In this document: positions 1-64,000 of the stretch, piece after piece
How positions within the stretch are numbered: the stretch's first letter is position 1
Layout of the letters: each line of letters opens with the position of its first letter
Assembly: GCA_001603275.1 (NCBI GenBank)
Contig: LUYM01000006.1
Location: 1 to 64,000, forward strand
Length of the DNA: 64,000 nt
Direction: 5' to 3'
Source of the DNA: Actinomycetales bacterium Actino_02
GTDB taxonomy: Bacteria; Actinomycetota; Actinomycetes; Propionibacteriales; Propionibacteriaceae
Program-made: the position numbers and the translations under genes
Notes under the pieces: model-generated
Told to the model about the DNA's origin: nothing
Seen by the model: only the letters and a program-made list of their open reading frames with translations
Database searches by the model: none

Positions 1-231
1 GTGCTCGCCGTAGAAGCCGTACTCCAGATGACCACCGGACGTCTTGGGGGCCAGCGCCGCCCCGCCGAAGCCGCCGGCGATCGCACCGGCGGCCAGGCCG
101 AGGCCGCCGCCGAGGCCGAACAGGCCCCGCCGGGACATGCCCTTGCGCGGCTCCGGCTCGGCTGCGGAGGTGGCGGACGGCTCCGCACTCAGCGGGGCCT
201 CGGGCTGCGCGGCATCGGTCGGCTCAGGCAT
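1..231 (-). CDS. efeB: EfeB deferrochelatase/peroxidase, N-terminal fragment
   Basis: This is the first 77 codons of a gene that runs off the left edge of the window. The start ATG shares its A with the efeO TGA stop (TGATG), so the two are translationally coupled. Residues about 33-39 read SRRGLFG, a twin-arginine (Tat) motif, followed by a Gly/Ala-rich hydrophobic stretch, so the protein should be exported folded. EfeB is a heme-containing DyP-type peroxidase and the third component of the EfeUOB iron uptake system. The catalytic domain lies outside the window, so the identification rests on the Tat leader and on the position directly after efeU and efeO. Confidence 0.85.
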   Translation of the reverse strand, partial: MPEPTDAAQPEAPLSAEPSATSAAEPEPRKGMSRRGLFGLGGGLGLAAGAIAGGFGGAALAPKTSGGHLEYGFYGEH

Positions 232-1493
232 CAGGAGATCCCCAGCACGGCGTTGGTCAGCTTCGACAGTGGCGTCCGGGTGGCGTCGATCTGATCGACG
301 AGTTCCTTCTGCTGCTTGCGATTCACCTTGTCGTAGCTCACAAAGCCGTCCTTCAAGCTGCCGTATTGGGCCAGCAGGGCGGCCAGCTTGTCGAACTCGC
401 CACGGATCTGCGTGACCAGGGCCTTGCCGTCGGCACCCTTCGCCTCGGCGATCGGCGCTACCAGGTCGAAGGCGATCCGAGAGCCCTCAAGGTTGGCCTC
501 GAAGTCGTACAGGTCGGTGTGCGACCACCAGTCCTCCTCGCCGGTCACCTTGCCGACGGCGATCTCTTCGAGCAGCCCGGACGCACCGTTGGAGACGGTG
601 GCGATGTCGACGCCCTGGGTGGTCACGAAGTCGGCGGCATGGACGGTGTCGTACAGCTTGGCCACGTCGGCGACCAGCGCGTCGGCCACCTCCTTGCGCT
701 GGGCCGGGGTGGACGGGCTCCAGCCGTCCCAGGCCGAACTGCCGTCGGGCTGGACGGCGTCCTTGGCCGGCACCCACAGGTCCTTCTCGATCCGGTGGAA
801 GCCGAGCCAGCTGGTGAAGGTCGGATCGTCGGCGGCCAGCGCCTTGGCTTCGGCCAGGTAGTCGATCTCGCGGTAGTCGATCCGCGGATCCAGCGAGCCC
901 AGCGCCTCGGCGATCGGCTCGATCCGCTCGTAGTTCACTCGGGTGGTCGCGTACAGACTGCGCGCGGTCTCGTCATCACCGTCGGCGTAGGCCTTGGCGA
1001 ACTTCTCCACCTTGGGCTGCAGCTCGGAGACCTCGTTCTTCACGAAGTTCACGTAGTCAGTGACCACTTTGCTGAACAGCTCGGCGTCCTCCCCGGCCAC
1101 AGCCAGCGCCTCGCCGGTGACGGTGAAGGCAGCCTCGCCGACGTTCTCGCCGCGCATGCCCGGCTTGCAGGCGGTGAAGTAGCTGCCCGGCTGCAGGGCC
1201 ACCGACAACTCACTGGTCGAGCCTGGCGCGATGTTCTCCTTCTCGGCCACGACCCGCAGCCGATCGCTGGCCATCAGGTAGAACTCGGTGGTCCGGGAGC
1301 CGGCGTTGGTGATCGCGAAGGTCGTGTTGCCGCTGGCGGTGGTGGCGGACGACACCGTGCACGCGTCGTCGGTGGAGGTGACGGTGAGCACACCGGCGGA
1401 CGAGCTCGACTGGGTGGCCGGTTTGGCCACGCAGCCGGTCAGCAGCAGGGCGCCGGACGTGATCAGGGCAGCCAACGATGAGCGGTTCAGCAA
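231..1493 (-). CDS. efeO: EfeO iron uptake lipoprotein (cupredoxin + M75 domain)
   Basis: The 420-residue product is the periplasm-side iron-binding component of EfeUOB. It has a lipoprotein signal with lipobox LTGC (Cys21). A cupredoxin-like EfeO domain covers about residues 37-130 and an M75 (imelysin-like) domain about 135-420. The family's metal-binding HxxE motif is visible as HRIE at residues 233-236. It lies 25 bp downstream of efeU and overlaps the efeB start. Length and domain order are typical for bacterial EfeO, and expression should follow the iron box upstream of efeU. Confidence 0.95.
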   Translation of the reverse strand: MLNRSSLAALITSGALLLTGCVAKPATQSSSSAGVLTVTSTDDACTVSSATTASGNTTFAITNAGSRTTEFYLMASDRLRVVAEKENIAPGSTSELSVALQPGSYFTACKPGMRGENVGEAAFTVTGEALAVAGEDAELFSKVVTDYVNFVKNEVSELQPKVEKFAKAYADGDDETARSLYATTRVNYERIEPIAEALGSLDPRIDYREIDYLAEAKALAADDPTFTSWLGFHRIEKDLWVPAKDAVQPDGSSAWDGWSPSTPAQRKEVADALVADVAKLYDTVHAADFVTTQGVDIATVSNGASGLLEEIAVGKVTGEEDWWSHTDLYDFEANLEGSRIAFDLVAPIAEAKGADGKALVTQIRGEFDKLAALLAQYGSLKDGFVSYDKVNRKQQKELVDQIDATRTPLSKLTNAVLGIS

Positions 1494-1518
1494 GGTGGTT
1501 TCCTTTCAGGCGCGCCGG

Positions 1519-2487
1519 TCAGGCGGCGCGTCCGGCCGGGGCCGGGGCGGATTCGACGGGAGTGGGCTTGGCGGTGGGCGTCCGGCGGGCGCGGCGCTGC
1601 TCGCGGACGCGGCGCAGGAACTTCGGTAGGACGATGGCCAGGTAGGTGATCCAGGCGATGACCTCGATCCAGCTCATCTGCGGGGTGAGCCCGATCGTCC
1701 CCTTGGCCAGGGCGGCGAGGGCTCCGCTGGGGTCGACGGTGGCGCTGATGTCGAAGGCCCAGCCGAACGGGAAGGACGCCATCCAGAACGGGCCATCGGT
1801 GAGGCCGGTGAGGACTTCGCCGGTGCGCAGATCGGTGGGGGTGATCGGGTGGCCGGAGAACGGGCCGGGCAACACGGCGGCTTCCTGCAGATCGTGGATG
1901 CCGTAGGCCAGGATGCCGGCGGCTACCACGATCAGGAAGGCGCCGGTCCACTGGAAGAAGGTGGCGTAACTGATCTTGGCCAGGCCTCGGTAGGCCAGGT
2001 AGCCCAGGACGGCGGCTGCCGCGATCCCGGCCAGGGCGCCGAGCAGGGCTTCGGGCTGGAGCGCCCAACCCCACAGCATCAAGGTGGTTTCCAGGCCTTC
2101 GCGGCCGACCGACAGGAACGCGATCCAGGCGATCGCGGCGCCGGTGCCGACGGCCAGGGCCTGGGCGGCGCCGGATTCGAGCTCGGCCTTGATCCGGTGG
2201 CCGGTGGCCATCATCCAGAAGACCATCCAGGTGACCATGGCCACAGCCAGCAGCGACATGACGCCGCCGACGATCTCTTGAGCTTCGAAGCTGAGCGTGT
2301 AGCTGCCGAAGGTGAAGGCGGCACCGAGGGCGGCCGACAGGGTGATGGCGGCGGCCACTCCCCACCAGAGGCGGGGCAGGGCGTCCCGTCGCTCGCGGCG
2401 GATCAGGTAGGCCACCAGGATGCCGACGATCAGGGCGGCCTCCAGGCCTTCCCGCAGGCCGATCAGGAACGAACCGAGGAACAACAC
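1519..2487 (-). CDS. efeU: EfeU ferrous/ferric iron permease, FTR1 family
   Basis: This 322-residue, roughly seven-helix membrane protein is homologous to the yeast iron permease Ftr1. Two RExxE iron-ligand motifs are visible, REGLE at residues 12-16 and again at 129-133. The GTG start at 2487 is preceded by a GGAGA ribosome binding site about six bases upstream. It is the first gene of the efeUOB operon. An iron-box-like sequence lies 13-31 bp upstream of the start, implying repression when iron is plentiful. The C-terminus is short, basic and Ala/Pro-rich. Confidence 0.95.
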   Translation of the reverse strand: MLFLGSFLIGLREGLEAALIVGILVAYLIRRERRDALPRLWWGVAAAITLSAALGAAFTFGSYTLSFEAQEIVGGVMSLLAVAMVTWMVFWMMATGHRIKAELESGAAQALAVGTGAAIAWIAFLSVGREGLETTLMLWGWALQPEALLGALAGIAAAAVLGYLAYRGLAKISYATFFQWTGAFLIVVAAGILAYGIHDLQEAAVLPGPFSGHPITPTDLRTGEVLTGLTDGPFWMASFPFGWAFDISATVDPSGALAALAKGTIGLTPQMSWIEVIAWITYLAIVLPKFLRRVREQRRARRTPTAKPTPVESAPAPAGRAA

Positions 2488-2499
2488 GGTCTCCGATGC

Positions 2500-2518
2500 T
2501 TAGGTAAGGCTCCCCTTA
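2500..2518 (-). promoter_or_regulatory. IdeR/DtxR iron box upstream of efeU
   Basis: The 19-mer TTAGGTAAGGCTCCCCTTA matches the IdeR/DtxR consensus TTAGGTTAGGCTAACCTAA at 15 of 19 positions and keeps the inverted symmetry. It lies just upstream of the efeU start, where a bound iron-loaded repressor would block transcription of efeUOB. Confidence 0.75.
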
Positions 2519-2647
2519 CTTTTTTACGCAACAGGAACCTTAGCAAAATGGGAGGGCAACTTGTCCAGTGGACTCCTTTGCCCATGGGCCGTGGTCTTCG
2601 CACGGATACCGCCGGGTCACTGGTCGCGGCTCGCCCTGGCCGACGTG

Positions 2648-2711
2648 ATTTGCGCGCTCGATGCGGTTGCGAGGGTCAGAACGCGCTCATTTGGCGATCG
2701 AGCGCGCAAAT
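2648..2711. repeat. 15-bp perfect inverted repeat between efeU and the LysM/BTAD gene
   Basis: ATTTGCGCGCTCGAT (2648-2662) is repeated inverted at 2697-2711, with a 34-base spacer. Related GCGCAAAT and CATTTGGCG pieces lie at about 2745 and 2689. It could form a hairpin at the 3' end of the Tad operon, but no T-run follows, so a terminator role is uncertain. Confidence 0.6.
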
Positions 2712-2769
2712 CGCGTCACGAGTGGGCGGACCACGATGGTCTGGCGCAAATGAAGGGGTGCCCTGCAGC

Positions 2770-5673
2770 TCAGGCGCGACGGGCGCGGACGGCGCCCTCG
2801 ATCACCTGCTGACACAGCTCGACGGTCTCCGGAAGCAGGTCGACGCCGAGCTGCCGGGCTTGCCGAGTGACCTGGGTGACCAGGCGGTTCACTTCGCTGG
2901 TGGCGCCGGCTAGGTGCTCGGTGCGGATCCGCGCGGCCATCAGCAGCTCGTCGGCGGGGGCGACAGTCAGCGCGCGAGCAGCAGCCCAGCGGGCCAGGTC
3001 GAAGTCGCGGCGGGCCAGGGCGCGTTCGGTGAGCACCAGCGCGGCATCGCGTAGCGCACTGGCGATGTCGGTGCGCAACTCCTCTGCCCAATGCCACTGT
3101 CCCGGGGCCGCATCGGCCAGCGGGGCACCGCGGACGAGCTCCAGCGCGGCCACCAGGGACGTCTCGGGCAGCCGGTCGAGACCGGCGGCAAGCAGGGTCT
3201 GCAGCTGCTGCCAGTCTGAGGTGACGCCCGCATGCAGTTCGATCCGTCCGGCGTAGGCGTCGGGCAGGTAGGCGTCGCCCTCAGCCGTGCTGCCGAGCCA
3301 CGCCCGCAGCCGGCTCAGGTTCGAGCGACGAGTGCCTTCGGCGATGCCCAGGCTGGCCGCCATTTGGGTGGCGGTGCTGCGTGGGTGCTCGAGGATCCAG
3401 GCGCACAGCTCGATCAGTTGCTGGCGGGCTCGGCTGGGCTCCTCGCCGCGGGCGCCGACCAGTTCGGCCGGGCCGATCAGCAGTAGTCGCGGCTCGGTAT
3501 CGGAGATGACTCGGACGATGTCCACAGCTTCCTCGACTCTTGTGGGGAGCGGACGGATGTTGGCCGACCCATCGCCGGCCCACCAGGCTGGCTCGGTGGC
3601 CGCGGAGTCGGCATCAGCCAGCAGGCCGGCCAGGTCCTTGGCGATGGTGGACGGCACCGTGTGCGGCATCAGGCCGGCCGCCAGCCCGTCCAGCCGTCCC
3701 GCCAGCGAGCCGGCGGTGCGATGCACCTGCCAGGTCGCGGCCTCACCGGAGGTGGTCGGCAGCAGCACCACCACTCCGCACGGCTCGCCCTCCAGCGCAT
3801 GTTCCAGCCGGGCCAGCTCGATCGGACTCGGCTCATCGCCGAGGATCAGGACCAGCGGAGCGACCGCGTCCGCGCGATCCGGGTCGAGCCGTAGCTCCCC
3901 AAGACTCACCTCCGACAAGGCCTTTTGCCGCTGGGTGGCGTGGGTCACGATGCCGCTGATCGCGTGATGCGGGTCGCTGAGCCGTTGCACCCGTTCGCCA
4001 CCGGACAGCGCCAGCAGCTCGCTGCCGGTGCCGGCGGCCAGCACCCGGGTCTCGACACTCCACGGCGCGCAGGCCAGCTCGATGCCCATGGCCAGCAGCG
4101 ACGCTCCGGCCAGCTCGGCGTCGTCGGCAGCCACCCCGAGCAGCCGGGACTGTTCGGCGTTGACCAGGATCGTCCGCCCGTCCGCGGCGGTGCCGACGCT
4201 GACCAGACAGGGGTAGGGGCAGGGGTGCTCGGACGGGCCGAGCTCGATGGCCTTGGCCACCGCGATCTGCCAGCAGTCGGGATCGCCGGCGAAGCCGTCG
4301 AGCGGATCGCCGGCGGGCTGGGCCCACTCGAAGGCGAGCGCGCGATCGTCCAGCTCGATCCGGGACAGTGCCGGCAGCGGACGACCTGCTGCCGCCAGCC
4401 GCTGGCCGAGGTGGCGCAGCGCCCGATCGAGGGCCAGCACCCGGTCGGGGCGTTGCACTGCTCCCAACGCCACCCGGAGCCGGGCTGCCGCCGGGTCGGC
4501 ATCGATCAGCCGCCGCCCGCGCGGACGCTGCCGCAGTCGCAGTGCCCGCCGGGTTTCGACGGTGCCGATGATCACCGCTGCCGCAACCGTGCCGACCGGT
4601 CCGACCAGGCCGATCGGGGACGGGCTCGGCGTGACCGCCTCAGGCTGGGCCACTGGGCTCGGCGACGGTGTGCCGGTGGGTGGCGTCGCCGGAAGCGCGG
4701 TGCTCTCGGCTGCCGGCGGTGCGACTGCAGTGCTTGGTGAATCGGAGCTGCGGGCGGTCGGCGGGTCGAGCCGGATCGGGTCCGTGGGGCCTCTGGTCGA
4801 CCGGCGCCCAGCCGTCTCGTCCGCCTGCTCGGTGGACGGTTCCGCGCCCGGGATGCTCAGCCGCCACCCGATCTCGATGTGATCCGGATCGGAGATCAGC
4901 TCCCGGTTCGCCTCGGCGATCTGTGGCCATCGGGACGCCTGGCCCAGATGCTCGAGGGCGAGTTCGGACAAGGTGTCGCCCCGCTCCACGGTTACCTGCT
5001 CGGCGTGACGCGGGCCGGCCGCGGCCGCCTCCGCCACCGGCACAGCCGGCGGGGCCTCGGCGAGGACAACCCCGGCCGGCACGGCCAGGTGGCTACCGGG
5101 CCGGAGCTCCTGGACCGGGTCGGCCAGCAGTCTCGGGTTGGCCGCGGCCAGTTCTCGCCAGCGTCGACCGTCGCCGAGCAGTGCCTGGCTGACCGACCAC
5201 AGATCGTCCCCGGGTCGCACCCGGTAGCCGAGCGCCTCTGCTGCCGGTGTGGAGGTGGCAACGACCGCGTCCTCCGGCTCAGCAGCAACGGGGCTCGGGC
5301 TCTGCGCCGTGCCCGCCACGGCGGCAATCGCCGACGGTGCGCGTGGAGCGTTCGCGGACGCGGCCAGGGCCAACACGGCCAGCAGCAGGCCGGCGCTGAG
5401 CTGCTGCACCACCGCGAGCCCAGGCAGCCGGACGATCGGCCGGCCGACCAGCAGCCGGACCAGTTCCAAGACGGTGGCCAGGGTGAACACTGCCCAGGCC
5501 AGCCAGCCGACCGCGGTGATCAGCCCGAACAGCAGCGAGCCGTCGTCGGGGCCGAGCAGCCCGTTCAGGCTGAGCCGGGGGTAGCGTCCCCAGCTGAGCA
5601 GAGCCGCCGGTGCGCCGAAGATGATCAGGGCGAGCAGCCCTGCCGAGCTCAGACCACGGAGCCAACGCATCAC
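2770..5673 (-). CDS. Membrane LysM protein with C-terminal BTAD-type activator domain
   Basis: The product is a 967-residue protein. Hydrophobic segments at about 9-29, 45-70 and 88-108 are followed by two LysM peptidoglycan-binding motifs (about 150-199 and 227-275). A Pro/Ser/Thr-rich linker and a further membrane segment follow near 352-372. The remainder is a large cytoplasmic-type region whose end resembles the helix-turn-helix plus bacterial transcriptional activator domain of SARP-like regulators. It is the last gene of the Tad operon, overlapping the TadE gene by four bases (GTGA). Such LysM-BTAD proteins commonly accompany actinobacterial Tad loci. A wall-sensing or wall-anchoring role coupled to pilus expression is inference. 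Confidence 0.75.
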   Translation of the reverse strand: MMRWLRGLSSAGLLALIIFGAPAALLSWGRYPRLSLNGLLGPDDGSLLFGLITAVGWLAWAVFTLATVLELVRLLVGRPIVRLPGLAVVQQLSAGLLLAVLALAASANAPRAPSAIAAVAGTAQSPSPVAAEPEDAVVATSTPAAEALGYRVRPGDDLWSVSQALLGDGRRWRELAAANPRLLADPVQELRPGSHLAVPAGVVLAEAPPAVPVAEAAAAGPRHAEQVTVERGDTLSELALEHLGQASRWPQIAEANRELISDPDHIEIGWRLSIPGAEPSTEQADETAGRRSTRGPTDPIRLDPPTARSSDSPSTAVAPPAAESTALPATPPTGTPSPSPVAQPEAVTPSPSPIGLVGPVGTVAAAVIIGTVETRRALRLRQRPRGRRLIDADPAAARLRVALGAVQRPDRVLALDRALRHLGQRLAAAGRPLPALSRIELDDRALAFEWAQPAGDPLDGFAGDPDCWQIAVAKAIELGPSEHPCPYPCLVSVGTAADGRTILVNAEQSRLLGVAADDAELAGASLLAMGIELACAPWSVETRVLAAGTGSELLALSGGERVQRLSDPHHAISGIVTHATQRQKALSEVSLGELRLDPDRADAVAPLVLILGDEPSPIELARLEHALEGEPCGVVVLLPTTSGEAATWQVHRTAGSLAGRLDGLAAGLMPHTVPSTIAKDLAGLLADADSAATEPAWWAGDGSANIRPLPTRVEEAVDIVRVISDTEPRLLLIGPAELVGARGEEPSRARQQLIELCAWILEHPRSTATQMAASLGIAEGTRRSNLSRLRAWLGSTAEGDAYLPDAYAGRIELHAGVTSDWQQLQTLLAAGLDRLPETSLVAALELVRGAPLADAAPGQWHWAEELRTDIASALRDAALVLTERALARRDFDLARWAAARALTVAPADELLMAARIRTEHLAGATSEVNRLVTQVTRQARQLGVDLLPETVELCQQVIEGAVRARRA

Positions 5674-6092
5674 TTTCTCCCTCGATAGCGATCGACGACG
5701 GCACTGCCCGCAGCGGTGACCGTCAGTTCTCCGGGCCAGCCGGGCACCAAGATGTCGGCCAGCGGCACACTGCAGGTGACGTGGGTCAGGACGCTGCCCG
5801 GAGTGCCGGCCGGCAGTTGCAGCGCGGCGGCGTCCACCTCGACGATCAGCTGGACGCAGCGCAGCCCGCTCACACTCGCCTGCGCGCTCACCAGTCGGCG
5901 AGCAGCGGCATCGGCCGCGCCGGGGTCACGTTCGAAGGAGGCGGCGCGGGCCGCGGCGCCGGCCATCGCCTCGACGCTGTTGCGGGCCAGCCACACTCGT
6001 CCGCCGCCGACCAGGAGGCTGAACAGCAGCACCAGCACCGGCACCAGCAAGGTGAACTCGATGGCCGCCGAGCCGCGCTGGTCCCTGGTCAC
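5670..6092 (-). CDS. TadE-like minor pseudopilin
   Basis: The 140-residue protein has a type IV-pilin-like N-terminus. A short basic leader ends in RG, followed by SAAIEF, which puts Glu at +5 after the presumed prepilin-peptidase cleavage, and then one hydrophobic helix (about 12-35). This is the TadE signature (RGxxxxEF). TadE proteins are minor pseudopilins needed for Flp pilus assembly. It overlaps its neighbours on both sides by four bases within the Tad operon. The C-terminal domain carries two Cys residues and is otherwise unremarkable. Confidence 0.85.
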   Translation of the reverse strand: MTRDQRGSAAIEFTLLVPVLVLLFSLLVGGGRVWLARNSVEAMAGAAARAASFERDPGAADAAARRLVSAQASVSGLRCVQLIVEVDAAALQLPAGTPGSVLTHVTCSVPLADILVPGWPGELTVTAAGSAVVDRYRGRK

Positions 6093-6442
6093 CGGATGAC
6101 CTCGGCCGGCAGGACGGCTCGCTCCCGAATCTCGGTGAGGCCGAAATCCAGGAACGACAGCGGACGGCCGGTGACCGTCACCACCACCAGTCCCTGCTCA
6201 ACTCCTACCTCGACTCCGACGTCGGTCAGGCCACCGCTGGCGGCGACCCGGCGTCCGGCCTCCTCAGCTGCGGACGGATCGTCGCCCGGCACCCGCAGGT
6301 CGGCGATGGTGGCGGCCGCCGCGGCCGCGACGGCGCGTCCATGCAGCCAGATGCCGGTCTGAACCAGGCCGAGGATCAGCATCAGCAGGGCAGGCATCAG
6401 GATTGCCCACTGCACCGACTCGGTCACCCCGCGCTGGTTCAT
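6089..6442 (-). CDS. TadE/TadF-like pseudopilin
   Basis: The 117-residue protein begins with the leader MNQRG, then a hydrophobic helix (about 9-30) like that of TadE. The usual Glu at +5 is not present, and Glu lies at +3 instead. It is the second pseudopilin of the operon. It overlaps the Flp-like gene upstream (ATGA) and the TadE gene downstream. The family call rests on leader architecture, size and position. Whether it is processed by the same prepilin peptidase cannot be told from sequence. Confidence 0.75.
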   Translation of the reverse strand: MNQRGVTESVQWAILMPALLMLILGLVQTGIWLHGRAVAAAAAATIADLRVPGDDPSAAEEAGRRVAASGGLTDVGVEVGVEQGLVVVTVTGRPLSFLDFGLTEIRERAVLPAEVIR

Positions 6443-6609
6443 GGCTGGGGCAGGTGCTGATTCACATAGGCGGTGACGAAGGCGCCGATGCTGAGCGCGA
6501 CGACCGCAGCCACTCCGACGTAGATCGCGGTCTCGGTCGACTGGGACAGGCCGCGCTCGTCGTGTCGCAGCGCGACCAGGCGTCCGATCAGCTCATGGAC
6601 GGTCTTCAT
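6439..6609 (-). CDS. Flp-like pilin, 56 residues
   Basis: This short gene encodes a 56-residue protein. A basic leader of about 20 residues ends in ERG. The mature part begins LSQSTE and is a single hydrophobic helix (about 29-48), ending in QPQ-like polar residues. Size, architecture and position between tadC and the tadE genes fit the major Flp pilin of a Tad system. The ATG at 6609 follows a GAGG-type ribosome binding site, and the TGA overlaps the next gene's ATG (ATGA). It is easily missed because of its length. No prepilin peptidase gene is present in the window, so processing would rely on an enzyme encoded elsewhere. Confidence 0.8.
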   Translation of the reverse strand: MKTVHELIGRLVALRHDERGLSQSTETAIYVGVAAVVALSIGAFVTAYVNQHLPQP

Positions 6610-6630
6610 AGGGACTCCTCTCGGGTGAGG

Positions 6631-7509
6631 TCAGCCGGCCAGCAGCCGGAGAATCGGGGGCAGCAGGAAGAACAGGGCGAAGACCATCGACGGAATCACC
6701 ATGAAGAAGGTCATTCGTTCCGATAGCGACGAGGCCGCGATCTTGGCCGCTGTCAGGTGAGCGTCGCGGAGTTCTCGGACGCGAGCTCGCAGCGACTCCG
6801 CCAGCGAGGCACCGGAGTCTTCTAGGGCGAGCACGTCGGCCAAGTCCGCCAGCGCGGGCAGGTGGAGGTCGGCGGCCAACCGGTGCAGATCCGGATAGGG
6901 CTGGCGCTGCTCGAGCCGGGCCCGTTCCAGAGCGTCCCGGACGGATGCGAAGACGGCCACGTCGCTGACCAGAGCGGCCGAACGCAGAGCCTGGCTGCTG
7001 GACCTGTTGGCCAGCCGCTCCAAGGTCACCAGATCGAAGAAGGTCAGCAGCGCCTCGGTGTTGTCGGCTGTGCTGGCCGACTCACGTCCGCGCAGCAGGA
7101 GGTCAGGGATGAAGAAGCCGGCGGCTCCGAGAGCCACGGTTGCCGCAGTCGGCCAGATCAGCGCCCTGGTTCCTGCTCCGACAAGGAGGTTCGCTACCCA
7201 CGGCAGGGTGAGGCCCGCCACCGCCCACAGGGCCTTGTTGGCGTAGTGCCGATCGACCGAACGTCCGATCAGGCGCAGCCGACGGCTCGTGGCCTCGGTG
7301 ACCGGACGGCGGAGTCTGATCCGCACCCACGACCCGAACCGGTCCAGCCCGACGCCGCTGGTCTTTTCGGGTGCCGGCAGCTGGCCGTCGAGTAAGTCGA
7401 GCGCATCGGCCAGGCGGGGCCGGAAGGGCAGCGCAAGCGCACCGACCAGCACCCATAAGCCGAGTCCGATGCAGCCACCGGCCAGCCCTGCGGCGAGAGC
7501 GAGGTTCAT
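6631..7509 (-). CDS. tadC: TadC-like inner-membrane platform protein (T2SF domain)
   Basis: The 292-residue membrane protein belongs to the type II secretion system F family and forms part of the pilus assembly platform with TadB. Hydrophobic segments lie at the N-terminus (about 4-27), near 92-135 and at the extreme C-terminus (about 265-290). The central cytoplasmic region carries the T2SF domain with the family's GxSLAESL-type stretch. It sits directly after tadB with a four-base overlap. Confidence 0.9.
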   Translation of the reverse strand: MNLALAAGLAGGCIGLGLWVLVGALALPFRPRLADALDLLDGQLPAPEKTSGVGLDRFGSWVRIRLRRPVTEATSRRLRLIGRSVDRHYANKALWAVAGLTLPWVANLLVGAGTRALIWPTAATVALGAAGFFIPDLLLRGRESASTADNTEALLTFFDLVTLERLANRSSSQALRSAALVSDVAVFASVRDALERARLEQRQPYPDLHRLAADLHLPALADLADVLALEDSGASLAESLRARVRELRDAHLTAAKIAASSLSERMTFFMVIPSMVFALFFLLPPILRLLAG

Positions 7510-8360
7510 GTCGCCCTCCTCAAGATCCGCTGCCGCGGACGAGGCAGCGCCATTCGGCGCAGGAACAGCAGCGAACCGAGGTAGGCCACCACCAGCGCCG
7601 TCAGCAGCGCCTGGCCGGGCAGACTGGCGAAGGGCGCGAAGAAGGAGCCGCCGAACACCAGGGCCAGCGCCAGTGCAGCCACCGTGAAGATCGTCACTTG
7701 GCGGACGACGATGCGCGGCTTGGCCCGTTCGGCCTCGATCTCGCGAAGCGCGCGAAGCCGGTCCTGGACGGTGTCGGCCAGTGCGTTCAGGGTGGCGGTG
7801 GCACCGGTTCCGCCGCGCTCGGCGGCCAGCATGAGCGCGGCCAGAATGGCGTCCGCGTCGGCGCTATCCAGAGCATCGGCCATCGCGGTGAGCGCCTGCT
7901 CCATCGTCCAGCGATCATCGAGGCGCGCCACCAACAGCCGCAGTTGGGCACCCAGTGGCTCGGCCGCCTGCCGTGCGGAGACACGGATGGCATCGGTGAT
8001 CGACCGCCCAGTGGGCAGCAGCGCGGCCAGATTACGAACCCAGCGGTCGAGGGCTTCGAGCAGCTCGGCGTCCCGATTGGCCGGAGTGGACAGAAGGACT
8101 GGTAGCCCGAATGCCGCGGCCGGGACGATCACGGCCAGCATCGGCAGGCTGGTCCACGCGGCCGCCGCGACGCCGGCAGCCAGGGCCAGGCCCAGTTGGG
8201 TCCCGCGCCGCTTGGCTGCCGGGCCTTGCCAGCTTCGGGGAAGCCGGGAGTGCCGGGGGCGGCTCGATGCGTCCGGGGACGTTCGGAACCCGGCCACCAC
8301 CAGCAGGACTCCGGCGCCGATCAGCAGGCCGGAGAGGGCGGCGACCGCGCTGTCCATCAT
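7506..8360 (-). CDS. tadB: TadB-like inner-membrane platform protein (T2SF domain)
   Basis: The 284-residue T2SF-family membrane protein is paralogous in layout to the following TadC. It has two N-terminal membrane segments (about 8-25 and 56-90), a cytoplasmic T2SF domain (about 120-225) and two C-terminal membrane segments (about 225-270). In Tad systems TadB and TadC form the platform that TadA drives. The ATG lies within a four-base overlap with the end of tadA. Confidence 0.9.
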   Translation of the reverse strand: MMDSAVAALSGLLIGAGVLLVVAGFRTSPDASSRPRHSRLPRSWQGPAAKRRGTQLGLALAAGVAAAAWTSLPMLAVIVPAAAFGLPVLLSTPANRDAELLEALDRWVRNLAALLPTGRSITDAIRVSARQAAEPLGAQLRLLVARLDDRWTMEQALTAMADALDSADADAILAALMLAAERGGTGATATLNALADTVQDRLRALREIEAERAKPRIVVRQVTIFTVAALALALVFGGSFFAPFASLPGQALLTALVVAYLGSLLFLRRMALPRPRQRILRRAT

Positions 8361-9748
8361 GACCGCCAGGCGTCCGAGAACGGGGCCAGCTCGGCGAGCA
8401 ACTGCGCACCCGGAGTAAACCGGGACGTGCCGGCGTCGTCCGCGGTGTAGATCACTTCGGTGACCGGGCGTCCGCCTTCCACGCCGCCGGTGAGCTGCCG
8501 GATCTCGGCGACGCTGCGGGTGCGAGTGCCGCCGCGCCAGGTGTCGTCGACCAGCCGGACATGGATCAGCAGCGCGATGTGATGCGCGATCTGCCGGTAG
8601 GCCTCCTCGATCGTCAACACCCCACCCTGGGCGACGCGCGCCGCCAACCTGTCGATCGTGGACGCGGCCGAGTGGGAGTGGGTCGTGGACAACGTCCCTG
8701 CGCCGGCAGTCATGGCTTCAAACATCGCGCCGGCCTCACCGCCGCGGACTTCGCCGACGATCAGCCGGGACAGGTTCTGGCGCAACGCCTCGGGAATCAG
8801 ATCGGCCACGGTGAACTCACCCAGCCGACGGCCGTCCGCGACCTCTCCCATGCCGACCCGCGCCTGCAGGGCCAGCATGTTGCGCCGGTTCGGCTGCAGA
8901 TGGGTGAGCAGTTCGTAGTCGGTCTCCAGCGTCCCGAACCGCTCGTTGTCGGGAATGGCGGCGATCAGCGCCCGCAGCAGCGTGGTCTTGCCGGCCCCTT
9001 GGTCGCCGGAGATCACCATCGACTTGCGAGCCAGCACCGCCGAGTGGAGGAGCCGGGCCACCTCCTCGGGCATCATTCCGGTGGCGGCGAGCTTGGCCAA
9101 GGTGATCTCGGTCAAGGTGTGCTGGCGGATGGTGATCGACGGCCGATAGCTCAGTCCGAAGCCGATCGCGTGCAGTCGGAAGCGATCTCCCAGAGCCAGG
9201 GTCATCATCGGATGGGCGTCGTCAAAGGGACGGGCCGGGCTGACCGTCTCGCCCAGGAAGCGGATCGCCTCGACCAGTTCGGCGTCACTGTCGGCGACTG
9301 GCGGACGCGACTCGCGGCGTCCGTCCCCGTACTGGACCACCACCGAGTCGAAGCCATGGATCTCGATGTTCTCGGCGTCGGGGATCTCGAACAGCGGCTG
9401 CAGTCGTCCGTAGCCGAAGATGGCGTTCTCCAGCGCGGACGCATAGGCGTACTCGGTCTCCACCGGCCATAGCGCAGCCCCGGTCTCGGCCAGCCCTTCG
9501 GTGTGCTGCCGGACCACCGAGCGGACGATCGAGCGGCCCAGCAGCCGTCGATCAACCTCACTGAGCGTCCCCGGCGTCTCGGCGATCGCCGTGCTGATCA
9601 GCTCGGACGCTTTGCGCCGCAGCGCAACCACCAACTGCCAGTCGATGCCGGACGGATCCCGCTCGGCGGCCACCAACTCGTCGGCGCGGAAGGCGGTGCG
9701 CAGCTCCGGCTCGGAGCCCATCAACTCAACTTCGGCCAGCCGCTTCAC
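8357..9748 (-). CDS. tadA: TadA/CpaF-type pilus assembly ATPase
   Basis: The 463-residue secretion ATPase of the VirB11/CpaF family powers Flp pilus assembly. The Walker A motif GDQGAGKTT lies at residues 248-256. The Asp box, Walker B region (LIVGEVRGGE) and a His box with SHSAAS follow in the expected order. The start is GTG within a GTGA overlap with tadZ. This tadA is unrelated to the tRNA deaminase gene of the same name at 26801-27253. Confidence 0.95.
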   Translation of the reverse strand: MKRLAEVELMGSEPELRTAFRADELVAAERDPSGIDWQLVVALRRKASELISTAIAETPGTLSEVDRRLLGRSIVRSVVRQHTEGLAETGAALWPVETEYAYASALENAIFGYGRLQPLFEIPDAENIEIHGFDSVVVQYGDGRRESRPPVADSDAELVEAIRFLGETVSPARPFDDAHPMMTLALGDRFRLHAIGFGLSYRPSITIRQHTLTEITLAKLAATGMMPEEVARLLHSAVLARKSMVISGDQGAGKTTLLRALIAAIPDNERFGTLETDYELLTHLQPNRRNMLALQARVGMGEVADGRRLGEFTVADLIPEALRQNLSRLIVGEVRGGEAGAMFEAMTAGAGTLSTTHSHSAASTIDRLAARVAQGGVLTIEEAYRQIAHHIALLIHVRLVDDTWRGGTRTRSVAEIRQLTGGVEGGRPVTEVIYTADDAGTSRFTPGAQLLAELAPFSDAWRS

Positions 9749-10503
9749 GAGGGCACCCCGATCAGGCGGCGATGACCCTCGGTCCGCTCAGCCAGGGTCG
9801 CCGACAGGCCGCGGACGTCGGCCAGGAAGGCTCCGGCGGCCAGCCGGCGTGGCGGCGGCTCGCCAGCCGCGAACACCTCGGCCTCGGCCGGACGCCAGGC
9901 GATCTTCGCCCACACCCGCACCCCGAACCGAGCCGCGATCTCGCCCGAACCGTACGGACGTCCGGGCCCGACCACGATCAGCCCAGTCCGCTCCGGCCCG
10001 GCCGCCTCGACCACCTCGGGCAGATAGAGCCGCAACGCCGCCAGATCGACCAGCCGGCTGCCGGTCACCACCAGCACTCCGGCCGCCACCTTCACCAGCG
10101 CAGAAGGCAGACCGGCGGCGCCGATCCGTCCGCAATCGACCACCACCAGACCCGACTCGCTGGCCAGCGCCGCCGTCAAGTCCGGCCAGGCCGGGCCGAA
10201 CAGGCCAGCCATTCCGGGGCTGGAGAAGCCGGGCAGGAAGTCGTGGCCAGGCTCACCCAGGCTGACCGTCATCCCGGCCAACTCGTTCTCCAGCGGACGC
10301 CGCTCGCGATGCGCCTGCAGCAGCCCGCCCAGCCCCCGTCCGCCCGGGTCGATGCCCTGCAGATAGCCGGCCAGCACCGACTGATCCGGCTCGGGGTTGG
10401 CATCAACCAGCAGCGCCGGTCCGATCGAGTTGGTGGCCAGGGCGACGGCCAGTGTGGTCACTCCTGGCGAGTGGCCGGCGCTGGTCAGCAGGAAGACGCT
10501 CAT
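9745..10503 (-). CDS. TadZ/CpaE-like MinD-family protein with degenerate P-loop
   Basis: The 252-residue protein has the MinD/ParA-like fold of CpaE/TadZ localisation factors. The N-terminus reads TSAGHSPGVTTLAVALA, the place of the deviant Walker A, but the usual lysines of GKGGVGKTT are missing. VVDCGRIG further on corresponds to the Walker B or switch region. TadZ proteins place the pilus machine at its cellular site, and the lost lysines suggest weak or no ATP hydrolysis. The gene overlaps cpaB and tadA by four bases. Confidence 0.8.
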   Translation of the reverse strand: MSVFLLTSAGHSPGVTTLAVALATNSIGPALLVDANPEPDQSVLAGYLQGIDPGGRGLGGLLQAHRERRPLENELAGMTVSLGEPGHDFLPGFSSPGMAGLFGPAWPDLTAALASESGLVVVDCGRIGAAGLPSALVKVAAGVLVVTGSRLVDLAALRLYLPEVVEAAGPERTGLIVVGPGRPYGSGEIAARFGVRVWAKIAWRPAEAEVFAAGEPPPRRLAAGAFLADVRGLSATLAERTEGHRRLIGVPS

Positions 10504-11114
10504 TGGCCGGTCTCCGCGACGCGCAGCAAAGACAACTGATCGGCGGCGGCGAGCTTGGCCACCCGTTCGGCCTCGGCTTGGCCGACAGAAACGTCCAACA
10601 AGGCGGCGCCATCGGGCAGCTTCTGGGCCGCGGTGGCCACCCGGGCTGCGATGGACGGCCCGTCCGGCACCTGGCCGGCGTCGCGAGTGACCGGAACCAG
10701 CAGCACGGCAGTTCCCGGTGGCAGTGGCATCGACGGCAATCGGCCGGCGGGCAGGCGTATCCCAATCAACACCTGCCCGCCTCCGACCAGCGGCTCCCCA
10801 AAGCCTTCCGGATGCAGAAGCGTCCCAGCGGCGAGGTCGGTGCGCGCGGTGCGTCCGATCACCTCAGCCAGCCGGTCTGCGGCAACCATTGCCACCCCAG
10901 GGGCCGGGACCGCCGAGGTGACGCCCAGGTCAGTCGCGGTGATGACCTGATCGCGGTACACCGTACGCTGCACGATCAGGACGGCCTCGGCGTGCGAGAG
11001 GTTTCCATACAGAAGCGCCGATCCGAGCGTCCCCAGACAGATGGCCAGGATGCCGGCCGCGATCCAGCGCACATTGCGGCGTGGACGCTGCGCAACCCCC
11101 GCTGATCCGGCCAT
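10500..11114 (-). CDS. CpaB/RcpC-like SAF-domain pilus assembly protein
   Basis: The 204-residue protein is the first gene of the Tad operon. It has one N-terminal membrane helix (about 17-36), then an SAF domain (about 45-110) that resembles CpaB/RcpC. In diderms CpaB works at the secretin. Monoderm homologues lack that partner and probably act at the membrane-wall interface, which is inference. It is translated from an ATG preceded by a GAGAGGGGGA ribosome binding site. Its TGA overlaps the start of the TadZ-like gene. Confidence 0.8.
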   Translation of the reverse strand: MAGSAGVAQRPRRNVRWIAAGILAICLGTLGSALLYGNLSHAEAVLIVQRTVYRDQVITATDLGVTSAVPAPGVAMVAADRLAEVIGRTARTDLAAGTLLHPEGFGEPLVGGGQVLIGIRLPAGRLPSMPLPPGTAVLLVPVTRDAGQVPDGPSIAARVATAAQKLPDGAALLDVSVGQAEAERVAKLAAADQLSLLRVAETGQ

Positions 11115-11249
11115 GGCCGTCCCCCTCTCGCCGGGTGGACGGACCGGGGTGGTAGCCAGTGCACCGACGGCGATTCGGTGATCGTAGGCGATGGGCTGCC
11201 GCCGCGGCAGGGGAAGTTCTCGACTTGTGGATATCTCGCGAGTGGCGCT

Positions 11250-11279
11250 GACTAGGGAATACGCGCCGAACCCCTAGTC
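11250..11279. promoter_or_regulatory. Inverted repeat upstream of the Tad operon
   Basis: GACTAGGG and CCCTAGTC form perfect 8-bp arms around a 14-base spacer, about 135-165 bases before cpaB. The symmetry and AT-containing arms suit a regulator binding site. No known family consensus was recognised. Confidence 0.4.
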
Positions 11280-11554
11280 GCAGCCGGGTGGGTTTCGGGC
11301 AATGTCGTACGGTTTGCGCGCCGGTTGGCCGGAATCTGGCCGCTGGCCGCCGCCGGTGGGTCGGCGGGTCGGCGGTTGTGTCCGTGGTGGCGGCACCCCG
11401 TCCACACCCCTGAGCAGCGGCCGAAACGCACGCCGTACAGCTCGCTTAGTCGGGGGCCGACAACGCAGCTGGCACCCGACGTCCGTCCCGATCTCGGGCC
11501 GCTGAGGCCTGGTGGGGACAAGGGCGCGGGTGCCACCTGTGTTCTGCTCGTGAT

Positions 11555-11570
11555 CCTCCCGATGGGGAGG
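11555..11570 (-). terminator. Weak hairpin after the lipoprotein gene
   Basis: CCTCCC and GGGAGG form a 6-bp stem with a 4-base loop, 30-45 bases beyond the lipoprotein stop codon. There is no T-run, so termination is uncertain. Confidence 0.35.
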
Positions 11571-11599
11571 GGTGCCGGATCTGAGCCCGGCGGCTGCGG

Positions 11600-12118
11600 T
11601 CAGGCCTTCGGCTCGAAGGTGTGCTTCCAGAGCGAGGTGCCGTCCGGGTTCAGGTAGATGTAGCGCACCTTGGGCTCGACGACGCCGATCTTCGTCATGG
11701 CGTCCCAGCCCTGCTTCTTCAGCAGGTCATCGAAGGTCGGGATCATGCTGTCGAAGTACTTCTTGGCGGCCTTGAGATCCATCTTCTTGGCCATGGTGAA
11801 CTCGAAGATCGTCGTGCCGGGGGCCTCGCTGGTGATCTTCAGGCTCTTGAAGGAGCCCTTGTTCTGCTCCAGCACCTGATCGATCTGGGACTGCTCGGCC
11901 TTCACATACATGTCCAGGGCCTGCTCGGGGCTGAGCAGCGAACTGGACGATTCCGAAGGCGAAGCGGACGGGCTCGCCGACGCACGCGCCGGTGCGCTGG
12001 CCGAGGTGCTCGTCGCCGACTGGGCCACCGAGGCTGCGCCCGTGCAGCCGCTGAGCACGATCGGTGCCACCAGGGCAGCGAGCACAACCGAAATGCCCAG
12101 GCGGGCAGAAGTCTTCAT
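11600..12118 (-). CDS. Lipoprotein of unknown function
   Basis: The 172-residue protein has a clear lipoprotein signal ending LSGC (about residues 21-24). A low-complexity Ser/Ala/Pro stretch follows (about 30-60), then a compact charged domain (about 63-172) rich in Lys and Phe. The folded part may fall among the DUF4854-type small lipoproteins, but this is a weak resemblance. The gene stands alone on the minus strand, with an upstream GGAG-type ribosome binding site. Its codon use is that of the neighbours. No function can be assigned. Confidence 0.7.
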   Translation of the reverse strand: MKTSARLGISVVLAALVAPIVLSGCTGAASVAQSATSTSASAPARASASPSASPSESSSSLLSPEQALDMYVKAEQSQIDQVLEQNKGSFKSLKITSEAPGTTIFEFTMAKKMDLKAAKKYFDSMIPTFDDLLKKQGWDAMTKIGVVEPKVRYIYLNPDGTSLWKHTFEPKA

Positions 12119-12258
12119 GATGGGGGCTCCTCAAAGGTGATTGACAGGATTATCTCCTGCTGGACCTTCAAACGCCATCCCACTTGGGGTTTTGCTGCAA
12201 AATCACGTCCCAGCGGACAAAAAGCGGACGCCCGAAAACCTGCTGAGCGTGCCCGCGA

Positions 12259-12666
12259 TCAGGCCGGCGCGGAAATGTTGAACATCCACTCCAGTCCGAA
12301 GCGATCCCGGACCTGCCCGTAGACGTCGCCCCAGACCTGGCGCTCCAGCGGCACGGCGACCTCGCCACCCTCGGCGAGCGCGGTGAACCAGCCTTCGAGC
12401 TTGCCGAACTCATCACCCATCACGGCCAGGTAGATCCGGGTGGTGCCCCAGCCGGCCTCGTCCCCGGGCATGGCGTCGGACGCGGCCAGGGACAGCTCGT
12501 CGCCGGTCAACTCGGCGTGCATGATGCCGTCCGCCGGCATCTCGCTGACCCCGAAGTCGGCGAAGGTGTTGAAGAGCAGCTCTCCTCCGAACACCGATTG
12601 GTAGAAGGTCAGCGCCTCGCGGGTGTTGCCCGGGAAGTTGAGGTACGGAACCAACCTTGCGGTCAT
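12259..12666 (-). CDS. VOC-superfamily protein, PhnB/glyoxalase-like
   Basis: The start is placed at the ATG at 12666, because AAGGAG lies five bases upstream. A longer frame would add 19 arginine-rich residues with no such site. The 135-residue product opens with VPYLNFPGNTREALTFY, the typical beginning of PhnB-like VOC proteins, and ends with the paired GDVYGQVRDRFGLEW signature. These small proteins are dimers that often serve as antibiotic-resistance or dioxygenase-like enzymes, but most are of unknown substrate. No metal-ligand set can be confirmed. Confidence 0.85.
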   Translation of the reverse strand: MTARLVPYLNFPGNTREALTFYQSVFGGELLFNTFADFGVSEMPADGIMHAELTGDELSLAASDAMPGDEAGWGTTRIYLAVMGDEFGKLEGWFTALAEGGEVAVPLERQVWGDVYGQVRDRFGLEWMFNISAPA

Positions 12667-12787
12667 GACGACTCCTTCGTGTCGGGGTCCTCCCAACCTT
12701 GCCCGATGGACGCGTCCAGGCAACCCCCCAGCGGTAATTCCCGCCAGATGGACGGGTGCGCAGCACAGGCCTCGCCGGGGCTACTAC

Positions 12788-13111
12788 TCAGCCGGCCTTG
12801 CGCCGCTTGGCCAGTTCGCCGGTGATGGCGCCGATCACCGAGCTCAGCACGATGGCCGCTCCGATGTTCAGCAGCCAACTGCCGTAGCCGAGGATCGCGG
12901 CAAGGATGGCCACCGGCCAGACCGCCGAGACCACGACGGTCAGCGTCGACTCGAGTGCCGACGGCGGCACCCGACGAGCCGGTACCAGGATCTCGCCGGA
13001 CACCGGTGCCATGCCCTGGTCAGCGCGGGGTGGGTCGGCGATCGAATCGGAAGGCGTCGCGTCCCAGACAGGCTGCTGCCACTGCTGCTCGTCCGATGGG
13101 GGTTGGCTCAC
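12788..13111 (-). CDS. Small two-helix membrane protein (paralogue A)
   Basis: The 107-residue protein starts at GTG. It has a polar Gln/Pro/Asp-rich N-terminal half and a hydrophobic C-terminal half with two close membrane segments (about 55-72 and 76-95), ending KRRKAG. It resembles the next gene in layout: proline-rich head, Ala-Val-Trp-Pro in the first helix and a basic tail. The two are probably diverged tandem duplicates. Function is unknown. Confidence 0.65.
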   Translation of the reverse strand: MSQPPSDEQQWQQPVWDATPSDSIADPPRADQGMAPVSGEILVPARRVPPSALESTLTVVVSAVWPVAILAAILGYGSWLLNIGAAIVLSSVIGAITGELAKRRKAG

Positions 13112-13151
13112 GCGTCAATCCTAAAGCGGTCGGCTGCCAGTGGGGGATGGG

Positions 13152-13484
13152 TCATTGGATGTAGGTTGACAACCGCGCCCGGCGCATCCGCTTGAGCACG
13201 TGGCCACTGACGATCGCCACCACCAGGGTCGTCACGAACATCGAAGCCCAGTTGCCGGTGATCAGCGCGGCCACCAGGAACACCGGCCACACCCAGGTAC
13301 GAATCAGCGCAACCACCCGCTCGGCCTCCGACGGCGGTGCCACCTGGAATGGCCGAATGCCGACCAGCTGCCCCTGGACATAAGGGGGCTGGCTTGGTGC
13401 GGAGGTGAAGTTGGGCTGCTCCCAACGCGTCTCACCCCAGGTGTTGTCTTCGGGGCGGATCTGCGTGGGCTCTTGAGCGGACAT
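13152..13484 (-). CDS. Small two-helix membrane protein (paralogue B)
   Basis: The 110-residue protein has a polar N-terminal half rich in Gln, Pro and Trp. Two membrane helices follow (about 62-79 and 82-99) and then a basic tail RMRRAR. The segments WPVFLVAALITGNW here and WPVAILAAILGYGSW in the adjacent gene align, which supports tandem duplication. It starts at ATG, 40 bp upstream of its partner on the same strand. No function is known. Confidence 0.65.
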   Translation of the reverse strand: MSAQEPTQIRPEDNTWGETRWEQPNFTSAPSQPPYVQGQLVGIRPFQVAPPSEAERVVALIRTWVWPVFLVAALITGNWASMFVTTLVVAIVSGHVLKRMRRARLSTYIQ

Positions 13485-13657
13485 GACTCAAGGCTAGGTC
13501 GGCGGCCAATGCGTCACTATCGGGAGTTGCCACTGTCCGACCCTGAGCCCGAACCAGGGACGCTCGGGGGCGCGCCGCCACGGTGTCCGGCAGCGGAGCT
13601 ACGGGTAGGCAGCGCCGTCCACCTCTGGCAGAGTAGACGCGGCTCGCGGAGTGCCGA

Positions 13658-13723
13658 TGGACGGTAATGGAACCGTCCCCAGTGATCGCGCGGGCAAGGA
13701 TGGACGGTAATGGAACCGTCCCC
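13658..13723. repeat. Two copies of a 23-bp GGACGGT/ACCGTCC palindromic element
   Basis: Identical 23-mers that begin TGGACGGTAATGGAACCG and end TCCCC occur at 13658-13680 and 13701-13723. The GGACGGT and ACCGTCC parts pair. The second copy ends five bases before the aspartokinase ribosome binding site. An open frame reads through both copies into lysC, but it is not a credible N-terminus. Same family as the elements near 20.0, 26.5, 56.3 and 62.3 kb. Confidence 0.85.
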
Positions 13724-13741
13724 GTTGTGGAGGCAGACCAA

Positions 13742-15007
13742 GTGCGGGTGGTACAGAAGTTCGGCGGCTCCTCGGTGGCAGACGCCGAGAGCATCAAGCG
13801 CGTCGCCGGACGGATCGTCGCGACCAAGAACGCCGGCAACGAGGTCGTCGTGGTCATCTCGGCGATGGGCGACACCACCGACGACCTGATGGATCTGGCC
13901 CAGCAGGTATCGCCGAACCCGCGTCCCCGCGAACTCGACATGCTGCTCACCGCCGGCGAGCGGATGAGCGCGGCGCTGCTGGCCATGGCGATCAACGACC
14001 TGGGCGCCGAAGCCCGCTCGTTCACCGGCTCGCAGGCCGGCGTGATCACCACCGGCACCCACGGCGACGCCCGAATCATCGACATCACCCCCGGCCGGAT
14101 CGTCACCGCCCTGGCCGACGGGGACGTGGTCATCGTGGCCGGCTTCCAGGGCGTCTCACAGACCACCAAGGACATCACCACGCTGGGACGCGGCGCGTCC
14201 GACACCACCGCGGTGGCGCTGGCCGCAGCACTGAAGGCCGACCACTGCGAGATCTACTCCGACGTGGACGGCGTCTTCACCGCCGACCCGCGGATCGTCC
14301 CCGGAGCCCAGCGGATCCCCGAGATCTGCTACGAGGACATGCTCGAACTGGCCGCCAACGGCGCCAAGATCCTGCACCTGCGCTGTGTGGAGTACGCCCG
14401 CCGGGAGAACGTGGCGGTACACGTCCGCTCGTCCTTCTCGGACAAGCCGGGCACCTGGGTGAAAGACATCAACTATGAGGAACTTGGCATGGAACAGCCG
14501 CTGATCACCGGAATCGCCCACGACCGCAGCGAGGCGAAGATCACCATCGTCGGGGTTCCCGACCGCGTCGGCGAGGCGGCCGACATCTTCACCACCATCG
14601 CCGATGCCGACATCAACATCGACATGATCGTGCAGAACGTGTCCCGCACCCAGGAGCAGGCCACCGACATCACCTTCACCCTGGCGCAGTCCGACGGCGC
14701 CAAGGCGATCGCCGCGCTGGAGGCCGTGCAGGAGCGGATCGGCTTCGCCAAGGTCGTCTACAACGACCAGGTCGGCAAGGTGTCGGTGGTCGGCGTCGGC
14801 ATGCGCTCGCACCCGGGCGTCACCGCCAAGTTCTTCCGGGCCCTGGCCGAGGCCGGGGTCAACATCGGGATGATCTCCACCTCCGAGATCCGGATCTCGG
14901 TCGTGGTCGACATCGACCAGGTGGACGTCGCCGTCCGGGCCGGTCACACCGCGTTCGGGCTGGACTCGTCCGAGCAGGCCGTCGTCTACGCCGGCACCGG
15001 TCGCTGA
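13742..15007 (+). CDS. lysC: Aspartate kinase (alpha subunit)
   Basis: The enzyme phosphorylates L-aspartate, the first step toward lysine, threonine, methionine and diaminopimelate. The GTG at 13742 is chosen because GGAGG (13729-13733) lies eight bases before it and the protein then begins [14 protein letters not shown], the family's nucleotide-binding start. The resulting 421 residues equal the usual actinobacterial length. The kinase domain spans about 1-245, and two ACT regulatory domains follow from about 265. Upstream in-frame codons run through two repeat elements and are rejected. No asd gene follows it here, unlike in many relatives. Confidence 0.95.
14489..15007 (+). other. Probable internal start for the aspartokinase beta subunit
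   Basis: The in-frame ATG at 14489 (codon 250 of lysC) is preceded by GAGGAA about eight bases upstream. Translation from here gives 172 residues containing both ACT domains. This matches the alpha-2/beta-2 aspartokinase arrangement of Corynebacterium glutamicum, where the beta subunit is made from the same reading frame. Expression is inferred from the site and the exact size match. Confidence 0.65.
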
Positions 15008-15060
15008 GCGGACGGTCGGTCGCAGGCCGAGTGCCCAGGCGTCCGGCCTAGACTGAAGCT

Positions 15061-15354
15061 GTGATCTTCAAGCGCGTTGGCGAAGGCCGTCCCTATCCCG
15101 AACACGGGTACCTGCAGAAGCAGTGGGCGGCGATCGCACCGCAGCAGATCCAGCTGTCGGATCTGGTCACCACCAAACGCAACCTCGACCTGGAGTCACT
15201 GCTCGAGGACGACTCGACCTTCTACGGCGACCTGTTCGCGCACGTCGTCGCCTACCAGGGCGAGCTGTACCTCGAGGACGGTTTGCATCGGGCGTTGCGG
15301 GCTGCGCTGCAGCAGCGAACCACAGTGCACGCCCGGGTCTTGGTTCTCCAGTAA
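15061..15354 (+). CDS. Small conserved actinobacterial protein, ParB/sulfiredoxin-like
   Basis: The 97-residue protein starts at GTG and lies 53 bp after lysC. The second half contains LFAHVVAYQGELYLEDGLHR, a pattern like the ParB/sulfiredoxin-fold core (DGxHR). Homologues of this size are widespread in Actinobacteria and are sometimes labelled VapB-type antitoxins without evidence. No partner toxin gene is adjacent. It is soluble and acidic in the middle. The function is not known. Confidence 0.7.
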   Translation: MIFKRVGEGRPYPEHGYLQKQWAAIAPQQIQLSDLVTTKRNLDLESLLEDDSTFYGDLFAHVVAYQGELYLEDGLHRALRAALQQRTTVHARVLVLQ

Positions 15355-15408
15355 TCTGGACGACGCCGCGTCGGCGGCCACCTCAGCACCAACCAGGCGG
15401 GAGTTCCG

Positions 15409-15996
15409 GTGAGGAAGGTCATTCGGGTCGTCAAGACTCCGATCACGCTTCTGGTTCTGCTCGCGATCCTCGGCTACGGCGCCTGGTGGGGCTACAACAC
15501 CTACAACATCCCGCTGACCAAGGCGGCCGACACCTGTGTGATGACCGATGTCGGCACCGAGCTCACCCCGGATCGGGTGACGGTTCGCACCTACAACGCC
15601 AGCCTCATCCCGCGGCTGGCCAAGGATGCCCGCACCTACTTGCTTGCCTGGCACTTCCAGGTGCCCGACTACAACAACTCCGATCGGCGACTGACCGGCA
15701 TCGTGGTGGTCGGCAACTCCGCCGATGACCCCGAGGTGAAGCTCGTCCAGCAGTTCTTCCCCGGCTCGACGGCCGAGGGTGACGGACGCACCAGTCACGT
15801 CGTCGATGTGGTCCTGGGCGCCAAGTTCGAGCAGTTGAACGAGCCGAAGACCAGCGTGCCGGTGAAGGGCCCGCTGTGCCTGCCGTCGCCGAAGGCGGCT
15901 CCGAGCGATGAGGCCACCGACGTGAGCATCCCGTCCGACTCGCCGTCGACGTCGACATCACCGTCGCCCACCGCGAAGTCGACCAAGAAGAAGTAG
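15409..15996 (+). CDS. Membrane-anchored LytR_C-domain protein
   Basis: The GTG start follows a GGGAG ribosome binding site. The 195-residue product has one N-terminal membrane helix (about 10-29). An extracytoplasmic domain (about 40-145) with the VRTYNAS opening of LytR C-terminal domains follows, then a Ser/Pro/Thr-rich tail ending in three lysines. Stand-alone LytR_C proteins are common in Actinobacteria and are thought to act at the cell wall, though the exact role is unclear. It is downstream of the small ParB-like gene in the same orientation. Confidence 0.8.
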   Translation: MRKVIRVVKTPITLLVLLAILGYGAWWGYNTYNIPLTKAADTCVMTDVGTELTPDRVTVRTYNASLIPRLAKDARTYLLAWHFQVPDYNNSDRRLTGIVVVGNSADDPEVKLVQQFFPGSTAEGDGRTSHVVDVVLGAKFEQLNEPKTSVPVKGPLCLPSPKAAPSDEATDVSIPSDSPSTSTSPSPTAKSTKKK

Positions 15997-16057
15997 CCGC
16001 GAGCCGGCGAGCGCCTCTGCTCAGCCGGAGGTCCTCGGCGGGTAGCTCCGCACGGAG

Positions 16058-17542
16058 TCAGCCGCCGGCTTGCCAGCGGGCCAGACGTCCCCCCGATGCG
16101 ATGCTGCGCAGCCGCTTCTCCACCGTCGGCCGATCCTTGCCGTTGGTGACCACCAGCAGATCGTCCCCGGTGCGGACGATCTGATCCGGACCCGGAGCGA
16201 ACGGCTCACTGTCGCGGATGATCAGCGAGACCACCGAGTTGCGGGGCAGCCGCAGCTCGCGAATCGTCACCCCGTGCAGCCGCGAGCCCGGCGGGACGTG
16301 CACCTGCAACATGTCGGCCTTGATCGTGTCCAGCGGAGCGAACTCGAACTCGACATCGGTGGCGTCGTCCCCCTTCGACACCCGCAGCACCTTGGCCACC
16401 CAGGGCAGCGTCGGCGCCTGGAGCAGCGTGAACACCACGACGAACGCGAACACCAGGTCGAACAGGGTCTCCGCCCCCGGGGCGCCGGCGGCCAGCGGCA
16501 CGGTGGCCATGATGATCGGGACGGCTCCGCGCAGCCCGGCCCAGGAGATGAACGCCTGCTCGCGCCAGGGCACCTTGAACCAGACCAGGCAGACGAAGAC
16601 CGAGATCGGTCGGGCGATCAGAGTCAGGAAGGCCCCGGCGGCCACCCCGATCAGGTCGATGCCGAGCGGCACCTTGAACGGATCGGCCAGGACGCCCAGC
16701 ATCACGAACAGCCCGATCTGGGCCACCCAGCCGATCCCCTCGGCGAACGAGCGGGTGGCGTGCCGGTGCGGCAGCTGGCCGTTGCCGAGCATCAGCGCGG
16801 TGACATAGACCGCGGCGAAACCGGAGACATGGGCCAGGCTGCCCAGCCCGTACGAGAGCACCGCCCAGCCCATGGCCGCCAGCGGATAGAGACCGGCCGC
16901 CGGCAGCGCCACGGTCTTCAAGGCCCGGACGCCCAGCCAGCCCATCACCACCCCGACGGCCAGACCGCCGAGCAACTCGACCAGGATCAGCCCGACCATC
17001 CAGACTGGTCCTTCGTCGGTGCCACCTCCGAGCGTCCAACTCGTTGCGGTGGCCACTAGCAGCACGATCGGGGCGTCGTTGAAGCCGGACTCAGCCTCCA
17101 GAGTGGCCCGCAGTTTCGAGGGCAGCGGCACCCGGCGCAGCACAGAGAAGATGGCAGCCGCGTCGGTCGGTGAGGTGATCGCGCCCAGCAGGACGGCGCT
17201 GGTCGGATCCAGGCCGAGGACGTAGTGGGCGAACAGCGCCATCAGCCCCACCGAGACCCCGACCCCGAGCGTGGCCAGCAGAATCGCGCTCGGCAGCGCC
17301 GACTTGATCTCCGACCAGCGGGTGGTGAAACCGCCTTCACCGAGGATCAACACCAGCGCGGCAAAGCCCAGCGAATGCGCCAGATCAGCGTCGTCGAAGT
17401 TCAGTCCGAGCGCTCCGACCGCGACGCCGAGGCCCAAGAAGAGCAACAGCGAGGGGAGCCCGAATCGGCTGCCCAGCCGGGCCGCGCCGATGGATGCGAG
17501 CAGCAGTGCAGAACCAAGTAACAAGACTTGATCCAGTTGCAC
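16058..17542 (-). CDS. K+(or Na+)/H+ antiporter, CPA1 NhaP2/CvrA-like
   Basis: The 494-residue protein has about 12 membrane helices (residues 5-385) with the CPA exchanger core. The central stretch GAITSPTDAAAIFSVLR carries the membrane-embedded Asp, and ESGFNDAPIVLL follows. A cytoplasmic TrkA_C-like regulatory domain covers about 395-480. It probably exchanges potassium or sodium for protons to control cell pH and ion content. It is transcribed away from the LytR_C gene and is separated from the dha operon by a hairpin. Confidence 0.9.
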   Translation of the reverse strand: MQLDQVLLLGSALLLASIGAARLGSRFGLPSLLLFLGLGVAVGALGLNFDDADLAHSLGFAALVLILGEGGFTTRWSEIKSALPSAILLATLGVGVSVGLMALFAHYVLGLDPTSAVLLGAITSPTDAAAIFSVLRRVPLPSKLRATLEAESGFNDAPIVLLVATATSWTLGGGTDEGPVWMVGLILVELLGGLAVGVVMGWLGVRALKTVALPAAGLYPLAAMGWAVLSYGLGSLAHVSGFAAVYVTALMLGNGQLPHRHATRSFAEGIGWVAQIGLFVMLGVLADPFKVPLGIDLIGVAAGAFLTLIARPISVFVCLVWFKVPWREQAFISWAGLRGAVPIIMATVPLAAGAPGAETLFDLVFAFVVVFTLLQAPTLPWVAKVLRVSKGDDATDVEFEFAPLDTIKADMLQVHVPPGSRLHGVTIRELRLPRNSVVSLIIRDSEPFAPGPDQIVRTGDDLLVVTNGKDRPTVEKRLRSIASGGRLARWQAGG

Positions 17543-17610
17543 GCGGCTCCTTTCTTTGGGTCAGGGTACCGGGCCAGGCTCGGCCGACGCTCGCGGCGGG
17601 TGCACAGATG

Positions 17611-17653
17611 CGGACGGGCCGGCCCCGCAGCAGCTGCGGAACCAGCCCGTCCG
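17611..17653 (-). terminator. Hairpin between dhaM and the antiporter gene
   Basis: CGGACGGGC pairs with GCCCGTCCG, and an inner CCGCA/TGCGG stem gives a stable branched structure just after the dhaM stop codon. There is no T-run, which is common for actinobacterial terminators. Confidence 0.5.
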
Positions 17654-17658
17654 AGGTA

Positions 17659-18051
17659 CTACGCGAACAGCTCCCGGGCTCGTCCGGCGGCCACCACGGC
17701 GTCCAGGTCGCCACCGACCTGGGCTGTCACCGCAGCGGACACCGCGCCTTCGACCAGAGGCCCGTCACTGAACTTCACGTGAGCGGTCTCGTCCTCGTCG
17801 AGGAACTCCAGCACCGAATCCACGGTCATCGTGGCCGAGCCGAGATCGGTGAGGATCGCCACGTCCAGCCCCGCCTCACGCAACTCGGCGATCGCAGCCG
17901 ACACCTTGTCGAACGAGGTGCCGATGCGTCCATCGTCGGTGCCGCCGGCCGCCCGCAGCTGCACGTCACGTGCCATCTGCGAGGCGAGTTCGACGACTCC
18001 GTCGGCCAGCTTGGCCGAATGCGAGACGATCACCAGACCGACGGTGCTCAT
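17659..18051 (-). CDS. dhaM: DhaM, PTS-type phosphodonor subunit of dihydroxyacetone kinase
   Basis: The 130-residue EIIA-mannose-fold protein accepts phosphate from HPr and re-phosphorylates the ADP bound in DhaL. The active-site His is visible near the N-terminus in IVSHS (residue 11). This is the single-domain form without fused HPr or EI domains. It overlaps dhaL by four bases and is last in the dhaK-dhaL-dhaM operon, so the general PTS proteins must be encoded elsewhere. Confidence 0.93.
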   Translation of the reverse strand: MSTVGLVIVSHSAKLADGVVELASQMARDVQLRAAGGTDDGRIGTSFDKVSAAIAELREAGLDVAILTDLGSATMTVDSVLEFLDEDETAHVKFSDGPLVEGAVSAAVTAQVGGDLDAVVAAGRARELFA

Positions 18052-18677
18052 GCCCCGGCTGCCTTCGCCGCCTCGTCGAGCAGGTAGGCCGTCGAGGTCG
18101 AGCCGGGGTCCTTGTGGCCGATCGACCGCTCGCCCAGGTAGGACGCGCGGCCCTTGGTGGCCTGCATCGGAATGGTCGCCTCGGCGCCGGCCGCAGCAGC
18201 ATCCGCGGCCGCCCGGAGGACGGCAGCAGGAGAGGCCCCGGAATCCTTGGCGGCTGTGGCCGCTTCCAGAGCCGGAGTCCAGGCGTCCACCATGGTCTTC
18301 TCACCGGTGGTGGCCTTGCCGCGAGCGACGATCCCCTCCAGGGCGGCCGCGATCATCGCGACCACCTTTTCGGAATCCAGATCGCCGTCGGCTGCCTTGG
18401 CTGCCCGCATGAACGCGGTCCCGTACAACGGCCCGGCCGCACCGCCGACGGTGGACATCAGGGTCGATGCCACCACCTTGAGTACGCCTTGGACGTCCGG
18501 GATGCTGTCGTCGAGCTTGGCCACGACGGCTTTGAAGCCGCGCGACATGTTCTCGCCGTGATCGCCGTCGCCGATCGCCCGGTCAAGGTCGATCAGCTCC
18601 ATGCGATGTTCTTCGAGCGTGGCTTGAGCGCTGCGAATCCACGCGAGCGCCCAAGCCAGGGAAAGGTTGTCCGTCAC
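18048..18677 (-). CDS. dhaL: DhaL, ADP-binding subunit of dihydroxyacetone kinase
   Basis: The start is placed at GTG 18677, with GAGG eight bases upstream and no overlap with dhaK. A longer frame would run back into dhaK. The 209-residue product is the family's usual size. The Mg-ADP site motif DRAIGDGDHGENM lies near the N-terminus, and GAAGPLYGTAF follows. DhaL passes phosphate from its bound ADP/ATP to dihydroxyacetone held by DhaK. Confidence 0.93.
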   Translation of the reverse strand: MTDNLSLAWALAWIRSAQATLEEHRMELIDLDRAIGDGDHGENMSRGFKAVVAKLDDSIPDVQGVLKVVASTLMSTVGGAAGPLYGTAFMRAAKAADGDLDSEKVVAMIAAALEGIVARGKATTGEKTMVDAWTPALEAATAAKDSGASPAAVLRAAADAAAAGAEATIPMQATKGRASYLGERSIGHKDPGSTSTAYLLDEAAKAAGA

Positions 18678-18687
18678 TCGGCAATCC

Positions 18688-19689
18688 TCACACGCCGCGG
18701 CGGAATGCCGGGGTGAGCACCGGAGCATCCCACAGAGCGGTCATCTCGGCGTCCAGTGCCAGCACGGTCACCGAGCAGCCCTGCATCTCAAGGCTGGTGA
18801 TGTAGTTGCCGACCAGGGAACGGGTGACCTTCAGGCCAGCGGCCTCGAGGCGGGCCCGAGCGTGGTTGTACACGATGTACAGCTCGGCCTCGGGGGTGCC
18901 ACCCATGCCGTTGACGAACAGCAGAACCTCGGTGCCGGCGGCCGGCTTGAGGTCGGCCAGGATCGGGTCGACCAGCTGGTCGGTGATCGAGTCGGCCGGG
19001 GCCATCGGGATGCGGTGGCGTCCGGGCTCGCCGTGGATGCCGATACCGATCTCGATCTCGTCCTCGCCGAGGTCGAACGACGGCTTGCCTGCGTGCGGGA
19101 CGGTGCAAGCGGTGAGTGCGACGCCCATCGAACGCACGTTGGCGTTCACCTTCTCAGCCACGGCCAGGACGGCGTCCAGGTCGTCGCCGCGCTCGGCGGC
19201 AGCACCGGCGATCTTCTCAACCAGGACGGTTCCGGCCACGCCACGGCGTCCGGCGGTCCAGGTGGAGTCCTCGACGGCGACATCGTCGTTGACCACGATG
19301 GCCTTGACGGTGATGCCCTCCATGTCGGCCATCTCGGCTGCGGTCTCGAAGTTGAGGACGTCGCCGGTGTAGTTCTTCACAATGTGCAGCACGCCCGCGC
19401 CGCCGTCGACGGCCTTGGTGGCCTCGAAGATCGGATCAGGAGTGGGGGAGGTGAAGACGGCGCCGGGAACGGCGGCGTCGAGCATTCCCTTGCCCACGTA
19501 GCCGGCATGCAGCGGCTCGTGGCCGGAGCCACCACCCGACACCAGGCCGACCTTGCCCTTGACTGGGGCATCGGCGCGAACGACGTAGTCAGGATCGAAA
19601 TGGACGGTGACCAGATCGGCATGTGCTGCCTGGAAGCCGGACAGGGTTTCGGCGACCACGTTCGCGGGGTCGTTGATGAGTTTCTTCAC
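18688..19689 (-). CDS. dhaK: DhaK, dihydroxyacetone-binding kinase subunit
   Basis: The 333-residue subunit binds dihydroxyacetone covalently through a His. The conserved GIGIHGEPG motif puts that His at residue 219, and [10 protein letters not shown] supplies the second active-site His (57). The ATG follows an AAAGGAGAG ribosome binding site. It is the first gene of dhaKLM, which feeds glycerol- or sugar-derived dihydroxyacetone into glycolysis at the expense of PEP. No dha-specific regulator gene is adjacent. Confidence 0.95.
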
Positions 19690-20027
19690 AGGTGCTCTCC
19701 TTTGAGACGGTGCGGGTGGGCTGCCTCCACTCTGCCCGGTTCAGAGGGTGCCGAAAAGGAGTGTCGTCCGCACTTTCGTTCACCGCTGGTCACGACGACT
19801 GAACGACTGTTCGTTGCGGCTCAGTATTGCTACGAACGGACTAGTGAATGTGCTGTTCACAGGGCCGCGTCGCCCCGAGGCCCTTTCTGGGCGGACGCGT
19901 CCGCCGGGGGCCGCTGGCCGGGGTGGCATCGGGTGGGGCTGGGACGTAGCAGGAACCGTCCCCGTTATGTCCCGTGGGGCGGGGTCAGCGGCTGACAAGG
20001 GTGGACGGTAATGGAACCGTCCCCGGG
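19690..20027. promoter_or_regulatory. dhaK upstream region with inverted repeats and two repeat elements
   Basis: This 338-bp stretch has no gene. GTTCGT (19809-19814) and ACGAAC (19832-19837) are inverted around 17 bases. GTGAA and TTCAC (19844-19860) form a second dyad with a 7-base spacer. Both lie 120-170 bases upstream of dhaK and are candidate operators. The part nearer the LacI gene holds two palindromic repeat elements (19941-20024). Confidence 0.45.
19941..20024. repeat. Two GGACGGT/ACCGTCC-family elements
   Basis: A longer variant with AGGAACCGTCCCCGTTATG occupies about 19941-19973. The 23-mer that begins TGGACGGTAATGGAACCG lies at 20002-20024, identical to the lysC-upstream copies. 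They sit between dhaK and the end of the LacI-family gene, directly after the latter's stop codon. Confidence 0.85.
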
Positions 20028-21038
20028 TCAGCGGGCGAAGGCCTCGAGACGGCGGACCACCAGCTCGGGCTGGATCAGCAATCGCCGGGACGGCTCGCCG
20101 GCCACAGCGGCCAAGGCCAGTTCGACGGCCAGACGGGCGGCCTCCTCGACCGGCTGGGCCACGCTGGACAGCCCCATGGCCCGGGCCACTGGAGTGTCAT
20201 CGAAGCCGACGATCGGGGCATGACCGTCACGGTGCCCGAACACCGACAGCGCCCCCATGGCCATGGCGTCACTGCCGCAGACCACCGCGGTGGCCCCCCG
20301 CTCCTGGAGGATGGACGCGGCCGCAGCCCCGGCCTTCGGGGTGTCGACCGAGGTCAGCTCCTCGTCGCCGATGACCGGCGGGACGCAGGCCGCCAGCGCC
20401 TCCTGGCAGCCCAGCCGGCGATCCTCGCTCGCTCCGCCGACCCGCGGCCCCAGGTAGCCGATCCGCCGATGTCCGGCGCTGACCAGGTGGTCGACAGCGG
20501 CCCGGACGCCGGCGCGTCCGTCCACGTCGACCCAGGAGTGCGGCGCATCGGGCCGCTCCCACTGCCGCCCGAATGCCGAGAACGGCAGGCCGGCCTCCCA
20601 CAGCGCACCCGGCCGCGGGTCGTGGGGGTAGGTGTCGGAGATGATGGCCGCATCGATCTGCGCTTCCTCGTGCAGTTCGACCAAGGTGTCGGCCTCGCTG
20701 CCCATGTCGTCGGCGCAGAACAGGGCGATCCGATAGCCCTGAGCTTGCGCGGCCTCAGTGACCGCGTGCGTGAACCGGTCCATCAGGGCACCCTCGATGC
20801 CGTCGCCGGACGGGTAGAGCCGCAACGCCAGCATCATCGACCGCTTCGTCCGCAGCGCCCGGGCGGCGGCGGACGGACGATAGCCGCTGGCCTCGATCGC
20901 GGCCAGCACCCGGCTGCGGGTCTCCTCGCTGACCACGCCGGGATTGTTCAGGACATTCGAGATCGTCTGCCGGGACAGCCCGAGCTGTTCACCCAGTGAC
21001 GCCAGCGTCGCCCGCTTGCCAGATTTGGCCTTGCCCAT
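20028..21038 (-). CDS. LacI-family transcriptional repressor
   Basis: The 336-residue protein has an N-terminal LacI helix-turn-helix (about 11-35, LGLSRQTISNVLNNPG) and hinge helix, then a periplasmic-binding-protein-like effector domain. It is divergent from the GH65 gene. Two perfect TTTGATCGATCAAA palindromes lie in the 155-bp gap, as expected for its own operators. It probably senses an alpha-glucoside and represses both itself and the phosphorylase genes. The effector is not identifiable from sequence. Confidence 0.9.
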   Translation of the reverse strand: MGKAKSGKRATLASLGEQLGLSRQTISNVLNNPGVVSEETRSRVLAAIEASGYRPSAAARALRTKRSMMLALRLYPSGDGIEGALMDRFTHAVTEAAQAQGYRIALFCADDMGSEADTLVELHEEAQIDAAIISDTYPHDPRPGALWEAGLPFSAFGRQWERPDAPHSWVDVDGRAGVRAAVDHLVSAGHRRIGYLGPRVGGASEDRRLGCQEALAACVPPVIGDEELTSVDTPKAGAAAASILQERGATAVVCGSDAMAMGALSVFGHRDGHAPIVGFDDTPVARAMGLSSVAQPVEEAARLAVELALAAVAGEPSRRLLIQPELVVRRLEAFAR

Positions 21039-21069
21039 CAGTGACCTCCGATGGACGATTGTGCTTTAC

Positions 21070-21083
21070 TTTGATCGATCAAA
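21070..21083. promoter_or_regulatory. LacI-type operator 1
   Basis: The perfect 14-bp palindrome TTTGATCGATCAAA has a CG centre like typical LacI-family operators. It lies 32 bases before the LacI-family start and would control it. Confidence 0.75.
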
Positions 21084-21134
21084 CCAGCGGCGACCCCATC
21101 CATCTCATTCGGAGGGGTGTCGAGCACCGCAGAG

Positions 21135-21148
21135 TTTGATCGATCAAA
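21135..21148. promoter_or_regulatory. LacI-type operator 2
   Basis: This is a second exact copy of TTTGATCGATCAAA, 65 bp centre-to-centre from the first and 46 bases before the GH65 start. The spacing allows looping between the two sites. Confidence 0.75.
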
Positions 21149-21193
21149 TGCTGATCGGCCCGGCCCTGCCGGGTGAACTGCCCGGAGGGTGCG

Positions 21194-23668
21194 GTGGCAA
21201 CAGGCGCGCAGCGGAGCGCGAGAGCCGAAGACCGGCTCGACCGTGCCCGCTTTCCGCTGCTGGCCTGGGGGCTGGGCGAGGTGCGCTACCAAACCACCGA
21301 GCTGGGCCACCGCGAGACCATCTTCGCCGTCGGCAACGGCTACCTCGGATTGCGCGGCGCCGAAGAGGAAGGCACTGCCGTCGAGGCGCCCGGCTGCTTC
21401 GTCAACGGCTTCCACGAGACCTGGCCGATCAAGCACGCCGAAGCCGCCTACGGCTTCGCCACCACCGGTCAGACCATCATCAACGTGCCCGACGCCACCC
21501 CTGTCCGGCTCAGCGTGGACGGGCAGGCATTCGACCCGGCCGATGCGTCCGGCTACTCGCGGGTCCTCGACTTCCGCACCGGCGTCCTGGGGCGCCACCT
21601 GACCTGGCGGACGGCGTCCGGCACCAACGTCCGGCTGCACTCCTCGCGGCTGGTCAGCTTCACCCGTTCGCACCTCGCCCAGGTCGTCTACGAGATCGAG
21701 GTGGACGCCCCGGCCGAGGTCGTGATCACCTCCGAACTGCGCTACCGGGCCGACGGGATGCCGGCGGTCACCGAAGGAGCCGGCTTCGACCCGCGCCGGG
21801 CCGGCGGCTTCGGTCACCGGGTCCTGATCACTGAACTCATCGAGGAGGCCGGCGACCGCTGGTCACTCGGCTGGCGCACCGCCAACTCCGGTCTCGGTCT
21901 GGCCGTTGGCGTCGCCCACCAGTTCGACGCGTCCAGTCCGATCGAGGTGGACGGTGCCGTCAGCGCCGACCACGCCGTCCGGACCTGGCGGGTCAACGCC
22001 GCATCAGGAGAGCGGCTCCGGCTGGTGAAGTGGCTGAGCTACCACGACGGCCAGGTCGGTGTCCCGGTCACCGACCTGGCCGGGCGGGCCGCGGCCGACC
22101 TTGACCAGGCCCAGACCGATGGCATGGACGTCCTGCTGGCCGAGCAGGCGCAATGGTTGAGGGGTTTCTGGGCCGACGCCGACATCGAGCTGCCCGGCCA
22201 GCCCGAGCTGCAGCAGGCCGTCCGCTGGTGCTTGTTCCAGCTCGCCCAGGCCGCCGGACGCGCCGACGGGCGCGGCATCGCCGCCAAGGGCGTCACCGGC
22301 TCTGGCTACGAGGGTCACTACTTCTGGGATACCGAGATCTATCTGGTCCCGTTCTTCGCGCACACCAACCCGGAACTGGCTCGGCAGATGCTGCGGTTCC
22401 GGCTGGGGTTGCTCGAACCGGCCCGGCATCGGGCGCGCGAACTCGCCCAGCGCGGCGCCCTGTTCCCGTGGCGAACCATCAATGGCGACGAGGCCAGCGC
22501 CTACTACGCGGCCGGCACTGCGCAGTACCACATCAATGCCGATGTGGCCGATGCGCTGGCGCGCTACGCCGCGGTCAACGCCGACGACGATTTCCTGACC
22601 GGCGAAGCCTTCGTGGTGTTGGCCGAGACCGCCCGACTCTGGGCGGATCTCGGCTTCTTCCACGAGGGCGGCTTCCATCTGCACTCGGTGACCGGGCCGG
22701 ACGAGTACACCACGGTGGTCAACAACAACCTGTACACCAACCTGATGGCCCGCAAGCATCTGCGGGTGGCGGCCGACGCCGCGGCGCGGCTCACGGCGTC
22801 CGATCCGCAGCGGTGGACGCAGATGGCCGCCGAGCTGGCGTTGAGCGATGCCGAGGTGGCCAGCTGGCTGGCCGCAGCTGACGCCATGGTGATTCCGTAC
22901 CACGAGGGCTATGGCGTCCACGCCCAGGACGACGACTTCCTCACCCGCGCAGTCTGGGACCTGGCCGGAACGCCGGAGGACCAGCATCCGCTGCTGCTGC
23001 ACTACCACCCGCTGGTGATCTACCGGCATCAAGTGCTCAAGCAGGCCGACGCCGTGCTGGCCGCCTTCCTGGCCGGGGACGAGCTCAGCGCGGCCGAGCG
23101 GCGGGCCATCTTCGAGTACTACGACCCGATCACCACCGGCGATTCCACCTTGTCAGCCGCGGTGCAGGCGATCGTGGCCGCCGAGGTGGGCTATCAGCAG
23201 CGGGCCCTGGAGCTGTTCGCCGACGGCAGCTACGTCGATCTGGCCGACCTGCACCACAACACCCGCGACGGCGTCCATATCGCCGCGGCCGGCGGGGTCT
23301 GGAGTGCCCTGGTCTACGGCTTCGGCGGCCTGCGCGACTACGGCGGACGGATCAGCCTCGACCCTCGGCTGCCGATCGGCTGGCCGGCGCTGCGGTTCGG
23401 CTTCCGGCTGGCCGGGTCCCGGGTCCGGGCCGAGCTGACCGCCGGCGAGCTGCGGTTGCAGCTTGTCGAAGGCCTCGGCGGGGTACTCAGTGTCCGTGGA
23501 CGCGAATACCAGCTCGTCGATGAGCTGCGGATCGCACTGGACGACCAGGGGCCCGACCTGGCCACGATCACCAGCCGAGTTCCGCTCATCCATGGCCGTC
23601 CGGCCACCTCCGACCAGATCAGCCTGCAGTTGCCGTTGCCCTCACCCAGCGGGGGAGAGCACCGATGA
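21194..23668 (+). CDS. GH65 family phosphorylase/hydrolase (first copy)
   Basis: The 824-residue enzyme belongs to glycoside hydrolase family 65, which phosphorolyses alpha-glucosides such as maltose, trehalose or kojibiose to beta-glucose-1-phosphate. GTG 21194 is preferred because GGAGGG lies four bases before it. Domain order is an N-terminal beta-sandwich (about 20-270), an (alpha/alpha)6 barrel and a C-terminal sheet domain. The catalytic acid Glu lies in VTGPDEYTTVVNNN, and the family's GSGYEGHYFWDTE substrate loop is present. No beta-phosphoglucomutase gene is adjacent. Substrate specificity cannot be fixed from sequence. Confidence 0.9.
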   Translation: MATGAQRSARAEDRLDRARFPLLAWGLGEVRYQTTELGHRETIFAVGNGYLGLRGAEEEGTAVEAPGCFVNGFHETWPIKHAEAAYGFATTGQTIINVPDATPVRLSVDGQAFDPADASGYSRVLDFRTGVLGRHLTWRTASGTNVRLHSSRLVSFTRSHLAQVVYEIEVDAPAEVVITSELRYRADGMPAVTEGAGFDPRRAGGFGHRVLITELIEEAGDRWSLGWRTANSGLGLAVGVAHQFDASSPIEVDGAVSADHAVRTWRVNAASGERLRLVKWLSYHDGQVGVPVTDLAGRAAADLDQAQTDGMDVLLAEQAQWLRGFWADADIELPGQPELQQAVRWCLFQLAQAAGRADGRGIAAKGVTGSGYEGHYFWDTEIYLVPFFAHTNPELARQMLRFRLGLLEPARHRARELAQRGALFPWRTINGDEASAYYAAGTAQYHINADVADALARYAAVNADDDFLTGEAFVVLAETARLWADLGFFHEGGFHLHSVTGPDEYTTVVNNNLYTNLMARKHLRVAADAAARLTASDPQRWTQMAAELALSDAEVASWLAAADAMVIPYHEGYGVHAQDDDFLTRAVWDLAGTPEDQHPLLLHYHPLVIYRHQVLKQADAVLAAFLAGDELSAAERRAIFEYYDPITTGDSTLSAAVQAIVAAEVGYQQRALELFADGSYVDLADLHHNTRDGVHIAAAGGVWSALVYGFGGLRDYGGRISLDPRLPIGWPALRFGFRLAGSRVRAELTAGELRLQLVEGLGGVLSVRGREYQLVDELRIALDDQGPDLATITSRVPLIHGRPATSDQISLQLPLPSPSGGEHR

Positions 23669-23682
23669 ACCCGACGACCACG

Positions 23683-23716
23683 CCGCAGAAAAAGGGGACT
23701 GTCCCCTCTTCTGCGG
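23683..23716. repeat. CCGCAGAA...GGGGAC palindromic element inside a duplicated start region
   Basis: CCGCAGAA and TTCTGCGG flank an inner AGGGGAC/GTCCCCT palindrome. The element sits between two near-copies of the same ribosome-binding-site/start region (23648-23681 and 23725-23758), each with GGGAGAGC(A/T)CCGATGAACC. A 26-codon frame from the first ATG (23665) reads through the element and ends on the second ATG. Confidence 0.85.
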
Positions 23717-23741
23717 GCCCGTTCAGCAAGGGAGAGCTCCG

Positions 23742-24191
23742 ATGAACCACACCACCACTGTTCGCGCCGCGCTGAGCTGGTTGGCGATCGCCGGCCCGCT
23801 GCCGTGGCATCGGTTCCAGCTGGGCACCGCGCTCGGGTTGCGTCCGGTCTTCCTGCTGACCGGGCCCGGCGACCGCGGCGGACGGGCGCCCTTGCTGCGC
23901 ACCGACGACCAGCAGCGCACCTGGGCGTACGCGTTCAGCCAAGCCGGACGCCCCGAGCGGACCGGCTGGTTGGCTGAGTTGCGGGCGGCTCGGCTGCGCT
24001 CCCAGCTCGGCGTCGAGCTGCTGGCCTGGGCCGAACGCTGTGGAGTTGGCGTGGTTCTGGACGAGGGCACCCCGCTGCGCTTCGCGATTCCGGCCGAACA
24101 GATCCAGGCCTATCGGGTGGCCGCCGAATACACCGGCATCGCCGCAGCCCGTGGCCTGGCCGGAGCGGACGCGCTGCCGCGTTCGGCCTAG
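23742..24191 (+). CDS. Hypothetical protein between the two GH65 genes
   Basis: The 149-residue product is not recognised. It is Ala/Leu/Arg-rich and lacks a signal peptide or membrane helix. Its first residues LSWLAIAGPLPWHRFQLG are followed by a mixed alpha/beta-looking region and an acidic LDEGTPLRF stretch. The ATG follows GGGAGAGC. An almost identical start region, with its own ATG, lies 77 bp upstream on the other side of a repeat element. Position in the presumed LacI-controlled operon suggests a role linked to the GH65 enzymes, but none can be named. Confidence 0.6.
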   Translation: MNHTTTVRAALSWLAIAGPLPWHRFQLGTALGLRPVFLLTGPGDRGGRAPLLRTDDQQRTWAYAFSQAGRPERTGWLAELRAARLRSQLGVELLAWAERCGVGVVLDEGTPLRFAIPAEQIQAYRVAAEYTGIAAARGLAGADALPRSA

Positions 24192-24290
24192 CGAGGGGGC
24201 TGCGGTCGGTCAGGGCGACTCTGTTCGAGCGCGGGCGGCGGGGGTAGCCTCAGCGCTACCGACACTCCACGAGAACTCGCGGGAGGCAGG

Positions 24291-26468
24291 ATGGGCGCAA
24301 CGGAGCACCCCTGGACGGTGTCCGAGACCGGCTTCGACGCGTCCAGCCAGCATCACAGCGAGACGGTATTCACCATCGGCAATGGCCAGCACTGCCTGCG
24401 CGGCGGCTTCGAAGAGGGCTTCCCCGGTGAGCAGACGGCCGGCTTCGCGCACCGGATCTGGGATCAGCTGCCGGTTTTCGGCGAGGAGCTGGCCGCGCTG
24501 CCGCGCTGGTGGGGAGTGCAGCTGTGGGCCGGGGATCGTCCGGTTCGGCTCGACACCGGAGACGTCGATGACTACCGGCGGAACCTCGATCTGCGCACCG
24601 GCGTGCTGTCCCGCAGCTACCGCTGGCACGGGCCGCAGCAGGCCGACCTGGCACTGAGCTGGCAACGGTTCATCGTGGCCGGCCAGCCGAGCCTGGCCGT
24701 GATCCAGCTGGAGGTCCAGGCGCTGGCCCCGGTGCTCCTGTGGCTGCGCAGCGGGCTGTCCGCCGCCGTCGACAATGCCGGGCTGGTCCACTGGGAGGTG
24801 GCCGGTCAGCAGGTCGAAGCCGAGCGGGTCGAGTTGTCCACCCGGACGCGCAGCAGCGGGATCGGCCTGGCCGTGGTGGCCGAGGTGCGTTGCCTGGGCC
24901 CGTCCGGCCCGATCACCGCGACGAGGGCGGACGAACCGGGCGCACCGAGCCTGGAGTACCGGGTGTCGCTGGCAGCAGGAGAGCGGCTGCTGCTGACCAA
25001 GTACGTGGCGCTGGCCTCGGACCTCGAGGCGTCCGCTCCGCTTCCGGTGGCTCGAGAACAGGCCGGCGAGGCCGTCCGGCTCGGTTGGGACGGGTTGCGG
25101 GCAGCCAACGATGCGGCCTGGGCGGAGATCTGGGCGGCCTGCGACATCGAGATCGACGGCGATCCGGAGGCCCAACTCGCGATCCGGTTCGCCCTGTTCC
25201 AGCTGAACATCGCCGCACCGCGGTTCACCGACCGGGCCAGCATCGGCGCCAAGACGCTGAGCGGGTTGGGGTATCGGCATCACGTCTTCTGGGACACCGA
25301 GATCTTCATGCTGCCGATGTTCAGCTTCACCCAGCCGGAGCTGGCCGCCGGCATGCTGCGCTACCGCTGGCACGGCCTGGACGGGGCCCGGCGCAAGGCC
25401 GCCGAGGCCGGACGCCGGGGCGCTCAGTTCCCCTGGGAGGCGGCCTCCACCGGCGACGAGGTCACCCCGCGCTGGATACCGGACCCGGATCACCCCGGAC
25501 GCCAAGTCCCGGTGCTCAGCGGCGATCGTGAGGTGCACGTCACCGCCGACATCGGCTACGCGGTCTGGCAACACTGGCAGGCCACCAATGACCAGCAGTT
25601 CCTGCTCGACTACGGGGCTGAGCTGATTCTGTCCGGTGCTCAGTTCTGGGCCTCGGCCGCCGTGGCCGAACCGGACGGGCACTACCACCTGCGCGGTGTG
25701 ATCGGCCCGGACGAGTACCACGAAGTCGTCGATGACAACGCCTTCACCAACCAACTCGCCTCCTGGCACCTGCACGCGGCCGGGGCGCTGGCCGCCTGGC
25801 TGGCCGAGCACCAACCCCAGCACTGGGCGCGGCTGTCGGCCGAGCTGGGGCTGAACGCGTCCGAGTTGGCGCTGTGGCTGGAGGTGGCCGCGGCTTTGTA
25901 CGTCCCCTTCGAGCCGGAGAGCGGGCTGATCGAGCAGTTTGCCGGCTACTTCGACCTGGACGAGTTGCCGCCCGAGGTGCAGGCTCCCGGCCGGACGGTC
26001 TCGTGGCAGCGGCTGCTCGGCTTCGAGGAGATTCAGCGGACCCGGGCCATCAAGCAGCCGGACGTGCTGATGCTGGCCCATCTGCTGCCCGACCAGTTCA
26101 GCGCCGAGCAACTGCGGGCCAACCAGGACTTCTACGATCTGCGCACCGACCATGAGTACGGGTCCAGCCTCGGGCCGGCGATCAGCGCGGCCGTAGCCGC
26201 CCGGGTCGGTGAGGTCGAGCTGGCCTACCTCCACTTCCTGCAGGCGGCGCGGACGGATCTGGCCGACGTCCGGGGCAATGCCGATGACGGCATCCATGGC
26301 GCGGCCGCTGGCGGCCTGTGGCAGGCCGTGGTGTTCGGTTTCGCGGGCTTCGAGCTGACCGCCGACGGGTGGCGGATTCGTCCACAGCTGCCCCGGCAGT
26401 GGCGTCGGCTGGTGATCAACCTGACCGTCCGCGGACGTCGCGAGCGGATCGAGATCCCTCGTCCCTGA
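24291..26468 (+). CDS. GH65 family phosphorylase/hydrolase (second copy)
   Basis: The 725-residue GH65 enzyme is about 100 residues shorter than the first copy. The catalytic motif is VIGPDEYHEVVDDNAFTN, and the substrate-loop equivalent GYRHHVFWDTE is present. The GPDEYH form is more like the classic maltose, trehalose and kojibiose phosphorylases than the first copy's GPDEYT. The ATG follows GGGAGG. It lies in line with the first GH65 and the small hypothetical gene, 100 bp after the latter. Differences in the active-site loop suggest the pair act on different disaccharides. That is inference. Confidence 0.9.
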   Translation: MGATEHPWTVSETGFDASSQHHSETVFTIGNGQHCLRGGFEEGFPGEQTAGFAHRIWDQLPVFGEELAALPRWWGVQLWAGDRPVRLDTGDVDDYRRNLDLRTGVLSRSYRWHGPQQADLALSWQRFIVAGQPSLAVIQLEVQALAPVLLWLRSGLSAAVDNAGLVHWEVAGQQVEAERVELSTRTRSSGIGLAVVAEVRCLGPSGPITATRADEPGAPSLEYRVSLAAGERLLLTKYVALASDLEASAPLPVAREQAGEAVRLGWDGLRAANDAAWAEIWAACDIEIDGDPEAQLAIRFALFQLNIAAPRFTDRASIGAKTLSGLGYRHHVFWDTEIFMLPMFSFTQPELAAGMLRYRWHGLDGARRKAAEAGRRGAQFPWEAASTGDEVTPRWIPDPDHPGRQVPVLSGDREVHVTADIGYAVWQHWQATNDQQFLLDYGAELILSGAQFWASAAVAEPDGHYHLRGVIGPDEYHEVVDDNAFTNQLASWHLHAAGALAAWLAEHQPQHWARLSAELGLNASELALWLEVAAALYVPFEPESGLIEQFAGYFDLDELPPEVQAPGRTVSWQRLLGFEEIQRTRAIKQPDVLMLAHLLPDQFSAEQLRANQDFYDLRTDHEYGSSLGPAISAAVAARVGEVELAYLHFLQAARTDLADVRGNADDGIHGAAAGGLWQAVVFGFAGFELTADGWRIRPQLPRQWRRLVINLTVRGRRERIEIPRP

Positions 26469-26482
26469 CCCGCGGGACGAAA

Positions 26483-26551
26483 GGGGACGGTTCCTGTTAC
26501 GTCCCAAGGTTCACGTAGCGTCCAGGTTGGGACGTAACAGGAACCGTCCCC
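26483..26551. repeat. Perfect 25-bp inverted repeat of the GGGGACGGTTCC family
   Basis: The left arm (26483-26507), beginning GGGGACGGTTCCTGTTACG, is repeated inverted without mismatch at 26527-26551. The loop is 19 bases. It lies between the 3' ends of the second GH65 gene and the oppositely oriented tRNA-Ser gene. Confidence 0.9.
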
Positions 26552-26572
26552 GTTATGTACCAGGGGAAGCAG

Positions 26573-26604
26573 AAAGCCGACGAACCAGGAGGTTCGCCGG
26601 CTTT
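26573..26604 (-). terminator. Terminator of the tRNA-Ser gene
   Basis: AAAGCCGACGAACC pairs with GGTTCGCCGGCTTT (one A-C mismatch) around a 4-base loop. On the minus strand the stem ends in TTT and follows the tRNA 3' end by about 20 bases, consistent with an intrinsic terminator. Confidence 0.75.
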
Positions 26605-26622
26605 CGGTGGTCTAGGACCCAT

Positions 26623-26710
26623 TGGCGGTGGCGGAGGGATTTGAACCCTCGGAGGGTTGCCCCTCACGCGCTTTCGAGGCGCGCTCTTTCGGCCGCTCAG
26701 ACACGCCACC
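26623..26710 (-). tRNA. tRNA-Ser (anticodon CGA)
   Basis: On the minus strand the acceptor GGTGGCG (5' end at 26710) pairs with CGCCACC, followed by discriminator G and an encoded CCA (26623-26625). The anticodon loop reads CTCGAAA, giving anticodon CGA for UCG codons. A long variable arm marks it as a serine tRNA, and the T arm reads GGTTCAAATCC. Confidence 0.95.
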
Positions 26711-26800
26711 GCGGGAGAGTCTAGCCAGCCAGGTGCCGGGTGATCCAATCGCTGCAGTCGGCGCGGGCGAGCATCGTTCCTGGTCGGGCGGACCGGCCGG

Positions 26801-27253
26801 TCAGCGATGCTGCTCGAAGAATGCGCGCAGCAGGCGTCCGCTGGCATCGGCCTCGATCCCGGTGACCACCTCGACCCGATGGTTCAGCCGCGGATCGCGA
26901 ATCACATCCCACAGGGACGACACCGCACCAGCCTTCTCGTCGAAGGCGCCGAAGACCAGCCGCTCCACCCGAGAAGCGACGATGGCCCCGGCGCACATCG
27001 TGCACGGCTCCAGGGTGACCACCAGGGTGCAGCCATCCAGCCGCCAGCTGCCCAGGGCGTCCGCCGCCCGGCGCAGGGCGACCACCTCGGCATGCGCCGT
27101 CGGGTCGCCGGTCAGCTCGCGCTCGTTGACGCCGGAGGCGATCACCTCACCAGCGGCGTCCAGAACCACCGCACCGACCGGGACATCGCCGTGCGCCGGG
27201 GCGTCCGCGGCGAGCTCCAGGGCCCGCAACATGGCGGGCTGCCAGCGGTTCAC
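26801..27253 (-). CDS. tadA: tRNA adenosine(34) deaminase TadA
   Basis: The 150-residue zinc enzyme converts A34 to inosine in tRNA-Arg(ACG). The catalytic HAE motif (near residue 54) and zinc ligands PCTMC (near residue 83) are intact. The start overlaps the upstream associated gene by four bases. The window also carries a tRNA-Arg with an ACG anticodon, the expected substrate. Despite the shared symbol it is unrelated to the pilus ATPase at 8357-9748. Confidence 0.95.
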
Positions 27254-27879
27254 TCGAAGGTGGCCAGCGCCTTGGTGAACTCCGGGCCGAACTTGATCCG
27301 GGTCGCGATCTGCTCGACCAGAGTGGCCGAGTCCTCCTCGTAGTCCTCGGCGAGGGCTTCGAGTTCGAAGTCGTGGAGGCCCAGGTCGGCCAGGATGTCC
27401 AGATCGCCGACCGGGAAGCCGTCGTCCTCGGAGTCCTCATCGGGCAGCTCGGCACCAAGGAAGTCCACGACGTCCCTTGCCAGCGGCCAGTCGGTGGCGG
27501 CCACGATGTCGGAGCAGAGCACCTGGACGTGCTTGCCGCGCACCCGGACGATCACGAACACCTCCGAGGCGATCGAGACCAGGGCCAGTGCTCCCCCGTC
27601 GCCGGGCATCCGGCGCAGCTGAGTGATCAGCGCCTCCAGATCGTTTGCCAGGTCGAACTCCAGCGGCAGCGCCACGGCCTGGCCGTCCTCGCGGTACAGC
27701 GCGATCACCAGGTCGATGTCGTCCTCGGTGGCGTCGTCGGGGTAATCCTCGTCATCGACGTCGTCCTCCTCGTCCTCATCGAGGTCGTCGTCAGCGACTA
27801 CCTCATCGAGGTCATCCAGCCCGGGACGGTCATCGCCACGGTTGGGCAGTTCGAACTCCAGCTCGTCCGACGTGCTCAC
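27250..27879 (-). CDS. tRNA adenosine deaminase-associated protein
   Basis: The GTG at 27879 is chosen because GGAGG lies five bases upstream. The frame stays open much farther but without family resemblance. The 209-residue product has a very acidic N-terminus (about 20-55, almost all Asp and Glu) and then a compact domain with [16 protein letters not shown]. This actinobacterial family is defined by its position directly before tadA and is otherwise uncharacterised. The ATGA overlap with tadA supports coupled translation. Confidence 0.85.
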
Positions 27880-27993
27880 CCCAGCCTCCTTCACCTTGGC
27901 CCTACGAGGACTTCCATGGTCGCAGATAACCGGAGTGCTGGCACAGTCCGGGCATCGCAAATCCGTCCGGCCGGGTGTGGGAAGGTTGTGCCC

Positions 27994-28635
27994 GTGGAAC
28001 TTCGCGTCATCGAACATCCGTTGGTTACGGCCAAGATCACCCTGCTGCGGGACGAAAACACCGCCAGCGCCACCTTCCGCCAGCTCGTCGAAGAGCTGGT
28101 CACCCTGCTCGCCTACGAGGCCACCCGTGAGGTGCGCGTCGAGCCGGTCCAGGTCAAGACTCCAATCACCGTCACCACGGGCGTGGAGCTCACCCGTCCG
28201 CGGCCGCTGGTGGTGCCGATCCTGCGGGCCGGCCTGGGCATGCTGGAAGGCATGATGCGGCTGATGCCGACCGCTGAGGTCGGCTTCGTCGGCATGGTCC
28301 GCGACGAGGAGACCCTGCAGCCGTTCACCTATGCCGAGCGGCTGCCGAAGGATCTGTCCGGACGGCAGTGCTACGTGCTCGACCCGATGCTGGCCACCGG
28401 TGGTTCGCTGGGCGGCACCGTCCAGTTCCTGGTGGACCGCGGCGCCGACCACATCACCTGCATCTGTCTGATCGCCGCCCCGGAGGGTGTCGAGCGGATG
28501 CGCGAGCTCGTCGATCCGATCGGCGTCCCGTGCACTCTGGTCTGCGCTGCGCTGGACGAGCGGCTCAACGAGGTTGGCTACATCGTTCCCGGCCTCGGCG
28601 ATGCCGGCGACCGGCTGTACGGGTTGGCTCAGTAG
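27994..28635 (+). CDS. upp: Uracil phosphoribosyltransferase
   Basis: The 213-residue salvage enzyme converts uracil and PRPP to UMP. GTG 27994 is preferred, with GGGAAGG eight bases upstream, and GTG 27988 is an in-frame alternative. [11 protein letters not shown] and the PRPP-binding loop [10 protein letters not shown] are intact, and the C-terminal GDAGDRLYG uracil-binding stretch is present. It is divergent from the deaminase-associated gene and is followed 15 bp later by a GNAT gene. Confidence 0.95.
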
Positions 28636-28650
28636 CGCCAGGGTTGGAAC

Positions 28651-29319
28651 ATGGAGCTTTCCGAGATCTGGCCTCCGTTCGGGCTGCGGATCGAAGCCGG
28701 TCCGCTGGTGCTGCGTCCAATCACCGACGACGTGCAGCCGGCGCTGATCGAGCTGGCCCTGGCCGGGGTCCACGATCCGGATCGAATGCCCTTCTACGTC
28801 CCCTGGACCGACGCGCCGCCGGACCGGCTGCCGGCCAACTATGTGCAGTACCAGTGGGGGGTTCGCTCGTCCTGGTCGCAGGAGAAGTGGACCCTGGATC
28901 TGGCAGTTGAGTACGAAGGACGAGTCGTCGGCTGCCAGGGGATCTCCACCGAGAACTACCTGATCACCCGGACCGGCGAGACCGGCTCCTGGCTGGGCCG
29001 CGCCCACCATGGCAAGGGGATCGGCACCAAGATGCGGCAGGCGATCTGCGCCTTCGTCTTCGACTACTTGGACGCTGAGGAGATCACTTCGGCGGCCTTC
29101 GCCGACAATCCGGCCTCGAATGCGGTCAGCCGCAAGGTGGGCTACCAGCCGAACGGCCTGATGCGGAAGACTCGGCGCGCCGAGGAGTGGCATGACTCGC
29201 AGCAGTGGCTGCTGACCCCGGCCCGGTTCGTCCGTGGCGAGCCGATCCGAGTCGCCGGCGCGCAGGCATTCCGCGAGTTCATCGGCCTGGAGAGCCGGGT
29301 GGCCAAGCCGGTCGAGTGA
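28651..29319 (+). CDS. GNAT-family N-acetyltransferase
   Basis: The 222-residue protein resembles RimJ/RimL-type acetyltransferases. LRPITDDV opens the fold, and an acetyl-CoA loop reading RAHHGKGIGTKMRQA lies near residue 125. ADNPASNAVSRKVGYQPNG near the end is typical of the family. It begins 15 bp after upp and is probably co-transcribed. The target, either a protein N-terminus or a small amine, cannot be told. Confidence 0.85.
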   Translation: MELSEIWPPFGLRIEAGPLVLRPITDDVQPALIELALAGVHDPDRMPFYVPWTDAPPDRLPANYVQYQWGVRSSWSQEKWTLDLAVEYEGRVVGCQGISTENYLITRTGETGSWLGRAHHGKGIGTKMRQAICAFVFDYLDAEEITSAAFADNPASNAVSRKVGYQPNGLMRKTRRAEEWHDSQQWLLTPARFVRGEPIRVAGAQAFREFIGLESRVAKPVE

Positions 29320-29336
29320 ATCACGGCTGAGCCGGT

Positions 29337-29867
29337 TCACACCTCGCGAGCGAGTCCCTCGATCCGTTCGGCACCCGGCAGCTTCAGCAGCGATGGCCCA
29401 GGCAGGACGAGTTTCGCGGCCCGAATGCCGGCGCCGATACACACCGACGCTGAGTCTGCGACTGCCGCGTCCAGCCAGACCGGCCAATCCAGCGGCAGCC
29501 CGACCGGGGTGATTCCGCCGTACTCCATTCCGGACTCGGCGACCGCAACCTCCATTGGCGCGAAGGAGGCCTTGCGGACGTCCAATCGCCGCTTGACCAG
29601 GCCGTTCACGTCGACTCGCCGGTGCGCCAGCGTCAGGCAGCAGGCGCGGCGCTCGACCCCGTCCCGGCGGCCGGAGACCAGCACGGCGTTGCCCATGATG
29701 TCCATCGGCAGGTCGTAGACCGCGCACAGGGTTTCGGTGTCGGAATGGGCCGGGTCGATCTCGAACACCAAGGCCTCGGGAACGTACTCGCGGACGGCGA
29801 CGATCACCGCCGGTGGCAGCAGATCGGTGCGGTCGAGGGCGGGCTGGGGTTTCAGACGAGCGAACAC
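29337..29867 (-). CDS. YbaK/EbsC-family aminoacyl-tRNA deacylase-like protein
   Basis: The likely product is about 176 residues from GTG 29867. The start is uncertain because the frame remains open upstream. The body matches the YbaK/ProX fold, with KRRLDVRKASFAPMEVAVAESG and EYGGITPVGLP, the GG-loop that holds the 3' end of mischarged tRNA. Such proteins clear misacylated tRNAs. It lies convergent with the GNAT gene. Confidence 0.8.
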   Translation of the reverse strand: MFARLKPQPALDRTDLLPPAVIVAVREYVPEALVFEIDPAHSDTETLCAVYDLPMDIMGNAVLVSGRRDGVERRACCLTLAHRRVDVNGLVKRRLDVRKASFAPMEVAVAESGMEYGGITPVGLPLDWPVWLDAAVADSASVCIGAGIRAAKLVLPGPSLLKLPGAERIEGLAREV

Positions 29868-29968
29868 GTCGGCCAGCCTAGGTGTGGCTGGCGACGCGTC
29901 GGCACCGCGCCCGCGATCAGAGCCGGCGTGGGCGGTCGTGCTCGCCTCTGTCGCGCCGGCTCGTCCGC

Positions 29969-31168
<1,200 letters not shown>

Positions 31169-31362
31169 CTATCGGTGTCCTCAACTCGGACGCCTGCCCG
31201 CGGTGCCGGGTCGCCGGAATCAACCTGGAACGGCCAGCGTCACCGATGGTGGATTCGGCGCGAAACTCGGCACTCCAGTCGTGGCCGAGTCCGCGGTTAA
31301 TCGCAGAGCAGCAACGGCCTCGTCCGGAGCAGCGATGGGACCCGCCCCGCGCTGACCGGAGC

Positions 31363-32271
<909 letters not shown>

Positions 32272-32328
32272 GCCGATCAGGGTAGCCAGCCGCGGCCGGG
32301 CCCGGGTAACGCGACGGCGCCGGATCGC

Positions 32329-33792
32329 TCACTTCACTCGACGGCCGGACGAGGTCGCGGAAGCATTCTGGTAGCCGGGCCTGGCCAGCCGGATCCGGAC
32401 CGAGATCTTCTTGCCCTTGTCCGCCTTGGTCAGCCGGTAGCTGCTGCGGGTCTGGCCGGTGAGCGGCTTCCCGTTGCGCAACCACTGGTAACTGGTCACC
32501 GCGGCCGTCGGTGACCAGGTGCCGGGCCGCGCCGTCACCGTCTTGCCGACCTTCATGGTGCCGGCCACCGATGGGCTCTTCCTCTTGGTCACCGTCGGCA
32601 GCAGCGACTGCTCCAGCGCGGTGATTGAGACGGTTGTGAACGCGATCTTGTGCCAGTAGGTCTTGCCGCTGCCGTAGCCGTTTTCATAGACCAGGCCGAC
32701 TCGAGAATCGTCCATCTGGACCAAATCCGAGTAATAGGCCGGATCGGTGGATCCGCCGATGGCCAGGCCCTTCTTCCAGGATCGGCCCTGGTCGGAGCTG
32801 ACGAAGATGCGCATCCCCTTGCGCTGGGTGAGTTTCCCGGAGATGTTCGACGGGCTGGACAGCAACAGCAGGTTGCTGGCCCCGGTGAGTTGCAGCAGGC
32901 TGCCGCCGGTGGGGACGGTCTTCACCCCACTCATCGCAGTGAAGCTCGTCGACAGCGACGTCCCGGCGTCGGTGGATCGTGCGCTCACCCGGTTCGCGCC
33001 CGGTGCCGGCGAGCCGTCGCCCTTATCCCGGTAGCTGGCCAGCAGCGACCCATCGGTCAGCTCGGTCACGGTGCCTTCGATCAGCTTCAGCTTGCCCGGC
33101 GAGGCCTGCTCCCAGCCCACGCTCCAGGTCTGGCCGTTGTCGTCGCTGACCAGCGAGCGAGGCACCCGGGTGCCGTCGGAACGGGTGCTGCCCAGCGCCA
33201 ACACGATCCGTCCGGCATGCTCGCCCTGGCTGAGCACCAGGCCGTGGCCGACCCCGGTCATCCCCGGCCAGTGGTTGGTGGCGGTGAACCGTCCCTCGGC
33301 CAGCGGAGTGACCTCCTGGCCGTCGGCACTGATCCACTGCTGATGCAGGTAGGAGTAGGAGCCGCTCGCCGAGCGGGAGTCCTGCGCCTTCACCGTGGTG
33401 ACCAGGAGCACCTTGCCCACCGATGGCACGTACACCGGCACCGGATTGGAGACCCGGGACGAGCCGAAATCGGCGACCACCCGCGGCGTACTCCAGGTAC
33501 AGCCGCCGTTGCTGGAGGTGGTCATGGTGATGTCGAAGTTGCCCTCGTCGTCGTTGTCGGCATTGTCGTTGCGGCGCTCGGCGAAGACGAACAGCCGGCC
33601 ATCCGCGCCCTGCACCATCGACGGCACCCGGTAGCGGACCTTGTCGCTGCTGGTCAGCGGCGTCCAGGTGCATCCGGTCGCCGCGGACGCCACCGTCGGG
33701 CTGAATACGGGCGGCAGGCCGAGGGTGGCCGTGGCGACGGCGAGGGCAGCCGCAAGCTGGAGTCGAAGGACGAATCCGGGGGGCCGGGTCAT
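32329..33792 (-). CDS. Secreted exo-alpha-sialidase with C-terminal Ig-like domain
   Basis: The 487-residue product starts at ATG 33792, which gives a proper signal peptide (about 1-38, ending ASA). An in-frame ATG 54 bases upstream would add an unlikely polar leader. YRVPS at 54-58 is the RIP-type motif with the first active-site Arg (55), followed by the acidic FAERRNDNADND loop. Asp boxes are visible as SSNGGCTW (93-100), SDDNGQTWS and SSDQGRSWK. A C-terminal domain (about 408-487) repeats the GTWSPTAAVTSYQW pattern of bacterial Ig-like adhesive modules. It probably releases terminal sialic or related acids outside the cell. Confidence 0.88.
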   Translation of the reverse strand: MTRPPGFVLRLQLAAALAVATATLGLPPVFSPTVASAATGCTWTPLTSSDKVRYRVPSMVQGADGRLFVFAERRNDNADNDDEGNFDITMTTSSNGGCTWSTPRVVADFGSSRVSNPVPVYVPSVGKVLLVTTVKAQDSRSASGSYSYLHQQWISADGQEVTPLAEGRFTATNHWPGMTGVGHGLVLSQGEHAGRIVLALGSTRSDGTRVPRSLVSDDNGQTWSVGWEQASPGKLKLIEGTVTELTDGSLLASYRDKGDGSPAPGANRVSARSTDAGTSLSTSFTAMSGVKTVPTGGSLLQLTGASNLLLLSSPSNISGKLTQRKGMRIFVSSDQGRSWKKGLAIGGSTDPAYYSDLVQMDDSRVGLVYENGYGSGKTYWHKIAFTTVSITALEQSLLPTVTKRKSPSVAGTMKVGKTVTARPGTWSPTAAVTSYQWLRNGKPLTGQTRSSYRLTKADKGKKISVRIRLARPGYQNASATSSGRRVK

Positions 33793-34021
33793 GATCGCTC
33801 TGCTTCTGTCGGGGGGCTGGCAGGCACTGCGGTGGGAGTGCGTCATGGCGATGGTCGGGGAAACCTGGACGCAGCCCCAGTACAGCATTTCGCGGCCGGT
33901 CGGCGGTACCTGGTGAGGGGCTTTCGTCTCTGCGATCCGGCGCGCCGGTGGGTCTGGTGTGGCGTGGACGCCCTCGGTCCCGGCGGCTGGGCGGTGTTCT
34001 GGCTCCTGCTATCGTCCCCTC

Positions 34022-35293
34022 ATGCTGCAGTCCAGCCTTCTGGATGGTGTCAAGGTCGCCGTGATCGCCGACACCGACAGCCGGTGGAAATGGGTCTTGG
34101 CGACCGCGAAGCAGCTCACCACCACTCCTCCCGATCTCTATCTGCGCGAGACCGCGGCGCGCCCGTCCGAGCGTCAGCTGGTTGAGGCCGGCGCCGATCC
34201 GTCCCGGGTCCGGACGGTGCAGCTCGCCGAGCTTCCCGTCGTCCTGGCTGAGAACCCGTGCGATGTGCTGATCATCGGCCTGCCCGGCTCGGGAGTGCAG
34301 GCCGTGCTGCAGGCGATGGCAGGGCAGTGGACCGAACCGAAGCGGCCGATCCTGGTGTCCGGCTACGTCGGCATCATCTACGAGCGCCTGGTCCAAGGCC
34401 TCTACCACCGGGCCGGCTCGGACGTCATCGTGGCCAACAGCCCGGCCGACGCCCGGGCTTTCACCGGGCTGCTTGCCGCGGCCGGCTTCGACCCGTCCGC
34501 CGTGGTCACCGAGCCGCTGCCGTTCCTCGGTTCGCCCGCTTCGGCGGCCGGAGCCGATGGTGTCGGGGCGCTCACCTTCGCCGCGCAGCCGGACGTCCCG
34601 GCCACCAAGGCCGATCGCAACTACATCGTCACCCGGCTGATCGAGCACGCCCGGCGGCACCCCGAGCAGCCGGTGCTGCTGAAGGTGCGTGGGGTGGCCA
34701 AGGAGCGCCTCACCCACCCCGAGCCGCATCCCTATCAGCGTCTCGTCGAGGCTCGCAATGACGAGCTGCCGGCAAACTTCTCGGTGATCGCCGGGCCGAT
34801 GTCGGACGCCCTGGATCGCTCGGCCGTTCTGATCACCATGTCCAGCACGGCCGCTGTCGAGGCGATCCACCGCGGCTTGCCCACCGGGATCCTGACCGAC
34901 CTGGGCATCCGTGAAGAGATGGGCAACCACTTCTTCGCCGGGTCCGGCTGCTACGTCTCCTTCGACGAACTGGCCGACGGCGCTCGTCCCCTGGCTGACC
35001 CGGACTGGGCCACCGATCATGGCCTGGCCGGGTTGGAGCGAGGGGCGCTGGCGGCCCGGGTCGGCGACCTGCTGGGGAGCGAGCTGCCCGCGCCGCGGCC
35101 CTTCTTCACCGCGCAGCGCAGCGCGGTCTACCGCAAGCGGCTGCTGGCCGAGAACGGGCTGGACGAGGCCGGACGGCCGGTGCCAGTGCGGCACCGCGGC
35201 ATCGGCGGACGCGTGCTGCGCCGGCTGGCGCGCTGGGTCTATCGGAATGGCTACGGGGTGGTTGCCCCGGCCTTGAGGCGACTAGGAGCCTGA
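34022..35293 (+). CDS. Putative glycosyltransferase, DUF6716-like
   Basis: The 423-residue protein starts at ATG 34022, and the frame upstream lacks family character. The opening VAVIADTDSRWKW and the later ITMSSTAAVEAIHRGLPTG, a GT-B-like nucleotide-sugar loop, fit the actinobacterial DUF6716 putative glycosyltransferases. Its TGA shares a base with the ATG of the CMP-nonulosonate synthetase gene (TGATG), so the two are coupled. That pairing suggests it transfers or helps transfer the CMP-activated acid. The family name is given with moderate certainty. Confidence 0.7.
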   Translation: MLQSSLLDGVKVAVIADTDSRWKWVLATAKQLTTTPPDLYLRETAARPSERQLVEAGADPSRVRTVQLAELPVVLAENPCDVLIIGLPGSGVQAVLQAMAGQWTEPKRPILVSGYVGIIYERLVQGLYHRAGSDVIVANSPADARAFTGLLAAAGFDPSAVVTEPLPFLGSPASAAGADGVGALTFAAQPDVPATKADRNYIVTRLIEHARRHPEQPVLLKVRGVAKERLTHPEPHPYQRLVEARNDELPANFSVIAGPMSDALDRSAVLITMSSTAAVEAIHRGLPTGILTDLGIREEMGNHFFAGSGCYVSFDELADGARPLADPDWATDHGLAGLERGALAARVGDLLGSELPAPRPFFTAQRSAVYRKRLLAENGLDEAGRPVPVRHRGIGGRVLRRLARWVYRNGYGVVAPALRRLGA

Positions 35294-36483
35294 TGGGCGA
35301 CGACCTGAATGCGACGTCTCCGCTGGTGGTGGCCGTGATCCCGGCCCGCGGCGGCTCCAAGGGCGTCCCCGGCAAGAACCTGGCCCCGGTGGCCGGAGTG
35401 CCGCTGGTGGTCCGGGCGATCCGGGCCTGCCTGGCCGCCGGACGCGTGAGCGAGGTGGTGGTCTCCACCGACGACGACGGCATCGCCGCCACGGCCGCTC
35501 AGGCTGGAGCCATTGTGGTCCGCCGCCCGGCCGAGCTGGCCAACGACACCGCCTCCAGCGAGGCCGCACTGCGGCACGTCCTGGAGACCCGCTACGCCGA
35601 CCGGCTGCCCGAGGTGCTGTTGTTGGTCCAGTGCACCAGCCCGTTCATCACGGCCGCCGAAGTGGACGAGGTGGTTGCGGCCATCCAGGAGCGGGGCGCC
35701 GACTCGGCGTTCACCGCGGCCGCCTTCCACGGCTTCATCTGGCGCGAGGACGGCTCGGCTTACGGCGTCAATCACGATCACCGCACCCGTCCGCGGCGCC
35801 AGGAGCGTCCGGTGGAGTATCTGGAGACCGGCGCCGCCTACGCCATGCGCACGGAAGGCTTCCTGGCCGCGGGCCATCGCTTCTTCGGGACGGTGCAGGC
35901 CGTGCCCACCGATCCGGCGCGGGTTCTCGAGATCGACGAGCCGGACGATCTGGCCCGGGCCCGGGCCATCGCCGGCCTGATCGAGACCGAACGTCCGATC
36001 CCGCCGGCCGGGGCGGTGCAGGCTGTCGTCCTCGACTTCGACGGAACCCAGACCGACGATCGGGTCTGGATCACCGCGGACGGCACCGAGCAGGTCGCCG
36101 TCCATCGTGGCGACGGGATGGGCATCGCCGCCTTGCGGGATGCCGGGCTGCCGATCCTGTTCCTGTCCACCGAGGTGAACTCCGTGGTCACGGCCCGGGC
36201 CGCCAAGCTGCGCGTCGAGTGCGTCCACGCCACCCAGGACAAGGTGTCCGAGCTGCGCGCCTGGTGTGGACGGATCGGCGTCGACCTGGCCCAGGTGGCC
36301 TATGTGGGCAACGATCTGAACGATCTGGGCTGCCTACAGGCGGTCGGCTGGCCGGTGGCGGTGGCCAACGCCCACCCGGCGGTGAAGCAGGCGGCCGCCT
36401 GGACGACTACGGCAGCCGGTGGGCACGGGGCGGTTCGCGAGGTCGCCGCCTGGCTGCTCGGCGACGACCTCGCTGGTCGCTAG
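35293..36483 (+). CDS. CMP-nonulosonate (acylneuraminate) cytidylyltransferase fused to HAD phosphatase
   Basis: The 396-residue protein has two domains. Residues about 10-232 form a NeuA-like cytidylyltransferase with VIPARGGSKGVPGKN (15-29) and VQCTSPF (112-118). Residues about 243-396 form a KdsC-like HAD phosphatase with the catalytic DFDGTQTD at 248-255 and VGNDLNDL near the end. The first would activate a nine-carbon acid with CTP. The second could remove the phosphate from the preceding 9-phosphate, so two pathway steps sit in one chain. The stop overlaps the convergent CPBP gene in a shared CTAG. No NeuB or NeuC gene is near. Confidence 0.88.
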   Translation: MGDDLNATSPLVVAVIPARGGSKGVPGKNLAPVAGVPLVVRAIRACLAAGRVSEVVVSTDDDGIAATAAQAGAIVVRRPAELANDTASSEAALRHVLETRYADRLPEVLLLVQCTSPFITAAEVDEVVAAIQERGADSAFTAAAFHGFIWREDGSAYGVNHDHRTRPRRQERPVEYLETGAAYAMRTEGFLAAGHRFFGTVQAVPTDPARVLEIDEPDDLARARAIAGLIETERPIPPAGAVQAVVLDFDGTQTDDRVWITADGTEQVAVHRGDGMGIAALRDAGLPILFLSTEVNSVVTARAAKLRVECVHATQDKVSELRAWCGRIGVDLAQVAYVGNDLNDLGCLQAVGWPVAVANAHPAVKQAAAWTTTAAGGHGAVREVAAWLLGDDLAGR

Positions 36484-37433
36484 ACGGTCGCTGCCTGAGT
36501 GGCGGCCGGGACCGGTGGGAACCGCCAGGCGATGATCGCCAGGATGGTCAGCACGGCAACCATCAGCCAGCCCATCGGCAGTGAGATGAACAGGTTGCCG
36601 CCGATGATCAGCAGAGCGAAGATGCCGATCGTCCCGTTGTAGGCGCCGTGCAAGATGGCCGGGGCCAATACCGACTTCGCCCGTGCCCGGACCCAGGTCA
36701 GCAGGAAGCTGAGCGGGACCGTCCAGGCCACCATCATCGGCACTCCCAGGGCCCACTGGCTTCCGTAGTTGTGACCCATGCCGATGATGATCGGCGCGTG
36801 CCACAGACCCCAGAGCACCCCGATCACCAGGTTCGATCGCAGGACACCGAGCGGACGAAGCTGCTCGGCCAGCACGCCTCGCCAGCCGTACTCCTCACCG
36901 AAGGCGAACAACCCGTTGATGGTCAGCCCGGCGATGAGGCCCTGGATCAGCCCGGGAATGGCCACCATGGCCGCCGACGGGAGCCAGGTGCTTGCGGTCA
37001 CACCCGGAGTGATCTCCATCAGTCGCTGCCGCAGCTCGGCATCACTGGTGACCAGATGACCGGCCCCGGGCAGACCCGTGGCCCCGGCGGCCCAGGCCAC
37101 GGCGAAGCCGAGGGCCAGGATGATCACCATGGTCGAGATGGCATAGCCGGCACTGCGTCCGTAGGCCCGAAAGAAGCCGCGCCGTAACTCGGCAATCAGG
37201 TAGTGGCGGCCATTGAGCCGCTCAACGATCAGTCCTGCCACGATGGGCAACGGCATGTAGAGCACCGCCGTGACCAGCTGAGTGAGCATCTGCAGTGACG
37301 GTGGCAGGAGTCGACTGAGGCCGACCAGGCCGAGGCCGACGACGACGGCGCCGCCGAAGGCGATTGCGTAGTACTGGGCAACACGCTTCCACGCGACGCT
37401 CCGCCAACGGGAGGTCGCAACTTCCACACTCAT
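36480..37433 (-). CDS. CPBP-family intramembrane metalloprotease
   Basis: The 317-residue membrane protein has about eight helices. The CPBP (Abi) motifs are present in order: FGEEYGWRG (near residue 175, with the paired Glu), GLWHAP and ILHGAYN with the zinc-ligand His residues. These proteases act on prenylated or bacteriocin-related peptides in some bacteria, while most are uncharacterised. It overlaps the DUF5808 gene by four bases and is the last gene of the PadR operon. Confidence 0.88.
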   Translation of the reverse strand: MSVEVATSRWRSVAWKRVAQYYAIAFGGAVVVGLGLVGLSRLLPPSLQMLTQLVTAVLYMPLPIVAGLIVERLNGRHYLIAELRRGFFRAYGRSAGYAISTMVIILALGFAVAWAAGATGLPGAGHLVTSDAELRQRLMEITPGVTASTWLPSAAMVAIPGLIQGLIAGLTINGLFAFGEEYGWRGVLAEQLRPLGVLRSNLVIGVLWGLWHAPIIIGMGHNYGSQWALGVPMMVAWTVPLSFLLTWVRARAKSVLAPAILHGAYNGTIGIFALLIIGGNLFISLPMGWLMVAVLTILAIIAWRFPPVPAATQAATV

Positions 37434-38290
37434 TTCTTTCCTCCGAGATCACGTGCTTGTTCTGCGGTGCGTCCGGCCCTGGCAAGGCCGAACAGCACTG
37501 CTCCGGCCGGCAGCCAGGCGGCGGCCAGCACCAGGGGGCCGGCCCAGGGGCGGGCCTTCCCATCGGTTGCCGCGGTTCGCCACACGGTGAGCCAGGCAGA
37601 GATTGAGGCCGCCGTGGTGGCGGCGGCAATGGCGCCGGCGGTGCGCGGACCGCCCTTGCCGGAGGCCACGAGTCCCCCGGCCCAGGCGGTCGGGACGGCG
37701 GCGATGGCGATGTCGAGGGCTGCGGCTGCCGCCTTCGGGATCGGATCCACGCCGCGACCGGCGGCGTCCATCTGGTTCGGCAGCCGGTCGGGCAACCCAG
37801 GTCCGCGGACGACGTAGTGGGCGACCACCGCGGCGCTCAGCGCGGCCGGCACCAGGGCGGCGGTCCGGAAGGCCGGGGCCGGGGTGCTCTCGAACGGCTC
37901 GTCCTCGGCGTCCGGCTCGATCAGGCCGAGCTTCACGGCCACCGCACCGAAGTTCAGCGTCCAGCCCAGGCCGAAGACCCGGGGGACGAGCAGGCGCTCA
38001 TCACGTGGGTTCCACCAGGCCCGGGCCATCTTCTCCCCGGTCGGCGGGGTCAGATCGAGCGGGACGCCGAAGCGTCCCGGTTCTTCGGCTTCAGCCTCAC
38101 CGAGAGTGGCGGCCACGGCCGAGACGTCCGCCGGGCTGGCCGAGGCGTCCAGGTGATCGGCGAAGTGGGCGGCCAGTGCCTCGCGCACGTCGGCGCGATC
38201 TTCCGCGGCAACGGGCGCGGTCAGGGCGTCGAGCTGGGCGTTCAGCGCAGCCAGTGTCTTGGGCTGCAGTTCATCCAATGACGTGATCAC
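37430..38290 (-). CDS. DUF5808-containing membrane protein
   Basis: The 286-residue protein has a soluble N-terminal part (about 1-80) resembling the HAAS/DUF1700-type region. Next comes WNPRDERLLVPRVFGLGWTL (about 92-111), a signature of DUF5808. Several membrane helices follow (about 142-160, 185-205, 212-235 and 245-265). It overlaps the PadR gene upstream and the CPBP gene downstream by four bases each. Three-gene units of PadR, a HAAS/DUF membrane protein and a further membrane protein recur in Gram-positive bacteria and are thought to sense envelope state. The role here is inference. Confidence 0.75.
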   Translation of the reverse strand: MITSLDELQPKTLAALNAQLDALTAPVAAEDRADVREALAAHFADHLDASASPADVSAVAATLGEAEAEEPGRFGVPLDLTPPTGEKMARAWWNPRDERLLVPRVFGLGWTLNFGAVAVKLGLIEPDAEDEPFESTPAPAFRTAALVPAALSAAVVAHYVVRGPGLPDRLPNQMDAAGRGVDPIPKAAAAALDIAIAAVPTAWAGGLVASGKGGPRTAGAIAAATTAASISAWLTVWRTAATDGKARPWAGPLVLAAAWLPAGAVLFGLARAGRTAEQARDLGGKK

Positions 38291-38628
38291 TTCTCGACCT
38301 CCACAATCGTGCGAATGGCGGCGGCCACATTGGCGAAGGTGGCCGCCATGGCAGCCAGGGCGTCCTGGCCGGCCGGAGTCAGTGCGTAGTACTTGCGCGG
38401 CGGCCCGACCGGCGACTCCTGCCAGCTCGAGCTGATCAGGCCGGCCCGGGCCAGCCGGGCGACGAGCGGATAGACGGTGCCGGCGGTGATGGCCAACTCG
38501 GGTCGGTCCGCCAGATCGTCCACCAGTTGGGAGCCGTAGCGCGGCTCGCGGGCGAGCAGGCCGAGGACGGCCAACTCGACGACACCCTTGCGCAGCTGAG
38601 AGCCCCAGCCCTCCTGTTCCTTGTCCAT
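38287..38628 (-). CDS. PadR-family transcriptional regulator
   Basis: The 113-residue product has the PadR winged helix, with LAVLGLLAREPRYGSQLVDDL and GTVYPLVARLARAGLI, then a short C-terminal helix. ATG 38628 is chosen because a good promoter puts the transcript start on or beside it (leaderless). In-frame ATGs at 38637 and 38664 would lie inside the -10 element or the -35. It is first in a three-gene operon with DUF5808 and CPBP genes and presumably represses it. Confidence 0.85.
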   Translation of the reverse strand: MDKEQEGWGSQLRKGVVELAVLGLLAREPRYGSQLVDDLADRPELAITAGTVYPLVARLARAGLISSSWQESPVGPPRKYYALTPAGQDALAAMAATFANVAAAIRTIVEVEK

Positions 38629-38635
38629 GTCCAAC

Positions 38636-38676
38636 ATGGTATGACCAGCTACCTTGTGACGCAAGCTAGCTGGTCA
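38636..38676 (-). promoter_or_regulatory. padR promoter overlapped by a 10-bp inverted repeat
   Basis: On the minus strand TTGCGT (38659-38664) and TACCAT (38636-38641) are spaced by 17 bases, and seven bases separate the -10 from ATG 38628. TGACCAGCTA (38642-38651) and TAGCTGGTCA (38667-38676) form a perfect dyad spanning the promoter, as for an autoregulatory operator. Confidence 0.65.
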
Positions 38677-38770
38677 CGCCAGGTTCCGCGGCGGAGAGTT
38701 CACCCAGATCACCCCGGATGTTCAGCCGATGCATCGGTGCCCGATGCGGCGGTCGATACGCTCGACAGCG

Positions 38771-41161
38771 ATGTCAGTACAGCGACGGGACCACGATTCG
38801 GAGGGCCTCGGCCTCCCGAAACCTTCGGGCGGTCCGACCATCTTTCTGGCGACCAGAGAACACGGCTTGGCCATGTGCTTGGCTATCGCCGACCGGCTGC
38901 AGATCCCGGTGGCCGATCGGATCCTGGTCGCAGCCGACACCAGCCACAGCTACGAGGTGCAGCCGTCGTTCCCACCCGAGCAGCGGCTGGGCTACCTGGA
39001 CGAGTTCGCCGAGGTCGTCGACTGGAATGACTTGATCTGGCCGGCCCGAGCCCAAGGCTGGACCTGCCTTCCGGGCACCGCCGAGGCCAAGCTCTTCGCC
39101 GAGGCCGTGGTGCCGTCCGGACGAGAGGTCGCGCGGCTCGTCCTGGAGTCGATCCAGGTGCCGCCGGCCGCGGCGCTGGCCGCACTGTTCCCGTCCGCCG
39201 AGCTCCAGCTGTACTCCGACGGGCTGATGACCTACGGCGGGCGTCCGCTGGACGTGAGCCTGACCGGCCGGGTCACCGCGATGCACTACCGCGACCTGCT
39301 GGACGGGATCAGCCCGCGGCTGCTCGACCACGCCGAGGGCATCACCGACCAGCCGTACCCGATCGAGGCCGTCGAAGCCTTCACCATGACCGGCCAATCG
39401 GCCGCCGCCGAGGAGCAGGTCAGCGGGCCGACCGCCGTCGTCCTCCTGCAGTACCTGGCGCATCTTGGCCTGCTGAGCAGGGCGCGGGAACTGGCCGTGA
39501 ACCGGCGGATGGTGGCGGCAGCGCTCGCCTCGGGTGCACAGCGGGTTCTGGTCAAGGCGCACCCGGCCCACGCCGCGGACCTGGACGAGCTGCTGGCCGA
39601 TCCACGGGTGCGGCCGTTCGTCGGCAACCGCTCGCTGGAGTCCTGGCTGCTCAGCCTCAGTAGCGAGCAGCGCGCCCAGGTGACGGTGTTCAGCGCGTTC
39701 TCCACGGGGCTGGTCGGCGCTCGCCGGCTCGGCGCCGCAGCGGTGGCCGTCGGCACCCGCGAGCTGCTCAAGCGGCTGCCCGAGACCGACGGAAACCGGA
39801 TCCCGGTCGCGATCTGCGATGCGCTGTTGCCCACGATCGGACTGACCGGTGAACTGACCCCCAGACCGGCCCGGTTCAGCACCGCCGAACTCGAAATGCT
39901 GCTGGACCTGCTCAGCTTCGCCAAGGATCCGGCGGGACACTGGCGGTTCCGGGCCCCTGTGGCCGCGCACCTGTACGGACTGTCCGAACAGCGTCGCGCC
40001 GAGTTCACCCGCTATCTGCCGGACGCCGACCTGCGCCGGCTCGGACTGTTCCGGGCCGACGAGGAGCCGACCAGCAGCCCCGCTCCGGCCCCGATGCCGC
40101 CGGCGCCGGATCGTCCGATCGTGCTGCAGCCGGACGAACTCGCGCTCAGCGTCGTGATTCCCGCCCACAACACCGGCAACTACTTCGCCGGGCTGAAGGC
40201 CAGCATCCTCAGCAATCGACGGGACGACCTCGAGTGGCTGATCGTTGATGACGGCTCGACCGACGGCAGCAGCGAACTGCTGGACGGCCTGGCTGCGGAG
40301 TTCTCCGAGGTGCGCGTCCTCCGTCACGCCAGCGCTCAGGGTCCGTCCGCGGCACGCAACAGCGGGATCCGGCAGGCGAAGGGCCGCTACATCGCCTTGA
40401 TGGACGCCGACGACTGGGTCGCCGAGGGCTATTTCGCGAAGCTGGCCGGTCAGGCGCTGTGGCACGGTGCCGACCTGGTGCGGGTGGGCTACTTTGAGGT
40501 CACCGGAGGCAAGACCGCGGTGCGGCGGCAGCCGGTGCCGCGCCAGGACGTCCCGCTGCATCCGCGGGAGCTGCTGATGCCGGTCGACCAGACCGCGGCC
40601 GTGGATCTGCCGCAGCCCTGGTTGAACGTGGTGCGTCGTGACTTCCTGGAAGCCAACGAGCTCTACTTCGACGAGGAGCTGCACACCGCCGAGGACCGCG
40701 AATGGACCTGGCGGGCCTTTCTGGCGGCCGGCTCGGTGGTGAACTCGAGCACCGTCGGCTACTTCTGGCGTCGCGAGGTCAGCGGCTCGCTGACCCAGAT
40801 CGGTGATGCCCGTCAGCTGCACTACCTGGCGGCCTACCAGAAGGTCGCCGCCCTGGTGAGCGACGGGCCGGAGCGGCACTATCTGCCGAAGGTGCACCGG
40901 TCGATGATGGCCATCGGGCTGAGTCACCTGGAGCGTTCCGAGCGACTGCAGCCTCGGCTACGACTGGCTGCGGTGCGCGACCTGCGCCGGGCCGTGCGGG
41001 CCATCAGTGAACCGGATCTGATCCTGGCCAGCCAGGGCCTCACCTTCCGCAGGGAGCGGCTGCTCCGGCTGCTGCGCCAAGGCATGCCCGCGCCATTGAT
41101 GTTGCTGATGGCCGGTGGTCGATCCACCTTGCGCGGGCTGAGCCGAGCGCTGCTGCACTGA
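38771..41161 (+). CDS. Bifunctional polysialyltransferase-like / GT2 glycosyltransferase
   Basis: The product is about 796 residues from ATG 38771. The start is not fixed, since no strong ribosome binding site is seen. The N-terminal half (about 20-410) resembles the bacterial alpha-2,8-polysialyltransferase family, with LVKAHPAH and later FSAFSTGLVGARRLGA, the usual HP and Ser/Thr-Ser motifs for CMP-sugar binding. After a Pro/Ala linker (about 420-440), a GT2 domain begins LSVVIPAHNTGNYF, with IVDDGSTDGS and MDADDW for the nucleotide sugar and metal. One chain could thus add two different sugars to a repeating surface polymer. No membrane helix is visible. Confidence 0.78.
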   Translation: MSVQRRDHDSEGLGLPKPSGGPTIFLATREHGLAMCLAIADRLQIPVADRILVAADTSHSYEVQPSFPPEQRLGYLDEFAEVVDWNDLIWPARAQGWTCLPGTAEAKLFAEAVVPSGREVARLVLESIQVPPAAALAALFPSAELQLYSDGLMTYGGRPLDVSLTGRVTAMHYRDLLDGISPRLLDHAEGITDQPYPIEAVEAFTMTGQSAAAEEQVSGPTAVVLLQYLAHLGLLSRARELAVNRRMVAAALASGAQRVLVKAHPAHAADLDELLADPRVRPFVGNRSLESWLLSLSSEQRAQVTVFSAFSTGLVGARRLGAAAVAVGTRELLKRLPETDGNRIPVAICDALLPTIGLTGELTPRPARFSTAELEMLLDLLSFAKDPAGHWRFRAPVAAHLYGLSEQRRAEFTRYLPDADLRRLGLFRADEEPTSSPAPAPMPPAPDRPIVLQPDELALSVVIPAHNTGNYFAGLKASILSNRRDDLEWLIVDDGSTDGSSELLDGLAAEFSEVRVLRHASAQGPSAARNSGIRQAKGRYIALMDADDWVAEGYFAKLAGQALWHGADLVRVGYFEVTGGKTAVRRQPVPRQDVPLHPRELLMPVDQTAAVDLPQPWLNVVRRDFLEANELYFDEELHTAEDREWTWRAFLAAGSVVNSSTVGYFWRREVSGSLTQIGDARQLHYLAAYQKVAALVSDGPERHYLPKVHRSMMAIGLSHLERSERLQPRLRLAAVRDLRRAVRAISEPDLILASQGLTFRRERLLRLLRQGMPAPLMLLMAGGRSTLRGLSRALLH

Positions 41162-41205
41162 AGCAGCCGCGCGGCATCGTCCTCACTCAGCCGCTGAGAT
41201 TCCCT

Positions 41206-41234
41206 GCAGAAAAGGGGACAGTCCCCTTTTCTGC
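41206..41234. terminator. GCAGAAAAGGGGAC palindrome between convergent genes
   Basis: GCAGAAAAGGGGAC and GTCCCCTTTTCTGC form a perfect 14-bp stem around one base (likely opening to a small loop in RNA). It lies between the 3' ends of two convergent genes, with a T-rich stretch on each strand, so it could terminate both. It belongs to the same repeat family as 23683-23716 and 56257-56287. Confidence 0.7.
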
Positions 41235-41250
41235 GGAGGTCAGGTGGTGA

Positions 41251-41982
41251 TCAGCCGACGAACTTGCGACGGACGCCGCGAGCCACTTCCGGACGGTCGG
41301 TGAAGATCGCGTCCACCCCGAACTCAAGCATCTCCTTGATCCGCTTGGGGTTGTTCACCACCCACGGACGCACCTTGATGCCGGCGTCGGCCGCCTTCTT
41401 CACCAGCCGATCGTTGACCCGCCGACGGGACGGATGCAGCGCCGAGGCACCCAGCTGAGTCGTCCGCTTCCACGGCTTCAGCAGCAGGGACGAGTCGGAG
41501 ATGATGTAAGCCAGCTCGAACTTGGTCATCCCGGACAGCTTGGCCACCGACTCCTCGCTGAACGAGGACAGCACCACCCGGTCGCCGAACTTGTAGCCGG
41601 ACAGCGCCTCGAGCACCTTCTCCTCGAGCTCGGGGTAGTCGACGGCGTCGTTCTTCAGTTCGATGTTGATCCGCAGCTTGGTCGGGGCGAGCAGGTCGAG
41701 AGTCTCGGCCAGGGTCGGGATCTTGGCCTTCTTGAAGCCCTTCATCCCGGCGGACGCCTGCAGCTTGCTGATCTTGGCCATGCTCAGGTCGCGGATCCAG
41801 CCGCGTCCGTCCGTGGTGCGATCGACGGTCTCATCATGGATGACGATCGGGACGCCGTCCTCGGTCAGCTGGACGTCGAATTCGACGCCGTCCGCCTTCT
41901 GCTCGATGGCGAGCGCGAAGGCGGCAAGGGTGTTCTCGGGTGCGTCATGACGTGCGCCCCGATGGGCCCAGATCTGGGTCAT
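41251..41982 (-). CDS. Glycerophosphodiester phosphodiesterase
   Basis: The 243-residue GDPD-family TIM-barrel enzyme splits glycerophosphodiesters to sn-glycerol-3-phosphate and an alcohol. Motifs AHRGARHDAPENTLAAF and VEFDVQLTEDGVPIVIHDE carry the catalytic His and metal-binding Glu/Asp residues. It lacks a signal peptide and so is cytoplasmic. The ATG follows AGGAG and lies only 18 bp from the divergent DUF885 gene. Confidence 0.93.
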   Translation of the reverse strand: MTQIWAHRGARHDAPENTLAAFALAIEQKADGVEFDVQLTEDGVPIVIHDETVDRTTDGRGWIRDLSMAKISKLQASAGMKGFKKAKIPTLAETLDLLAPTKLRINIELKNDAVDYPELEEKVLEALSGYKFGDRVVLSSFSEESVAKLSGMTKFELAYIISDSSLLLKPWKRTTQLGASALHPSRRRVNDRLVKKAADAGIKVRPWVVNNPKRIKEMLEFGVDAIFTDRPEVARGVRRKFVG

Positions 41983-41999
41983 TGAGTCTCCTGGCGGCT

Positions 42000-43688
42000 A
42001 TGGTCGCAAATGTGACTGTACGCCAACTGACGCCGATCGATGTCATCGCCAATAACTACACAGCCGCCCTTGCGGAGCTGAACCCGATCCTGGCCACCGA
42101 GGCCGGGATCGCGGGCCACGATCACCAACTGCCTGACCTTTCGCCGGACGGTCTGAGCGAGGTCGCCGCGTTGACCAAGCGGACTCTGGCCGAGTTGGCC
42201 GGCGCCCCGGTGACCGATCAGACCGACCAGGTGACCAAGGCTGCCCTGGCCGACCGGCTTGCCCTGCACCTGCGGCTGGACGAGACCGGCGATCTGCTGG
42301 CCGACCTGAATGTGATCGCCTCGCCGCTGCAGGGACTGCGGGACGTGCTCGACCTGATGCCGACCGCCACCACCCAGGACTGGGCCAATGTGGCCTCCCG
42401 GGTTCGGTTGGTGCCCGAGGCAATTCGCGGCTACATCGCCTCGCTGCGGGAGGGTGCTCGGCGCGGCCTGGTGTCAGCGCAACTGCAAGTGGATGAGGGG
42501 ATCAAGCAGGCCGCCGAGCTGGCCGACCCGGCGTCCTCGTTCTTCGTGACCTTCCTGGCCGGCGCGCATCCGGACGGTTCACCGGCCGCGGGGCCGCTCG
42601 CTCACGACCTCGAGGTGGCCGGACGGGCCGCTGCGGCCGCCTACGGGGAGCTCGTCGAGTTCCTCAGCGACGAGCTGCGTCCGCTGGCACCGGCCGACGA
42701 CGCCGTGGGCCGGGAGCGTTATGCCTTGTGGTCGCATGAGTTCGTGGGTGCAGAGGTGGATCTCGACGAGACCTACGCCTGGGGTCTGGACGAGCTGGAG
42801 CGGATGGCCGCCGAGCAGCAGGAGATCATCGAACAGCTGGCCGGCCCCGGAGCCACCATGGCCGATGCGGTCGCCGTGCTGGACAACGATCCGGCCCAGC
42901 AGTTGCACGGCACCCAGGCTCTGCAGGAGTGGATGCAGGGCACCGCCGATGAGGCGATCGCCGCCCTGGACGGCGTCCATTTCGACATCGCCGAGCCGCT
43001 GCGCAAGATCGAGTGCCGGATCGCGCCGACCGAGAACGGCGGCATCTACTACACCGGCCCCAGCGAAGACTTCAGCCGTCCGGGACGGATGTGGTGGTCG
43101 GTGCCACCGGGCGTCACCACGTTCGCGCCGTGGCGGGAGAAGACGACCGTCTATCACGAGGGCGTCCCCGGGCATCACCTGCAGATCGCTCAGGCCGTGG
43201 CCAACCGCGATCAGCTCAACGACTGGCGTCGGCTGATCAGTTGGAGCTCTGGGCACGGCGAGGGCTGGGCGTTGTACGCCGAGCGGCTGATGCAGGAGTT
43301 CGGCTTCATGGACGATCCGGCCGACCGGCTCGGCCTGATCGACGGGCAACGGATGCGGGCCGCCCGGGTGGTCGTCGACATCGGCGTCCACTGCCGGATG
43401 AGGGCTCCCGAACGCTGGGGTGGCGGCATCTGGAATGCCGAGAAGGCGTGGGAGCTGCTGAAGGCCAATGTGAACATGGATCACGCCTTCCTGCGCTTCG
43501 AACTGAACCGCTATCTGGGCTGGCCGGGCCAGGCCCCGTCCTACAAGATCGGGCAGCGGCTGTGGGAGCAGGCCCGCGAGCAGGCCAGGCAGGCTGCGGG
43601 TGCGTCCTTCGACCTGAAGGCCTGGCACACCAAGGCTCTGAACCTCGGCTCGGTTCCGCTGGCCGTCCTCCCGGACGCCCTGGCCTGA
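42000..43688 (+). CDS. DUF885-family putative metallopeptidase
   Basis: The 562-residue cytoplasmic protein starts at ATG 42000, with GTG 42012 as a possible alternative. It shows the DUF885 signature YHEGVPGHHLQ (near residue 386), an HExxxxHH-type metal site, and GHGEGWALYAE about 40 residues later. These proteins are thought to be zinc peptidases or carboxypeptidases, but few have been tested. It is divergent from the glycerophosphodiesterase gene and is followed by an inverted repeat. Confidence 0.85.
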   Translation: MVANVTVRQLTPIDVIANNYTAALAELNPILATEAGIAGHDHQLPDLSPDGLSEVAALTKRTLAELAGAPVTDQTDQVTKAALADRLALHLRLDETGDLLADLNVIASPLQGLRDVLDLMPTATTQDWANVASRVRLVPEAIRGYIASLREGARRGLVSAQLQVDEGIKQAAELADPASSFFVTFLAGAHPDGSPAAGPLAHDLEVAGRAAAAAYGELVEFLSDELRPLAPADDAVGRERYALWSHEFVGAEVDLDETYAWGLDELERMAAEQQEIIEQLAGPGATMADAVAVLDNDPAQQLHGTQALQEWMQGTADEAIAALDGVHFDIAEPLRKIECRIAPTENGGIYYTGPSEDFSRPGRMWWSVPPGVTTFAPWREKTTVYHEGVPGHHLQIAQAVANRDQLNDWRRLISWSSGHGEGWALYAERLMQEFGFMDDPADRLGLIDGQRMRAARVVVDIGVHCRMRAPERWGGGIWNAEKAWELLKANVNMDHAFLRFELNRYLGWPGQAPSYKIGQRLWEQAREQARQAAGASFDLKAWHTKALNLGSVPLAVLPDALA

Positions 43689-43696
43689 CCCCGAAA

Positions 43697-43753
43697 AGTC
43701 GCAAAGTGGACATCTCTTCGGCCAGACGGCGAGGAAGTGTCCACTTTGCGACT
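43697..43753. repeat. Perfect 16-bp inverted repeat
   Basis: AGTCGCAAAGTGGACA (43697-43712) is repeated inverted at 43738-43753 with a 25-base loop. It follows the DUF885 stop codon by eight bases and could form a strong hairpin. The sequence is unrelated to the GGGGAC family. Confidence 0.85.
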
Positions 43754-43833
43754 GTGGGAGCGGCGTCGACAGCGTCGTGGATTCACAGGCGATACCCCTT
43801 TCTGGCTACGGGGTGCGCTGCTAGATTCCGCGC

Positions 43834-44577
43834 ATGACGGTGGAACTCGCATACGACATCCAGGGCTCCGGCCCGCTGCTGGTCCTAGTTCACGGCATCA
43901 CCGAGAACCGGCACTCCTGGGATCCGATCACGGCCGACCTGGCCGCCACCCACCGGGTCCTCCGGGTGGACCTGCGTGGCCACGGCGCCTCGCCCTTCGC
44001 TGACTCCTACGACGTGGCCGACCTGGCCGCCGACATCGCGCAGCTGGTGGACGAGCCGCCGCTGATCGTCGGGCACTCGCTCGGCGGCACGGTGGTCACC
44101 GCCTATGCGTCGGCGTTCGAGACCCGCGGTGTGGTGAACATCGACCAGACGCTGAACCTGGGCCCGATGCAGGCCGGGCTGCTCCAGCAGGCCGAGTTGC
44201 TGCGCGGTGAGGCCTTCCCGATGGTGATGGACGCCCTGTTCGACTCCCTGCGCGGCCAGGTGGACGACGCCGGCTGGCAGCGGCTGAGCGAGCTGCGCCG
44301 CTACGACCAGCCGGTGGTGCTGGGCATCTGGGGGATCATGCTCGATACCTCCCCCGACGAGCTCGCCGCAGCGGTGGCGGCGATGACGACCGGAATCGAC
44401 GTCCCCTATCTGGCGCTGAACGGCTTCGACCAGGGCCCGGATTACCCGGCCTGGCTGGCCGAGCGGATCCCGACCGCGGTCGTCGAGACCTGGGACGGGG
44501 TGGGCCACTACCCGCAGCTGGTTCGTCCCGCCGACTTCCTGGCCCGGCTGGCCGCTTTCGAGGCGTCGCTGGCCTGA
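43834..44577 (+). CDS. Alpha/beta-hydrolase
   Basis: The 247-residue protein has the standard alpha/beta-hydrolase order. LVHGITENRHSWD is the oxyanion-hole segment, VGHSLGGT places the nucleophile Ser at 82, and GVGHYPQL near the end supplies the catalytic His. Close neighbours in the family include esterases, haloperoxidase-like and lactone hydrolases. The substrate cannot be told. There is no signal peptide. Confidence 0.88.
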   Translation: MTVELAYDIQGSGPLLVLVHGITENRHSWDPITADLAATHRVLRVDLRGHGASPFADSYDVADLAADIAQLVDEPPLIVGHSLGGTVVTAYASAFETRGVVNIDQTLNLGPMQAGLLQQAELLRGEAFPMVMDALFDSLRGQVDDAGWQRLSELRRYDQPVVLGIWGIMLDTSPDELAAAVAAMTTGIDVPYLALNGFDQGPDYPAWLAERIPTAVVETWDGVGHYPQLVRPADFLARLAAFEASLA

Positions 44578-44588
44578 CCAGCGCCTGG

Positions 44589-44615
44589 GGTCCCGCGGTG
44601 ATCGTCCGCGGGACC
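44589..44615. terminator. Hairpin between convergent hydrolase and M20 genes
   Basis: GGTCCCGCGG and CCGCGGGACC form a perfect 10-bp stem with a 7-base loop, lying between two gene 3' ends only 45 bp apart. It probably ends both transcripts, though no T-run follows. Confidence 0.65.
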
Positions 44616-44622
44616 GTCCGGT

Positions 44623-45873
44623 TCAGCCGAGCCACTCCTTCGCCGCAGCGACAAGCGCGGACACCCCGATGCCGATCGTCGGCTCGATGGCCGGCGCATA
44701 GCCCGAGGAGTGGTTGGACGGAATGCCGGCCATGATCCGGATCATGTCGGCCGGGGTTGCCGCCCCGGCGAAGACGGACGGCTCGGCGCCACCGAGCAGC
44801 CAGTAGACGCACGGCACTCCGGCCTCGGTGGCGAACAGTCCGACGTCCTCGCTGCCGGTGACTGCGCCCGGGTCGATCAGCCGTTCGCCGACCACTGCGC
44901 GCAGCGCGTCACCGGTTCGAGCCGAGCCGGCCGGGTCGTTGTAGAGATAGGGCAGTGAGGCGGCGTAGACGATCTGCGGCTCGCGCGGGGCACCGGACGC
45001 CGCGGCTTCGGCCTTGATGATCCGCTCGACGGCGGCCACCACCCGATCGCGGACGTGCGGGTCGTAGGAGCGGACGTTGACCTCGAGCTCGGCGGTGTCC
45101 GGAATGATGTTCATCTTCGTCCCGGCATGCAGGGTGCCGACAGTCACCACCGCCGAATCGCCGCCGGCCACCTCACGAGAGACGATCGTCTGCAGCCGCA
45201 GCACGATGGCGGCCGCCATCACGATCGGGTCGACGCAGGCCTCCGGACGCGATCCGTGGCCGCCTTTGCCGAAGAGGGTGACCTTCAGCCAGTCGGTGCT
45301 GGCATAGGCCGGGCCGGGGTGCAGGCCGATGAAGCCGGCCGGCAGCGGGGCGACGTGCTGGCCCAGCACCACGTCCGGGCGTCCGAAGCGTTCGTACAGG
45401 CCGTCCGCGATCATGGCCCGGGCTCCGGTGCCGAGCTCCTCGGCCGGCTGGGCCACCAGCATCAGAGTGCCGGTCCAGGACGGGTCGGCAGCCAGCTGAG
45501 CGGCGGCCCCGAGCAGACAGGTGATGTGCATGTCGTGGCCGCAGGCGTGCATCACGGGCACGTCGCGGCCGTCCGGATCGATTCCCCGGGCGGTGCTGGC
45601 GTAGGGCAACCCGGTGTCCTCGGCCACAGGCAGCGCATCGATGTCGGCCCGGACCAGCACCGTGGGCCCCTCGCCACGCCGGAGCAGGCCGACGACTCCG
45701 GTGCCGCCCACCCCTGGGTGCACCGCATAGCCGAGCGAGGCCAGCGAAGTGGCGATCAGATCGGCGGTCTGCACCTCCTGATCGGACAGCTCCGGGTGCG
45801 CGTGCAGCCAGCGGTACACCTCGGCCAGTCCGGTTGCGTCCGTCGTAGGGCTGACGGTTGGTCCCGACGCCAT
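44623..45873 (-). CDS. M20-family amidohydrolase/peptidase
   Basis: ATG 45873 follows AAGGAGGAG, and the longer open frame upstream is rejected. The 416-residue product shows VRADIDALPV, HACGHDMH and PAEELGTGARAM, the metal-binding and catalytic motifs of the M20D (hippurate/N-acyl amino acid hydrolase) group. A dimerisation lid domain lies in the middle (about 185-300). Such enzymes remove acyl groups from amino acids or conjugates in the cytoplasm. The exact substrate is unknown. Confidence 0.9.
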   Translation of the reverse strand: MASGPTVSPTTDATGLAEVYRWLHAHPELSDQEVQTADLIATSLASLGYAVHPGVGGTGVVGLLRRGEGPTVLVRADIDALPVAEDTGLPYASTARGIDPDGRDVPVMHACGHDMHITCLLGAAAQLAADPSWTGTLMLVAQPAEELGTGARAMIADGLYERFGRPDVVLGQHVAPLPAGFIGLHPGPAYASTDWLKVTLFGKGGHGSRPEACVDPIVMAAAIVLRLQTIVSREVAGGDSAVVTVGTLHAGTKMNIIPDTAELEVNVRSYDPHVRDRVVAAVERIIKAEAAASGAPREPQIVYAASLPYLYNDPAGSARTGDALRAVVGERLIDPGAVTGSEDVGLFATEAGVPCVYWLLGGAEPSVFAGAATPADMIRIMAGIPSNHSSGYAPAIEPTIGIGVSALVAAAKEWLG

Positions 45874-46050
45874 TGCTCCTCCTTGTGCCCGGCCGATTGC
45901 GGCTGAGCTCAGCCTAGGACGGCACGGGGCGGACGGCACCGCGAGCCGTGGAGCGGTCGGATCGACGAGCCGACTCGCTGACCGGCCGTCCTGGACGGTG
46001 ACCATCGCGGCGGCGAGTAGCCTTCTTCCACACTGTCGAGGAGGAGTGCC

Positions 46051-46431
46051 ATGTCGCCGCTGGAGCTGGCCGTTTGGGTGATCGGTGCCCTCGGCCTGAT
46101 CGGAGTGGCGTTCGCCTTCTTCAAGAGCGATCAGCTGCGGGTGCGGCTGACTGCGCTCGGCATCTTCGGGGCCTTCTATCTCACCGTGCTCGGTCTGGGC
46201 TGGGGTGGTACGCAGTGGTTCAACGCGTCGACCATTGCGCTCGTGCTGATCGCCTTGATGTCGGGGATCAAGGCTCCGCTGGCCCCCAAGTCCAGCGACG
46301 CCGCAGCTGCGGTCGAGCCGGACGCCGCCAGCGACGAGCCGGCATCGGACCTTCCGGACGCGAACGTCGTCGGTGAGGGTGAGGTCGGCCAGTCCGTCGA
46401 GCAGGAGCCGGACGCAGAACCGAAGCTCTAG
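46051..46431 (+). CDS. Small membrane protein with acidic tail
   Basis: The 126-residue protein has two or three hydrophobic segments (about 5-24, 32-52 and 58-70), then an acidic Ala/Asp/Glu tail (about 80-126). The ATG follows GAGGAGGAG, an excellent ribosome binding site, so the gene is likely real. No family is recognised. It stands alone between the M20 gene (divergent) and the GT80-like gene. Confidence 0.7.
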   Translation: MSPLELAVWVIGALGLIGVAFAFFKSDQLRVRLTALGIFGAFYLTVLGLGWGGTQWFNASTIALVLIALMSGIKAPLAPKSSDAAAAVEPDAASDEPASDLPDANVVGEGEVGQSVEQEPDAEPKL

Positions 46432-46583
46432 CCGCGACACGCGGTCAGGTCCGGCCGGAGCGGGCCGAAAGGCGTAGTTGTCCGCTAACTGACAAGTCGA
46501 GGGCCGCTCTCCAGGGATCTGCTGAGTGATTGCTGTGGGTATTGTGGGCACTAGTACTCAGCCTTGTGAAAGTGGACACTGCA

Positions 46584-48737
46584 ATGAAGCGCTCGTCACT
46601 TGCCGCCGTCTTGTTGTTGAGCTTGGGCTTGCCGATGCTGCCGGCTCTGCCCGCGGCAGCCGAACCCGCCGAGGAGCCGGTGGTCATCCAGTCGCTGGCT
46701 GGCCTCAACCAGGCCGTCGACATCAAGGGCGGTTCGATCGCCGACCGGGCCGCGGCCCAGAGCTACACGGCCAACGCCAGCACCGCCCAGGAGTTCACCT
46801 TCACCGATTGCGATGGCTCGGGTTGGTGCACGGTGACCAACACCAAGTCGACCAAGTGTCTGGAGGTCAAGGGCGCGAGCACGGCCCGTGGCGCGATCGT
46901 CCAGCAGAACACCTGCAACACCACGACGGCACAGAAGTGGAAGCGGGTGAGCCTGGGCGGCGGGTTGTACAACATCCAGAGCGCAATCGGCACCGACCGC
47001 TGGCTGGACGTCCGCGGCGGCAAGGCCAAGAACGGCGTCGTGCTTCAGGTGTGGAGCCACAACACCTCCAAGGCGCAGCAGTTCCGGCTGACCGCGGCCC
47101 CGAACTGGGGGCTCGGCCTCAGCCAGGTGGACGAGACCACCTCGGTGAAGGTGAGCCTGACCGATCTGGAGTCGTTGGCCGGGGTGTGGGCCACGGATGT
47201 CTCGCTGACCGCGAAGCTGAAGTACGGCTCGGCGACCACCCGGACCGTCACCGTCAAGAAGGCGCTGTCGACGGTCGACCCCGATGGCACCTTCACCTTT
47301 GACGTCGGTGACTACGGCAAGTGGACGATCAGCGCCACGTTCCGCAACGGCAAGAACACCGTGAAGACGGTCGCCGCCGCCACGGTTCCGGTCACGTCCA
47401 GCCAGTACATCATCGCTCCGCTGTCCGGGACGATGCCGGTGACGATGCTGACCACCTCGATGTGGGGCAGTGGCTCGATTCGCGGCACCGGCAACGCCAT
47501 CCCGGTGATCGCTCAGCTGGCCCGGGCCAATCAGTGGGACTGGTCGCACCTGCCCGCCGGCATTCACGCGGTGCCCTACCTGACCAAGACGCAGTACTCG
47601 TCGCCGGTCAGCGGCTCGGCCCTCAACTCCGGGCTGGCTCCGCTGAAGGCCTACATCAAGGATCTGCGGGCGCTCAACCCGGACTCGGTCTTCCACCTCT
47701 ACGTGAACGACTACCACGTGCAGATGGTCCAGTCGCTGCTCTACGCCAACAAGATCCCGGCCGACAACTACACGATCAACCTGCTGTCCGACGGCGGCTT
47801 CTCCTACCAGAAGTTCGCGGCCACCTATGCCAGTGACCCCACCGCCACCCAGACCCGGCTGGTCTCGGAATGGCAGGCGGCCAAGGACTACGCCTACACC
47901 AACGGCAAGGTGCTCAGCACGCTCAGTGTGACCGCAGCGCAGAACTACATCTGGGCTGCAGTGAAGAGCGAGTCGGCGGCGAAGTGGTGGCTGACGCGTC
48001 CGTCGCTGCTCACCTCGGCCGGCGACAGCAACGCGTTCGCTAGCGCGGTCGCCAGCGACTCCAAGGTGACTACCTTGTCGATCGGCGCACGGCTGACCGC
48101 CATCAAGGCTGCCGGCGACACCGATCTGGGCCAGTTCAAGACGCTGTACCGGTTCAATGACGCCTACTTCGCCAAGTCCACTGCGGCGAACCGGGACGTG
48201 ATGATGTTCCTCGGGACGCGGTTGGAGAACGAGGCTTCCTTCACCGACTACGCCGGATTCACCATGAAGTACTACGGGACGGCATTCGACTACTACTACA
48301 AGGGCCACCCGGCCACGCCGACCATGTTTTACCCGAGCAAGGCCACGCAGTTGAAGACGCTCAAGATCACCGACATCGACTCCTCGGTCGCCGCCGAACT
48401 GATCTTGTTCTTCAACCCGGAGATCTACATGTCGGGCTATCCGTCGTCCACCTACCTGTCGGTGAGCGACCCGAACATGGCCAAGGGCCTGTTCGGCCTG
48501 ACCAAGGCGCAGGGCCTGGCCTCGGTCAGCCCGAGCTACTCGATCATGAAGTGGTTCATGGCGCCGAAGACGTCCTACAGCGGGGCGATCGCCGCGCTGC
48601 CGGGTGACTTCGTCGTGGAGTTCTCCGATGCGGTGGTGGCTGACAAGGGCTACAACATCGCGATGTGGAGCTCGTCGGCCAAGACCATCACCTACTACAA
48701 GCTGGTCGACGGCGCCTACCAGAAGGTTGCCGCCTAG
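46584..48737 (+). CDS. Secreted ricin-lectin protein with GT80-like sialyltransferase domain
   Basis: The product is 717 residues from ATG 46584, with GTG 46566 as an alternative. A signal peptide (about 1-26) ends ALPAAA. Residues about 33-170 are a ricin-type beta-trefoil with QQNTCNTTTAQKW and QVWSHNTSKAQQF repeats. Residues about 185-270 look Ig-like. The C-terminal half aligns with GT80 sialyltransferases: FHLYVNDYHVQMVQSLL then LLSDGGFSY (Asp403, the catalytic base position), YYKGHP (His575), AAELILF (Glu605) and GYPSSTYLSV (Ser621-622 for the CMP phosphate). Known GT80 enzymes transfer sialic acid from CMP to galactosides. Activity is inferred from motif conservation, and an exported enzyme needing CMP-sugar is unusual. 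Confidence 0.75.
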   Translation: MKRSSLAAVLLLSLGLPMLPALPAAAEPAEEPVVIQSLAGLNQAVDIKGGSIADRAAAQSYTANASTAQEFTFTDCDGSGWCTVTNTKSTKCLEVKGASTARGAIVQQNTCNTTTAQKWKRVSLGGGLYNIQSAIGTDRWLDVRGGKAKNGVVLQVWSHNTSKAQQFRLTAAPNWGLGLSQVDETTSVKVSLTDLESLAGVWATDVSLTAKLKYGSATTRTVTVKKALSTVDPDGTFTFDVGDYGKWTISATFRNGKNTVKTVAAATVPVTSSQYIIAPLSGTMPVTMLTTSMWGSGSIRGTGNAIPVIAQLARANQWDWSHLPAGIHAVPYLTKTQYSSPVSGSALNSGLAPLKAYIKDLRALNPDSVFHLYVNDYHVQMVQSLLYANKIPADNYTINLLSDGGFSYQKFAATYASDPTATQTRLVSEWQAAKDYAYTNGKVLSTLSVTAAQNYIWAAVKSESAAKWWLTRPSLLTSAGDSNAFASAVASDSKVTTLSIGARLTAIKAAGDTDLGQFKTLYRFNDAYFAKSTAANRDVMMFLGTRLENEASFTDYAGFTMKYYGTAFDYYYKGHPATPTMFYPSKATQLKTLKITDIDSSVAAELILFFNPEIYMSGYPSSTYLSVSDPNMAKGLFGLTKAQGLASVSPSYSIMKWFMAPKTSYSGAIAALPGDFVVEFSDAVVADKGYNIAMWSSSAKTITYYKLVDGAYQKVAA

Positions 48738-48758
48738 GCATTCCCGTGTAATGCAGGG

Positions 48759-48786
48759 TGGGCTCGGACGGTGCGTTCGGGCCCAC
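48759..48786. terminator. Terminator after the GT80-like gene
   Basis: GTGGGCTCGGAC and GTTCGGGCCCAC form a 12-bp stem with G-T pairs and a 5-base loop. It lies between the GT80-like stop codon and the convergent gene's stop at 48799, so it may serve both. Confidence 0.7.
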
Positions 48787-48798
48787 TCTGCGTGTCCG

Positions 48799-49461
48799 CT
48801 ACTGCGGTGATCCCGGATCGTCCGCCTCGCCGAGGACGGGCCATTGCCGGTTGCGGTTCTCCAGGGTCGGCCACGGATCACCGGCACTGAAATCGTCGAC
48901 CTCGATGGCGGCCGGCTCAGTTCCGGTGCTGGCCAGGGTGGTGTTCGGCAGGTAGCCAACGAACTCCGGTGAGACATGGGCGACCAGCCAATCCCGCTCG
49001 ACCTGCTCGCGAGGGACGCCCGGGGGCAGGTCGAGCGTGGCCAACCCGGAGTTGAGCCGGTGCAGCTCGGTGCCCAGACGTTCGGCCGGTGCCCCTTGTA
49101 CCCGCCAGCTCTCGAACTCGTTTGAGATACCCGTCGCTTTGGCTGCAGAGAGGGCCAGCTGTCCGAGATCGGGGTTGGTCAGCTCTCCGCTGGTGGAGCC
49201 GATCTGCAGCACAGCCAGCCAGATCACGGAGCCGATCATGGCGACCACCGGCACCGCGCCCCAGTCCTTCTGGGGCCCGAGGAAGATCCCCACTATCAGT
49301 GCCACGGCCGGAGTGGCGATGGCGATTCCGTACCGCAGCATCGCTCGTCCGGAGTAGTGGACGAACCGAACGAAGGTGGGCTTCCGCCACGACGCGGCCG
49401 GTCGGATGTAGAGCAGATCGAAGCGTCGGCTGGAGTCGTGCGGACGCGGGCCGCTGCGCAT
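48799..49461 (-). CDS. Hypothetical two-helix membrane protein
   Basis: The 220-residue product begins at ATG 49461. The frame stays open beyond it but runs through the tRNA-Arg gene. A basic N-terminus is followed by two adjacent membrane helices (about 44-62 and 68-86), then a soluble C-terminal part (about 95-220) with WRVQGAPAERLG and a Glu/Asp-rich tail. The arrangement suggests a cytoplasmic N-terminus and C-terminus. No family is recognised. Confidence 0.7.
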   Translation of the reverse strand: MRSGPRPHDSSRRFDLLYIRPAASWRKPTFVRFVHYSGRAMLRYGIAIATPAVALIVGIFLGPQKDWGAVPVVAMIGSVIWLAVLQIGSTSGELTNPDLGQLALSAAKATGISNEFESWRVQGAPAERLGTELHRLNSGLATLDLPPGVPREQVERDWLVAHVSPEFVGYLPNTTLASTGTEPAAIEVDDFSAGDPWPTLENRNRQWPVLGEADDPGSPQ

Positions 49462-49570
49462 CTGTGATCCTGGGGTGGTGGGTCGCCGGTCGCTCCCGGT
49501 TTGTCCCCAGCCTAGACACTGCGTCCCGCTGGAGGCCGTGTTATCGATGCACCGGACACCTGCTCCGGCA

Positions 49571-49602
49571 ACGAAAACAGCCCGGGTCGACGACCCGGGC
49601 TG
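49571..49602 (-). terminator. Intrinsic terminator of tRNA-Arg
   Basis: CAGCCCGGGTC and GACCCGGGCTG form an 11-bp stem with a 3-base loop. On the minus strand it is followed by TTTTCGTT and lies 26 bases after the tRNA. Confidence 0.85.
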
Positions 49603-49627
49603 CGGCCAGTAGAACTGACACCATCTG

Positions 49628-49700
49628 CGCGCTCGGAGGGACTCGAACCCCCAACCTTCTGATCCGTAGTCAGATGCTCTATCCATTGAGCCACGAGCGC
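49628..49700 (-). tRNA. tRNA-Arg (anticodon ACG)
   Basis: The 73-nt gene on the minus strand starts GCGCTCG (5' end 49700), pairing with CGAGCGC. The anticodon loop CTACGGA within a TCTGA/TCAGA stem gives ACG, whose A34 is the TadA target. The T arm reads GGGTTCGAGTCCC. No CCA is encoded. Confidence 0.95.
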
Positions 49701-49887
49701 AGGAAAGCGTCCTCAACACTACTCGACCCGGCTGAGTGCGTCCAACTGAGCCTCGAATCGGGCCAGCAGTCCTGCGCAATGAGTTTGACCGGTCAGTTGG
49801 TGGACGCAAGACTCCGAAGCAGCCGCGTGGGCCAAAGCGGGGCAGGATGGAACTGTTCGACGAAGAACACTCGTCCAAGGAGGACGT

Positions 49888-51735
49888 ATGGCAGTAGAAC
49901 CAGCAGTCATCACTCATCCCGCCCCGGCTGACGTCCAGCCTGCGCTGCGTGATTGGGTTGCCGGAGTCGCTGCGCTCACCCAGCCGGACGCCATCCACTG
50001 GTGTGACGGCTCGATGGAAGAGCGCACGACGCTGGAATCGCAGCTGGTGGCGTCCGGGACCTTCATCCGGCTGAACCCGGCATTGCGCCCGGACAGCTTC
50101 CTGGCACGCTCCGAGCCGGACGACGTGGCCCGGATCGAGGCCTGTACCTACATCTGCTCGGAGAACCCGCTGGACGCCGGCCCGACAAACAACTGGGCCG
50201 AGCCGAATCAGATGCGAGCCACGCTGGCCGGCCTGTTCGCCGGCTCGATGCGCGGCCGGACGATGTACGTGGTCCCGTTCTCGATGGGGCCGGTCGGCAG
50301 CCCGCTGGCCCGGCTCGGGGTGGAGATCACCGATTCGGCCTATGTCGTGCTGAACATGCGGATGATGACCCGGATGGGCGCGGACGCCATGGCCCAGATC
50401 ACCGCAGGTGAGTACTGGGTGCCGGCCGTGCACTCGGTCGGCTATCCGCTGATCGACGCCTACGGCAATCACCGCCCGGACGTCCCCTGGCCGTGCAATG
50501 ACACCAAGTACATCACCCACTTCCCCGAGACCCGCGAGATCTGGTCCTACGGCTCGGGCTACGGCGGCAACGCGCTGCTGAGCAAGAAGTGCTTCGCGCT
50601 GCGGATCGCCTCGGTGATCGGACGCGACGAGGGTTGGCTGGCCGAGCACATGTTGATCCTGCGGATGACCAGCCCCGCCGGTCGGGAGTACCACCTGGCT
50701 GCGGCGTTCCCGTCCGCCTGCGGCAAGACGAATCTGGCCATGTTGCGTCCGACCATTCCGGGCTGGAAGGTGGAGACGGTCGGCGACGACATCGCCTGGA
50801 TGCGTCCGGGGCCGGACGGACGGCTGTACGCCATCAACCCCGAGCGCGGCTTCTTCGGGGTGGCGCCGGGCACCAGCGAGGGCACCAACCCGGTGGCCCT
50901 GCACGCGCTCAGCCACGACGTGATCTTCACCAATGTCGCCCTCACCGATGACGGGGACGTGTGGTGGGAGGGCCTCACCAAGACCCCGCCGGCGCACCTG
51001 ATCGACTGGGAGGGACGCGAGTGGTCGCCGGACTTCGGACGTCCGGCCGCCCACCCGAACAGCCGGTTCACCGTCACCGCCGACCAGGCCGAGACCATCT
51101 CGCCGGATTGGGAGACGCCTGAGGGCGTCCCGATCGACGTGATCCTGTTCGGTGGCCGGCGGGCCAGCAACGTCCCGCTGATCAGCGAGTCGTACAGCTG
51201 GGAGCACGGCGTCTTCGTGGGCGCCACGGTCTCCAGCGAGCAGACCGCCGCCGCCGAGGGGACGGTCGGTGCGCTGCGCCGCGATCCGTTCGCCATGCTG
51301 CCGTTCTGCGGCTACAACATGGGCGACTACTGGGCGCATTGGCTCAGCGTCGGCAAGGGGTTGACCAACCCGCCGCGGATCTTCCAGGTGAACTGGTTCC
51401 GCAAGGCCGCCGACGGGCATTGGCTGTGGCCGGGCTTCGGCGACAACTCGCGTCCGATCGAGTGGGCGCTGCGCCGGGTCAGTGGCGAGGTCGGCGCGAT
51501 CGCCGCCATCAGTGGACGGCTGCCGCGGCCCGAGGACCTGAACCTGGACGGCCTGCGGCTGCCGGCCGCAGACCTGGCCGAGCTCTTCCGCCTCGATCCG
51601 GACGCTTGGGCCGAGGAGGCCACCCTGACCGAGGCGTACTTCAGCCAGTTCGGCGACAAGCTCCCGGCCGAACTGACCGGTCAGCTCGCCGAGCTGCGGG
51701 ATCGGATCGCCCGAGTGAAGGCCGCAGCCGAATAG
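49888..51735 (+). CDS. pckG: Phosphoenolpyruvate carboxykinase (GTP)
   Basis: The 615-residue enzyme interconverts oxaloacetate and PEP with GTP/GDP. The P-loop [13 protein letters not shown], the [12 protein letters not shown] substrate loop and [19 protein letters not shown] with the metal-ligand Lys are intact. Length and motifs are those of the GTP class usual in Actinobacteria. ATG 49888 follows AAGGAGG. A hairpin directly after the stop ends the transcript. It serves gluconeogenesis or, in propionic bacteria, anaplerosis. Confidence 0.97.
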
Positions 51736-51747
51736 CGGACGTCCATG

Positions 51748-51771
51748 GTGGGGCCGGAGCCCGGCCCCACC
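51748..51771. terminator. Bidirectional terminator between pckG and the OYE gene
   Basis: GGTGGGGCCGG and CCGGCCCCACC form a perfect 11-bp stem with a two- to three-base loop (AGC region). It is centred between two convergent stop codons. Confidence 0.85.
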
Positions 51772-51792
51772 CTCACACCTGGGTGGCGTGGC

Positions 51793-52881
51793 TCAGCTGA
51801 GGTCGGGCCAGCGGCCGCGTAGGTAGGACGGCGGGTAGGCCAACCGGTCTGCCTGGCCGAGTTGGGCCGCAGCCCGCTGCGGCCAGGCCGGCTCGCGCAG
51901 CGCCACTCGGGCCAGGGCGATCACGTCCACGTCGCCGGAGTCGAGGATCGCCTGCGCCTGGGCCGGGTCGGTGATCAGGCCGACGGCGCTGACCGGCAAG
52001 CCGCCGGCGCGGACGGCCTTGGCTGCACGAACCTGGTAGCCCGGGCCGAGCGGGATCTGGGCCGGCACATTGCCGCCGGTGGAGACATCGACGAAGTCGA
52101 CGCCGTGCTCGGCCAGCATCCGGGCCACCTCGGCGGCCTCGTCGGTGGTGAAGCCGCCATCGACCCACTCGGTGGCCGAGATCCGGACCAGCAGCGGCTT
52201 GTCGGCCGGCCAGACCGCGCGAACCGCGTCTGCCACCTCCAGCAGCAGCCGGGCTCGATTGGCCAGCGGGCCACCGTAGGAGTCGGTGCGCTGGTTGGAC
52301 AGCGGCGAGAGGAACTGGAACAGCAGGTAGCCGTGGGCTGCGTGGAGCTCAACGGCATCGAAACCGGCCGCATCGGCCCGTTGTGCGGCGGCAGCAAAGG
52401 CCGCCACCATCTCGGCCAGGTCCTCGCTGGTGGCCTCTCGAGGCTCGGCCAGCCCCGGGAAGGCGACCGGCGAAGGGCCGATGGTCGGCCAGCCGCCGTC
52501 GGCGACCGGGACCGTCCCAGACTTCCCATCAGCGCCGAAGTCGCGGTAGGTGGAGCCCTTGCGTCCGGCATGCTGCAGCTGGATGGCCATGGCCGCACCC
52601 TGGCTGTGCACGAAGTCGACGATCCGCGCCCAGGCGTCCTGCTGGGTGGCGTTCCACAATCCGGTGCACCAGGGCGTGATCCGTCCCTCGGGGAGCACGC
52701 CGGTGGCCTCGGCGATGATCAGGCCGAAGCCGCCGGTGGCCCGGGCGCCGTAGTGCACCAGGTGCCAATCGGTGGGGACGCCATCGCGTCCTTCACACTG
52801 GTACTGGCACATCGGGGCCAGGAAGATCCGGTTCTTGATGGTCAGCTCGCGCAGCTGAATCGGGTCGAAAAGGGACGGCAT
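51793..52881 (-). CDS. Old Yellow Enzyme-family NAD(P)H:flavin oxidoreductase
   Basis: The 362-residue FMN protein is of the YqjM/NamA type. APMCQYQCEGRDGVPTDWHL near the N-terminus carries the Cys that tunes the flavin in this subgroup. HAAHGYLLFQFLSP supplies the substrate-binding His pair, and DSYGG follows. These enzymes reduce activated C=C bonds with NADPH. The physiological substrate is unknown. It is monocistronic and convergent with pckG. Confidence 0.92.
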   Translation of the reverse strand: MPSLFDPIQLRELTIKNRIFLAPMCQYQCEGRDGVPTDWHLVHYGARATGGFGLIIAEATGVLPEGRITPWCTGLWNATQQDAWARIVDFVHSQGAAMAIQLQHAGRKGSTYRDFGADGKSGTVPVADGGWPTIGPSPVAFPGLAEPREATSEDLAEMVAAFAAAAQRADAAGFDAVELHAAHGYLLFQFLSPLSNQRTDSYGGPLANRARLLLEVADAVRAVWPADKPLLVRISATEWVDGGFTTDEAAEVARMLAEHGVDFVDVSTGGNVPAQIPLGPGYQVRAAKAVRAGGLPVSAVGLITDPAQAQAILDSGDVDVIALARVALREPAWPQRAAAQLGQADRLAYPPSYLRGRWPDLS

Positions 52882-52966
52882 GGTTACAGGTTAGGGACGG
52901 CTTGGTTGCAGGTGCCAAATCGTCCCGAAACCGGGCCTAGCCTCGGGTGCGAGGAGGTGGTTCCGG

Positions 52967-53575
52967 GTGCCCGACACCGTCGGCTGGTCGCAACGCGATG
53001 CCGGCCCGGCGTGGGCTCCTGGGGCCAGCAGTCTGGCCGCCGCAGCGGGTTCGCGACTGCGTCCTGGACGGGCCTTGGTGCTCGGTTCCGGTGACGCGGC
53101 GGACGCGCTGTGGCTGGCCGGACGCGGCTGGCAGGTCACCTTGGCGTCCGCCGACGCCGTGGCGGTGAGCCGCCTGGCCGCCGAGGCCGCATTGCTGGAC
53201 GTCCCGGTTGAGGCGATCTCCTGCGACCTGCTGAGCTACCGCCCCGAGCCGGAGCGCTATCGGCTGATCCTGGTGAGCTACCTGGAGTTGGAGTGGCCGC
53301 AGAGTCGGCGGCTGCTCACCCGGCTGGTCCCGGGCCTGGCCGCGGACGGCCACCTGCTGGTGGTCGGCGTGGACGTCCGCAATCTCGACTCCGGTTTCGG
53401 TGGGCCGACCAACCCGGATCTGCTGAGCTCGGCCGGCCAGATCGCCGAACTGCTGGCGGGGCTCGACCTCCGGGTGCTCACCTCCGAGATCGTCCGCCGC
53501 GAGGTGGTCGTCGACGTCGGCGTCCGCTACGCCTTGGATCACGTTGTCGAGGCCGCCCGTCCCCTCGCGGACTGA
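52967..53575 (+). CDS. SAM-dependent methyltransferase-like protein
   Basis: The 202-residue protein resembles class I (TehB-like) methyltransferases. The SAM-binding loop reads ALVLGSGDAADALWLAGRGW (about 37-56). An acidic strand end with ASADAVAVSRLA follows, and then CDLLSY at the motif III region. The start codon is uncertain (GTG or ATG), and a GAGGAGG-like site precedes 52967. The target is unknown. Confidence 0.75.
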   Translation: MPDTVGWSQRDAGPAWAPGASSLAAAAGSRLRPGRALVLGSGDAADALWLAGRGWQVTLASADAVAVSRLAAEAALLDVPVEAISCDLLSYRPEPERYRLILVSYLELEWPQSRRLLTRLVPGLAADGHLLVVGVDVRNLDSGFGGPTNPDLLSSAGQIAELLAGLDLRVLTSEIVRREVVVDVGVRYALDHVVEAARPLAD

Positions 53576-53635
53576 GTGCAGCTCGGACGTCGCCTCACGC
53601 GCCTGCACGGTGCGCCGGCACCGCGCTGGGAGTGG

Positions 53636-53799
53636 ACTTGCCGAGCTTGTTACCGAATCGACGGGCTCGGCAAGGTCAGCCTGGCCGCCTGCGGAGTTTG
53701 TTCCTGAATGAGTGGCTCAGCGAGCCGGTTTCGGTAACAACTCCCGCGCCTCGGGGTCATGATGGCTGGGTCCGGCTCCATTCGGTAACAAGCGGCGCA
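53636..53799. repeat. Alternating copies of a GAGTTTGTTACCGAA-like unit
   Basis: This lies in the 395-bp gap before the GH3 gene, which holds no gene. GAGCTTGTTACCGAA occurs at about 53643-53657 (plus) and a diverged GAGTTTGTTCCTGAA at about 53694-53708 (plus). Inverted copies lie at about 53729-53743 (TTTCGGTAACAACTC) and 53782-53795 (ATTCGGTAACAAGC). The arms can pair in several ways. The first copy is also flanked by a CCGAGC/GCTCGG stem. Confidence 0.7.
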
Positions 53800-53895
53800 G
53801 TCCGTCCTCGTCTGCCATGGATGGCGCGCTGCGCGGCCCGCAATCGAGCGGTTTTGGCGCGAGGCCAAGACTGCGACGGGTGAGGTCGCGAGCTG

Positions 53896-53910
53896 TTGCA
53901 CTTCGTGCAA
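53896..53910. promoter_or_regulatory. TTGCACTTCGTGCAA palindrome upstream of the GH3 gene
   Basis: This perfect 15-bp dyad has a 3-base centre, about 60-75 bases before the GH3 start. It has the size and place of an operator. It does not match the ROK or LacI operators in this window, so a third regulator would be needed. Confidence 0.5.
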
Positions 53911-53970
53911 TGAGAGCGTGTTCTTTCTCCAGTGATAGCGTCCCGTGGACAACGCTGAGATGGGACTGCG

Positions 53971-56217
53971 ATGACCGACTTCCGGGATCCGAACCTGCCG
54001 CTCGAGGAGCGCATCGACGACCTGCTGGGCCGCCTCACCCTGGCCGAGAAGGTCGGCCAGATGCTGATGCTCGATGCTCGCGAAGACCTCACCGACGCGA
54101 TCGTGGCCCGGCATGCCGGCTCGATCCTGCACACTTCGCCGGAACTGCTTCCCGTCGCGCATCGGATGGCCGCCGAGCAGCGGCTGGCGATCCCGCTGCT
54201 GGTCGCCGACGACGGCATTCACGGCCACTCGTTCTGGCCGGGCGCCACCATCTTCGGTACCCAGCTGGCCATGGCCTGCTCGTGGGACGCGTCCCTGGTT
54301 GAGAGGTCGGCGCAGGTCACGGCCTCGGAGATGGCCGCCACCGGGATGCATTGGACGTTCTCGCCAGTGCTGTGCATCAGCCGCGACCTGCGCTGGGGAC
54401 GGGTGAACGAGACCTTCGGCGAAGACCCGCACCTGCTGTCGGTGCTCGGTGAAGCCATGGTGCGCGGCTACCAGGGCGACGGACTGACCGACCCCGAGGC
54501 GGTGCTGGCCTGCGCCAAGCACTTCGCCGGCTACTCCGAGACCCAGGGCGGCCGGGACGCCAGCGAGGCCGACCTGACCCCGCGCAAGCTGCGCTCCTGG
54601 TTCCTGCCCCCGTTCGAAGCTGCGGTGCGCGGCGGCGTCGGCACGGTGATGATCGGCTACCAGTCGATGGATGGCGTCCCGATCACCGCCAACCGCTGGC
54701 TTCTCAACGACGTGCTCAAGGACGAATGGGGCTTCGACGGGCTGCTGGTCACCGACTGGGACAACGTCGGACGGATGGTCTGGGAGCAGCAGATCTGCGC
54801 CGACATCGCCGAGGCGGCCGCCGTGGCGATCCGGGCCGGCAACGACGTGGTGATGACCACGCCGTCCTTCTTCGAGGGTGCGCAGGAGGCGGTCGCTCGC
54901 GGGCTGGTCACCGAGGCTGAGATCGACGAGGCCGTCCGCCGAGTGCTGCGGACGAAGTTCCGGCTGGGCCTGTTCGAGGACCCCCGACACCCTGACCTGG
55001 CTCGTCAGAGCGGGATTGGCAGCTCCGAGCGGGCCGAGTTGAACCTGCAGATCGCCCGGCGCAGCCTGGTCCTGCTCCGCAACGACGGCACGCTGCCGTT
55101 CACCCCGGACGCCGGTGCTGCCCCGCGGATCGCGGTGATCGGCCCGAACGCCGACGACCCGCAGGCCGTGCTCGGCGACTGGGCCGGCAACTCCGGCCAG
55201 GTGCCGTGGCTGCCGGACGGTCAGCCGCGGGAGATGATCGACACCGTGCTGGACGGGTTCCGGCAGCTGGTCGGCCCGGACGGGCAGGTCAGCTACGCAA
55301 TGGGCGCCGAGATCGGCGACCTGCTGCCCGATCCGGCCGGTGCCACGTTCGCCGACGGCCAGCCGCGTCCGCCGATCTTCGTGGCCGCTGCACCCAATGA
55401 GGCACTGATCGCCGAGGCCGTGGCCGCCGCGAGTGCGTCCGACTTGGCCGTGGTGGTGCTCGGCGACACCGTGGCCCTGACCGGCGAGACCTGCTCGACG
55501 GCCACCCTCGACCTGCAAGGCGGTCAGGTGGCATTGCTCGACGCGGTGGTGGCCACCGGCACCCCGACTGTGCTCGTCCTCCTTCAGGGCAAGCCGAGCA
55601 CCCTTCCCGACTCCGCCTTCGCGGCCGCGGCGATCATCGAAGGGTTCAACCCGGGCATGCGCGGCGGACGGGCGATCGCCGAACTCGTCCTGGGCCTGAT
55701 CGAGCCCAGCGGACGGCTGCCGATCTCGTTCGCCCGGCACGTCGGCCAGCAGCCGATCTACTACAACCAGATCCGCGGCCAGCACGGCGATCGGTACGCC
55801 GACCTGACCCAGGATCCGCTGTTCGCCTTTGGTGAGGGCCTGTCCTACACGACGCTGAGCTACTCAGAGCTCGCGCTGGAGTCCGCCGAACTGGCCGCTG
55901 ACGAGGTGCTGCGGTTCAGCGTCACGGTGTCGAACACCGGCAATCGGCCAGCGCTGGAGACCGTCCAGGCCTATGTCAGCGATCTGGTGACCAGTGCCAC
56001 CTGGGCCGACCAAGAACTGAAGGCCTTCACCCAGGTCGAGGTGGCGCCGGGCGCGAGCGTCCGGGTGGAGTTGGAGATCCCGGCGTCCGCGCTGACGATT
56101 GTCAACGCTCGCGGGCATCGAGTGGTCGAGCCCGGTGAGTTCGAGCTCCGCGTCGGGCACAGCTCACGCCGCGCCGATCAGCTCGTCCGTCGCTTCCGGG
56201 TCGTCGCCTCGGCCTAA
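53971..56217 (+). CDS. GH3-family beta-glycosidase
   Basis: The 748-residue enzyme has the three-domain GH3 layout: a TIM barrel (about 1-330), an alpha/beta sandwich (about 380-560) and a C-terminal fibronectin-III-like domain (about 640-745). The nucleophile Asp lies in LLVTDWDNVG. Substrate-binding CAKHFAGYSE and RDLRWGRVNETFGEDP are intact. No signal peptide is seen, so it cuts imported oligosaccharides, most likely beta-glucosides or xylosides. It precedes the ROK gene and ABC importer and is probably part of the same glycan-use locus. Confidence 0.92.
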   Translation: MTDFRDPNLPLEERIDDLLGRLTLAEKVGQMLMLDAREDLTDAIVARHAGSILHTSPELLPVAHRMAAEQRLAIPLLVADDGIHGHSFWPGATIFGTQLAMACSWDASLVERSAQVTASEMAATGMHWTFSPVLCISRDLRWGRVNETFGEDPHLLSVLGEAMVRGYQGDGLTDPEAVLACAKHFAGYSETQGGRDASEADLTPRKLRSWFLPPFEAAVRGGVGTVMIGYQSMDGVPITANRWLLNDVLKDEWGFDGLLVTDWDNVGRMVWEQQICADIAEAAAVAIRAGNDVVMTTPSFFEGAQEAVARGLVTEAEIDEAVRRVLRTKFRLGLFEDPRHPDLARQSGIGSSERAELNLQIARRSLVLLRNDGTLPFTPDAGAAPRIAVIGPNADDPQAVLGDWAGNSGQVPWLPDGQPREMIDTVLDGFRQLVGPDGQVSYAMGAEIGDLLPDPAGATFADGQPRPPIFVAAAPNEALIAEAVAAASASDLAVVVLGDTVALTGETCSTATLDLQGGQVALLDAVVATGTPTVLVLLQGKPSTLPDSAFAAAAIIEGFNPGMRGGRAIAELVLGLIEPSGRLPISFARHVGQQPIYYNQIRGQHGDRYADLTQDPLFAFGEGLSYTTLSYSELALESAELAADEVLRFSVTVSNTGNRPALETVQAYVSDLVTSATWADQELKAFTQVEVAPGASVRVELEIPASALTIVNARGHRVVEPGEFELRVGHSSRRADQLVRRFRVVASA

Positions 56218-56256
56218 TCAGCGGTCTCGGCAGCGGTCTCGGCAGCGAGCCGTCCT

Positions 56257-56363
56257 CGCAGAGAAGGGGACAGTCCCCTTTTCTGCGCGCCAGTCCGGGT
56301 CGGCGGGGACGGTTCTTTTTTGGTCCGCCGCCCGACTTCGTGGACGGTATTGGAACCGTCCCC
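56257..56363. repeat. Cluster of three GGGGAC-family palindromes
   Basis: CGCAGAGAAGGGGAC and GTCCCCTTTTCTGCG form one palindrome (56257-56287). GGGGACGGTTC (56305-56315) pairs with GAACCGTCCCC (56353-56363), the latter being the end of the 23-mer beginning TGGACGGTATTGGAACCG (56341). It lies between the GH3 and ROK genes. A 12-bp tandem duplication (GCGGTCTCGGCA, 56221-56244) precedes the cluster. Confidence 0.85.
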
Positions 56364-56432
56364 TTCGTTGCGGGGGAGGGGCTCTTGGTGAGCGCCGGTC
56401 GAGGCCATCCGGACCACGACCGGACGAAACTC

Positions 56433-56482
56433 TTGACGCTTTCCTTACGACGTGAATATAGTTTCCTCACATCGTGAGGAAA
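56433..56482 (+). promoter_or_regulatory. ROK-operon promoter with two operators
   Basis: TTGACG (56433-56438) and TATAGT (56457-56462) are spaced by 18 bases. A perfect 21-bp dyad, TTTCCTCAC-ATC-GTGAGGAAA, lies at 56462-56482 just after the -10. A diverged copy, TTTCCTTAC-GAC-GTGAATATA, occupies the spacer (56440-56460) exactly 22 bp upstream, so two repressor dimers would sit on the same face. Confidence 0.8.
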
Positions 56483-56489
56483 GGGTGTC

Positions 56490-57686
56490 ATGGCTGCCAC
56501 CGTCGAGCATCTGAGGCGTGCGAACCGAGCCCGGGTGCTGGAGCAACTGGTGTATTCCGGCTCGATGAGCCGAACGGTCCTCGGCCGTCGGCTGGAGCTG
56601 TCCTCGGGCGGCATCACCAACATCGTCGACGACCTGGTCGCCGACGGCCTGGTGGTGGAAGAGGGCACCCGGGCCACCCGCGGACGCCCGGTGACGCTGC
56701 TCAAGCCGAACGCGGAGGCGGCGCTGTTCATCGGTGCCGAGGTCGGCGAGCGGGACGTCGCCGTTGAACTCTTCGATCTCTCGATGACCCTGCGTGAGTC
56801 CGCCAGCAGAGAATTGCGCGACGGCCGGTCCGATCCGGCCCTGGTCGGAGCCCTGCTGCGCGACGCCGTGGACGAGATCGTCTCCCGGCACCCGGGACGG
56901 GTGAACGGGATCGGCCTGGCCGTGCCGGGCACCGTCGAGACGCCGGCCGACGGCGGCAGCCCGATCGTGTACGCGCCCAGCCTGGGTTGGAAGCCGACGC
57001 CGGTCTCGGTGCTGCTGGATGCCGAGATCCCGGTGTACGCCGAGAACGCGACCAGCGTCACCGCCTTGGCCGAGCAACGACTCAACCGGGACGACCACCG
57101 CTCCCACTTCACCGTGGCGCACCTGGGGCGCTGGGTGGGCCTCGGCGCGGTGATGAACGGCGAGCTCGTCCGGGGCAGCAATGGGATGGCCGGCCAGTGG
57201 GGCCACACCACGGTCGAGCCGACCGGCCCCTTGTGCCGCTGCGGATCCCGCGGCTGCCTGGAGTCCTTGGTGGGCGCAGAAGCGCTCCTGGGACAGTGGC
57301 ACGCCGCCGGCGGACCCGACCAGACGGGATCCGGCTGGGATCGGATCACGGCGCTGTGTGAGGCCGCGCGCGACGGCGATCCGATCGCCTCCGGGGTGAT
57401 CACCGATGCCCTGCAGCGGCTGGGCATCTCGCTCGGCAACGTCATCACTCTGCTCAACCCGGAGCGGGTGTTCATCTCCGGCTGGGTCGGACTGAGGCTG
57501 ATGCACTACTTCGGCGCAGAGCTGGACGCGGCCGTGAAGTCCCACGCCTTCGGTCCCAGCACGAAGACCCTCCAGATCGTCCCCACCAGCTTCGGCGGCG
57601 ACACCACCGCTGTCGGAGCAGCCCTCATTCCGCTGGCCCGGTTCATCGAAGAGATCGCCGCCGGGTCGGCCAAGTCAGTTTCCTGA
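56490..57686 (+). CDS. ROK-family transcriptional repressor
   Basis: The 398-residue protein has an N-terminal winged helix (about 8-70, with SRTVLGRRLELSSGGITNIVDDL) and a ROK sugar-kinase-like domain. The zinc-binding CRCGSRGCLE lies near residue 250. GIGLAVPGTVE and ENATSVTALAE fit the sugar and phosphate loops. It is first in an operon with an ABC sugar importer and a GH5 gene. The operators in its own promoter imply autorepression relieved by the imported sugar. Confidence 0.92.
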   Translation: MAATVEHLRRANRARVLEQLVYSGSMSRTVLGRRLELSSGGITNIVDDLVADGLVVEEGTRATRGRPVTLLKPNAEAALFIGAEVGERDVAVELFDLSMTLRESASRELRDGRSDPALVGALLRDAVDEIVSRHPGRVNGIGLAVPGTVETPADGGSPIVYAPSLGWKPTPVSVLLDAEIPVYAENATSVTALAEQRLNRDDHRSHFTVAHLGRWVGLGAVMNGELVRGSNGMAGQWGHTTVEPTGPLCRCGSRGCLESLVGAEALLGQWHAAGGPDQTGSGWDRITALCEAARDGDPIASGVITDALQRLGISLGNVITLLNPERVFISGWVGLRLMHYFGAELDAAVKSHAFGPSTKTLQIVPTSFGGDTTAVGAALIPLARFIEEIAAGSAKSVS

Positions 57687-57715
57687 CCACAGCAGCAAGA
57701 AGACAAGGAGAAGCA

Positions 57716-58996
57716 ATGATGCACTCACGCAGAGCCGCAACTGCTCTTGTGGCGACACTCATCCTGGCCACGTCGGCCGGCTGCGCCGCGGGCTCCGCGG
57801 CGTCGTCCACACCGTCGGGGAGCACGTCCGCGAGCAGTAGCGCGGCCGCCTACGGAAAGACGCTCACCGTCTGGGTGATGGGCGACTCGGCCACCAAGTT
57901 CGAGCAGCTGATCACACCGTTCGAGACCCAGACCGGGATCGACGTCACCGTCGAGGCGATCCCGTGGGACAGCGTCAATGACCGGCTGACCAGCGCCGTC
58001 GCCTCCGGCAAGGGCCCGGACGTGACGCAGATCGGACTGTCCCAGCTGGCCAGCTTCCTCAAGGGGGACGCTCTGGCCGACGTGTCAGCCGACCTGGCCG
58101 CCTACCCGAACCTCGCCGAGTCCAACTTCCCCAGTGCCGTGGCCAATAAGGCGCTGAACCCGTCCGGTGGCGTCTACTCGGTGCCGTGGATCGCCGACAC
58201 CCGGGTGCTGTTCTACCGATCCGACCTGCTGAGCGCCGCCGGCATCTCCGCCCCGCCGAAGACCTGGGACGAGCTCCGCGCCGACGCCAAGAAGCTGACC
58301 GACAAGGCCGCCAAGCGCTACGGCTACTACATCCCGCAGTGGGACGCTCCGCTGCCGGTGACCTACACCTGGCAGGCCGGTGGCGAGATCATGACCGACG
58401 GCAAGGTCGACGTCACCAGTAGCGCCTTCACCAAGGCCGCCGATCACTACCTGGGCCTGTACGCCGATGGTTCGGTGCCGACCGCGTCCGACTTCGACCA
58501 GACCACGGGCTTCATCAGCGGCTCGGTCGCCATGCTGGTCTCCGGCCCGTACCTGGCGAAGGCCGTGGCCGAACAGGCCCCCGATCTGGACGGCAAGTGG
58601 AGTGTGGCCACCGTCCCGACCGATGCCAGCGGGACCTCGCTGTACGCCGGCTCCAACCTCGGCGTCTGGAAGAACACCACCAACAAGGTCGGCGCTCTGA
58701 TGCTGCTGAACTACCTGGCCGATCCGGCAACGCAGGTCTCCTGGTACACCAGCAACGGTGACCTGCCTGCTGCCACCGCCGCCTACCAGGACGCCAAGCT
58801 CAGCGGTGACCCGCTGGTCAAGGTCTACGCCGAACAGCTGAAGGACGCCCGGCTGCTGCCGGTCAGCACCAAGTGGGACGCCGCCAGCAGCGAGATCCTC
58901 ACCGCGCTGAACAAGATTGCGGTCTCCGGTGCCGATAAGGCCTCGACCTTGAAGGCTTTGGCCGACAAGGTGGCCACCATCAACGCCGGTAACTGA
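57716..58996 (+). CDS. ABC sugar-importer substrate-binding lipoprotein
   Basis: The 426-residue protein has a lipoprotein signal ending SAGC (Cys23) and a Ser/Thr-rich spacer. A class-1 extracellular solute-binding domain (SBP_bac_1) follows, with TLTVWVMGDSATKFEQL at its start and GGVYSVPWIADTRVLFYR. ATG 57716 follows AGGAG. It captures an oligosaccharide for the two permeases downstream. A stable hairpin just after its stop may let it be made in excess. The substrate is not determinable. Confidence 0.93.
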   Translation: MMHSRRAATALVATLILATSAGCAAGSAASSTPSGSTSASSSAAAYGKTLTVWVMGDSATKFEQLITPFETQTGIDVTVEAIPWDSVNDRLTSAVASGKGPDVTQIGLSQLASFLKGDALADVSADLAAYPNLAESNFPSAVANKALNPSGGVYSVPWIADTRVLFYRSDLLSAAGISAPPKTWDELRADAKKLTDKAAKRYGYYIPQWDAPLPVTYTWQAGGEIMTDGKVDVTSSAFTKAADHYLGLYADGSVPTASDFDQTTGFISGSVAMLVSGPYLAKAVAEQAPDLDGKWSVATVPTDASGTSLYAGSNLGVWKNTTNKVGALMLLNYLADPATQVSWYTSNGDLPAATAAYQDAKLSGDPLVKVYAEQLKDARLLPVSTKWDAASSEILTALNKIAVSGADKASTLKALADKVATINAGN

Positions 58997-59007
58997 CCCC
59001 GCTCCCG

Positions 59008-59042
59008 GTCCGGCTCTCCATCCCCTAGGCGGAGAGCCGGAC
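59008..59042. repeat. Intercistronic 12-bp hairpin
   Basis: GTCCGGCTCTCC and GGAGAGCCGGAC flank an 11-base loop between the binding-protein and permease genes. Such hairpins often stabilise the upstream message or reduce read-through, giving more binding protein than permease. Confidence 0.8.
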
Positions 59043-59061
59043 CCCCTTCACAGGAATCACC

Positions 59062-60027
59062 ATGCAGAACCCACCCGTCCCAGTCGGCGCCAAGGCCGGC
59101 CAGCCGAGACACCTCTCGCGCCGACGTTCGGTCCGCGCCGGGAGCCGACGCCAGCCGACCAGCCGTTGGGCGGGGTGGGGCTTTGCGCTTCCCGCGCTGG
59201 TGCTGGTGGCGGTCTTCGGCCTGATGCCGATCCTGGTGGCCGCGGCGGTGAGCTTCACTGACCTGGACATCGGCGGGTTGGCCCATCCGGAGACGATCCG
59301 GCTGGTCGGAGCCGAGAACTACCTCACCCTCGCCGCCGATCCGGAGTTCTGGTCCGCCTTCGCCCTGACGGCCGGCTATGTGGTGGTCGGTGTTCCGCTG
59401 ATCACCGTGCTGGCCCTGGCCGTGGCAACCGGCCTGAACCGTAACGGTGGCCGGTTCTACCGGCTGCTCCGGACCCTCTATTTCCTGCCGGCGGTCACCG
59501 CGCTGGTGGCCATCTCGGTGATCTGGAAGTACATGTTCAACGGCCAGTTCGGCCTGTTCAACTGGCTGCTCGACCTCGCCGGCCTGCCGGCGGTGAACTG
59601 GCTCTCCGACCCCACCTCGGCACAGATCGCCGTCGGGATGGTCGCCGTCTGGCGCGCCATCGGGCTGAACTCGATCATTCTGCTGGCCGCCCTCCAAGGG
59701 GTGCCGGACGATCAGCTCGAGGCGGCCGCCCTGGACGGAGCCGGCCCGGTGCGTCGCTACCTCCATGTGGTCCTGCCTCAGATCCGGTTTGCCCTCGGCT
59801 TCGTGGTGATGACCACCCTGATCGGCTGGCTGCAGTTCTTCGACGAACCGTTCGTGCTGACCGACGGCGGACCGGTGGGGGCGACCACGTCGCTGTCGCT
59901 GTTCTTGTTCAAGCGCGGTTTCCGGCTCAACGAGTTCGGCTACGCCAGTGCCGGCTCGATCGTCCTGCTGGTCACGATCGCCGCGGTGACTCTGATCCAA
60001 CTCCGGCTGAGGAGGGCTAATGACTAG
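59062..60027 (+). CDS. ABC sugar-importer permease 1 (MalF-like)
   Basis: The 321-residue inner-membrane subunit has a long basic N-terminal region (about 1-35) and then six membrane helices. The EAA loop that docks the ATPase reads EAAALDGAGPVRRYLHVVLPQ. It ends with an 8-bp overlap into the next permease gene. No ATP-binding subunit gene is present, so a shared MsmK-type ATPase must power the importer. Confidence 0.93.
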   Translation: MQNPPVPVGAKAGQPRHLSRRRSVRAGSRRQPTSRWAGWGFALPALVLVAVFGLMPILVAAAVSFTDLDIGGLAHPETIRLVGAENYLTLAADPEFWSAFALTAGYVVVGVPLITVLALAVATGLNRNGGRFYRLLRTLYFLPAVTALVAISVIWKYMFNGQFGLFNWLLDLAGLPAVNWLSDPTSAQIAVGMVAVWRAIGLNSIILLAALQGVPDDQLEAAALDGAGPVRRYLHVVLPQIRFALGFVVMTTLIGWLQFFDEPFVLTDGGPVGATTSLSLFLFKRGFRLNEFGYASAGSIVLLVTIAAVTLIQLRLRRAND

Positions 60028-60862
60028 CACCAGGAGTCGCCGCAAGGCTCGGGAGCGGGTGGGGACGGTCCTCATCGCGGTGCCGTTGACTCTGGGCGCC
60101 CTGATCTGCGCGCTGCCCTTCGTCTGGATGGTGGCGAACTCGGTGAAGACTCGCGCCGAGGCGGTCAGCTACCCGCCGCAGCTCCTGCCGTCCCAATGGA
60201 CGTTCGCGGCTTACGTGAAGCTGTTCACCGAGCTGGACTTCCTGCACTACACGCTCAACACCGTCGCCCTGGTCGCTCTGGGCCTGGTCGGCCTGCTGCT
60301 CACCGCCATGGCCGGGTACGGTTTCGCCAAGTTCAAGGGACGAGCGCTGGGCTGGGGCTTCTTCGCTGTGCTGATGACGATGATGATTCCGGCCCAGGTC
60401 ACCATGATCCCGACCTACCTGGTGGTCAACGCCGCCGGCCTCACCAACAACCTGGTCGGGATCGCGCTGCCGACCCTGGTGAGCGCGTTCGGCGTCTTCC
60501 TGTTCCGCCAGTTCATGATCACCATTCCCGATTCACTTCTCGAGGCGGCCCGCATCGACGGGGCCTCGGAGCTGCGGATCTTCTTCGCGATCGCACTGCC
60601 GATCTCGCGGCCGATTCTGATCGTCCAGGGGCTGCTGACGGTGATCGCGTCCTGGAACAGCTTCCTGTGGCCGCTGATCCTCTCGTCCAGCCAACGCACC
60701 TATACGCTCTCGGTCGGGCTGTCCCTGCTCAACAAGCAGATCACGACCGACCCCACAGTGCAGATGGCCGGAGCGGCGTTGATGACGCTGCCGATCATCG
60801 TGCTGTTCTTCCTTGCCCAGCGGCACATTGTGGCCGGTTTTACGATGTCGGGGATCAAATGA
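60020..60862 (+). CDS. ABC sugar-importer permease 2 (MalG-like)
   Basis: The 280-residue inner-membrane subunit has six helices and the EAA loop EAARIDGASELRIFFAIALPI. It forms the channel with permease 1. Its stop overlaps the GH5 ATG (ATGA), so transport and cutting are coupled in translation. Confidence 0.93.
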   Translation: MTSTRSRRKARERVGTVLIAVPLTLGALICALPFVWMVANSVKTRAEAVSYPPQLLPSQWTFAAYVKLFTELDFLHYTLNTVALVALGLVGLLLTAMAGYGFAKFKGRALGWGFFAVLMTMMIPAQVTMIPTYLVVNAAGLTNNLVGIALPTLVSAFGVFLFRQFMITIPDSLLEAARIDGASELRIFFAIALPISRPILIVQGLLTVIASWNSFLWPLILSSSQRTYTLSVGLSLLNKQITTDPTVQMAGAALMTLPIIVLFFLAQRHIVAGFTMSGIK

Positions 60863-62274
60863 CCGGTTACCTCACCTGCGTCGACGGCCGCTTCGTCGAC
60901 GGCGACGGACCACGGCGGCTTCGCGGGATCGGGCTGGGCAACTGGCTGGTTCCCGAGGGCTACATGTGGGGCCTGCCGGCCACGGCCACCGCGCCACGCC
61001 AGATCGAAGGCCTCGTGGCCGCCGTCCTCGGCCGCGACGGTGCCGCGCAGTTTTGGGATCGCTGGCGCCGTGAGTACGTCAGCGACCTCGACCTGGCCGA
61101 GCTCGCTGGGGCCGGCTTCGATCACGTCCGGCTGCCGCTGAGTTGGCGGCTGCTGATCAGGGTGGACGGCACCCTGATCGAGGACGGCTTCGTCCATCTC
61201 GATCGCTTCATCGACGCCTGTGCCCGGCACGGGCTCGGCGTGGTGCTCGATCTGCACGCCGCGCCGGGCGGTCAGACCGGCTCCAACATCGACGACTCCG
61301 CCGGGCTGCCGGAGCTCTTCCTCGACCCGCACTGGAGACGGCTCACCGTGCGGCTGTGGCGGGCCATCGCCGAGCGCTACGCGCAATCGACGACCGTCCT
61401 GGCCTATGACCTGCTCAACGAGCCACTGCCCTATCACTGGGCCGACGACTTCGGTGATGACCTGATGGGGCTCTATCGCGAGCTGACCGCAGCCGTCCGG
61501 GAGGTCGATCAGCACCACCTGCTGATGTACGAGGGGACGCGCTGGGCGACCGACTTCTCGGGGTTCACCAGCCGCCTGGACGACAACTCGGCGCTGCAGT
61601 TCCACAAGTACTGGTCGCGTCCGGATCAGGGCAGTCTGAGCCACTTCCTGGAGGTGGCCGGACGCCTGGACGTCCCGCTGTACATGGGGGAGGGCGGCGA
61701 GAACACGCTGGATTGGAACGCTGCTGCGGTCGCGCTCTACGAGCGGCTCGGCATCTCCTGGTGCATCTGGCCGTACAAGACCATCGGTCGGGCCACCTCG
61801 CTGTGTTCGATCCAGCCGCCGACGGACTGGGCGGCCTTCACCGGTTTCGAGTCCGGCCGCAGCTCAGCCGATGACCGGGCTCGGGCGGCGCAGGCGTTGG
61901 CCGAGCTCGAGGACCGGCTGTTGACCCGTCCCGAGCAGCTCAACCGTCCGCTGTTCCACACCTTGATGAGGAAGCCGCCGCTGCGGCTACCGGCACCCGC
62001 CTTCGCGCTGGCCTCGCCGGGGGTCGAGGTGCATTGGCCCGATGACTTCGACTTCTCCGGCGGCCAGGACCCGGATACGGCTCTGGCGGCGGCGGTGGTG
62101 CTGCCCACGGGCGGCCTGGTCGAGTACTCGATCAGCGCGCCGCCCGGCGACATCGCCGCGGTCGTCGCCGAAGGCGAGGTCCGCATCGAGGTCGAGAGTG
62201 CGGCGGGCGCTCACCGGATCCGAGTCTGCGCGGACCGTCCCGCTGTGTTGCGGGCTGTAGTCGTCGCCGACTAG
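60859..62274 (+). CDS. GH5-family glycoside hydrolase
   Basis: ATG 60859 overlaps the permease stop. The 471-residue enzyme has a TIM barrel (about 15-340) of glycoside hydrolase family 5. The acid/base Glu lies in AYDLLNEPL and the nucleophile Glu in YMGEGGEN. A C-terminal beta-rich region (about 385-471) follows. No signal peptide is present, so it works in the cytoplasm on imported oligosaccharides. The subfamily, and hence whether it cuts beta-1,3-, 1,4- or 1,6-glucan or other beta-linked glycans, cannot be fixed from sequence. Confidence 0.9.
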   Translation: MTGYLTCVDGRFVDGDGPRRLRGIGLGNWLVPEGYMWGLPATATAPRQIEGLVAAVLGRDGAAQFWDRWRREYVSDLDLAELAGAGFDHVRLPLSWRLLIRVDGTLIEDGFVHLDRFIDACARHGLGVVLDLHAAPGGQTGSNIDDSAGLPELFLDPHWRRLTVRLWRAIAERYAQSTTVLAYDLLNEPLPYHWADDFGDDLMGLYRELTAAVREVDQHHLLMYEGTRWATDFSGFTSRLDDNSALQFHKYWSRPDQGSLSHFLEVAGRLDVPLYMGEGGENTLDWNAAAVALYERLGISWCIWPYKTIGRATSLCSIQPPTDWAAFTGFESGRSSADDRARAAQALAELEDRLLTRPEQLNRPLFHTLMRKPPLRLPAPAFALASPGVEVHWPDDFDFSGGQDPDTALAAAVVLPTGGLVEYSISAPPGDIAAVVAEGEVRIEVESAAGAHRIRVCADRPAVLRAVVVAD

Positions 62275-62305
62275 GCAGGCGACCGAACCGTCGTCCGCAG
62301 AGGAC

Positions 62306-62400
62306 GGGGACGGTTCCTTTTTCGTCCACCCACTAGCCCTCGTGGACGGTATTGGAACCGTCCCCGTTGGACCGGGCTGGACGGTAATGGAACCGTCCCC
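62306..62400. repeat. Three GGGGACGGTTCC-family elements
   Basis: GGGGACGGTTCC (62306-62317) pairs with GGAACCGTCCCC (62354-62365), the end of a TGGACGGTATTGGAACCG-type 23-mer (62343-62365). The TGGACGGTAATGGAACCG-type 23-mer follows at 62378-62400. The first pair repeats the layout found at 56305-56363. The cluster lies between the convergent GH5 and GH63-like genes and may form their terminators. Confidence 0.88.
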
Positions 62401-62420
62401 TTTCGTCCCGGAGGAGGGGC

Positions 62421-64000
62421 TCAGCCGGCGCGGCGGACGAAGTCGGCGGCGAACATCAGGTAGACCGCGGCCGTCCAGGTGTAGGCCCGGTCCCGCAGGC
62501 CGGCCCCGCTGACCGCATCGAAGTTCTCGGCGAAGCCGGACTGCTCACACAAGGCTCGGAAGCGGGCGTTGACGATGTCGGCCACCTCGGTGAACCCGGA
62601 CGCCCGCAGGCCGTCCTCGATCAGCGCGGTGGACGGTGCCCAGATCGGGCCGCGCCAGTAGCCGTCCGACTCGTAGTGCGGTGAGGTGACCGGCTCGGTG
62701 GCTGGGCCATGGTCGGTCAGGTGGTCGAGCAGGTGGGCCACCATCGACGAACGCACCTCGGCGGGCAGCCGCTCACCCAGCACCAGCGGCAACAGGTTCA
62801 GCAGGCTGGACGAGGTCGACCGCTGTCCGGACAACGCCCCGACAGCGACGAACTCCTCCCCGGTCCACAGCTGGCCGAGCATCGCCGCGATCAGCTCGTC
62901 GCGGGCCTTCGTCCATTCCTGTGCCGGACGGCCGAGTTCCGCCGACAACTCGGCCAGCACCTCCACCTGCAGAGCCAGGAAGCCGGCCAGGTCGGGCGCC
63001 TCGATCAGCCGATCACGGTCGAAGGTTGTCGAGTTGTCCCAGCCGGAGTCGTTCCCGTGCTGGTAGTAGGGCAACGCGTGCCCTGGACGGCGCCGGTAGT
63101 CCAGCCAGAACCGGGTCCAGGCGGTCAGCCGGTCGTGGATCTCCTCCAACTCGGCGCGCGTCAGCGGACGCTCCGCGGCGGCCCGCAGTCGGCGCAGCGC
63201 CCAGCCGTGGATCGGTGGCTTCACGTAGTTGCGCAGCACCTCGGAGTGGGTGATCGAGTCGGGCAGTGCGCCCGAGGCGTCCTGGTGGTCGAAGGGGGCC
63301 AGGAACTGATCGACGGCCAGCCCGGTCAGGCCGGGAGCAAGGGCCAGCGCGTTGAAGCAGTGATCCCAGCTCCACAGCTTGTCCATCCAGTGCTTCGACA
63401 TCAGCACCGACTCCCGCTGCATGAACCCTTCGGGGGCGACCGTGGCCGACCACAGCACATAGGCGGCCAGGGCGGCGGCCGGCGTCCGCTCGTCCCGCCA
63501 CGGCGCGATGGCATCGACGAACCCGGCGAAAGCGGACGCCTGGGCGGACGCCACCTCATCGAAGCCGGCCCCAGAGGAGATCGGCACCGCCGCGGTGCCG
63601 ATCTCCTCCACGGTGGCCTCCCAGGGCAGGCCGTCGCCGCCGAGCGCCACGTTCCGGGAGGCCACCCCGAGCGCTTCGGCTCCGTGGGCTTCGACGGAGC
63701 CGAGCCGGCTGGTCACCCGATAGCGGCGTCCGGTCTCATACGAGGTGAAGGTCGGAGCGTCGTCCAGGGGGTCGACGAACAGGTAGGTGCCGGTGAACGG
63801 GGTCAGTCCACCAGCGGCGTCGCTGAGCTGCAGTCCGAGCCCGACGCCGCGCAGCCGAATCGCATCGGTGGTCTCGAAGCTCGCTTCGATGATCCCCTGG
63901 CCGGCCTGCCAGCTGAACACCGACGGGCTGGCCGTCCACGACGTCGCGACGATGTCGCCGTCGCGGACGGGGTCGAGCCGCAGCACGGCGTGCATGCCGT
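62421..64000 (-). CDS. GH63/MGH1-like glycoside hydrolase, possibly partial
   Basis: At least 525 residues are visible, and an ATG at 63995 could be internal, so the gene may run off the right edge. The C-terminal two-thirds form an (alpha/alpha)6 barrel of the GH63/mannosylglycerate-hydrolase-like type. LWSWDHCFNALALA, GNDSGWDNS and YWRGPIWAPS carry the likely acidic active-site residues. The N-terminal part is beta-rich. It is convergent with the GH5 gene and has no visible signal peptide. It probably trims alpha-linked glucose, mannose or glucosylglycerate-type substrates, but specificity is unclear. Confidence 0.82.
   Translation of the reverse strand, partial: GMHAVLRLDPVRDGDIVATSWTASPSVFSWQAGQGIIEASFETTDAIRLRGVGLGLQLSDAAGGLTPFTGTYLFVDPLDDAPTFTSYETGRRYRVTSRLGSVEAHGAEALGVASRNVALGGDGLPWEATVEEIGTAAVPISSGAGFDEVASAQASAFAGFVDAIAPWRDERTPAAALAAYVLWSATVAPEGFMQRESVLMSKHWMDKLWSWDHCFNALALAPGLTGLAVDQFLAPFDHQDASGALPDSITHSEVLRNYVKPPIHGWALRRLRAAAERPLTRAELEEIHDRLTAWTRFWLDYRRRPGHALPYYQHGNDSGWDNSTTFDRDRLIEAPDLAGFLALQVEVLAELSAELGRPAQEWTKARDELIAAMLGQLWTGEEFVAVGALSGQRSTSSSLLNLLPLVLGERLPAEVRSSMVAHLLDHLTDHGPATEPVTSPHYESDGYWRGPIWAPSTALIEDGLRASGFTEVADIVNARFRALCEQSGFAENFDAVSGAGLRDRAYTWTAAVYLMFAADFVRRAG

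What the first reader, a model, noticed from the sequence alone, without database searches (positions are those of the whole stretch)
46584..48737. Exported ricin-lectin/GT80 sialyltransferase-like protein in an actinobacterium
The C-terminal half carries, in order, the GT80 landmarks known from Pasteurella and Photobacterium sialyltransferases. They are the SDGG catalytic-base position, YYKGHP, a Glu about 30 residues later and the SS pair of GYPSSTYLS. What is unusual is a signal peptide plus a ricin-type lectin and an Ig-like domain in front, in a Gram-positive host. An extracellular enzyme that needs CMP-sialate raises the question of donor supply: leaked CMP-sugar, another donor, or a non-catalytic lectin role.
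Basis: partly seen in the sequence, partly recalled or inferred. Interest (0 to 1): 0.75.

Follow-up and report, generated by a model that had tools for sequence, protein, structure and literature searches.

The report
Exported sialyltransferase-like surface enzyme family
The gene encodes an exported protein that joins a sugar-binding lectin to a domain shaped like known sialyltransferases, and it belongs to an undescribed family of surface proteins in Gram-positive bacteria that seem to keep this normally nucleotide-sugar-dependent enzyme outside the cell.

Summary
It has a signal peptide, a ricin lectin (Pfam E 8e-20), an Ig-like domain and a 447-aa GT-B domain. The domain misses the GT80 Pfam profile and every NCBIfam model. 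However, its AlphaFold model (pLDDT 93.5) has GT80 sialyltransferases as its first 17 PDB hits (E 2e-10 to 3e-8; next 4.5e-4), and a profile alignment puts the landmarks on their GT80 counterparts. Forty-two related loci were found in Actinomycetota and Bacillota. Most look exported; eight of ten long members scanned carry cell-wall- or glycan-binding modules. D403, H575 and E605 are invariant in 41 of 41 aligned sequences. Yet only 4 of 39 other carriers have a strong NeuB, so self-made CMP-sialate cannot be the general answer. Best reading: a tethered extracellular GT80-superfamily enzyme with an intact CMP site. Donor and acceptor are unknown. A CMP-cofactor trans-sialidase reaction would remove the donor problem but is untested.

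The parts
46584..46661 (+). Sec-type signal peptide, aa 1-26 (cleavage after AAA, by eye)
   Evidence: sequence; no signal-peptide predictor was available
46686..47093 (+). Ricin-type beta-trefoil lectin, aa 35-170
   Evidence: PF14200 E 8.1e-20, PF00652 E 3.6e-10; solved relatives 3vsf, 3wmy and others
47094..47393 (+). Ig-like beta domain, about aa 171-270
   Evidence: AlphaFold model strands; 4r83 matches over Ig+GT, 520 columns
47394..48734 (+). GT80-like GT-B domain, aa 271-717
   Evidence: model pLDDT 93.5; Foldseek hits 1-17 all GT80; hhalign
47790..47792 (+). D403, counterpart of catalytic base D141 of PmST1
   Evidence: 41 of 41 rows; aligned with the second D of YDDG
48300..48308 (+). 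K573-G574-H575, HP motif (cytosine and phosphate contacts in GT38/GT80)
   Evidence: roles from PMC5517516 and PMC4202792 passages
48396..48398 (+). E605, counterpart of E338 of PmST1 / ribose-binding E323 of MhPST
48444..48449 (+). S621-S622, counterpart of S355-S356 (phosphate)
32329..33888 (-). Exported sialidase-like protein (BNR_2), context
   Evidence: PF13088 E 3.6e-23; export by eye
33959..35293 (+). DUF6716 putative glycosyltransferase, context
   Evidence: PF20471 E 1e-101
35293..36483 (+). NeuA-like CMP-nonulosonate synthetase fused to a HAD hydrolase, context
   Evidence: PF02348 E 3.1e-23 and PF08282 E 4e-12; only PF02348 hit in the genome
38729..41161 (+). Polysialyltransferase-like (PF07388) plus GT2 fusion, context
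   Evidence: PF07388 E 3.4e-9, PF00535 E 2.6e-29

Best explanation
It is an exported enzyme of the GT80 superfamily (inverting GT-B sialyltransferase fold) that works on extracellular glycans while docked to a glycan or cell wall by accessory modules; here an N-terminal ricin lectin does the docking. Shown here: the ORF, lectin, predicted Ig+GT-B fold, alignment and conservation of the base, HP, Glu and Ser-Ser positions, and the accessory cell-wall or lectin modules of many long relatives. Inferred: secretion (signal peptide by eye and a loose heuristic), catalysis, binding of CMP, and a nonulosonate as the sugar moved. Proposed mechanism: D403 deprotonates an acceptor hydroxyl; K573/H575/E605/S621-622 hold CMP and stabilise it as leaving group. 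In this host, CMP-nonulosonate from its own NeuB/NeuA could reach the outside by lysis or leakage. For the family as a whole, where most hosts examined lack strong NeuA and NeuB matches, the more economical mode is CMP used as a recycled cofactor: reverse transfer from an existing sialoside to give bound CMP-Sia, then transfer to another acceptor or to water.
For: Fold: PDB hits 1-17 of the GT-only model are all GT80, E 1.8e-10 to 2.7e-8, the next 4.5e-4; hits 1-12 of the Ig+GT model are also GT80. Sequence: hhalign E 4e-4 with all landmarks aligned, score 38.2 against at most 21.9 in 30 shuffles. Conservation across 41 sequences. Export and tethering: heuristic positive in 42 of 46 family rows against 130 of 308 neighbouring ORFs. 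Of ten long members chosen for a Pfam scan, eight carry ricin, ChW, SLH or choline-binding modules and the other two Big_2 domains. Of ten neighbouring proteins picked by eye, seven carry ChW repeats, five of them with GH25, YkuD, NlpC/P60 or C39 domains (Collinsella and Slackia loci). Own genome: NeuA at 35293 and NeuB at C6:601243. Known GT80 enzymes show trans-sialidase and sialidase activity, mainly through reverse sialylation (PMC10795189, passages).
Against: No Pfam GT80 hit for this protein. TM-scores are moderate (0.47-0.59), identity 14-17%, hhalign probability only 30-34%. The motif is (S/T)-D-G rather than D/E-D-G. The serine after DG, which joins the CMP-phosphate network in PmST1 (S143), is Gly405 here, though S or T in 36 of 41 rows. 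H112 of PmST1 has no conserved counterpart: H575 is the only His found in 30 or more of 41 rows. Tethering is not universal: 11 of the 46 rows are short (556-637 aa) and leave room only for an N-terminal signal or anchor, the Ig-like region and the GT domain. The sialic-acid cluster is separated from this gene by other genes and NeuB does not co-occur with the family. No donor or acceptor has been shown.
Confidence: 0.5

Rival explanations
1. The enzyme is active and cytidine-nucleotide dependent, but moves something other than a sialic acid (another CMP- or CDP-linked group, or a cell-wall polymer unit), acting on the producer's own surface polymers.
For: Nucleotide-side residues are kept, while H112, named as important for PmST1 activity, has no conserved counterpart. 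35 of 39 carriers examined lack a strong NeuB and 34 of 39 a strong NeuA. Several relatives lie in surface-polymer loci with LicD-, TagD-, RmlB/C- or GtrA/B-like genes (read by eye) or a TagF-like gene (PF04464).
Against: No known extracellular supply of such donors either; no structure in this family with a bound sugar; the nearest solved folds are all sialyltransferases. Several carriers have only housekeeping-like genes nearby (by eye).
Confidence: 0.25
2. The domain has lost catalysis and serves as a glycan- or nucleotide-binding module of a surface adhesin.
For: Outside the cell with no obvious donor; in this and many long members fused to lectins or cell-wall binding modules; Gly at the S143 position in this protein.
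Against: The catalytic-base Asp, HP motif and Glu are invariant and the Ser pair mostly kept across 41 sequences whose other 40 rows are 27-53% identical to the query; a pseudoenzyme would be expected to lose the base first.
Confidence: 0.15
3. It is an exported sialyltransferase serving this host's own nonulosonate pathway, finishing surface glycans made by the neighbouring cluster.
For: Sialidase, DUF6716, NeuA-HAD and polyST-GT2 lie 5-14 kb upstream; the arrangement is conserved in G136, where NeuB follows NeuA.
Against: Five ORFs lie between the cluster and this gene (GDPD and M20 by Pfam; a DUF885-like, an alpha/beta-hydrolase-like and a small membrane-protein-like ORF by eye). NeuB is absent from same-genus carriers G161 and G163 (98 and 96% complete); in the 30 genomes of the genus NeuB occurs in 20, and this family in 5 genomes, all of the genus. 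CMP-sialate is made in the cytoplasm (recalled).
Confidence: 0.1

Closest known systems
GT80 sialyltransferases (PmST1/PM0188; Photobacterium Pd2,6ST and Psp2,6ST; PF11477)
   Same: GT-B fold; base Asp, HP motif, Glu and Ser-Ser aligned in order; Ig-like domain in front as in the Photobacterium enzyme 4r83
   Different: Not recognised by the GT80 profile; (S/T)DG instead of D/E-D-G; no conserved H112 counterpart; signal peptide plus, in many members, ricin, ChW, SLH or choline-binding modules; Gram-positive hosts
GT38 polysialyltransferases (PF07388, MhPST 5wc6)
   Same: Same CMP-site logic (K-x-HP, Glu, S-S/T); weak sub-threshold profile hits in 12 of 41 members, best E 2.1e-4
   Different: Structure match far weaker than GT80 (E 1.3e-3 against 1.8e-10); membrane-associated on the cytoplasmic side (PMC5517516 passages)
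Exported sialidases and trans-sialidases (BNR fold)
   Same: Extracellular action on sialoglycans; trans-sialidase is one proposed outcome here
   Different: Unrelated fold; no nucleotide needed (both recalled)
Actinobacterial true GT80 genes (L006, L007)
   Same: Same class of bacteria; PF11477 E 1.4e-29 and 9.3e-28
   Different: No signal peptide or lectin seen by eye; neighbouring ORFs look like cytoplasmic glycosyltransferases by eye

Membership tests
GT80 (PF11477) | Pfam profile above its cut-off | tested here: not met
   No hit for P0001 at E<=10; 3 of 41 members at E<=0.1, best 0.0057
GT80 (PF11477) | GT-B fold closest to GT80 structures | tested here: met
   PDB hits 1-17 all GT80, TM 0.47-0.59
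GT80 (PF11477) | D141, H311, E338, S355, S356 counterparts present in order | tested here: met
   hhalign alignment; conservation
GT80 (PF11477) | D/E-D/E-G motif | tested here: not met
   Position 402 is S in 33 and T in 8 of 41, before invariant D403-G404
GT80 (PF11477) | H112 counterpart | tested here: not met
   H575 is the only His column with 30 or more of 41 rows
GT80 (PF11477) | Residues meet in one active-site cleft | not testable with these tools
   Model coordinates are not returned; pdb_via library unavailable
GT80 (PF11477) | Sialyltransferase activity with CMP-sialate | not testable with these tools
   Needs purified enzyme
Ricin-type lectin (PF14200/PF00652) | Profile above cut-off | tested here: met
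   71.7 bits against 25.6 and 40.5 against 29
GT38 polysialyltransferase (PF07388) | Profile above cut-off | tested here: not met
   No hit for P0001; the two hits among ten members scanned singly have 21.3 and 21.4 bits against 23.3, and the E of the 21.4-bit hit equals the best E of the 41; hhalign of A3 with a poor 3-sequence alignment A5 gave nothing

The most novel reading that the evidence does not exclude
A widespread family of extracellular, often cell-wall- or glycan-tethered GT-B enzymes in Gram-positive bacteria that use CMP as a recycled cofactor, not CMP-sugar as a consumed donor: they take a nonulosonate off one glycan as bound CMP-NulO and pass it to another acceptor. This would be a nucleotide-dependent trans-glycosidase working outside the cell.
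Probability: 0.18. Interest if true: 0.85.

Novelty: new variant of a known kind. Interest (0 to 1): 0.6.

Why it matters
Glycosyltransferases that use nucleotide sugars are normally kept where the donor is made. Here a family with an apparently intact CMP site looks secreted, and often fixed to the surface, in Gram-positive bacteria, including gut and oral genera (Collinsella, Actinomyces, Sellimonas; habitats recalled), in hosts that mostly lack strong matches to the enzymes that make CMP-sialate. Either an extracellular supply of CMP-sugar is overlooked, or GT80-like enzymes naturally run a CMP-cofactor trans-sialidase reaction so far treated as a side activity of purified enzymes. No Pfam or NCBIfam model recognised the domain above its cut-off, so annotation pipelines built on them would miss it.

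Tried and rejected
Chance motif hypothesis: rejected by fold, family conservation and shuffle control.

GT80 membership by profile: rejected. DUF5075, Prefoldin and similar Pfam hits at E about 0.002-0.1 were treated as chance.

The single-sequence genome-contig scan found nothing; the 5-row alignment found 42 loci. Plasmids, phages and viral contigs: no relatives. The viral fold library had no match at E<=0.001. Profile search of PDB sequences with A2 gave one unrelated match at E 0.92 and with A3 gave none. In the Ig+GT fold search the next hits after the GT80 block are polysaccharide deacetylases at E 1.2e-6 to 1.1e-5 with query TM 0.15 or less (ranks 13-15), which I read as matches of the Ig-like part only.

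Co-occurrence with NeuB as support for a CMP-sialate donor: looked for and not found. 22 of 39 carriers pass the PF03102 cut-off, but only 4 at E<1e-70 over the whole or nearly whole model; I read the other 18 (at most 45.8 bits, model positions about 52-239) as DAHP-synthase relatives, which is inference. For PF02348, 27 of 39 match (25 over cut-off) and 5 do so at E<1e-15; I read the rest as GlmU/IspD-like, also inference. The 39 genomes left out L027, L033, L039 and L045 of the 42 loci and added L002.

The signal-peptide heuristic picks the start codon partly by hydrophobicity, so it is biased. The control rate was 130 of 308; that control lacked the Shine-Dalgarno term and includes spurious antisense ORFs. 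Of the family rows, window and duplicate rows L001, L008, L003, L004 and L005 were dropped before the count of 46; L009/L028 and L010/L052 appear to be duplicates and were kept. The four failures are L031 and L009 (cut by the locus end), L039 (frame broken) and L035 (no clear start).

A3 and A6 hold 41 rows: the window plus 40 stretches from 39 of the 42 loci. L026, L033 and L039 were left out (close copies or broken frame); L048 gave two.

Papers: no description of this family was seen in the listings of searches of the open-access PMC library; subscription literature was not searched. PMC5517516, PMC4202792 and PMC10795189 were read as passages only; PMC12797295 was searched for six residue names without result; other papers were seen only as listings.

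Full report
Observation. The ORF at 46584-48737 (+) encodes 717 aa. Reading from the N-terminus it has a signal peptide (aa 1-26, by eye), a ricin-type lectin (aa 35-170; PF14200 E 8.1e-20, PF00652 E 3.6e-10), an Ig-like domain (about aa 171-270) and a 447-aa C-terminal domain. The host is an actinobacterium.

Family. In the window's taxonomic family 5 of 198 genomes carry the C-terminal domain, all in the own genus and including the window's own genome. A phylum-wide sample gave 3 of 396, the own genome included. A scan of one genome per species with a 5-row alignment gave 42 loci, a lower bound because the scan needs one of two short patterns. By record title they lie in Actinomycetes (Actinomyces, Trueperella, Propionibacteriaceae), Coriobacteriia (Collinsella, Senegalimassilia, Slackia, Thermophilibacter) and Bacillota (Sellimonas, Drancourtella, Anaerofustis, several Clostridia MAGs). 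In the class of G816, probably Coriobacteriia (inference), 20 of 396 genomes are positive. No relatives were found in the phage, plasmid or viral-contig collections.

Fold. A 41-row alignment gave a confident AlphaFold model of Ig+GT (pLDDT 92.8, pTM 0.89) and of the GT domain alone (93.5, 0.88). Foldseek against the PDB puts GT80 sialyltransferases in ranks 1-12 for Ig+GT, with the P. damselae enzyme first at E 1.8e-13 over 520 columns; the next hit, at E 1.2e-6 and TM 0.15, is a polysaccharide deacetylase. For the GT domain alone GT80 fills ranks 1-17, E 1.8e-10 to 2.7e-8, with the first non-GT80 at 4.5e-4 and the polysialyltransferase 5wc6 at 1.3e-3. TM-scores are moderate (0.47-0.59), with rmsd 6-7 A and identity 14-17%, so this is a distant relationship.

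Sequence link to GT80. The GT80 profile does not recognise the protein; 3 of 41 family members match it weakly (best E 0.0057) and 12 of 41 match the polysialyltransferase profile weakly (best E 2.1e-4, 21.4 bits against a cut-off of 23.3). No NCBIfam model fits the domain: none for the window's, and only stray hits at E 0.02-0.09 among the others. A profile-profile alignment with four GT80 sequences (two actinobacterial, two Photobacterium from the PDB) scores 38.2, E 4e-4, probability 34%. The best of 30 column-shuffled controls reaches 21.9 and the reversed control 15.4. In it D403 falls on the second Asp of YDDG, K573-G-H575-P on KGHP, E605 on the ElL glutamate and S621-S622 on the Ser pair. 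According to passages read in PMC4202792 these positions in PM0188 (D141, H311, E338, S355, S356) are important for catalysis. PMC5517516 (passages) assigns cytosine, ribose and phosphate contacts to the matching residues of the polysialyltransferase.

Conservation. D403, H575 and E605 are each 41 of 41; S622 is S36/T5; S621 is S29/T7/N4/D1; D376, R472 and D597 are also 41 of 41. H575 and E605 were partly used to find the loci, but both hold in the rows lacking the relevant search pattern (16 of 16 and 9 of 9). Against full equivalence: the first acid of the D/E-D-G motif is S or T; the residue after DG is Gly in this protein where 36 of 41 rows have S or T; and no counterpart of H112 is conserved.

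Location. In 42 of 46 family rows a loose heuristic finds an N-terminal hydrophobic export signal or anchor, against 130 of 308 neighbouring ORFs. Stronger evidence is modular. Among ten long members chosen for scanning, three carry ricin lectins, two ChW repeats, one SLH, two choline-binding repeats and two Big_2 domains. Not every member has such modules: 11 of the 46 rows are only 556-637 aa long. Of ten neighbouring proteins picked by eye, seven carry ChW repeats, and in five of these the ChW repeats come with a GH25, YkuD, NlpC/P60 or C39 domain (Collinsella and Slackia loci). So in those loci the GT-like domain occupies a slot otherwise filled by extracellular cell-wall enzymes. Other carriers have ordinary neighbours (by eye).

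Donor supply. The window holds, 5-14 kb upstream, an exported sialidase-like protein, DUF6716, a NeuA-like synthetase fused to a HAD hydrolase, and a polysialyltransferase-like/GT2 fusion. NeuB lies at C6:601243 beside a second DUF6716 gene. The order is conserved in G136, where NeuB sits next to NeuA, but five ORFs separate the cluster from this gene in the window. Among 39 carrier genomes 22 pass the NeuB profile cut-off, but only 4 at E<1e-70; the rest are probably DAHP synthases (inference). For the NeuA profile 27 match, 25 over the cut-off, and 5 do so at E<1e-15. Within the genus NeuB occurs in 20 of 30 genomes but not in carriers G161 and G163. Some carriers are incomplete MAGs, but records not titled as MAGs, such as Collinsella aerofaciens (L026), Trueperella pyogenes (L017) and Actinomyces (L016, L020, L037), also lack a strong NeuB.

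Interpretation. The best-supported reading is an exported, often tethered enzyme of the GT80 superfamily with an intact CMP site. The sugar moved and the acceptor are inferred. Purified GT80 enzymes run sialidase and trans-sialidase reactions mainly by reverse sialylation (PMC10795189 passages). If this family does so naturally, CMP is a recycled cofactor and the donor problem disappears; this is a hypothesis. Membership in GT80 proper is not claimed, since the profile and two motif tests were not met.

Noticed in passing
window 32329-41161: A sialic-acid gene cluster: exported sialidase-like protein, DUF6716, NeuA-HAD fusion, Rce1-like CAAX protease and a polysialyltransferase-like/GT2 fusion; conserved in G136.
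   Followed up: partly
window 35293-36483: CMP-nonulosonate synthetase fused to a HAD hydrolase; the only PF02348 hit in the genome.
   Followed up: no
L060 5611-9084 (G000 C6 about 599.6-603.1 kb): DUF6716, NeuB and a 347-aa protein without Pfam hit lie together; the last looked sialyltransferase-like by eye only.
   Followed up: partly
L006, L007: True GT80 genes (PF11477 E 1.4e-29 and 9.3e-28) in 2 of 394 genomes sampled from the class, without a signal peptide visible by eye.
   Followed up: partly
L044 1240-6932: A family member in a Clostridia MAG is flanked by two inverted copies (84% over 706 nt) of a cytidylate-kinase-like gene.
   Followed up: partly
L048 5586-6698 and 7515-8627: Two tandem family copies in an Eubacteriales MAG, in a locus with nucleotide-sugar genes recognised by eye.
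   Followed up: no
L058 and L059 against window 32329-52881: The family protein is 74% identical between G000 and G136 while several neighbours (GDPD, DUF885-like, PEPCK, OYE-like) are 90-95%; the sialidase (59%) and M20 peptidase (55%) also diverge fast.
   Followed up: no
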